Part shown: piece by piece, positions 1 to 36,068 of the stretch
Layout of the letters: the number at the start of each line of letters is the position of its first letter
How positions within the stretch are numbered: the first letter of the stretch is position 1
NCBI GenBank assembly: GCA_011523045.1
Contig: WTHR01000098.1
Location: 2,653-38,720 of the forward strand
DNA length: 36,068 nucleotides
Source of the DNA: Gammaproteobacteria bacterium
GTDB lineage: Bacteria; Pseudomonadota; Gammaproteobacteria; Arenicellales; UBA868
Direction of reading: 5' to 3'
Notes under the pieces: model-generated
What the model was told of the DNA's origin: nothing
The model's input: only the letters and a program-made list of their open reading frames with translations
Database searches by the model: none
Made by a program: the position numbers and the translations under genes

Positions 1-375
1 GGCCTGCAACGTCTTGAAAAGCTCATGGATGAATACGCCGGCGGCATTTCGGTCAATTACATGACCAACGAGCCGCTGCTGCTGAGGGGTCTGGAACTGC
101 TGAAGATTCTGCACGAGGATTTCGAATACCTTGGCGCAGAAGATCTACACCAGCTTCAGCGTGCCTGGGAACTCAAGCACCGGGCGATCGCCTCAGAGTG
201 CGTGGTGCAACATACCCTCTTCCGCAAGGAAACCCGCTGGCCGGGCTACTACTACCGCGGAGACTTCATGAAACTGGACGACGAGAACTGGCATGCGCTG
301 ACTCTCTCTCGCCGCGATCCGGAATCCGGAGAGTGGGCGATGGAAAAAGCGCCGGTCTATCACATCGTCGATTAG
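1..375 (+). CDS. aprA: Adenylylsulfate (APS) reductase alpha subunit, C-terminal fragment (5' end outside window)
   Basis: Frame is open from base 1 (GLQRLEKLMDEYAGGISVNY...). The C-terminal sequence ECVVQHTLFRKETRWPGYYYRGDFMKLDDENWHALTLSRRDPESGEW is typical of dissimilatory AprA. Confidence 0.9.
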   Translation, partial: GLQRLEKLMDEYAGGISVNYMTNEPLLLRGLELLKILHEDFEYLGAEDLHQLQRAWELKHRAIASECVVQHTLFRKETRWPGYYYRGDFMKLDDENWHALTLSRRDPESGEWAMEKAPVYHIVD

Positions 376-388
376 TTCCTGGCGCTTC

Positions 389-421
389 AAAAAGGCGGGC
401 CGTTGTGCCCGCCTTTTTTTT
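389..421 (+). terminator. Rho-independent terminator after aprA
   Basis: AAGGCGGGC-CGTTGT-GCCCGCCTTTTTTTT: GC-rich stem followed by a T run. Confidence 0.9.
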
Positions 422-502
422 GCCCTCTTCAGAGCGCAAGTTCAGACGTGACCTCCCAGTAGATCAGATATTCATCTTAGATCATTTATATTCCTTGTCT
501 CT

Positions 503-2059
503 ATGAGTTCTAGCCCTGCCCAACCACCCAGCCACTTGCCGGATCACCTCGCCGGTTATGCGAACGAGCTCGTGGCAGCACAAAAGCGCTTGGGAGCGAG
601 TGCTGGTGACCTCGCAGCTTTGCTTGATCTCATTATTCAAAAACCAACCACGCGCGATCAACTCTGCGATCTTCTTGAAAAATCATGGGGCTCGCTCCAA
701 CACCTTCGAGAGCTTCTAACGACCCTTACGAGAGACACAACGGAGAGCGCTGAATTCACTGAAACCCTGACAGTTGCTCAAAAAGCAATAGAAGCTGGTG
801 CGCCGTTCTCTCTCACCAAACTGAAAGACGCTCTTGATGCTGCAGGGGCTCATTTAAAAAAGCCTCCCGTCGATTCAGTACTCCAAAGCAAACTGGCAGA
901 AGCGAATGCCCTCGCGTGCTGTCTTGAGCGCAATTACGACGGTGCTGCCAAGCATTACCAGATTGCCGCAAAGCTATCTGAATCCAGTCACGATAAAGAT
1001 GCGCACTGGCGCTACAAAAGCCTGCAAGCGTCGGCGCTTTGCGATTTGGGCCGCGAATCGCTCAACGACCATAAACTCTCAGAGGCGATAACACTATTTG
1101 AAGCCATCGCCTCAGGGCTCACCGACCAGGCCACGGATCCCGACAAATGGGCGAAAACCCAGAGTGAGCTTGGCAATGCGCTTGGCATCTCAGGTCAGCG
1201 CCAGCGTGGCACTCATCAGTTGCAGGAGGCCGTTGCGACTTACCAGAGAGCGTTAACGGTGCAAAGTCCGGAACGCTCTCCGAGTGACTGGGCAGCAACC
1301 CAGAACAGCCTCGGTAACGCGCTTGGTATCCTTGCCCACCGCCAAAAAGACGTGGCACTGCTGGAACAGTCCCAGCAGGCTTTCGAGCAGGCGCTAACCG
1401 TACGGACACAAGAGGAATATCCCTGGGATTGGGCGGCAACACAAAATAATCTTGGCTCCGTGCTTCAGGCACTCGGCCAACAGAAAAATGATCCGCAATT
1501 GCTAAAGCGTGCCGTAGACGCCTACAAGCAGGTACTTTTGGCCTGGACTCGTGATCAGGCGCCGCTGCACTGGGCCACCACCTTCAACAACCTTGGCACT
1601 GCGCTGAGACTGCTGGGTGAAAAAAGAAAAGGACCGAGAACACTGGAGCAGGCCGTGGCAGCCTACCGCAACGCATTGGCAGAGCGCACACGAGAGAGGG
1701 TACCGGCACAGTGGGCCATGACTCAGAACAACCTTGGCACCGCTTTGCAAAAGTTAGGGGAACGAAGTGAAAGTCCCCAACCTTTCAAGGACGCAATCTC
1801 TGCCTACCAGAGCGCTCTAAAAGAGTGGACCCAAGAACGCTCTCCCATGACCTGGGCGCTCACTGCAGCCAACCTTGCGTTTGCGCAAAAAAGCCTGGCA
1901 GAACGCCTTGGTGACGCGGGAACAGCAGGGCTGGCACTCAGCCAGCTCGAGGCCGTCGCTAAAGTATTTCGTGAGGCCAGTCATGCCCAATATTACGAAC
2001 ATGCCACGGAGCAGATTGCCAAAACCCGGGAGCTCCTCGAGGCACTCGGGGGGCATTAA
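503..2059 (+). CDS. Helical-repeat (TPR-like) protein with 47-aa repeats
   Basis: 518 aa ORF; repeated WAxTQNNLGxAL...A..AY..AL motifs at 47-residue intervals. Confidence 0.85.
   Translation: MSSSPAQPPSHLPDHLAGYANELVAAQKRLGASAGDLAALLDLIIQKPTTRDQLCDLLEKSWGSLQHLRELLTTLTRDTTESAEFTETLTVAQKAIEAGAPFSLTKLKDALDAAGAHLKKPPVDSVLQSKLAEANALACCLERNYDGAAKHYQIAAKLSESSHDKDAHWRYKSLQASALCDLGRESLNDHKLSEAITLFEAIASGLTDQATDPDKWAKTQSELGNALGISGQRQRGTHQLQEAVATYQRALTVQSPERSPSDWAATQNSLGNALGILAHRQKDVALLEQSQQAFEQALTVRTQEEYPWDWAATQNNLGSVLQALGQQKNDPQLLKRAVDAYKQVLLAWTRDQAPLHWATTFNNLGTALRLLGEKRKGPRTLEQAVAAYRNALAERTRERVPAQWAMTQNNLGTALQKLGERSESPQPFKDAISAYQSALKEWTQERSPMTWALTAANLAFAQKSLAERLGDAGTAGLALSQLEAVAKVFREASHAQYYEHATEQIAKTRELLEALGGH
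1148..1993 (+). repeat. Six in-register 141-bp coding repeat units (47 aa each; last unit degenerate)
   Basis: Repeat-initiating Trp codons (WAxT/WALT) at 1148, 1289, 1430, 1571, 1712 and 1853; every interval is exactly 141 nt. Confidence 0.85.
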
Positions 2060-2904
2060 TCCTTATCAGCAGGATCGAGCTCCGCGGAAGGATTCGGTCG
2101 GTAGAGAATAAAACTCACGTCGTCCGGCTTTGACGGCTGACCCGTCACCGGACTCTCCATTCGCGCAATCACCATTCGGGCGAGTTTTTCCGCTGAGCTA
2201 AGGAGCTCACCCGCTCTGATAAGTTCAACAATTTCAGATAAAAACAGGTTGTCCCATAACCCATCCGTACCCAATAACACGGTATCCCGCGCCGCAAGTT
2301 CGATGCCTTCCTGCCTTTCAAGCCACATCGCAGGATCTCCCATCATGTTGTTCAACAGATGCCGTTGAGGATGGAACAACGCTTCTTTTTCATCCAGGCC
2401 GTTGGCTTCCTTGATACCGACCGGCGAGTGGCACTGGGTCTTCAGCTTGATGCGGCCGCGCTGCCCCACCGCCAAGAGTGTTGAATCGCCTGCGTGACAA
2501 ACCTTTGCCACATTATCGGTGATCTCAGCGGCCGTCACTGTCGTGGCAGCACTGGGCAACTCCTTTAACAGTTGCTGATTGGCGGCTTCGATACGTTCCT
2601 GGAGCGGTTGATCTTTATTGAGAGTGGTATCTGCCAGGAAGCTGATGACGAGGTTCGCTGCCTCAAGACCCCGGGGCAGCCCACCGACACCATCGGCCAC
2701 AGCAAGACAGACGCCGCCATCGCGCTTTTCGACAACTCCCAGTGCATCTTCGTTGGTACCCGACTGTCCACCATGGGGTCGGCTGAAAACTACCGCTTGT
2801 CCTGTTTTGAGTTCGACTTTACGAGGTTCGGCAAGATTCTGCCCACACAACAGCACGGGAGGCGCCAAGCATTCGGAATCCGTCATTAGCGAGCTTACTG
2901 CCAC
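2056..2904 (-). CDS. PP2C-family serine/threonine phosphatase
   Basis: Motifs GTNEDALGVV, VADGVGG, CHAGDSTLL, LLGTDGLWDNL, KPDDVSFI. The start is either GTG at 2904 or ATG at 2886 (MTDSEC...). Confidence 0.85.
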   Translation of the reverse strand: MAVSSLMTDSECLAPPVLLCGQNLAEPRKVELKTGQAVVFSRPHGGQSGTNEDALGVVEKRDGGVCLAVADGVGGLPRGLEAANLVISFLADTTLNKDQPLQERIEAANQQLLKELPSAATTVTAAEITDNVAKVCHAGDSTLLAVGQRGRIKLKTQCHSPVGIKEANGLDEKEALFHPQRHLLNNMMGDPAMWLERQEGIELAARDTVLLGTDGLWDNLFLSEIVELIRAGELLSSAEKLARMVIARMESPVTGQPSKPDDVSFILYRPNPSAELDPADKD

Positions 2905-3629
2905 TCCATTGTTTCAAGATGCTGACAGAGCTGGCCGGCGCTTCGAAATTCCTTCGCAATCAAGGTGCGTTTTAAACCTCTGCAGATATCTTTGATCTCC
3001 TGCGGTTGGCGCCGGTACCAGCGCACACCTCCCAGCGCATCGTAAAAAATACGAATGAGATCAAAGACGTCGTGCTGGATGTTCTCCGCATTGGGCGCTC
3101 CCCAGCTGAACATGTCCAGCAACTTGAGCTCAAAACCCAGACCATGGCGCAGCACGATCACGTTGTCGGTGTGCAGATCCCCATGGTACTCGCCCTCGTT
3201 GTGGATCGCTTCGATACCCAGGGCAAGCGCATGCAGCAGGTGCACACCCTGAAAAGGATTCAAACGCCGTCCCGGCTGGCGCTTCAAAAAATCGGAAAGC
3301 AGTTCCCCTTCAACAAATTCTGAGACCAGAAATGAAACGGGTAGCCCATTGAAATCGAAAGTATCCCGCGTGTGATACTGGATCACCACCGGGCAGTGAC
3401 GCAGTTTGTGGAGCTTGCGGGCATAAAAGCGAAGCGCACGGTTACTGGGATTGCGCCGGGGAAAGAAGATCTTTACGGTGCGCTCTATCCTGGTGCCGAT
3501 CTCGCGCACCAGATAGACCTCTCCCTCCCATCCGGACCCAAGTCGTGAAACCACCTGGTATTTCCCGGCAAGTTGACTGCCTGGAGTAAGTGCAAACGTG
3601 CTGACGCGAGGCGGCTTTGCTTTCACCAA
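2895..3629 (-). CDS. Protein kinase-like protein with HGDLH catalytic motif
   Basis: Glycine loop LGSGWEGEVYLV, VKIFF lysine, HGDLHTDNVIV catalytic-loop-like motif, LLDMF in the DFG position. Confidence 0.8.
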   Translation of the reverse strand: MVKAKPPRVSTFALTPGSQLAGKYQVVSRLGSGWEGEVYLVREIGTRIERTVKIFFPRRNPSNRALRFYARKLHKLRHCPVVIQYHTRDTFDFNGLPVSFLVSEFVEGELLSDFLKRQPGRRLNPFQGVHLLHALALGIEAIHNEGEYHGDLHTDNVIVLRHGLGFELKLLDMFSWGAPNAENIQHDVFDLIRIFYDALGGVRWYRRQPQEIKDICRGLKRTLIAKEFRSAGQLCQHLETMEWQ

Positions 3630-3645
3630 AAAGGTCCCGGAATGA

Positions 3646-4074
3646 CTAACCCAGAACGAGTCGCATCATCTTATGATCGATACCCGCATCGAGGAAGATA
3701 TCTCCGTATGCCTTAAATCCCGCCCTTTCGTAAAAAGCCACGGCGGGTAGCTGGGCTCCCAGGCTGACCTCCTCCAACTTCAATCTCTTCGCCTCGGCGA
3801 CTAACGCGTCCAGAAGGGCCCGCCCGATGCCCTGACGGCGCATTGACTGGCTGACTGCCATCCGGCCGATCTTGCCCGATGCCAACATACGCCCGGTTCC
3901 AACGAGCCTGCCATCATCTGAAAAAGCGGCCGCGTGCCGGGCTGAGGCGTCTTCGCCATCAAGCTCGAGCTCGACCGGGACACCCTGCTCCTCGACGAAT
4001 ACCGTGTGGCGAATGGAGGATAGAGCTTCGCTGTAAGACGCCCAGTCCACAATCCGGATCTTCACACCCGCCAA
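3646..4074 (-). CDS. GNAT family N-acetyltransferase
   Basis: IGRMAVSQSMRRQGIGRALLDALVAEAK acetyl-CoA-binding motif and AVAFYERAGFKAYGDIFLDAGIDHKMM. Confidence 0.85.
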   Translation of the reverse strand: MAGVKIRIVDWASYSEALSSIRHTVFVEEQGVPVELELDGEDASARHAAAFSDDGRLVGTGRMLASGKIGRMAVSQSMRRQGIGRALLDALVAEAKRLKLEEVSLGAQLPAVAFYERAGFKAYGDIFLDAGIDHKMMRLVLG

Positions 4075-4098
4075 CGCCTTTTGCTCCCAAAGAGAGGT

Positions 4099-4947
4099 TC
4101 AGTTCCGAGAGGTATCGTCGTCTGAACCGAGTTCTTCAAACTCGGCCATCCCCTCATCCAGCTCGCGCTCAAGATCATCGTACTCGTCTGAGGGAACTTC
4201 ATCATCCCTGGACCGCGGCTTTATGGAACGCGAGAAATAAAGCCCCGCCTCGAAAAGCAGCCAGACCGGAATCGCCAGCATCGTCTGCGAGAAGATATCC
4301 GGAGGTGTCATCAGCATCCCGACCACAAACGCACCGACGATGATGTAGGGGCGTTTGGTGGCAAGCGCATCCGGGGTCGTCATGCCCATACGGACCAGCA
4401 GGACCGTCGCAACTGGCACCTCAAAAGCCAAACCAAAAGCGAAAAAGAGTTTCAGTACAAAGCTGAGATACGCACTGATGTCCGTCATGACCAAGACACC
4501 ATCAGGCGCCGTACTGGTAAAGAAGGCAAAGATCACCGGAAAGACAACAAAGTAGGCAAAAAGAATGCCCAGATAAAACAACACGCTGCTAGAGACCAGC
4601 AGGGGCACGGTGAGTTTTTTCTCGTGCTCATACAGCCCCGGTGCCACAAAGGCCCAAAGCTGATACAGCAGATACGGCATCGCGACCGCGGCAGCGAAAG
4701 CAAACGCAAACTTGAAGGGGACAAAGAACGGGCCATGCGGCTCCGTAGAAATCATAGAGTTCCCTTCCGGCAGCGCGGACATCAGCGGCTCGGCCAGATA
4801 CTCATACAGGGTATTGGCAAACGGCGCTGCCATGATGAACAGCACAAGTACGGCACCGCCACCGCGCATCAATCGATCGCGCAGTTCCAGCAGGTGCGAC
4901 ATAAAGGTCGCGCCCTGCATCTGTGTAGGGTTGGGAGATCGCGTCAC
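4099..4947 (-). CDS. tatC: Sec-independent translocase TatC
   Basis: SHLLELRDRLMR N-terminus, multiple TM helices, FAFGLAFEVPVATVLLVRMGM; adjacent tatB and tatA. Confidence 0.95.
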   Translation of the reverse strand: MTRSPNPTQMQGATFMSHLLELRDRLMRGGGAVLVLFIMAAPFANTLYEYLAEPLMSALPEGNSMISTEPHGPFFVPFKFAFAFAAAVAMPYLLYQLWAFVAPGLYEHEKKLTVPLLVSSSVLFYLGILFAYFVVFPVIFAFFTSTAPDGVLVMTDISAYLSFVLKLFFAFGLAFEVPVATVLLVRMGMTTPDALATKRPYIIVGAFVVGMLMTPPDIFSQTMLAIPVWLLFEAGLYFSRSIKPRSRDDEVPSDEYDDLERELDEGMAEFEELGSDDDTSRN

Positions 4948-4960
4948 CGGTCTTTACTGG

Positions 4961-5305
4961 TCAGCCGGCGCCGGTTTTTTCGGTCGCGTCTTCGCGAAGC
5001 GTTTTGGCCGACTCGTTGATTGAATCAACCACGCCTGCCATGGTGTCGTCTTCCTTGATGGATTCCGTCGCTTTGCTCACGTCATCTTTTATGTTGTTTA
5101 CTTCTTCGCCGAGTTTGCGCATATCCGCCAATTCGCTCTCGCGGATCTCGCGGTCGATATCAGACTTCACATCGGCAACCATCCGCCTGGCGCGCCCCAC
5201 CCACAAGCCCGCGGTCCGCGCGGCACGCGGCAACCGCTCCGGCCCCAAAACGACCAGAGCGATGGAAGCAATGATGACGATTTCTAAAAAGCCAATGTCA
5301 AACAC
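4961..5305 (-). CDS. tatB: Sec-independent translocase TatB
   Basis: MFDIGFLEIVIIASIALVVLGPERLPRAARTAGLWVGR. Confidence 0.93.
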   Translation of the reverse strand: MFDIGFLEIVIIASIALVVLGPERLPRAARTAGLWVGRARRMVADVKSDIDREIRESELADMRKLGEEVNNIKDDVSKATESIKEDDTMAGVVDSINESAKTLREDATEKTGAG

Positions 5306-5325
5306 GGCGCTACCCTTGGGGCAGA

Positions 5326-5580
5326 TCAGACTTTGGCGTTTTCTTTATCCGAATCCGAGTCTGCGTCTTCGGCGGATTCGGCAAGGCTGTCCTGGCCGGC
5401 CTCACCCTCAGTCTCGGATGACTCTTCGGCGCTCGCCCCATCTTTCATGGAGCTTCGAAATCCTTTTACGGCCCCGCCAAGATCTGTACCGAGATTGCGT
5501 AATTTCTTGGTACCAAAAAGCAGCAGCACAATCACCAGAACGATGAGTAACTGCCAGATACTGATGCCGCCCATTCCCAT
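5326..5580 (-). CDS. tatA: Sec-independent translocase TatA
   Basis: [45 protein letters not shown]. Confidence 0.93.
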
Positions 5581-5827
5581 AACTCGTCTCCTATCCTGCT
5601 TTGTAGTTTTGTGTCATCCCGCCCTGCTTTGCCCAAAAAGGGCATCCGGCAGGCCGTCGCATCTTCGCCCGAACGGGCAAACCGCGATTTCTTGGGCACA
5701 TGATAACCGCTTTTAAAAAATCGTGGGAAGTATATGATTCTTCACGGAACCTTAAGGTCCCGGGCGCGCATTGTGACGCTCAGGCTCCTCGCCGTCGAAA
5801 ACGGCTTTGTGAGGGACGCTTGCTGGG

Positions 5828-7132
<1,305 letters not shown>

Positions 7133-7192
7133 TCAACGGATGAAAAAGCGTACCCAACATGGCACGCCGAGGTCGGAAGTTTAACTGAATAA

Positions 7193-7219
7193 ACAAAAAA
7201 GGCGCCCAAAAGGCGCCTT
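7193..7219 (-). terminator. Rho-independent terminator downstream of grxD
   Basis: On the minus strand: AAGGCGCC-TTTTG-GGCGCCTTTTTTG. Confidence 0.75.
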
Positions 7220-7246
7220 GATTGAATTGTCCAGAAGAGATCAGCG

Positions 7247-7564
7247 CTAGGCGGCCGGCGTCTGTGACAACGCTTTTTTAAGCTCGCCGTTTTCGTACAT
7301 TTCCATCATGATGTCGCTGCCTCCGACGAACTCCCCATTGATATAGAGCTGCGGAATAGTCGGCCAGTTTGAAAACTCCTTAATTCCCTGGCGGATTTCA
7401 TCATCCATCAGCACATCGGCGGTTTCGAACTCCGCACCCAGCGCCTGCAGGATCTGGATGGCACGCCCAGAAAAGCCGCACTGCGGAAAGTCGCGGTTGC
7501 CTTTCATAAAGAGCATGACGCGGTTGCTGTCTACTGTTTCCTTGATTCGTTGACTGACGTCCAT
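7247..7564 (-). CDS. grxD: Monothiol glutaredoxin (Grx4 family)
   Basis: VMLFMKGNRDFPQCGFSGRAIQIL (CGFS motif), NWPTIPQLYINGEFVGGSDIMMEMYENGEL. Confidence 0.95.
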   Translation of the reverse strand: MDVSQRIKETVDSNRVMLFMKGNRDFPQCGFSGRAIQILQALGAEFETADVLMDDEIRQGIKEFSNWPTIPQLYINGEFVGGSDIMMEMYENGELKKALSQTPAA

Positions 7565-7628
7565 GAGATTCCCCTGTAAAAATCTGTGACTGGCAAGCTA
7601 CGGTGATTGCCTTGTGTTGGTATCCGGC

Positions 7629-7865
7629 TTAAGCGGAAGCCTTTTCTTCCGGCGTTAAGGTGCGCATCGACAACGCATGGATCTGCACTTTCATGCGGTC
7701 ACCCAGCGCGCCATAGACCATCTGGTGCTGCTGAATGCGGCTCTTGCCGGCAAAAGCCGCACAGACGATCTCTGCCTCAAAATGGTGGCCATCGCCGGAA
7801 ATTTCAACCGACGCGCCCTCCAGGTTTTCTTCAATCCAGCCTTTGATGTCTTCTGGACTTACCAT
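7629..7865 (-). CDS. ibaG: BolA/IbaG family protein
   Basis: VSPEDIKGWIEENLEGASVEISGDGHHFEAEIVCAAFAGKSRIQQHQMVYGALGDRM; lies near murA and mlaC as in the E. coli ibaG locus. Confidence 0.88.
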   Translation of the reverse strand: MVSPEDIKGWIEENLEGASVEISGDGHHFEAEIVCAAFAGKSRIQQHQMVYGALGDRMKVQIHALSMRTLTPEEKASA

Positions 7866-7901
7866 TTCATTTCCTTTTGTTGCGCTTCAAACCCTTCAGA
7901 A

Positions 7902-8555
7902 TTAAAGGTTTTCTGAAGCTTTCTGCTCGAGTGATTCTATCAGGGCATCCAGCCCGTTGGCGTCAATGTACTCGCCATACTGGTTGCGGAAACTGATGAT
8001 CAGGCTGATTCCATCCACCTGGATATCGTAAATCTGCCAGTGGCCGTCGGCCGTGAGAAGGCAATAGTAATCTACCGGCACGGGCGTCTGAGCCGGTAGC
8101 ACCACCTCGGTCGGCACCACCGCAATGCGGCCCTCGGCCCTGAGCGTCACCTCGCCGAAGCGGAGTTCCTGATCCCCTGTGTACTCGAACATCGCGGTCG
8201 CATAGGTTCGCATGAGAAGGTTCTTGAAACCCATGGTGAACCGCTCACGCTGCTCCTCAGATGCGGTTTTCCAATGGGAACCCAGAATCAATCGGGACAC
8301 TTTGTTCAGTGCGATCTTGGGGATGACGAGTTCTTCAACGAGCGCGTAAAGCGCGCCATGATCCGCCTCAAGTTCTGCACGGCGTTCGCGCAACTCACTG
8401 ATCAGTTGATTGACTGTGCTCTGGATCATCTCGTCTGCCGTTGGCGCGGCAATCGCACTAGCGCATCCCATAGCGATGACCAGACCCAGCGCAAAATGCT
8501 GGGACATTTTCACAGTCCGGTTCACTACCCGGATCAATCGAAGAAACACAGTCAC
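7902..8555 (-). CDS. MlaC/Ttg2D/HpnM-like periplasmic phospholipid-binding protein
   Basis: Signal peptide, then ADEMIQSTVNQLISELRERR...RLILGSHWKTASEEQRERFTMGFKNLLMRTYATAMFEYTG. Start may be internal (MSQHFALGL...). Confidence 0.88.
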   Translation of the reverse strand: MTVFLRLIRVVNRTVKMSQHFALGLVIAMGCASAIAAPTADEMIQSTVNQLISELRERRAELEADHGALYALVEELVIPKIALNKVSRLILGSHWKTASEEQRERFTMGFKNLLMRTYATAMFEYTGDQELRFGEVTLRAEGRIAVVPTEVVLPAQTPVPVDYYCLLTADGHWQIYDIQVDGISLIISFRNQYGEYIDANGLDALIESLEQKASENL

Positions 8556-8630
8556 ACGATCATCCTGTAATCTGGGTCAAGGCGGATATTTTGCAAAGTT
8601 AGCGCCGTCACTTCAAATGGCGATTTACTG

Positions 8631-11102
8631 TCAGCGACCAAAAGGGCGTAACCAAAGAATCAGCCTTGGCAGGAGGGTCAAGGAGGCCAGCAATGCCATT
8701 GCCATCCCAAGCGCGGTAAAGACGCCAAAGTAGATGGTCGGCAGAAAATTCGACAGCACCAATATGGAGAATCCCGCGATGATGGTAATGGCGGTGTAAA
8801 AAATGGCGCGCCCGATGTTGGCGTGACAGTAATGCAGCGTTTCTACATAGTCGCCAACCCGCCCGATCTCACTGCGAAAGCGATAGATGTAGTGGATACT
8901 GTTGTCCACCGCGATACCCAACGTGATCGAGGCAATCGTAATGGTCATCATATCCAGAGGAATCCGGGCCCAGCCCATCACGCCGAGGATGATTGCCGCC
9001 GCCAACAGATTGGGCGCAATCCCAATCACCGCGAGCCGCAAGGAACGGAACAGGATCAGCAGCATCAGGGCAATTCCCAACATCACCACACCGAGACTCA
9101 TGATCTGCGACGAAAAAAGACTCTGGAGCATGTTGTTGTAAAGCACGACGAGTCCTGATACCTGAAACGCCTCAGGCTCCAGATTCAACTCCTTCTCAAG
9201 ACCTGATTGAATCTCCTGAAGCAACACATTGCGCCGAAGATCGGGAAGGGAATCGCGGATACGGGCTGTCAGTCGCACCTCATCTCTTTCAATTGACACA
9301 TAGGGACTCAGCAGCGCGGCTTTAAGGTCGTCGGGCATCCTTTTATAGAGCACCGCAAGCTCAAAGGTATCGAACGGTGCCTTGCTGATCGACTCCCCGA
9401 CCCGAATCAGCGACGCCAGAGACAACACCTGTCCGACCCCGTAACGGCTCTCAAGAAAGTCATGCACCATTGATACCGTTTTTATCTTCCGCGGTGTAAA
9501 CCAGTAGTCCACCGGATCGCCCTGTGACACTGACCCCAACAGCAGCGCCAAGTCGTCATCAGATTCGTCTGTTGCGGCGATCTCGGGTTCTGGCTCAAAC
9601 CGCACAATAACGTCAAGCGGCGTGGTCCCGCCCAGTTCACGATCGATCAGTTTGAGTCCGCGATAAATCTCGGTGTCCTTGCCAAAATAGTTTATGAAAC
9701 TGTTCTCGACCTCAAGACGGGTAATCCCGATCCCGCCCAGGATCGCCAGAGCAAGCGATGTCGTGATGACAAGACGGCCCCGTTGCGCCGTAATCCGTGA
9801 CAGCGTTGCCGTAAATTTGAGTCCAGGAACTGATGCGCTTTCCCCTTTTTGTGCCGGACCCAAAACGGCAAGCAACGAGGGAAACAAAAGAAAGGACACG
9901 GCAAACGTCACCACGAGACCGAGCGACATCATCCAGCCGAAATCGATCACCGGCTTGATGCTGCTGAGTACGAGTGATCCAAACGCCAGAATGGTCGTCA
10001 ATGCTGTATACAGGCAGGGCCAGAACATTTTCTGCATGGTCATCAGCACCCGCTCCGGGTGCGCCATGTCGGGGTGATCCCGAACCAGCTGTCGGTGCCG
10101 AACGACAAGGTGCACATTCATCGACATGGTCAGAATCAGCATCAGCGAGATGAAGTTTGAGGAAATCACCGTTACCTGCCAGCCCGCAAGACCCAGCAGA
10201 CCCATCATGCTCAACCCGGCAAAGAAACAGCTCGCCAACGGCAGCACCACCCATCGAATTGCCCTGAAGACAATCGCCAACATGGCCACCAGAAACACAA
10301 ATACGCCCAAACCGAACGTCACCAGGTCGTTGCGGATAAAGGTGATCATGTCATCGGCGATCATCGATACCCCGCCGAGGACAAGAGACCCCGCATCGTG
10401 GTGGCGCTCCATGACCTCGCGCACAGCAACAATAGTGTCATGGCGCTTTTGGTTTAACTGGCGCTTTTGTAACTCATACTGCGCGTCCAGCTGGACAAAA
10501 CGCTGCTTCTCGTTCGATGTCGCCTTGCCCGCACTGATGCGCTGTGACATTCTGCGGCGCTCGCCCTGCAAAGCCTCGAACTCCGGTGCTTCGTCCAGAT
10601 TGAGCTGCAGAGCCGTGGTTCTCCCATCTGCACTCACGATCAGTTCGGAGAACACCGGGCTCGTCGTCAGTTCGTCACGAGCCTTGTCAAGATCAACTTC
10701 GCTGTCCCTCAACGTCCGGTAGTTGCCCGCCAGCTCAGTGAGCGATCCTTCTCCCTGTGCAAGCAGCGGCACATCAAGAAGAGAGACAACTGAACTGATC
10801 CCCGGCACTTCTTCAAGGTCAAGAGCGAGTTGGTCCACCTTCTTAAGCGTACTTGCAGCAAAGACCCCTTGCTCAGGCACAAGCGCGACCACAAGAAAAC
10901 TCTTGGATTGATAGCGCTCGGACAGTTCCCGAAAGACCTTGTAGTCCTCGTCATTCTCCAGCAGCAGAGAATCGGCAGAGGCGTCCAGCCTGAAGTCACG
11001 TGCATGCCAGCCGAGCACCATCAGCACCAGCAACAGGGCGATCAGTAACGGCCACGGCCGCAGTACAGCCCAGTGGTTGTAATGACGGGAAAACCAGTTC
11101 AT
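8631..11102 (-). CDS. RND/MMPL superfamily transporter (HpnN-like)
   Basis: 823 aa with two sets of TM helices, an IAVDNSIHYIYRFRSE motif, and a large periplasmic loop between TM sets. Confidence 0.85.
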   Translation of the reverse strand: MNWFSRHYNHWAVLRPWPLLIALLLVLMVLGWHARDFRLDASADSLLLENDEDYKVFRELSERYQSKSFLVVALVPEQGVFAASTLKKVDQLALDLEEVPGISSVVSLLDVPLLAQGEGSLTELAGNYRTLRDSEVDLDKARDELTTSPVFSELIVSADGRTTALQLNLDEAPEFEALQGERRRMSQRISAGKATSNEKQRFVQLDAQYELQKRQLNQKRHDTIVAVREVMERHHDAGSLVLGGVSMIADDMITFIRNDLVTFGLGVFVFLVAMLAIVFRAIRWVVLPLASCFFAGLSMMGLLGLAGWQVTVISSNFISLMLILTMSMNVHLVVRHRQLVRDHPDMAHPERVLMTMQKMFWPCLYTALTTILAFGSLVLSSIKPVIDFGWMMSLGLVVTFAVSFLLFPSLLAVLGPAQKGESASVPGLKFTATLSRITAQRGRLVITTSLALAILGGIGITRLEVENSFINYFGKDTEIYRGLKLIDRELGGTTPLDVIVRFEPEPEIAATDESDDDLALLLGSVSQGDPVDYWFTPRKIKTVSMVHDFLESRYGVGQVLSLASLIRVGESISKAPFDTFELAVLYKRMPDDLKAALLSPYVSIERDEVRLTARIRDSLPDLRRNVLLQEIQSGLEKELNLEPEAFQVSGLVVLYNNMLQSLFSSQIMSLGVVMLGIALMLLILFRSLRLAVIGIAPNLLAAAIILGVMGWARIPLDMMTITIASITLGIAVDNSIHYIYRFRSEIGRVGDYVETLHYCHANIGRAIFYTAITIIAGFSILVLSNFLPTIYFGVFTALGMAMALLASLTLLPRLILWLRPFGR

Positions 11103-11755
11103 CAGGCGTCCAGCAGATCCGCCACCGTGCGTGCTTTCACAGCGTGATCAAAAGCGCGTTCCGGGTCAGTAAAAATCAGTGCACCGCTATCCGTATTCAA
11201 TTGCTGCATGGTTTCTATTACCGTACGCACTCCGATGAGGTTCCCATCCGCTTGGCAGACGATAGTGTAAGGGCTATCTGCAGAGGCGACGTCTTCACAA
11301 GAATCAAAACACCCGCCAAAACCGGCCGGCAATGCCTGTGCCGGACACCCCCTCAGGCACACGGGGACTCCCGATATCTCCGACGCGATCTCCCCAAGAA
11401 AACCTTTTTCAGCAATCGGGCCAGCCTTTACATCGACCACGAACGCATCCAATTGGTGGCCAAAAGCCTTTGCCATTGCCTTGATCCTAGACAACTGTTT
11501 TGGATCAGTCTCAGGATATGCTGAGGCGCTCCCTATCTCAACAATAAACCGAAAATCAGGATCCGTATCCTCGATCCAAACGGCGATCTCATCCAGGCTG
11601 ATCGTATGGAGCCGGTCAGCCGGCACCCAAACACTGCGCAGATGGTTTGCGTACCAGGACAACTGCCACTCTTTCGGCAGGTCGGCATCATAAAAAGTTC
11701 CCTGCCACGCTTCGTGGCGCCAGCCGCGTGTCCCAATTCTCAACGGGTGTTGCAT
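11102..11755 (-). CDS. DUF72-like protein (short/divergent)
   Basis: N-terminus LRIGTRGWRHEAWQGTFYDADLPKEWQLSWYANHLRSVWV resembles DUF72 (IGTSGWxYxxWxGxFYP). Stop overlaps the RND start codon by 1 nt. Confidence 0.6.
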   Translation of the reverse strand: MQHPLRIGTRGWRHEAWQGTFYDADLPKEWQLSWYANHLRSVWVPADRLHTISLDEIAVWIEDTDPDFRFIVEIGSASAYPETDPKQLSRIKAMAKAFGHQLDAFVVDVKAGPIAEKGFLGEIASEISGVPVCLRGCPAQALPAGFGGCFDSCEDVASADSPYTIVCQADGNLIGVRTVIETMQQLNTDSGALIFTDPERAFDHAVKARTVADLLDA

Positions 11756-11856
11756 GCTCTGAACCCGACAGTATCGACAAAAGCCTTTCCTTTAGAATAA
11801 CCCGCATTGTGCCAGTAACCGTGCACGGATCCTGAGATTCATAACGTGGTTTCAAT

Positions 11857-12828
11857 ATGACGGAATCTGCCTTTTTAGTCGACGCGCGAGCCGTTATTGC
11901 CTGCGAAGGTGAAGCGCTTTCAACACTGGGCGCACGCCTTGACCTGCGGTTTGTTGAGGCCTGCGAGGCCCTGATGGCGTGCACTGGGCGCGTGATCGTC
12001 ACCGGAATGGGGAAATCCGGGCACATTGGCAGCAAAATCGCAGCGACCCTGGCCAGCACCGGCACGCCGGCATTTTTTGTACACCCCGGCGAAGCCAGTC
12101 ATGGAGATCTTGGCATGATTACCCCGGGGGACCTGGTTCTGGCGATCTCCAATTCCGGCGAGACGCCGGAAATCCTCACCATCCTGCCGATTATCAAACG
12201 GATGGGAAACACGCTTTTGGCGCTCACGGGCGACGATGGATCATCGATCGCAGGGGCAGCAGATATCAGTCTTGATATCAGTGTTGAGCGTGAAGCCTGC
12301 CCCCACAATCTCGCGCCGACCGCCAGCACGACTGCCACATTAGCGATGGGCGACGCCCTGGCCATCGCTGTTCTCAAGGCGCGCAACTTCGGTGCCGAAG
12401 ACTTCGCGCGCTCTCACCCCGGCGGCGCTCTCGGCCGACGCCTGCTGGTGCATGTAAAAGACCTGATGCATACCGGCGAAACTCTGCCGCTCGTCTCGCC
12501 CGAGGCATCACTCACGGACGCGCTGGCGGAGATGTCGGCCAAGCATCTCGGCATGGTGGGCGTCGTGGATAACGAGGGACTGTTGGTTGGGATCTATACC
12601 GATGGTGACTTACGCCGCACGCTCAACCAGGGTACCGATATCACCGCCTGCCGCATCGATAACGTGATGGTTCGCTCACCCCGCACTATCGCGCCCGATA
12701 CCCTCGCTGCAGAAGCTGTAGAGATGATGCAGCGACACTCCATTAACGGCTTGTTTGCCGTGGATGAGGGCGGGCGCCCCGTTGGGGCGCTGAACGCGCT
12801 GGACCTGATACGCGCCGGCGTCTTCTGA
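11857..12828 (+). CDS. kdsD: Arabinose-5-phosphate isomerase (SIS + CBS domains)
   Basis: VIVTGMGKSGHIGSKIAATLASTGTPAFFVHPGEASHGDLGMI; ...ISNSGETPEI; two CBS motifs. Confidence 0.95.
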   Translation: MTESAFLVDARAVIACEGEALSTLGARLDLRFVEACEALMACTGRVIVTGMGKSGHIGSKIAATLASTGTPAFFVHPGEASHGDLGMITPGDLVLAISNSGETPEILTILPIIKRMGNTLLALTGDDGSSIAGAADISLDISVEREACPHNLAPTASTTATLAMGDALAIAVLKARNFGAEDFARSHPGGALGRRLLVHVKDLMHTGETLPLVSPEASLTDALAEMSAKHLGMVGVVDNEGLLVGIYTDGDLRRTLNQGTDITACRIDNVMVRSPRTIAPDTLAAEAVEMMQRHSINGLFAVDEGGRPVGALNALDLIRAGVF

Positions 12829-12834
12829 AACCTC

Positions 12835-13275
12835 GTGCGGGCGCAACTTGAAAGGCTGGTCCTGGTCGGCGTGCTTGGCGCCATGGCAGGCCTCGGCATC
12901 TGGATGCAGGTCAACCTGCTGGAACCTGCCGAGAACAAAGCTGAGGCGCCGCTAACCAATGAGCCCGACTATTACATCCAGAATTTCACAGCGACCGGTC
13001 GGGATGAAGCCGGAGTCATCTATGTTCTTAAAGCGGAACGTCTGGCGCACTTTCCCATCGACAATACCGCTCTCCTTGATAAACCACATCTCGTGCAGTA
13101 TCAGGAGGGCAAACCGGCACGACAGACCACCAGTGAATCCGGTTGGATGTCCGGTGACGGGTCTGAGGTCCTGCTGACGGGCAACGTTGAAGTCACCCAA
13201 TTTCGAACTGATGCAGATCCGGGGAGCGTCACCCGCACCCAGCGTCTCAGTGTCCGATTGGATCGGGGCAGCTAG
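12835..13275 (+). CDS. lptC: LPS export ABC transporter periplasmic protein LptC (GTG start)
   Basis: Single N-terminal TM plus the LptC-like sequence EPDYYIQNFTATGRDEAGVIYVLKAERLAHFP; between kdsD and lptA. Confidence 0.88.
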   Translation: MRAQLERLVLVGVLGAMAGLGIWMQVNLLEPAENKAEAPLTNEPDYYIQNFTATGRDEAGVIYVLKAERLAHFPIDNTALLDKPHLVQYQEGKPARQTTSESGWMSGDGSEVLLTGNVEVTQFRTDADPGSVTRTQRLSVRLDRGS

Positions 13276-13312
13276 GTCCGGGCAGGCAAGCCCGGTTTGC
13301 TAAAATTCCGTC

Positions 13313-14365
13313 ATGATTCGAAAACTCCTCGCCGCCTTCTCACTCTTATTTCTGTTTGCTCAAAACGCTGTTGCGCTCGAGTCAGATCGCAACCAGAGCG
13401 TACTCGTCGAAGCTGACGAAGTGGAGATGGACTTTTCCAGTGGTACCCGAATCTACCGGGGCAACGTGTCAGTGCGCCAAGGGACCATACGCATCATTGC
13501 CGATCAGATCGAACTGATCTACAAGGGTGAACAACTGGATCACGGTATTGCTACCGGTAATCCGGCCGTCTTCCGACAGCGGCCGGACGGAAAAGACCAC
13601 GATGTCATCGGGACCGGCCGCCGAATCGAACTCGACGAGATCCAGAACATTGTCACCTTTATTGGTGATGCCCGACTCCGACAGGACCGTGACGCAATAG
13701 AGGGTGAGCGGATTGTCTACGACATGGCCCGTGACCGGATGATCGTGCGCGGGGGAGATGCGTCACCCACTCGCACCACACGGGCAGGTGAAGATTCCGA
13801 TACCGCGCTTCCCACACAGGATGGGGAACGCCCGAAAATGGTCCTACAGCCCGACGCATTGGGTAATGAGAGCACTGGAGCGAGCACACCCTCGACAACC
13901 CGTTCAACACCTTCGACATCCGAGCAGGCCTACGTAGGCGAAACCGGTGCTCCGGTTTTCGCCACCCAAAGTGTGACCGGCGCATCGCTTGGCACTTTAC
14001 CGGGCGGATTACCTGTGAGAGTGTTGCGTCTCGAAGACGGCTGGGCACAGGTGAATGCGCCTCACAGTGTACGCGTCTGGATCTACGGCAAATTTGTATC
14101 GGCCGATTCCGGCATAGCGACGGTGACGGGTTCGGCGGTCAGGCTGCGATCCATACCTTCCACCGATGCCTCATCTGTCGTCTTGGGCAAGGCTGCCAAA
14201 GGCCAGCGTGTACGGGTTCTTTCTGTGAGGGGAAAATGGAAAGAAATAGAGGCTTCTGCTGATCTCAAGGTATGGATTCCCTCGCCTCGAATTGAGGCCT
14301 CAGAGGATCCGAGCACCTGGGAGCGCGACTGGCGCGAATCTTCCTCCAAAGCGGCAGACGGTTAA
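13313..14365 (+). CDS. lptA: LPS transport periplasmic protein LptA fused to C-terminal SH3-like repeats
   Basis: Signal peptide, then OstA fold (VLVEADEVEMDFSSGTRIYRGNVSVRQGTIRIIADQIEL), S/T/P-rich linker, and two SH3b-like segments. Confidence 0.87.
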   Translation: MIRKLLAAFSLLFLFAQNAVALESDRNQSVLVEADEVEMDFSSGTRIYRGNVSVRQGTIRIIADQIELIYKGEQLDHGIATGNPAVFRQRPDGKDHDVIGTGRRIELDEIQNIVTFIGDARLRQDRDAIEGERIVYDMARDRMIVRGGDASPTRTTRAGEDSDTALPTQDGERPKMVLQPDALGNESTGASTPSTTRSTPSTSEQAYVGETGAPVFATQSVTGASLGTLPGGLPVRVLRLEDGWAQVNAPHSVRVWIYGKFVSADSGIATVTGSAVRLRSIPSTDASSVVLGKAAKGQRVRVLSVRGKWKEIEASADLKVWIPSPRIEASEDPSTWERDWRESSSKAADG

Positions 14366-14404
14366 ACAGCCCCTCCCAACGCCATCGCGACGGGATCTCA
14401 ATCC

Positions 14405-15130
14405 ATGAGTTCACTTACCACCCAAGGCCTGGTCAAGCAGTTTGGCCGGGCAAAAGTTGTCGATAACGTTGATATCAGTGTCAGCGGCGGCGAAGTCGTT
14501 GGTCTGCTCGGTCCAAACGGCGCCGGGAAAACCACCTGCTTCTATATGATCTGCGGCCTCGTCCGGCGCGACCAGGGCAGCATCCTGCTCGATGGCGAAG
14601 ACATCAGTGGGCTCCCAATGCATCAGCGGGCTCGGAAGGGAATCGGATATCTGCCGCAGGAGCCCTCCATCTTCCGGCGCCTCACCGTACGGGATAACCT
14701 GCTCGCGGTGCTCGAAGCAGTCCCCGAACTTGATCGCGATGCCCGACAGGAGCGCGTTGATGAGATGCTGGAAAAATTCGGCATCACGCATAAGGCCTCT
14801 GACTATGGCTACAGCCTGTCGGGAGGTGAGCGCCGACGGGTGGAGATTGCGAGGGCAATTTCATTGCAACCCTCCTTTATGCTGCTGGATGAACCTTTTG
14901 CCGGCATTGATCCCATCTCCATCATCGACATTCAGAAACTGATTCAGGATCTCAAGGACATGCAGATCGGAGTGCTCATTACCGATCACAATGTGCGCGA
15001 GACGCTGGGCATCTGCGATCGCGCATATATCCTGACCCAGGGCAAAGTGCTGACGGAAGGCAGTGCGGAGCATATCCTGGCCCATGACGAGGTGCGGTCG
15101 GTCTATCTTGGCACCGGATTCCGGCTTTAA
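14405..15130 (+). CDS. lptB: LPS export ABC transporter ATPase LptB
   Basis: Walker A GPNGAGKTTCFYMICGLV, signature YSLSGGERRRVEIARA, LLDEPFAGIDPISI. Confidence 0.96.
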   Translation: MSSLTTQGLVKQFGRAKVVDNVDISVSGGEVVGLLGPNGAGKTTCFYMICGLVRRDQGSILLDGEDISGLPMHQRARKGIGYLPQEPSIFRRLTVRDNLLAVLEAVPELDRDARQERVDEMLEKFGITHKASDYGYSLSGGERRRVEIARAISLQPSFMLLDEPFAGIDPISIIDIQKLIQDLKDMQIGVLITDHNVRETLGICDRAYILTQGKVLTEGSAEHILAHDEVRSVYLGTGFRL

Positions 15131-15150
15131 TTCATTGCGCGGGACCCAAG

Positions 15151-16605
15151 TTGAAACAGGCGCTTCATCTCCAGCAGGGTCAACGCCTGCAACTCAGTAC
15201 GCAACTGCAGCAATCGATTCGTCTGCTGCAGTTGTCACGTGAGGAAATTCGACAAGAGATCACCTCTGCCCTTGAGTCAAACCCCCTGCTGGAGGAAAGG
15301 GAGTCCGATGCCCTGCCCGACATGCCATCAGACGCTGACCTCGGGCCTCTCGCCGACTTGCTGACCGAACCTCAACAAGCCGACCGAACGTTTTCAGAGG
15401 ACGAGTGGCGCGATACGCCCGGTGTGGATCGGCACTGGGAGCACTCGAGATCCTTATCCTCGACTGGCCGCCCAACAGATGATACGGCCTATGATCAAGA
15501 GCCTCTATGGGAGAGCAAGCAGGACAGCCTGTCCGATATGCTGCTTGAAGGACTTTCGCTGCACAGGCTGAGCGACTCAGATCAACGCATTGCGCAAGCG
15601 CTTATCGGCTGCCTTGATGGAAGAGGCTATCTCACAGCCACCTATGATGAAGTCAGACAGGTCCTACGGCCTGAGATTGAAGCCGAAGACGATGAAATTG
15701 ATTCGATGCTCCATCTTGTGCAAAGCCTTTCCGACCCGGGCATTGGCGCAAGAGATCTGGCCGAATGCCTGACGCTGCAACTTAATGCCCTGCCCGAAGG
15801 CACCCCGGATCTGCAAAAGGCGCAAGAAGTTATTCACGAGCATTTCGCCCTGCTGAGTTCGCATCGCTATGAGACGCTCGCCGGCGAGCTCAATATCGAT
15901 GCTCCTGCCCTGGCCAAAGTACTTGAGCTGATCCAGTCACTGGATCCCAAGCCTGGTGAGCGGCTCGCTGCCCCCTTGACCCAGGCGGTGACGCCTGACG
16001 TCCTGGTTCATCGGCAAGACGATGCCTGGACAGTCAAACTCGAGCATGAAAGTGCCCGGGGTATCCGTATCAGTGATGACTACCAGCCGTATCTTGATGC
16101 TGAGGATCAGACAACCCGAAAATACCTCAAAGAGCACCTGCGTGAGGCACAGTGGTTCATCCGAAGTCTCCAGCAAAGGGATCAGACCATTCTCAGCGTT
16201 GCGGCCCAGATCGTCTCGGTACAAAGGGGCTTTATGGACGAAGGAGATAAGGCGCTGGTGCCGCTGACCCTCAAGGATATCGCGCAAGCGCTCGACCTCC
16301 ACGAATCCACCGTGTCGCGCGCTGTGGACCAAAAATACCTTCTCACGCCGCACGGACTGTTTCCGCTGAAGCATTTCTTCTCGACGGGGCTGGCCACTAC
16401 TTCGGGGTCACAGACCTCTTCCCGGGCAGCGCAGGCGAGGATCCGCAAAATGATAGAATCCGAGCCCCCGGTGAAGCCGATCAGCGACCGTCGACTGGCG
16501 GCGCAACTCGAAAAAGAAGGAATCTCGATCGCCCGGCGCACCGTGGCCAAATACCGCGAGCAGATGAATATTCCGCCAGCCAGTCAGAGAAAAAGCGTAA
16601 TCTAG
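15151..16605 (+). CDS. rpoN: RNA polymerase sigma-54 factor (TTG start)
   Basis: Glutamine-rich region I (LQLSTQLQQSIRLLQLSREEIRQEI) and RpoN box ARRTVAKYREQMNIP. Confidence 0.96.
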   Translation: MKQALHLQQGQRLQLSTQLQQSIRLLQLSREEIRQEITSALESNPLLEERESDALPDMPSDADLGPLADLLTEPQQADRTFSEDEWRDTPGVDRHWEHSRSLSSTGRPTDDTAYDQEPLWESKQDSLSDMLLEGLSLHRLSDSDQRIAQALIGCLDGRGYLTATYDEVRQVLRPEIEAEDDEIDSMLHLVQSLSDPGIGARDLAECLTLQLNALPEGTPDLQKAQEVIHEHFALLSSHRYETLAGELNIDAPALAKVLELIQSLDPKPGERLAAPLTQAVTPDVLVHRQDDAWTVKLEHESARGIRISDDYQPYLDAEDQTTRKYLKEHLREAQWFIRSLQQRDQTILSVAAQIVSVQRGFMDEGDKALVPLTLKDIAQALDLHESTVSRAVDQKYLLTPHGLFPLKHFFSTGLATTSGSQTSSRAAQARIRKMIESEPPVKPISDRRLAAQLEKEGISIARRTVAKYREQMNIPPASQRKSVI

Positions 16606-16607
16606 TT

Positions 16608-17090
16608 ATGACACAAGCGGCATTCACCAACGAAGTCGACGCATCGGGCCCGTTGCAGGGTCTGCTTATCCGGGAACGGGTCGCGGTCAGCGTTAAAGTC
16701 TCGAGCAAAAAACGCATGCTCGAAGAAATGGCTGAACTGCTTTCTCGACAACTTCCCGGGATGGATCAACACACCGTATTTTCGACCCTGACCGAACGCG
16801 AACGTCTCGGCAGCACTGGCATCGGACAGGGCGTCGCGCTGCCGCACGGGCGCCTGAACGGCATCCAGGAGCCGATCGCTGCTGCCCTGAAACTGCATCA
16901 GCCGCTGGATTTTGATGCGATAGATGATCTCCCGATTACCATGGTGATCGGTCTGCTGGTTCCCGCTGAAGCAACCGACCAGCACCTTCGCATATTAAGT
17001 GACCTCGCCGGCGCATTTTCTGACAGCAGTTTTCGACGTGCCGTTGGGGATGCCAGTGACGCGGATACCCTGTTCGGTCTCTTGACCTGA
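16608..17090 (+). CDS. ptsN: PTS IIA-like nitrogen-regulatory protein
   Basis: TEREHLG-type motif LTERERLGSTGIGQGVALPHGRL with the phospho-His. Confidence 0.92.
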   Translation: MTQAAFTNEVDASGPLQGLLIRERVAVSVKVSSKKRMLEEMAELLSRQLPGMDQHTVFSTLTERERLGSTGIGQGVALPHGRLNGIQEPIAAALKLHQPLDFDAIDDLPITMVIGLLVPAEATDQHLRILSDLAGAFSDSSFRRAVGDASDADTLFGLLT

Positions 17091-17179
17091 TTCAACCGAC
17101 CATAAGCCCGTGACGCTCGTACCGGCGAAGCACTGGCCCCAATCATCGCTTAACTGACCCAGCGCAAAACACGCCCACC

Positions 17180-18049
17180 ATGAATCTGATTATCGTCAGC
17201 GGGCTGTCAGGATCAGGCAAGAGTATCGCCCTGCACGCGCTTGAGGATCTCGGCTACTTCTGTATCGACAATCTCCCCTTTGGCATGCTCCGCCAACTCA
17301 CCGGCGAGCTACAGCAAGGCTCCTCCACCGATATTGAACGGGTGGCCGTCAGTATCGATTCGCGCAGCCGGGAATTTCTCAAAACCCTTACGTCCGGCCT
17401 CGAACAACTCCGCGACGCTGGAGTCACCGCGCGGATTGTCTTCCTCGAAGCCGGCACAGAAAAATTGTTGCAGCGGTATAGCGAAACGCGAAGAAGACAT
17501 CCCCTGACCGACGAAGACACGCCGCTGCGTGAAGGGATCCTGCGTGAACGCGAGGTGTTGACCCCGTTGGCGGATGCGGCAGAGCGTACAATCGATACAA
17601 GCGTCATGACACCTTTTGAATTGCGTGTGGCCATCCGCAGTTTTGCCGAGGGCGCGCTGCAGTCGAGCCCGACATTGCTGTTCCAGTCTTTCGGCTTCAA
17701 GCGTGGAGCGCCGGCGGATGCTGACACTGTCTTCGATCTTCGTTGTCTGCCGAACCCCTATTGGGAAAAAGAGCTTCGGGATCTGTCGGGTCTCGACCAG
17801 CCTGTTATCCAATTTCTTGAGGGTTCTGATCTTGTTCACCAGATGGCCGGGCAACTGAAATCCTTTATCGATTTCTGGATCAGGCACTTCGACGTCGTTG
17901 ACCGCAGCTATCTTACGGTCGCACTCGGCTGCACGGGCGGGCGGCACCGGTCGGTCTATATGGTTGAGCGGCTCGCCCGTGAGTTTCGCGAAAGCGCGGG
18001 GCCGGTACAGATTCGCCATCGTGACCTGACCCTCGTGAAGGAGTCCTGA
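17180..18049 (+). CDS. rapZ: RNase adapter protein RapZ
   Basis: VSGLSGSGKSIALHALEDLGYFCIDNLP; C-terminal GCTGGRHRSVYMVERLA. Confidence 0.95.
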   Translation: MNLIIVSGLSGSGKSIALHALEDLGYFCIDNLPFGMLRQLTGELQQGSSTDIERVAVSIDSRSREFLKTLTSGLEQLRDAGVTARIVFLEAGTEKLLQRYSETRRRHPLTDEDTPLREGILREREVLTPLADAAERTIDTSVMTPFELRVAIRSFAEGALQSSPTLLFQSFGFKRGAPADADTVFDLRCLPNPYWEKELRDLSGLDQPVIQFLEGSDLVHQMAGQLKSFIDFWIRHFDVVDRSYLTVALGCTGGRHRSVYMVERLAREFRESAGPVQIRHRDLTLVKES

Positions 18050-18052
18050 ACA

Positions 18053-18325
18053 GTGCTGGTAGAGATGGAAATCACCATCATCAATCGTCTTGGGCTGCAT
18101 GCCAGGGCGTGTGCCAAACTCGTCAAGGCCGCAGCCCACTACGAGAGCCGCATCGAACTGCTTCAGGGCGAACAATGTGCTGACGCCAAGAGCATCATGG
18201 GTCTGATGATGCTGGCGGCGCCTCAAGGATCAAAACTTGTTCTCAAGGCCGACGGCATCGACGCAAAAGAAGCGGCAGAGGAGATTTCGCAGCTCATCAA
18301 CGATCGTTTCGGGGAGGAAGAGTAG
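18053..18325 (+). CDS. HPr family phosphocarrier (NPr)
   Basis: INRLGLHARACAKLVKAA (His15 motif) and AKSIMGLMMLAAPQGSKL (Ser46 region). Confidence 0.93.
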   Translation: MLVEMEITIINRLGLHARACAKLVKAAAHYESRIELLQGEQCADAKSIMGLMMLAAPQGSKLVLKADGIDAKEAAEEISQLINDRFGEEE

Positions 18326-20073
18326 TGCTTGCGCTGAGCGGAACTGGTATCGGACGGGGAATTGCGATCGGCCGCGCCCTGGTGCTTGATTCGCCCCAAC
18401 ACGAAGTACCGCATTTTCAGATTGATACGAAGCGCATCGATGACGAGATCCTGAGATTCAATCAAGCGATTGCGGCAGTACGCCAGGAACTCCAGCACCT
18501 GCAGTCGAACCTGCCCCCGACAGCGCCCCCCGAGACCGGCGCATTTATCGATGTCCACCTTCTGATGCTGGAAGATCCGTTGATCTCAAAGGAGCCGGCA
18601 GAATCGATCCGACGCGAGCAAATTAACGCCGAATGGGCCCTTAGCAACCATGCTCAGACGCTGGCGGCCTTCTTCGACAACATCTCCGATCCCTATCTGC
18701 GCACCAAAAAAGATGATGTGGCTCAGGTAGTGGGAAGGGTTATGGACATCCTCACTCAACGGGCACAACGATACCCAAACCTGTCCAGCATGGAGCCTGA
18801 GCTCACCGATCGAATCATCGTCGCTAGGGACCTCAGCCCCGCAGATGCGGTGATGCTGCGCCATCGAAGTATGGCCGCTTTCGTCACCCGCCTGGGCGGG
18901 CCGATCTCCCACACCGCTATTCTGGCCCGCAGCCTTGGGATTCCTGCGATTGTCGGCCTGCATGGGGTGATCGATACGATCAGAGACCAAGACGAACTGA
19001 TCGTCGATGCCGCCAGTGGCACCGTGCTGGTTTCTCCGGATGAGCGCTTGCTGAAGCAGTTTGAACTCCTGCAGGCGCGTCAGCATGAAGAAAGGCAAGC
19101 GCTCGCCAAGGTGGGCGAAAAAAGAGCGGCGACCCTTGATGATCAGGAAATGACGCTGCTGGCCAACATCGAACTACCCGAAGACCTCGACGCATTGGCC
19201 GGCAGTGGCGCGGCAGGGGTTGGCCTCTACCGGACTGAGTTTTTGTTTATGAATCGGACCGAGCCTCCGGAGGAAGAAGAACAGTACCAGGCCTACAGTC
19301 AGATCATTAAAGCAGTCAACGGGCCGGTAACGATCCGTACCCTTGATCTTGGCGCGGACAAACAGGTAGACGGGGGTCGTGATGAGCCTAAGGCAGCGAT
19401 GACACCAGCACTTGGGCTGCGGGCCATCCGGCTATGCCTCAGCGAACCTTCCCTCTTCAAGCCTCAGTTGCGGGCCATCCTGAGGTCTGCCGTACACGGC
19501 GACGTGCAGATGATGATCCCGATGTTATCCAGCCTTTCGGAACTCGAGCAAAGTTTCTCCCTGATCAGAGAGGTTTGTGCCGAACTTGAAAGCGAAGGTG
19601 CCGCATTCAAACCCAATATTCCGATCGGCGGCATGATTGAGGTGCCGGCAGCAGCGATTGCGGCCGATCTCTTTGCGCAAAAACTCGACTTTCTTTCTAT
19701 CGGAACCAATGATCTCATCCAGTACACCCTCGCTATTGATCGCGTAGACGACGCGGTCAACTATTTGTATGACCCCCTGCACCCTTCCGTGCTGAGGCTG
19801 GTACGCAATATCATTCAGGCAGGTAAGGCGGCGGGCATTCCGGTCTCGATGTGCGGCGAGATGGCAGGGGATCCGGTATTCACCCGACTGCTGATGGGTT
19901 TGGGATTACGCGAGTTCAGTATGGAGCCGTCGCAGTTGCTGGAGATACGCCGACAGGTCCGCCAGACCCGGCTCTCGGCCGTTCCCGAATGGATCGAGCG
20001 CATTCTTGAGTGTACTGATACGAGTGCTCTGCATGGGCTGGTCGACCAGCTTAATGCGCAGGAGTGCGTATGA
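18325..20073 (+). CDS. ptsI: Phosphoenolpyruvate-protein phosphotransferase (enzyme I)
   Basis: GGPISHTAILARSLGIPAIVG phospho-His region, GVGLYRTEFLFMNR, LSIGTNDLIQYTLAIDR. GTG start overlaps the upstream stop. Confidence 0.93.
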   Translation: MLALSGTGIGRGIAIGRALVLDSPQHEVPHFQIDTKRIDDEILRFNQAIAAVRQELQHLQSNLPPTAPPETGAFIDVHLLMLEDPLISKEPAESIRREQINAEWALSNHAQTLAAFFDNISDPYLRTKKDDVAQVVGRVMDILTQRAQRYPNLSSMEPELTDRIIVARDLSPADAVMLRHRSMAAFVTRLGGPISHTAILARSLGIPAIVGLHGVIDTIRDQDELIVDAASGTVLVSPDERLLKQFELLQARQHEERQALAKVGEKRAATLDDQEMTLLANIELPEDLDALAGSGAAGVGLYRTEFLFMNRTEPPEEEEQYQAYSQIIKAVNGPVTIRTLDLGADKQVDGGRDEPKAAMTPALGLRAIRLCLSEPSLFKPQLRAILRSAVHGDVQMMIPMLSSLSELEQSFSLIREVCAELESEGAAFKPNIPIGGMIEVPAAAIAADLFAQKLDFLSIGTNDLIQYTLAIDRVDDAVNYLYDPLHPSVLRLVRNIIQAGKAAGIPVSMCGEMAGDPVFTRLLMGLGLREFSMEPSQLLEIRRQVRQTRLSAVPEWIERILECTDTSALHGLVDQLNAQECV

Positions 20074-20378
20074 GCGGCTGCGCCTCGGCAGAACCCTTTG
20101 CGCTACAGGTGCTCGGCAACAGTATGGCGCCGGAATTTTCTGAGGGGTGTGTCGTGATTGTTGATCCGGGCGCACCGCTTTGCCATGGGGCCTTTGTGGT
20201 TGCAGAACACGGTAACGGCGTGATTTTGCGTCAGCTGAATATCGATGACGGGCAATGGTCCCTCAGCGCGCTTGAGAAGGGGCATCCCCGTATCCGGATT
20301 GCGGGCCCTGAGGTTATCCGTGGCGTTGTCACCCAACGGGCAGGCCGGCGGCGAAAGGACCGCAAGAGCTACCTTTAG
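20070..20378 (+). CDS. S24/LexA C-terminal-fold protein lacking an HTH domain
   Basis: LQVLGNSMAPEFSEGCVVIVDP (GxSM motif) and GAFVVAEHGNGVILRQL; ATGA overlap with the ptsI stop. Confidence 0.7.
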   Translation: MSGCASAEPFALQVLGNSMAPEFSEGCVVIVDPGAPLCHGAFVVAEHGNGVILRQLNIDDGQWSLSALEKGHPRIRIAGPEVIRGVVTQRAGRRRKDRKSYL

Positions 20379-20397
20379 AAATTTCGGTCGCAGGTCT

Positions 20398-21057
20398 TCA
20401 CTCGCGGCTTGACCGGTTGCAAACCCCTTTCTCCACTGCCATTACCGCTGCTTCAACCCGGGAATGCACTCCCAGCTTGCGCAGGATTGCCTTGACGTGC
20501 AGTTTGACCGTACCGTCCGAGATGTCCAAATGACGTGCAATGACTTTGTTGCTTTGGCCCTCAGAGAGATGGCAGAGAATCTCGTGCTCACGGGGCGTCA
20601 GGCTGCTGAAAGGCGCCAGATCATCTTTTCGCTCACGCCGTTCTCCGTGCCGCACTAGATCCGCCAAGACACTGGTCAACGCGGGCGCGACAACAATCTT
20701 CCCCGAAACAATCTCCTGAAGCGCGAGAACCAGCTCATCGGGTTCCATATCTTTCAGCAGATAACCCCGCGCGCCATTGCGCAGCGACTCGGACAGATCA
20801 CCCTCATCCGCGCTGGTGGTCAACATGACCACAGGGATCTCCAAACCCTGCTCCACCATATGACGGAGCACTGACAGTCCGCCCAGATCAGGCATGCGCA
20901 AATCCAACAGCACAACATCGGGCTTTAGCGTCTCGGCGAGACGAAGACCTTCTTCCCCTTCAGCTGCCGCGCCCACGACCTGCAGTCCACGACGCTCAAG
21001 CAGGCCCTGCAGCCCTACCCGGAAAAGCGCATGATCATCCACGATCAAGACTTTCAT
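20398..21057 (-). CDS. NarL/FixJ-family response regulator
   Basis: Receiver domain (VLIVDDHALFRVGL...VVLLDLRMPDLGG...) and a NarL-like HTH SLTPREHEILCHLSEGQSNKVIARHLDISDGTVKLHVKAILRKLGVHSRVEAAV. Confidence 0.93.
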   Translation of the reverse strand: MKVLIVDDHALFRVGLQGLLERRGLQVVGAAAEGEEGLRLAETLKPDVVLLDLRMPDLGGLSVLRHMVEQGLEIPVVMLTTSADEGDLSESLRNGARGYLLKDMEPDELVLALQEIVSGKIVVAPALTSVLADLVRHGERRERKDDLAPFSSLTPREHEILCHLSEGQSNKVIARHLDISDGTVKLHVKAILRKLGVHSRVEAAVMAVEKGVCNRSSRE

Positions 21058-22148
21058 TCAGTCCTCTCCCCCAAAGGTTTTCTACCGGCGGCTTCGTCCA
21101 CCGAACCCAGTTCTATCACGACCCGGGTGCCATCACCGGGTTCACTCTCAATGGTGAGTTCTGCTCCCACGGTCCCGGCCCGCTCTTGCATAATGGCAAG
21201 CCCAAAATGCCCGTCGCTGTCCTGATCATCAGGAGCAATGATCATACCGACTCCGTCGTCCTCAACAATAATACGAAGACGGCCTATGTTGTCATAACTT
21301 AGCAGAACCCGCACCATATTTGCCCGACTGTGCTTCCGCACGTTTGCGAGAGCTTCCTGAACAATCCGCAGAATCTGCGCTTCTTCTTCCTCGGTGAGTT
21401 CTGCGTCGTTCGCCTGATTCTGTAGCACCGTCTCTGTGCCTGTCTCCTTGCGCAGACGCGACAACAGCCGCCGAATACCTGGTATCAGTCCATGCCGACT
21501 AAGGGGAGCCCTGAAGTGCGCGATCAGCTCCCGCAGTTCGACGTTGGCTTCATCCACACTGCTCTCGATACGTTCCATTTCCTGCCAAATGGCAGATTCG
21601 CTGTCCTGGCGCAGCGTATCGTCCAAAACACGAATCTGGAATTTCAGACTGGCAAGTGTCTGTGCGAGCGAATCATGCAGTTCATTTGCCAATTGGGTGC
21701 GCTCATGAAGTCGCTCCTGCTGGGCCTGCAGCTCCCGCTCACGCTCTTCGGCCAACGCCTCCAGCCACTCTGACAACCGGTTAATGTCATCGGCCAGTTC
21801 CCCGATCTCACCGGTATCCGAGCGTGGCAATCGTGAGGAAAAATCCCCCTGTCGGATGCTGGAGGCCCAATCACGCAGAGCCAAGAGTGGGCCCAACAAC
21901 CACCTCTGCACGCCCAGGAGCATGGCAGCGAGACTGAGCAGCAGGATCGCCGTCGACGCCAAGAGCAGCCCTTGAATGAGTGCAGGATCCTCGCTTGATT
22001 GACCCAACATTACCGCCAGGACAACGCACAGAACGGATAACCCCAACACCCCTGCAGACCACCAGAAGAACCGTCTTGGCAGCAGAGTGTGCCAACGCCT
22101 CGGGTCAGAATGAGAGGGCGCCGTTGAGGGTTTTTGTGAATCAGTCAT
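21054..22148 (-). CDS. NarX/LiaS-type histidine kinase (HisKA_3), short periplasmic loop
   Basis: Two TM helices, HAMP, RTQLANELHDSLAQTLASLKFQI phosphoacceptor motif, VQEALANVRKHS N-box. ORF could start at 22178; MTDSQK at 22148 is equally plausible. Confidence 0.9.
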   Translation of the reverse strand: MTDSQKPSTAPSHSDPRRWHTLLPRRFFWWSAGVLGLSVLCVVLAVMLGQSSEDPALIQGLLLASTAILLLSLAAMLLGVQRWLLGPLLALRDWASSIRQGDFSSRLPRSDTGEIGELADDINRLSEWLEALAEERERELQAQQERLHERTQLANELHDSLAQTLASLKFQIRVLDDTLRQDSESAIWQEMERIESSVDEANVELRELIAHFRAPLSRHGLIPGIRRLLSRLRKETGTETVLQNQANDAELTEEEEAQILRIVQEALANVRKHSRANMVRVLLSYDNIGRLRIIVEDDGVGMIIAPDDQDSDGHFGLAIMQERAGTVGAELTIESEPGDGTRVVIELGSVDEAAGRKPLGERTE

Positions 22149-22274
22149 AGCAGGTAAGAGAACGCCTTGATCCGGCAATGATTAGCTGCTGGCACGAGCC
22201 AGGGCAAACCGGACGGGGCAGTGGACACGCTCTCGCATGACCGACAGTATAGGTTACCTGAGCGCCCCGACCTC

Positions 22275-22613
22275 CTACGGTTTTGGATCCGGGACCGCTT
22301 CAGGCGGGACAAAGTGGGGGTCGTTGGGATTCAAGAAAATAAACTGTGGGGCTTTTTCTTCTTCGGGCGTAACAAAATCAAGAATGGCGCCGCTCAGCAA
22401 TTCCGTACTCGTTGGTGCGATCAGGAGTTCTATCCCATACTGCTCGGAACGCGTGTCGTTATCGCCCGCTTCGTCAAATCCCATCGCGTAATCGATGGTT
22501 CCGTCTTCAAGACGTCTGGCAGCCACTCTAAGGGCCATACCCTGCATACCGCCCTCTTCTATTGACGCCCGGATCTGGTCCGCAGCCTGCTCTGTAATTC
22601 TTAACAGCATCAT
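22275..22613 (-). CDS. dsrR: DsrR, IscA-like (A-type scaffold-fold) protein
   Basis: MMLLRITEQAADQIRASIEEGGMQGMALRVAARRLEDGTIDYAMGFDEA; HesB/IscA fold without the typical CxC, next to dsrN. Confidence 0.87.
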   Translation of the reverse strand: MMLLRITEQAADQIRASIEEGGMQGMALRVAARRLEDGTIDYAMGFDEAGDNDTRSEQYGIELLIAPTSTELLSGAILDFVTPEEEKAPQFIFLNPNDPHFVPPEAVPDPKP

Positions 22614-22658
22614 GGTTCTCCCGGCATCATCATTCGTTCAGCAATCCTGTACTCTGGA

Positions 22659-24044
22659 TTAAGTTTTTTGTGCCCGTACAAAGTTAACGAAGGCATTTAC
22701 CCAGGGGTTTGCCGCGACGTGGCGCTGATGCGCGTAGGTCGCGAGCAGATTATGCATGTGAATACCGTCCCGGGCGCCATCCAGTCCGTGGCCGCGTTCT
22801 ACCGCATACGCCGTGGTTAGTGGCGAATCGATCTCCTCCAGAGAGGAGTAATGAAATTCATGAACGTTATATACGAGGCCTGCGGTCGCGCGGACATCCG
22901 GCCAAGGGTGATCAGGCGTGGCGCGAAAACGCATATAACCCCGCCCCACTGGCCGCTCCCACATTTTGGTATCCCCGGGAATCACCCCCACCATGGGAAG
23001 CTTTCTGTCCTGCCACGCAATCGATCGGCTGAGGTACATGAGTCCGCCGCACTCGGCGTAAGTGGGGCCGCCGTCTTCAATAAACGCCTTGATTTCTGCG
23101 CGCAGACGGGCATTGGCCGATAACGGCTCAAGGAAACACTCAGGAAAACCACCGCCAATAAAAAGCCCGTCCAGGAGCGGCAGGTTCTTGTCCTGCAGGG
23201 TGTCAAACGGGATCAAGTCCGCGCCTGTCTGCTCAAACGCGGCCAGATCATCCGGATAGTAGAAACCAAAAGCCCGATCACGAGCGATGCCGATCCTCAC
23301 AAGCCTATCTTTGCTCGAGGACAACGCTGACGGCATAGCGCTGGGCGTCGCTACAGGATCTTGGTGATCCGCTGTCAATGCCAGTACGGCATCAAGGTCG
23401 ACTCCTGCTTCCACCACATCAGCAATCCTGTCGATGCGAGCCATCGCATCCAGATCTTCGTTACCCGGAACAAGGCCCAGATGGCGCTCTTCAATGCCTA
23501 ATCCGGACGTACGCCCGATCGCCCCCAGTACCGGGAGGTCAGAATAACGCTCGATGGCGGCGCGCAGTTTGCTTTCCTGTCGAGGTCCTGCGACCCGATT
23601 CAGAATGACGCCGACAATCTGGACGTCCGGATCAAAACCGGTATACCCGGTGAGAAGCGGTGCGATACCCCTGGTGATGCCGGTGACATCGATAACAAGT
23701 ATCACCGGCAGACCCAATCTCACGGCAAGGGCGGCGTTGCTGTCACTGCCCTCAACATCAAGTCCATCAAAGAGTCCCTTGTTCCCCTCCACAACCGCGA
23801 CATCGGCATCCTGACGGCGCTCTTCAAAACAGGAATGAATCTCGTCATGATCCATCGTGAAGAAATCGAGATTCCAGCAAGGCCGGCCGCTGGCGCGGGC
23901 CAGCCAGGCGGGATCAATGTAGTCCGGTCCTTTTTTAAAGGCAGCCACCCGCATCCCGTGCCGGCGATACGCCGCACATAATCCACTGCTGACGAGCGTC
24001 TTGCCAGAAGACTTATGAGCAGCAGCAATAAAAAACTGGCTCAC
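22659..24044 (-). CDS. dsrN: DsrN, cobyrinic acid a,c-diamide synthase-like (siroheme amidation)
   Basis: AAAHKSSGKTLVSSGLCAAYRRHGMRVAAFKKGPDYIDPAWL; GATase motif YAECGGLMYLS. Confidence 0.92.
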   Translation of the reverse strand: MSQFFIAAAHKSSGKTLVSSGLCAAYRRHGMRVAAFKKGPDYIDPAWLARASGRPCWNLDFFTMDHDEIHSCFEERRQDADVAVVEGNKGLFDGLDVEGSDSNAALAVRLGLPVILVIDVTGITRGIAPLLTGYTGFDPDVQIVGVILNRVAGPRQESKLRAAIERYSDLPVLGAIGRTSGLGIEERHLGLVPGNEDLDAMARIDRIADVVEAGVDLDAVLALTADHQDPVATPSAMPSALSSSKDRLVRIGIARDRAFGFYYPDDLAAFEQTGADLIPFDTLQDKNLPLLDGLFIGGGFPECFLEPLSANARLRAEIKAFIEDGGPTYAECGGLMYLSRSIAWQDRKLPMVGVIPGDTKMWERPVGRGYMRFRATPDHPWPDVRATAGLVYNVHEFHYSSLEEIDSPLTTAYAVERGHGLDGARDGIHMHNLLATYAHQRHVAANPWVNAFVNFVRAQKT

Positions 24045-24070
24045 CGCAGTATCTCGGAGGGTTCAATCCA

Positions 24071-24090
24071 GTCCCGATAACATTCGGGAC
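24071..24090. repeat. Perfect inverted repeat between dsrP and dsrN
   Basis: GTCCCGA-TAACAT-TCGGGAC. Confidence 0.8.
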
Positions 24091-24097
24091 TTGCGAA

Positions 24098-25288
24098 TCA
24101 TCCGGCCGGTTGCTTTACCGACCCTCGTGGAAGAAAGGGCAGTACTCTGACTGCTACTAAGGCAATCAGGGCCGCCAACCCAATACCACCAAGACCCAGG
24201 GCCAGTTCAGGGAGGGAAGGCGCATAGCCCGCGACAACACCGTCGTAGTACGTACTCTTCTCGATGTAACCCGGGAAGATATCCATCGGAAATGCCTGGC
24301 CGCCGATAATCAGGACATATAACTGGGCAAACGCGCCAAGCAAAACCAACAAAGACGCAACGACCGTCTGCGACACTCCCGCAAAGCGAGGAGTCAGCAG
24401 CAAAATGACCGGTATCACGGTTCCCAACAGACCTTGTCCGACCCAGAACAACCATGGGTAGATGCCGCCCTCTACCAACAGAAACCGCTCAACCCCGGTA
24501 TGACCCGCAGCATACAAACGCGTAAGGTGGTCGATCGCCACGAAAAATGCCACCGCAATAACGAAATAAGCCAACAGGGTCCGAAGCCGTGTCAGGATTT
24601 CATGGTTGACCGGAGCCTGGCCCAAACGAGACACCAACATCATCGCCAATAGCGTGACGGCTGTCCCAAAGGACAGCGACATGGCGATGAACATCGGGGC
24701 AAGCACCGCACTGTCAAATGCCTCCCGTGCAACCAGAAAGCCAAAAATCGAACCCGTTCCTGTGGTCAGCACCAAACGCCAGATGAAAGAGACCGTGCCG
24801 GCGGGCCGCGTAAAACGGTTCATCCTCGGCTCAAACATCATCCAGAGGTACACCGCGACCACGATCAGAAAACCCGTATATAAAAATATATTCCAGGCAA
24901 AGATCGATTCGAAGTTGTAATACGTCATGGCAATAATCAACCGGTCCGGGCGCCCCAGATCCAGGACCAGTACCGTCAGCCCACCCACCAGCAAGGCCAT
25001 GGCCAACAATCCGGAAATCCTGGACAACGGCTTATAGAGCGACTGGCCGAACACCGACGAAATCGATGCCGCATTCAGCGCACCCGAGGCTGAAACAATC
25101 AGAAAGACGGCGAAAACATGGGGCAACCCCCACACCACCCGATTATTCATGCCGGTGACATAGTGGCCCTCGACCTCCATATGATGTGCCCCGGCCAATC
25201 CCAAAATTGCCAGGGCCGCGGCAATACCTGCCGTGAGCCAGAACCCGCTGCTGGGACGGAGTATCTGGAATGTGACGCTGCTGGTCAT
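24098..25288 (-). CDS. dsrP: DsrP, NrfD-family integral membrane subunit
   Basis: Polytopic NrfD-like protein directly downstream of dsrO. Confidence 0.9.
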   Translation of the reverse strand: MTSSVTFQILRPSSGFWLTAGIAAALAILGLAGAHHMEVEGHYVTGMNNRVVWGLPHVFAVFLIVSASGALNAASISSVFGQSLYKPLSRISGLLAMALLVGGLTVLVLDLGRPDRLIIAMTYYNFESIFAWNIFLYTGFLIVVAVYLWMMFEPRMNRFTRPAGTVSFIWRLVLTTGTGSIFGFLVAREAFDSAVLAPMFIAMSLSFGTAVTLLAMMLVSRLGQAPVNHEILTRLRTLLAYFVIAVAFFVAIDHLTRLYAAGHTGVERFLLVEGGIYPWLFWVGQGLLGTVIPVILLLTPRFAGVSQTVVASLLVLLGAFAQLYVLIIGGQAFPMDIFPGYIEKSTYYDGVVAGYAPSLPELALGLGGIGLAALIALVAVRVLPFLPRGSVKQPAG

Positions 25289-25317
25289 TTGATTATTGGG
25301 CTTGCGCGCAGTTTGGG

Positions 25318-26070
25318 TCAGACGCCCGAATAACGCACCGCGGTGTTCAGTCTGAGGTCAGAGCGCAATTCGTCGGTTTCCTCTCGCGCAAGCGCACTGG
25401 CGAGAGGTCCTTGCGCATCGTTGAGGTCGCCAAAGACCAGCGCATGGTGTCCTGCGTCGGCGCAGGCTTCCACACAAGCAGGGGCTCGGTTTTCGTCAAC
25501 CCGGTGCACACATAACGTGCAACTCTCTACCGTTCCTTTGCCTCTGGGTGAGTGAGTTTTCTGTCCGCTAAGGTCCTCATGAATAAACGACCTTGCGTGA
25601 AAGGGGCAGGCCATCATGCAGTAACGACAGCCGATGCAGATATGCTTGTCCACGAGGACGATCCCATCTTCGCGACGGAAGGACGCACCCGTCGGACAGA
25701 CATCCACGCAGGGGGGTTCCTCACAGTGCTGACACATTAGCGGCAAAGAAACTTCCCGGCCGGTGGTCTCATCTTTAAGATCCACTTTGCGGATCCATTG
25801 GGCATCCGTCTCGGGACGCCCCATCCCTGTCAGCCCATGCTCATCATTGCACGCCGAGACACAGGCGTCGCATCCGCTCGCACAGCGGCTGGTATCGACC
25901 CACAAGCCCCAACGATGTGCATCGGTGACCGGTTCGTCATCCGAGGCGGCGACCGCAAGCTCGGCAAGCCGCACGCCCGGCGCCAGTGCCAGCAATGCGA
26001 CGCCAGCACCCGCCTGGGTGAAAAACCGCCGGCGTGTTGGCGTGGAAGATGGTGGTTCGGACTGTGACAT
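25318..26070 (-). CDS. dsrO: DsrO, periplasmic ferredoxin-like Fe-S protein with Tat signal
   Basis: TRRRFFTQAGAGVALLALAPG Tat signal; several 4Fe-4S motifs (CQHCEEPPCVDVCPTGA, CIGCRYCMMACPFHAR). Start assigned to MSQSEPP; the ORF extends to 26124. Confidence 0.92.
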   Translation of the reverse strand: MSQSEPPSSTPTRRRFFTQAGAGVALLALAPGVRLAELAVAASDDEPVTDAHRWGLWVDTSRCASGCDACVSACNDEHGLTGMGRPETDAQWIRKVDLKDETTGREVSLPLMCQHCEEPPCVDVCPTGASFRREDGIVLVDKHICIGCRYCMMACPFHARSFIHEDLSGQKTHSPRGKGTVESCTLCVHRVDENRAPACVEACADAGHHALVFGDLNDAQGPLASALAREETDELRSDLRLNTAVRYSGV

Positions 26071-26078
26071 CGAAGGCC

Positions 26079-26489
26079 TCAAGGGGACTGGCTCATTTTC
26101 ACCGCGGGGACTGTGGCGTGACAAGTGAAGCAGTCAATCTTCACCGCCGCGTAGGTATGGCAGGTCTGACAAAACTCCCCTTCCGCATTGATCGGAACAA
26201 ACTGACCGCTCGCATTCTTGGTTGCATGACAGTCGATACATCCGGCGAGGCTGTGCTTGATCGTGCGAATGCCCTCGTGCACGGTCTTGTCACGATCATG
26301 CTTCATGAAATCAAAATGATCACGGCGCATGATTTCGACGGGCTCAACGCACTGCTCACCCTGGGCCGCGGGAATCTTGGGTGTCGCCACATCGCTGTAC
26401 CCAGCCACCGGAGCCCACAAAGTCACGCAGCCGAGGATCAGACTTACGATCCCAAATTGACACAGCTGATTGCCCCCAATGCGCGCCAT
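26079..26489 (-). CDS. dsrJ: DsrJ, triheme cytochrome c
   Basis: Three CxxCH motifs (CIDCH, CQTCH, CFTCH). Start reassigned to MARIGG (26489) rather than the longer ORF overlapping dsrL. Confidence 0.9.
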   Translation of the reverse strand: MARIGGNQLCQFGIVSLILGCVTLWAPVAGYSDVATPKIPAAQGEQCVEPVEIMRRDHFDFMKHDRDKTVHEGIRTIKHSLAGCIDCHATKNASGQFVPINAEGEFCQTCHTYAAVKIDCFTCHATVPAVKMSQSP

Positions 26490-26502
26490 GGCGATCTGAG
26501 AA

Positions 26503-28455
26503 TTACTCCCCCATCCCCATGTCGATGTAACCGGTCGGACAGACGTCGGCACAAATATGGCAACCGATGCACTTCGAATAGTCGGTATCCACGTACCGCC
26601 CGGTCGTTGACTGATCTTTCTTGACTCGAAAGACCGCATCCTGGGGACAAAAAATAACGCAGTTGTCGCACTCAAAACACATGCCGCAACTCATGCAGCG
26701 TTCTGCCTCGGCGCGGGCCTCTTCTTCGCCCAGGCCGTGGTGGCGTTCCTCAAAATGACCGAGCACTTCCTCCGCATCCGGGACGGTGGTGTCACGAAGA
26801 TTGCGGGGGGTCTCTTCGAAATGCCCCAGAAACAATTCGTCAGAGGGAATGATTTCGTGCCGCGACCGATCCTCATAGTTGTGAACCGCGAAGGATGCGT
26901 CTGACGTCCCCCAGGTGGCGGCATGATCATACTCGTCCGGAGCGAGGGATTGCTCGTTCAATTTTGCTAACAGATCAAAATGATGCACGTCCACTTTAGG
27001 TCGGCGCGCAGGATCTTCACCCCTCAGATAATGATCAATACTCTGAGCCGCGATAGCGGCCTGTCCAATAGCCGTCGTCAAGAGGTGTGGACGGACGATA
27101 TCTCCCGCAACAAAGTGACCGCGGCGATCAGGCACCTGAAAAAACCGGTCTGCCTCGATCAACTGCCGTTCGTTGCCCATTTCCTCAATCCCGCTAAGGT
27201 CTCCTGCCTGACCGATGGCCGATACGATCAGATCCGCCTCGACCTCAAACTCTGTGCCCGCAATCGGTGTGGGAATGCCTTTTTCGTCAATTTCACACTT
27301 TGCCAACCGCAGTCCCGTCGCGCGGCCGTCCTCACCTCGATTCAGGGCCACGGGCATCACCCCGTTCAGGATAGTCACGCCCTCAGTCAGCGCATCGTCC
27401 ACCTCTTCTTCAGTCGCTGTCATATCGGTGCGCTCAAAAAGCGCGGTCAGCGTCACGTGAGCGCCCTCTCGTGCGGCGACCATGGCAGAGTCATGTGCCG
27501 TGTAACCCCCAATGACCTCTTCAGGTCTGTCCTTTTCGTTGATCTGGTCGATCTTGCCAAGACGACGGGCCACCGAGACCACATCGATAGAGGTGTCTCC
27601 GCCGCCAATACAAACCACCTTTTCAGCGGTGACTTTCATAGACTCCTTGTTGAAGGCATCAAGGAATGCCACGCCGGACACACAGTTGGGCGTCTCTTCC
27701 CAACCCTCGACCGGCAACCCACGGCCGCGCTGACACCCCACTGCCCACAACAACGCGTCATACTCAGCTTCGAGCTGCTCTATTGAGATATCGGTGCCGA
27801 CGCGTACGCCGGTGCGGATCTCAATATCACCCATTTCTATAATGCGCCCGATCTCGCGATCCAGTCTGTCGCGTGGTGTACGATATCCGGGAATCCCATA
27901 GCGAAACATACCGCCAAGGTAATCCTGGGACTCAAACACTGTCGAGGCGTATCCCAAACGCCGCAATTGGTAAGCGCCTGCCAACCCTGCCGGACCGCCC
28001 CCAATGATGGCGATCTTCTTGCTGCCCACAGGGGGTGGTGTGTCAAAGCGGTATCCTTCGTCAAAAGCGGAGTCACCGATGTACTGCTCGACCGAATTGA
28101 TTCCGACAAAATCATCGACATTATTGCGGTTGCAGCCGCTCTCACACGGGGCGGGGCACACCCGGCCCATCATTGCCGGAAACGGATTGGCATCAGTCGC
28201 CCGGCGGAAGGCGTACTCTTGCCAGGTCATCCCCTCGGGGGGTTTTTCCATACCGCGCACAATTTGGAGCCATCCCCGGATGTCTTCGCCGGAAGGGCAG
28301 CTTCCCTGACAAGGCGGGGTACGGTGCACATAAGTCGGGCACTTATGTGAGTTATCTTCATTGAAGATCAGGTCTTTAAAATCATCCCACTGATGCTCAC
28401 CGTCGGCAAACTTGCGGAAAGTCAGTTTCTGCGTGTGTTCCTCTGAGGCTGCCAT
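26503..28455 (-). CDS. dsrL: DsrL, NAD(P)H:acceptor oxidoreductase-like iron-sulfur flavoprotein
   Basis: GltD-like fold (KKIAIIGGGPAGLAGAYQLRRLGY, CIGGGDTSIDVVSVARRLG) and C-terminal ferredoxin clusters (CMSCGMCFECDNCVIFCP, CIGCHICADVCPTG). Confidence 0.94.
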   Translation of the reverse strand: MAASEEHTQKLTFRKFADGEHQWDDFKDLIFNEDNSHKCPTYVHRTPPCQGSCPSGEDIRGWLQIVRGMEKPPEGMTWQEYAFRRATDANPFPAMMGRVCPAPCESGCNRNNVDDFVGINSVEQYIGDSAFDEGYRFDTPPPVGSKKIAIIGGGPAGLAGAYQLRRLGYASTVFESQDYLGGMFRYGIPGYRTPRDRLDREIGRIIEMGDIEIRTGVRVGTDISIEQLEAEYDALLWAVGCQRGRGLPVEGWEETPNCVSGVAFLDAFNKESMKVTAEKVVCIGGGDTSIDVVSVARRLGKIDQINEKDRPEEVIGGYTAHDSAMVAAREGAHVTLTALFERTDMTATEEEVDDALTEGVTILNGVMPVALNRGEDGRATGLRLAKCEIDEKGIPTPIAGTEFEVEADLIVSAIGQAGDLSGIEEMGNERQLIEADRFFQVPDRRGHFVAGDIVRPHLLTTAIGQAAIAAQSIDHYLRGEDPARRPKVDVHHFDLLAKLNEQSLAPDEYDHAATWGTSDASFAVHNYEDRSRHEIIPSDELFLGHFEETPRNLRDTTVPDAEEVLGHFEERHHGLGEEEARAEAERCMSCGMCFECDNCVIFCPQDAVFRVKKDQSTTGRYVDTDYSKCIGCHICADVCPTGYIDMGMGE

Positions 28456-28519
28456 AGCCCGATTCCTCTCGTCTGTTGCTCTCTAATGCTTCCTGACCTG
28501 CCCGCGCGATACGACCGGG

Positions 28520-30016
28520 TCAGTGCTCGTTACCAAATACCAGCGCGTCCCCCACCAACTGGTGTACGCTGATGATCATATCCATGCCCATTCCGTACTG
28601 CGGCAACACCTTGGTGAACTGGCTCTTGCAGATGGCGCAGATCGCCGCCATGTGCGTAACGCCGTGTTGCTCAATTACCTGCCGCAGCGCCTGCGCGCGA
28701 GGCAAAGCGCCCTTCACCCTAAGCTCAATCAGGTCATCCGTCAGCAATCCGCCGCCGCCGCCACAGCAAAAGGTGTGCTCATGGATCGTGTCAGGCGCCA
28801 TGTCCACGAAATGTGTACAGGCAGCACGAATCAAGTCACGGGGTATCGTGAACTGCCCGCCCGGGGTATCGCCCAAGCGTGATCCTCGGGAGACGTTGCA
28901 TGAATCATGGAAAGTGACGACCTTGTCATCGTTCGCCTCGGGGTCGAATTTCAATACCCCGCGCTGGTTAAGGTCGTGCGTGAACTCACAGATATGCTGC
29001 GGTACGGGATAAGCCGGATCAAGGAAATCAAAAGGCCCGATGAGCGTATTCCAGAAACTGTAGGCCACGCGCCATGCGTGACCGCACTCTCCTACGATAA
29101 TCCGCTTGACGCCAAGATCGAGAGCAGCCTGGCGGATGCGCTGCGCGACCTTCTGCATATTCTCGTAATTGCCGATAAAGATGCCGAAGTTGGCCGCCTC
29201 GGAAGCGTACGAGCTCAGTGTCCAACTGATGCCCGCCTGATGGAACACCTTGGCATAACCGATCAGGCCGTCAACGTGAGGCTCAGCAAAAAAATCAGCT
29301 GAGGGGGTGACCAGCAGGACGTCGGCGCCCTTCTGGTCCAACGGGAGTTTCACCGGGACGTTGATGTCTTCTTCAATCTCTTCTTCAAGGCCCTCGAGCG
29401 TATCGGCAAGCGCCGGCTCCGGCAGGCCGAGATTGTTTCCGATGGTATGAACCTTGCCGATGATCTCGTTCGAATACTTCTGGCCTACTCCGATTGAGGC
29501 GAGAATCTCCCGACCGGCCATGGTGATTTCTGCAGTATCAATACCGTACGGGCAATACACCGAGCAACGCCGGCACTCCGAGCATTGGTGGTAGTAGCTG
29601 TACCAGTCATTAATGACTTCTTCTGTCAGCTCAACCGCGCCGACCAGTTTCGGAAACCATTTGCCGGCCGTCGTAAAGTAGCGCCGGTACACTTTGCGCA
29701 TGAGATCCTGGCGCGCCACCGGCATGTTCTTGGGATCTCCCGTGCCAAGGTAATAGTGGCACTTGTCGGTACACGCGCCGCACTTGACGCAGGCATCCAT
29801 AAACACCTGCAAAGACCGGTAGCGCCCGAGCAGTTCATCCATCTTGCTAAGCGCAACGTCCTGCCAGTTCTCCACCAGTTCTCCCGGAAAGCCAAGGGGT
29901 GACTGATGCTCCGGTTTGGCAACAAAAGGCCGACTATGGGACATCGCGTCCGGCTGCACGGCGGGCGTGCTCAGCCAGTCTTCAAGAGCCGGTGTGTCGA
30001 ATTCGGGTTTAGCCAT
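28520..30016 (-). CDS. dsrK: DsrK, HdrD-like iron-sulfur protein
   Basis: CVKCGACTDKCHYY and CSECRRCSVYCPYG 4Fe-4S motifs; CCG domains (HTFCCGGGGGLL). Confidence 0.94.
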   Translation of the reverse strand: MAKPEFDTPALEDWLSTPAVQPDAMSHSRPFVAKPEHQSPLGFPGELVENWQDVALSKMDELLGRYRSLQVFMDACVKCGACTDKCHYYLGTGDPKNMPVARQDLMRKVYRRYFTTAGKWFPKLVGAVELTEEVINDWYSYYHQCSECRRCSVYCPYGIDTAEITMAGREILASIGVGQKYSNEIIGKVHTIGNNLGLPEPALADTLEGLEEEIEEDINVPVKLPLDQKGADVLLVTPSADFFAEPHVDGLIGYAKVFHQAGISWTLSSYASEAANFGIFIGNYENMQKVAQRIRQAALDLGVKRIIVGECGHAWRVAYSFWNTLIGPFDFLDPAYPVPQHICEFTHDLNQRGVLKFDPEANDDKVVTFHDSCNVSRGSRLGDTPGGQFTIPRDLIRAACTHFVDMAPDTIHEHTFCCGGGGGLLTDDLIELRVKGALPRAQALRQVIEQHGVTHMAAICAICKSQFTKVLPQYGMGMDMIISVHQLVGDALVFGNEH

Positions 30017-30031
30017 GATGTAAAAGCGGCA

Positions 30032-30934
30032 CTAGGCTCCGTCTGTGCCGCCGCTGCGCTCAGGCAACTCTTTGGCCCACGGCGCAACGTGACGGTGCTC
30101 GCGCGGGTTATCGCGCATATTGCGCGTCGGGCTGAAAAACACCCCCGGCGCGTGCAGCAACTTGCTGAAGGGAAAAATCAGCATCAGGATAATTACCAGC
30201 GAAAGGTGGACAAGCAGTGGCGCATCCGCAGGCAGAGGCTGCCAGTCAAACGATACCAGTCCCAGCGAGAACGCCTTGAGCGAGACGATGTCGGTATGCG
30301 CACTGTGTTTCATCACGAGTCCTGAGCCTGCGATCGCCAAAAGCAACGCCAGCATCAGGTGATCCGAAGGTGCACTGATATAGCGAATGCGGTCCACCAG
30401 GACACGGCGCGCCCATAACCCAGCCAGGCCGGCGAACATCGCAAAACTGGCATAAGAGCCCACCCACTGAATCATGACCACCCAAGACCAGACCGGCTGG
30501 GTGAAATATCGAAAATGTTGCGCGAGCACGATCAGCATACCGAAATGGAAGAGCCATCCGAAAAGCCAACTCCACTTGCTGCCTTTAAACAGGCTCTCGA
30601 AAAAAACGACTTCGCGGAACATCCGGGCAACAACACCGGCATGGGTCGTGGGTGCCGGCGTGGTGGGTATGACCAGCGGAGCAGGCGTGCGTGCATAGCG
30701 CGCCACACGGGCGCCGACCCCCACAAGAAATACGGCGGTCGCGAAGTAAAACAGCCCGGCGAAGATAGTGCCTAGTAACAAGAGAATCCTGCCTGGAAGA
30801 ACCGCCCCAGCCAGCACTGGCCGGCGGCGATTCTTTGCTTGGTGCTCATGCTCAGGCGCCGACTGAGCCGGCGCAGATGCTCTGTCCTGAAGAAGACTGT
30901 CAGACGCAACCCGTGGGCTTGGGCAGACCGGCAT
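30032..30934 (-). CDS. dsrM: DsrM, membrane cytochrome b (NarI-like); N-terminus uncertain
   Basis: NarI-like multi-TM protein between dsrC and dsrK. The 5' end of the ORF overlaps dsrC by 35 nt; the true start may be downstream (e.g. an in-frame GTG at VLAGAVLPG). Confidence 0.88.
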   Translation of the reverse strand: MPVCPSPRVASDSLLQDRASAPAQSAPEHEHQAKNRRRPVLAGAVLPGRILLLLGTIFAGLFYFATAVFLVGVGARVARYARTPAPLVIPTTPAPTTHAGVVARMFREVVFFESLFKGSKWSWLFGWLFHFGMLIVLAQHFRYFTQPVWSWVVMIQWVGSYASFAMFAGLAGLWARRVLVDRIRYISAPSDHLMLALLLAIAGSGLVMKHSAHTDIVSLKAFSLGLVSFDWQPLPADAPLLVHLSLVIILMLIFPFSKLLHAPGVFFSPTRNMRDNPREHRHVAPWAKELPERSGGTDGA

Positions 30935-31232
30935 ATTTACATGCCTGCTTTGCGGGCCCGTACGGGAAGAGTTCGTACAGGTACTTGCTGTTGCCCTTGT
31001 CTTTGCCGAGTTTCTTCCCGATGGCCTTGGTCAACACCCGCACCGCCGGAGCGATCTGGTATTCGTCATAGTATTCGCGAAGAAAGTTGATGACTTCCCA
31101 GTGGTTCTCGCTGAGATCACAGTCATCTTCTTTAGCCATGTAGGCAGCGACGTCGCTGTCCCATTCACCGAGGTTGGCGAGATATCCTTCCTCATCCGTT
31201 TCATAGGTCTTGCCGTTCAATTCAAATGCCAT
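30900..31232 (-). CDS. dsrC: DsrC sulfur carrier
   Basis: C-terminal ACKYAGLPKPTGCV with two Cys separated by 10 residues; FLREYYDEYQIAPAVRVLTKAI. Confidence 0.97.
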   Translation of the reverse strand: MAFELNGKTYETDEEGYLANLGEWDSDVAAYMAKEDDCDLSENHWEVINFLREYYDEYQIAPAVRVLTKAIGKKLGKDKGNSKYLYELFPYGPAKQACKYAGLPKPTGCV

Positions 31233-31271
31233 TTTCGGCCTCCTGTTCCATAAAAAACAAAAACAATTAAC

Positions 31272-31574
31272 TCAAAGCCAGTTCTGGATCTTGTCGTTGG
31301 TACAAGCCAGGTCGACAAACCCGTCGTAGCCCACTACCTCGATGCCCGGTATGAGTCTGTCGCCAGACAATCCCCGGGCTTTAAGATCTGGTTCCAGTGC
31401 ATACACACGCACTGCCTCAAGCGCTTCGGCCACCAGCGACGCATGCGCACTTCCCGCAAGCGCGCCGTACACTCCATCTTCAATCAGGAGCACATCGCTG
31501 CCGCTGCGCGCCAGCGACAGACAGGTCTTGAGGCTCGAAGACTCAAACGGAGATTTGTTAACGGTGTGCAGCAT
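31272..31574 (-). CDS. dsrH: DsrH
   Basis: MLHTVNKSPFESSSLKTCLSLARSGSDVLLIEDGVYGAL; DsrH/TusB family. Confidence 0.94.
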   Translation of the reverse strand: MLHTVNKSPFESSSLKTCLSLARSGSDVLLIEDGVYGALAGSAHASLVAEALEAVRVYALEPDLKARGLSGDRLIPGIEVVGYDGFVDLACTNDKIQNWL

Positions 31575-31600
31575 GATATCGGTGGTCGTGTGATGGGGCG

Positions 31601-32008
31601 TTAAAAATTCAGCAGAATATCCTGCTCTTCGATCAGATCAGAAAGCTGGGCCCGATCGACGATATGAATCGACGGCTTTTCCGCCCAGTCGTCATCTTCA
31701 TCTTCCCAGGTCAGCGGCATCAGATCGTCTTCTGTCAGTCCGCGCTCTTCGAGCGATTCACGCTCGACGTAAAGCCGATTCACTTCATAGTCGCCGAGAG
31801 CCCGGTAGGCAGGCGAGAAATTCTTCATTCCCGTATCCGCAGTATCCTGATCCTGCTTGAGCTGAAACACCCCATCGCCCACAAAGGCCATGCAAACATC
31901 CTGCTCAAACGCCGCGCCGATCAACACCACTTCCAGCCCCTCGACGGCATACACCGTTCCGCAGGGCGCATGGCGGTTGATGTACATAAATTTTTTCGCG
32001 TTGCTCAC
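31601..32008 (-). CDS. dsrF: DsrF
   Basis: Located between dsrE and dsrH; DsrF/TusC-like GTVYAVEGLEVVLIGAAFEQDVCMAFVGDGVFQLK. Confidence 0.93.
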   Translation of the reverse strand: MSNAKKFMYINRHAPCGTVYAVEGLEVVLIGAAFEQDVCMAFVGDGVFQLKQDQDTADTGMKNFSPAYRALGDYEVNRLYVERESLEERGLTEDDLMPLTWEDEDDDWAEKPSIHIVDRAQLSDLIEEQDILLNF

Positions 32009-32018
32009 CAGTTGGCCC

Positions 32019-32411
32019 TCAGTCGCCGAACACCAGAAGCCGGTCGGACTCGATACCCGCCTCGATCAACTGCCCCAATCCCGAGATGCGGAATCCCGGC
32101 GCAATATTGTCGCCGTCCTTGCTGTTGCGCTTCGCTTCATCAGGATCAACGATCCCGCGCCGCTGCGCCGCTGCCACACAGACCACCAAATCAAGATCAT
32201 GTTCGCTCGCCAGTTCACTCCAGCGATTGACGATGTGCCGGTCATCCTGGGGGGGTGTGGTGAGCCGCGTGCCGTTGTTCACCCCGTCATGATAAAAGAA
32301 GACTCGAAAAATCTCGTGACCGGCCGACAGGGCTGCGCGAATAAACTGATAGGCGCTGTCCGAGGCCTGGTGGGTATACGGCCCTTCGTTCACCATGACG
32401 GAAAACTTCAT
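32019..32411 (-). CDS. dsrE: DsrE
   Basis: MKFSVMVNEGPYTHQASDSAYQFIRAALSAGHEIFRVFFYHDGV; conserved Cys in LDLVVCVAAAQRRG. Confidence 0.95.
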   Translation of the reverse strand: MKFSVMVNEGPYTHQASDSAYQFIRAALSAGHEIFRVFFYHDGVNNGTRLTTPPQDDRHIVNRWSELASEHDLDLVVCVAAAQRRGIVDPDEAKRNSKDGDNIAPGFRISGLGQLIEAGIESDRLLVFGD

Positions 32412-32420
32412 CTGGATTGC

Positions 32421-33494
32421 CTAAAACCGGATATGCGTTGAGGCGTTGAGGCTCTTGCGCGCGCCACGCCAGTTATCAATATGGAACTTGGTAAACGGCA
32501 GTCCCGTAATCTCGAAAAAGCGCGGCCAGCCGATACGGTCGATCCAGTCATTGATTCGCTCCCAATCACGAGCGTCATCTTTATAGGACTGCAGAATCCG
32601 CTTGACGATCGCCGTGGCTTCCGGCCAGCGCGGCGGGTTGTTTGGAACCCCTGAGGCGACCAGCTTCTGGAAACTTGGCTTGCTGCGCGCGTTGGAATGA
32701 TTGCCGCCAACCCAGATCGCGAGTTTGGTGTGCTCAGGATCGTTGATCTGCATCGGCGGGCAAGGCGGATAGCACGCGCCGCAGCAGATACATTTTTTCT
32801 CATCAACCTCAAGGGTGGGCTTGCCGTTTACCTGTGCCGGCCGGATGGCTGCCACCGGGCAGCGCGCTACCACAGACGGGCGCTCACACACATTTGCCAC
32901 GAGATCGTGGTTAATCTTGGGCGGCTTGGTGTGCTGCACATTAATCGCAATATCTCCCTGACCGCCGCAATTGATCTGGCAGCACGAGGTCGTGATGTGC
33001 ACCCGGTTCGGCATATTGCAGTTTTTGAACTCATCGATCAGTTCATCCATCATTGCCTTGACCACGCCTGACGCGTCAGTCCCCGGGATATCGCAATGCA
33101 GCCATCCCTGGGTATGCGAAATCATGGCAACCGAGTTAGCGGTTCCACCGACCACAAACCCGGCATCTTCCAAAGCATCGATGAGCGGCTCGACCTTGGC
33201 TTCTTCAGCCACCATGTATTCGATATTGCTGCGGATAGTGAACCGGACGTGCCCATCGGCAAATTCATCGCCAATGTCGCAAAGCTTGCGAAGGGTAAAC
33301 ACATCCAGGATGCGCTGGGTACCCGCTTTGACAGTCCAGACTTCATCGCCGCTGTCGGCAACATGGCGCAGGACGCCCGGTCGGGGGTGATCATGCCAGC
33401 GCCACTGGCCAAAATTCTTGACCATCAGTGGATGCATGTACTGGAATCCGTCGGGACAACCCGACTCGATTGGCTGTCGCATGTCCTTAGCCAT
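32421..33494 (-). CDS. dsrB: Dissimilatory sulfite reductase beta subunit (reverse type)
   Basis: Siroheme/Fe-S region VHITTSCCQINCGGQGDIAI; ferredoxin motif CICCGACYPPCPPMQI. Confidence 0.97.
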   Translation of the reverse strand: MAKDMRQPIESGCPDGFQYMHPLMVKNFGQWRWHDHPRPGVLRHVADSGDEVWTVKAGTQRILDVFTLRKLCDIGDEFADGHVRFTIRSNIEYMVAEEAKVEPLIDALEDAGFVVGGTANSVAMISHTQGWLHCDIPGTDASGVVKAMMDELIDEFKNCNMPNRVHITTSCCQINCGGQGDIAINVQHTKPPKINHDLVANVCERPSVVARCPVAAIRPAQVNGKPTLEVDEKKCICCGACYPPCPPMQINDPEHTKLAIWVGGNHSNARSKPSFQKLVASGVPNNPPRWPEATAIVKRILQSYKDDARDWERINDWIDRIGWPRFFEITGLPFTKFHIDNWRGARKSLNASTHIRF

Positions 33495-33577
33495 CTTTTA
33501 TCTCTCTCTTATGCTCTTATGTTCTTAACTAAGCGTTCTTTACCGAACGAGATCACCGGACGAGATCTTCCGTCCAA

Positions 33578-34846
33578 TCATCCTGCTGCCGACTGCGCGC
33601 TTTCCGCTTGCCGCTCGAACCACTTCACTGCTTCCTCATCCCATCCATCCATCCGTACGTAGGAAGACTGCCTGGGATCAGCGATCATGTGCGGGTCGAC
33701 CTCGATGCCAATGCCCTCAAGGAAGTTCACCAGACCGATGCGCTCAATCATTTCGCCGCAGCGCTCATGCTCGAGGCCATTCTCGGCCCAGAAGTCGATT
33801 GTGTTTTCTGCAATCTCAGTGATGGTCTCGTAGTCCTCTTCGGTCTCGAGCTTCATGAACGGCACGATTACCGTGCCCATCAGATCACCAATTTTGAGGG
33901 TCCGTTTACCCCCCATGAGAATCGTTACCCCGGTGTCTTCTCCCGGGGACAGGGCTTTAGGCACCACATTGAGACAGTGCATGCAGCGCACGCAGTTGCG
34001 GTTGTCGATCTCGAGGGAATCGTCATCCTTCAGACTCATGCATCGAGTCGGACAACGAGTGATGATGTTGTCGATAGTGTGCTGGCGACCTTTCTCAGCG
34101 ACGTAGTCTTTCCAGGCCTGCTGGTCTACCTTCATGTCGTCCCGCCAGGTACCGATCACCGCCATATCTGCGCGTTCGATTGAGTTCATGCAGTCGTTCG
34201 GGCATCCCGAGACCTTGAATTTGAACTTATAGGGAAGCGCCGGGCGATGCACATCGTCTGTGAAGTTGTTGACCAGGGTCCGGTGAATCTTGTGCTCATT
34301 GGCGCAGGACTGTTCACACCGTGCGCCGCCGACACATGACATCGCGGTGCGCACGCAGGGTCCGGCACCACCGAGGTCAAACCCATAGTCGTTGATCTCA
34401 TCGAAAAAGTGCTGCGTGTTCTCGGTCGTTGCGCCGATAAACATGATGTTGCCGGTTTGCCCATGAAAGGTCACAAGACCGGAGCCCCACTTTTCCCAAC
34501 TGTCTGCCAACTGGCGCAGCATATCGGTGCTGTAATGGTTGCCCGCCGGGGGCTGAACCCGCAGGGTGTGGAATTCTTTGGATTCCGGGAACTGCTGACC
34601 TACCTCTGAAAAGCGCGGGATAATCCCGCCGCCGTAACCGTAAACACTGACGGTGCCACCCTTCCAATAACCCTTGCGCGTTTCGTAGGAGTGCTCCAGT
34701 TGTCCGAGCAGGTCATTGGCGACGCCGTTGATACGCTCTGTCGGATGCTCGTCCCGAAGACGTTTGATACCCGAAATAAAACTCGGCCAGGGTCCATTCT
34801 CCAGCTCATCGAGCATGGGGGTGTCATGTTGCTTGTTGTCAGCCAT
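33578..34846 (-). CDS. dsrA: Dissimilatory sulfite reductase alpha subunit (reverse type)
   Basis: KKGYWKGGTVSVYGYGGGIIPR-like start, CVGGARCEQSCANE, FKVSGCPNDCMNSIERADMAVIG. Confidence 0.97.
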   Translation of the reverse strand: MADNKQHDTPMLDELENGPWPSFISGIKRLRDEHPTERINGVANDLLGQLEHSYETRKGYWKGGTVSVYGYGGGIIPRFSEVGQQFPESKEFHTLRVQPPAGNHYSTDMLRQLADSWEKWGSGLVTFHGQTGNIMFIGATTENTQHFFDEINDYGFDLGGAGPCVRTAMSCVGGARCEQSCANEHKIHRTLVNNFTDDVHRPALPYKFKFKVSGCPNDCMNSIERADMAVIGTWRDDMKVDQQAWKDYVAEKGRQHTIDNIITRCPTRCMSLKDDDSLEIDNRNCVRCMHCLNVVPKALSPGEDTGVTILMGGKRTLKIGDLMGTVIVPFMKLETEEDYETITEIAENTIDFWAENGLEHERCGEMIERIGLVNFLEGIGIEVDPHMIADPRQSSYVRMDGWDEEAVKWFERQAESAQSAAG

Positions 34847-35006
34847 TTTCGTCGCGCTCCCTTCGGTGATCGCTTCTGTGCGCCAGTACCCGAACTGCTT
34901 TGCAACATCCTCCCTGAAGGTTTCATCCCCTCAACAGACAGTTGCGTCTGCAGAAACCCAGGGCGATTGTGCTCTTTGGCGTAGCACACGATTTGTGCCT
35001 GCGATC

Positions 35007-35012
35007 ATTCTA
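35007..35012 (-). promoter_or_regulatory. Putative -10 element of dsrA promoter (TAGAAT on minus strand)
   Basis: TAGAAT with no good -35 hexamer; the CCCC-N2-GGGG palindrome lies at the -35 side. Confidence 0.3.
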
Positions 35013-35033
35013 TTGACCTCTCCCGCTGACGCC

Positions 35034-35049
35034 ATTCCCCGGGGGGTAT
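35034..35049. promoter_or_regulatory. Putative operator 1: ATTCCCC-GG-GGGGTAT imperfect palindrome
   Basis: 7-2-7 inverted repeat upstream of dsrA. Confidence 0.5.
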
Positions 35050-35068
35050 GCGGTCAAAATCGCTGTTT

Positions 35069-35084
35069 TATCCCCTTGGGGATA
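35069..35084. promoter_or_regulatory. Putative operator 2: TATCCCC-TT-GGGGATA palindrome with perfect arms
   Basis: 7-2-7 inverted repeat, 35 bp centre to centre from operator 1. Confidence 0.55.
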
Positions 35085-35324
35085 GGCTGATTTTTGCAAC
35101 GCACAAAATTCACTTGGGGCGAGTGGGGTCTTTTTTTCGAACAAGTTCATGAAATCAGGGACTTAAAACAAAACGCCGCCCAAGAAGAAGAAAATCCTCC
35201 GAAATCTGTCAACCGCGCGGACGAAAATTCGACCGGAGATCAACCTTTTGGGGGAGTTTTCCGGCCGGGCCTGCGCTCTAGAATCAGGCTCCTCGGTTTA
35301 GTCCATTCCATCCGTTTATTCAAA

Positions 35325-36068
35325 ATGTATACAGGCAGTACCGCTTTGGCCCTTTTCGAAACCCGGGTAACACCGGTGCGGATCGACATGCCCAATCACT
35401 TCGGGGAAAGACTTAGCCAATATCAGCGAGCCATCGAGAACCTCGTTGTCGACATTAATGATCCGTACCAAATCTCAACTATCGAGCGCGCGGCGCTTGC
35501 CAGACGGATCGACAAGACCAACATGGTGATCTACCGCTTCGGGCCCGATTATGGGCAAGACCGAAGCGCGGTGACGGGGTTGACAGCTCAGCTCGGCCTG
35601 GGTGACCCGGATCAGAATTTGTATGCGGATGCTGATGGTCTTAGCTCGATTCAGGTGCATCCCGAAGGCGTCCGGCAGCGCTACATTCCCTACACCGACA
35701 AGAAACTCAACTGGCACACCGACGGTTACTATCACCGTCCGGACCGGATCATCCGGACAATGCTGTTGCATTGTGTTCGCCCGGCAATGGAGGGAGGTGC
35801 GCTGGAAGCGATTGATCACGAGATCATCTACGGACTGCTTCAGGAGCGTGACCCACGCCTCGCGGAAGCACTTTCACAACCGGATGCGATGACGATTCCT
35901 GAAAACGGGCTGGAGGGCCCGGCTTTTCGCGCCGAATGTTCAGGCCCGGTCTTTTTCGAGGAGTCCGGAACACTTCGGATGCGTTATACCGCCCGAAAGC
36001 ATAACGTTGTCTGGAAAGCGAATACCCTTACACGGGAGGCTGTCGGCGTCCTGGATGAGGTCCTGAAC
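35325..36068 (+). CDS. TauD/TfdA-like Fe(II)/2-oxoglutarate-dependent dioxygenase family protein, 3' truncated by window edge
   Basis: Open frame of 248 codons from ATG 35325 with no stop. Contains WHTDGYYHRPDRIIRTMLLHCVRPAMEGGALEAIDHE (HxD motif) and SGTLRMRYTARKHNVVWK. Missing from the ORF track because it has no stop in the window. Confidence 0.75.
   Translation, partial: MYTGSTALALFETRVTPVRIDMPNHFGERLSQYQRAIENLVVDINDPYQISTIERAALARRIDKTNMVIYRFGPDYGQDRSAVTGLTAQLGLGDPDQNLYADADGLSSIQVHPEGVRQRYIPYTDKKLNWHTDGYYHRPDRIIRTMLLHCVRPAMEGGALEAIDHEIIYGLLQERDPRLAEALSQPDAMTIPENGLEGPAFRAECSGPVFFEESGTLRMRYTARKHNVVWKANTLTREAVGVLDEVLN

Follow-up and report, generated by a model that had tools for sequence, protein, structure and literature searches.

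A conserved palindromic element upstream of dsrA in sulfur-oxidizing Gammaproteobacteria and a linked NarL-type response regulator as its likely binding protein

A palindromic motif recurs before the dsr genes of most sulfur-oxidizing Gammaproteobacteria examined, and it very probably marks the binding sites of a NarL-type response regulator that the dsr cluster encodes at its 3' end together with a NarX-like kinase and that would act as the activator of the cluster. This candidate points to the missing switch of the reverse-Dsr pathway, a main route of oxidation, in purple sulfur bacteria, sulfur oxidizers of marine habitats and many symbionts, for sulfur that is stored or lies in the cytoplasm; no transcriptional regulator of the pathway was identified in the open literature searched. 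The window, i.e. the whole 36,068-nt stretch analysed, contains the following features.

20398..21057, minus strand: NarL-type response regulator, the proposed palindrome-binding protein (PF00072, 2e-28; PF00196, 4e-21)
21054..22178, minus strand: NarX/NarQ-like sensor histidine kinase (two transmembrane stretches, HAMP, HisKA_3)
22275..22613, minus strand: dsrR-like gene for an IscA-type protein (weak PF01521 match; 39% identity to a relative's dsrR-like protein)
22659..24044, minus strand: dsrN, cobyrinate a,c-diamide synthase-like (PF07685, PF01656)
24098..30934, minus strand: dsrM, dsrK and dsrL-like, dsrJ-like, dsrO-like and dsrP-like genes (DsrK NF045796 above cut-off, DsrM NF038037 below cut-off, the others by Pfam domains)
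30900..32411, minus strand: dsrE, dsrF, dsrH and dsrC (PF02635, TIGR03010, TIGR03011, PF04358)
32421..33494, minus strand: dsrB (TIGR02066 above cut-off)
33578..34846, minus strand: dsrA, dissimilatory sulfite reductase alpha subunit (TIGR02064 at 632.6 bits, cut-off 392.85)
35007..35012, minus strand: inferred dsrA -10 hexamer TAGAAT, 64.5 bases from the distal centre
35034..35049, no strand: proximal palindrome, ATACCCC-CC-GGGGAAT in the dsrA direction, centre 35041.5, about -41.5
35069..35084, no strand: distal 7-2-7 palindrome, TATCCCC-AA-GGGGATA in the dsrA direction, centre 35076.5, at about -76.5 relative to the inferred start
35325..36068, plus strand: TauD-like gene, truncated by the window end (PF02668)

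The twin palindromes, ATTCCCCGGGGGGTAT (35034-35049) and TATCCCCTTGGGGATA (35069-35084), lie exactly where a preliminary description of this DNA had placed them and their centres, in the divergent region common to the TauD-like gene and dsrA, the latter 188-238 bp downstream of the pair. The window holds three copies of CCCCNNGGGG (0.94 expected), and WWWCCCCNNGGGGWWW has three matches in the 2.72 Mb genome, two of them here at 35 bp spacing, while its reversed control has none; the third match falls within a NUDIX-like gene and was put aside. When the window is aligned with ten relatives (two of which, L007 and L052, are masked in part), the palindromes and the -10 hexamer come out among the best-kept blocks of an otherwise drifting intergenic region.

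Conservation of the palindrome before orthologous dsrA genes was evaluated in two locus sets that share some organisms. The first set comprises 79 loci of a single genome collection, nearly all of which have the motif: the top-scoring CTATCCCNNNNGGGATAG match before dsrA mostly reaches 10-14 of 14, and matches to the reversed pattern about 7-11. A weight matrix derived from this set was applied at a threshold of 9.5 to 112 dsrA loci from whole genomes across the class; upstream of dsrA, 93/112 loci reach the threshold and 0/112 do so with the reversed matrix. The dsrA-upstream site is in most loci the top match within up to 20 kb. The consensus can be written as CTATCYC-N-WW-N-GRGATAG and includes the distal palindrome; its conserved core is TATCYC-N4-GRGATA, of which the C4/G4 core described previously is a special case. 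The distal palindrome is strongly conserved and the proximal one, the window counterpart of a second conserved element in other dsrA promoters, is looser, a distinction that the preliminary description had missed. Its suggestion that the pair is the operator of an uncharacterized dsr regulator gains support from this class-wide conservation and from fixed spacing to the second element and the -10. Twenty viral contigs with dsrA were also scanned, and the motif precedes the gene in none of them; thus the motif is a host-side feature. Five loci from related families (L197, L200, L194, L199 and L218) have GGGAGGG or GGGGGGG in place of GGGATAG as the right half of the distal site and keep the regulator; this may be an altered half-site or a different dimer arrangement.

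Anchoring 146 non-redundant promoters on the distal palindrome, in a gap-free comparison, revealed just two further stretches whose column information clearly exceeds the maximum among 300 shifted controls (0.112 bits), with nearly all other columns at background. One is a C-tract/G-tract element at +25 to +44, centred at about +34.5 (34-35 bp downstream of the palindrome); the other is a TANAAT-like hexamer that falls in +62 to +70, 64.5 bp downstream of the palindrome. TANNNT occurs at offsets 63.5-65.5 in 73% of these promoters and in 5% elsewhere. This makes the distal site the strong one of the pair and the proximal site the weaker. In the window the hexamer is TAGAAT, already proposed as the dsrA -10; it lies 64.5 and 29.5 bases from the distal and proximal centres, at the conserved spacing. 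With a start placed about seven bases past it, the earlier site positions of about -41.5 and -76.5 were reproduced. The -35 had been called poor, and a search of the region found no canonical sigma-70 -35/-10 pair.

The TauD-like gene (Fe/2-oxoglutarate oxygenase family) is itself a conserved divergent neighbour of dsrA, in 70/107 loci across the class, and possibly shares the regulatory region. Its side of the region (35240-35284, plus strand) has its own TAGAAT at 35279-35284, and about 29.5 bases upstream of that hexamer is an AACCTTTTGGGNGAGTT block, conserved in close relatives, that resembles the proximal dsr element. The TauD-like gene may be co-regulated with dsr.

The column profile of the 146 sites consists of two inverted heptamers, with TA first, C-rich and separated by a 2-bp spacer, which is the form of a 7-2-7 operator; by this resemblance the palindromes are probably a NarL-type operator. 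7-2-7 sites have been co-crystallised with the NarL output domain, and the engineered site used for binding is TACCCCTAAAGGGGTA (PMC4549865), compared with TATCCCCAAGGGGATA in the window.

A suitable protein is encoded in the window by the last gene of the kinase-regulator pair, which follows dsrN and the dsrR-like gene on the same strand. In about 50 of the 113 loci fetched, an ortholog of the regulator (53-71% identity) comes after the dsr cluster; the gene order is dsrN-dsrR-HK-RR, often with a rhodanese gene next. A pair lying outside the fetched dsr locus was almost always found elsewhere in the same genome. Within 6 kb of the pair and on the same strand, dsrN is a neighbour in 55/70 loci and a rhodanese gene in 45/70. 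The rhodanese-like gene, close downstream of the pair in those 45 loci (including L259 and L261) and absent from the window, is a possible functional partner.

The regulator combines a receiver domain with a GerE (LuxR-type) HTH, as in NarL/FixJ-type response regulators. Receiver residues D7, D8, D52, T80 and K102 (phospho-acceptor Asp, acidic pair, Thr and Lys) are nearly invariant among about 70 orthologs, and nearly all have the recognition helix TVKLHVK, which in E. coli NarL is TVKVHVK. The NCBIfam equivalog for NarL, NF007935, scores 229.9 bits, under its cut-off of 250, and a tree, in which some branches are long, puts E. coli NarL together with 10 other rows in a group of their own (99/99); 'NarL-type regulator' is therefore a better name than NarL. 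The window's genome has no other close NarL-type regulator, the next match being at 32% identity. Four regulators in the Granulosicoccaceae (L295-L298) read TVKLHVR instead of TVKLHVK; of the corresponding genomes (sites in L026, L027, L029 and L043), three have TATTCC sites and one TATCCC, a base-residue covariation that is suggestive, coming from one lineage only.

Motif and regulator occur together. Among 105 dsrA-bearing genomes, 88 have both, 11 the regulator alone, none the motif alone and 6 neither (Fisher p = 8e-6, a value that overstates the support since related genomes are not independent; it is fairer to count the three families of loss). The six genomes without regulator belong to families f144, f133 and f34, and the motif is missing in all six. 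This joint loss, in one of the families accompanied by genomes of about 1 Mb, suggests where dsr control has been abandoned or replaced. The regulator ortholog was found in 0/23 genomes lacking a dsrA gene, and among 399 genomes drawn across the phylum the sole ortholog is that of the window's own genome, with two other genomes reaching 47-48% identity. The agreement has exceptions. No motif is recognisable before dsrA in 11/99 regulator-bearing genomes; a partly blind prediction that loci without the motif would lack the regulator was true for L063 and false for L076; and four further loci (L008, L019, L078 and L084), whose records are of unknown completeness, show a fair motif and no regulator match. 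Taken with gene neighbourhood and the recognition helix, the co-occurrence singles out the NarL-type regulator as the likely binding protein; the preliminary description had brought this protein up just for use in binding assays.

By this account, dimers of the phosphorylated regulator would occupy the strong distal site at -76.5 and the weaker proximal site at -41.5; the proximal dimer would replace the missing -35 box and recruit RNA polymerase to the TAGAAT -10, and dsrABEFHCMKLJOPN(R) would be switched on. One feature of the geometry counts against it: the two centres are 35 bp, or about 3.3 helical turns, apart, so that the dimers would sit on different faces of the helix.

Other explanations of the palindromes were weighed. 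They might act as RNA, in a hairpin or terminator, or be chance inverted repeats, and a terminator-like match does overlap the distal site on the plus strand; against this, the inferred dsrA start is downstream of both sites, the sequence itself is conserved in 146 promoters and an Rfam search gave no match, which leaves the idea scarcely credible. A sulfur- or copper-sensing repressor of the CsoR/CstR type might bind here, since operators of the CsoR family carry C-tract/G-tract palindromes too. A CsoR-family protein is reported to govern sulfur oxidation in Thermus (PMC10318464). We give this explanation almost no weight, for the conserved core is TATCYC-N4-GRGATA instead of C4/G4, and a PF02583 search of the window's genome (90.5% complete) found no such protein. 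Nor does DsrC seem at all a likely ligand. Grimm et al. are said to have suggested in 2010 that it may be a DNA-binding regulator in Allochromatium vinosum, dsrC is in the operon, and one exact site away from dsr precedes a TusE/DsrC-family gene (L231); as an essential part of the pathway, however, DsrC should also occur in the six dsr genomes with neither motif nor regulator, while the motif tracks the NarL-type regulator.

The most serious competitor, still an unlikely one, keeps the same protein and reverses or redirects its action: the unphosphorylated or signal-free form could silence dsr, or the distal site could mainly serve the divergent TauD-like gene. NarL, a dual regulator, is a repressor at frdA, where its sites are near the start (PMC4549865), and the frequency of the TauD-like neighbour would fit the second version. 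Both elements, however, lie upstream of the -10 at activator distances where there is no -35, and it is from this geometry that we infer activation over repression; the motif is also kept in loci without a TauD-like gene, e.g. L137, L145, L207, L222 and L225.

Activation of dsr by the NarL-type regulator would bring positive feedback, since the cluster also contains, further downstream and in the same direction, the genes of the kinase and the regulator, which are presumably co-transcribed with it. No strong autoregulatory site was found before the kinase gene in 20 loci fetched around the pair or in the window; the feedback would therefore have to run through the dsr operon.

The catalytic half of the window kinase is NarQ/NarX-like, and NarX and NarQ models match only its C-terminal half, with scores far under cut-off. 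Its sequence reads as two transmembrane stretches with a short loop between them, and the nitrate P-box is absent; with practically no periplasmic domain, a periplasmic nitrate signal is unlikely. Most orthologs have a region that we call GAF-like from inspection of the sequence, with a conserved CxC and a third cysteine. This region is missing from the window kinase and those of four close relatives (348-375 residues), yet the lineage has kept regulator and operator. That the sensor region is not conserved across orthologs counts against our explanation. Tentatively, and with nearly as much belief as doubt, we read the pair as a NarX-NarL-like system that has lost nitrate sensing and become a dedicated, class-wide reverse-Dsr switch, its kinase reading a sulfur or redox signal in the cytoplasm; the GAF-like region, with its conserved CLCG...C cysteine cluster, perhaps does the sensing in most lineages. 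The Allochromatium vinosum genome has annotated NarX/NarL (Alvin_1057/1058) and no obvious nitrate reduction genes (PMC3368242), and we propose that this pair is a putative form of the present system. If that reading is true, 'NarXL' annotations in sulfur oxidizers without nitrate reduction are the present system; more generally, a 'NarL' annotation in the genome of a sulfur oxidizer need not imply nitrate sensing.

A search of 80 genomes for exact TATCCCN4GGGATA gave 34 places, of which 25 precede dsrA; the reversed control gave 2. One of the nine off-dsr sites has a plausible target: in genome G311 (L231:1501-1516) an exact palindrome precedes a TusE/DsrC-family gene located outside the dsr cluster, making this gene a possible second target of the regulator. 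The other eight are near varied genes and may be chance, so a wider regulon was set aside. In the open literature we found no NarL-type regulator or this palindrome described at dsr promoters, although Grimm et al. 2010 or Dahl et al. 2005 may describe a palindrome. Beyond the preliminary description, the analysis adds the likely identity of the regulator, a conserved three-part promoter and the class-wide distribution. Operator and linked two-component system form a testable candidate regulator in cultured Thiocapsa, Halochromatium and probably Allochromatium, and the motif is a DNA signature by which dsr regulation may be predicted in uncultured organisms.

Among the closest known systems is E. 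coli NarX-NarL, which likewise pairs a HisKA_3 kinase with a NarL/FixJ-type regulator and shares the helix TVK[LV]HVK. Its operators (napF, yeaR and the engineered narG -89 site) are also 16-bp inverted heptamers with a 2-bp spacer, TACCCCT-AA-AGGGGTA compared with TATCCCC-AA-GGGGATA in the window, and at napF and yeaR a site likewise lies near -42 to -45. They differ in that heptamer position 3 is C for NarL and T in most dsr sites, that the target is nitrate respiration there and dsr here, and that the window kinase lacks the periplasmic nitrate-binding domain of NarX. NreBC of Bacillus licheniformis is another NarL-type two-component system tied to sulfur oxidation genes; it is sulfide-responsive and boosts sqr/pdo, and phosphorylation increases its affinity for DNA (PMC9918477), but it belongs to the Firmicutes, has a PAS-type kinase, targets sqr/pdo and involves no dsr genes. 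sHdrR and SoxR of Hyphomicrobium denitrificans (PMC12423496, PMC10451225) are, like the candidate described here, local regulators of sulfur-oxidation genes, but these are ArsR-type, sulfane-sulfur-responsive one-component repressors of sHdr and Sox genes, from an unrelated protein family.
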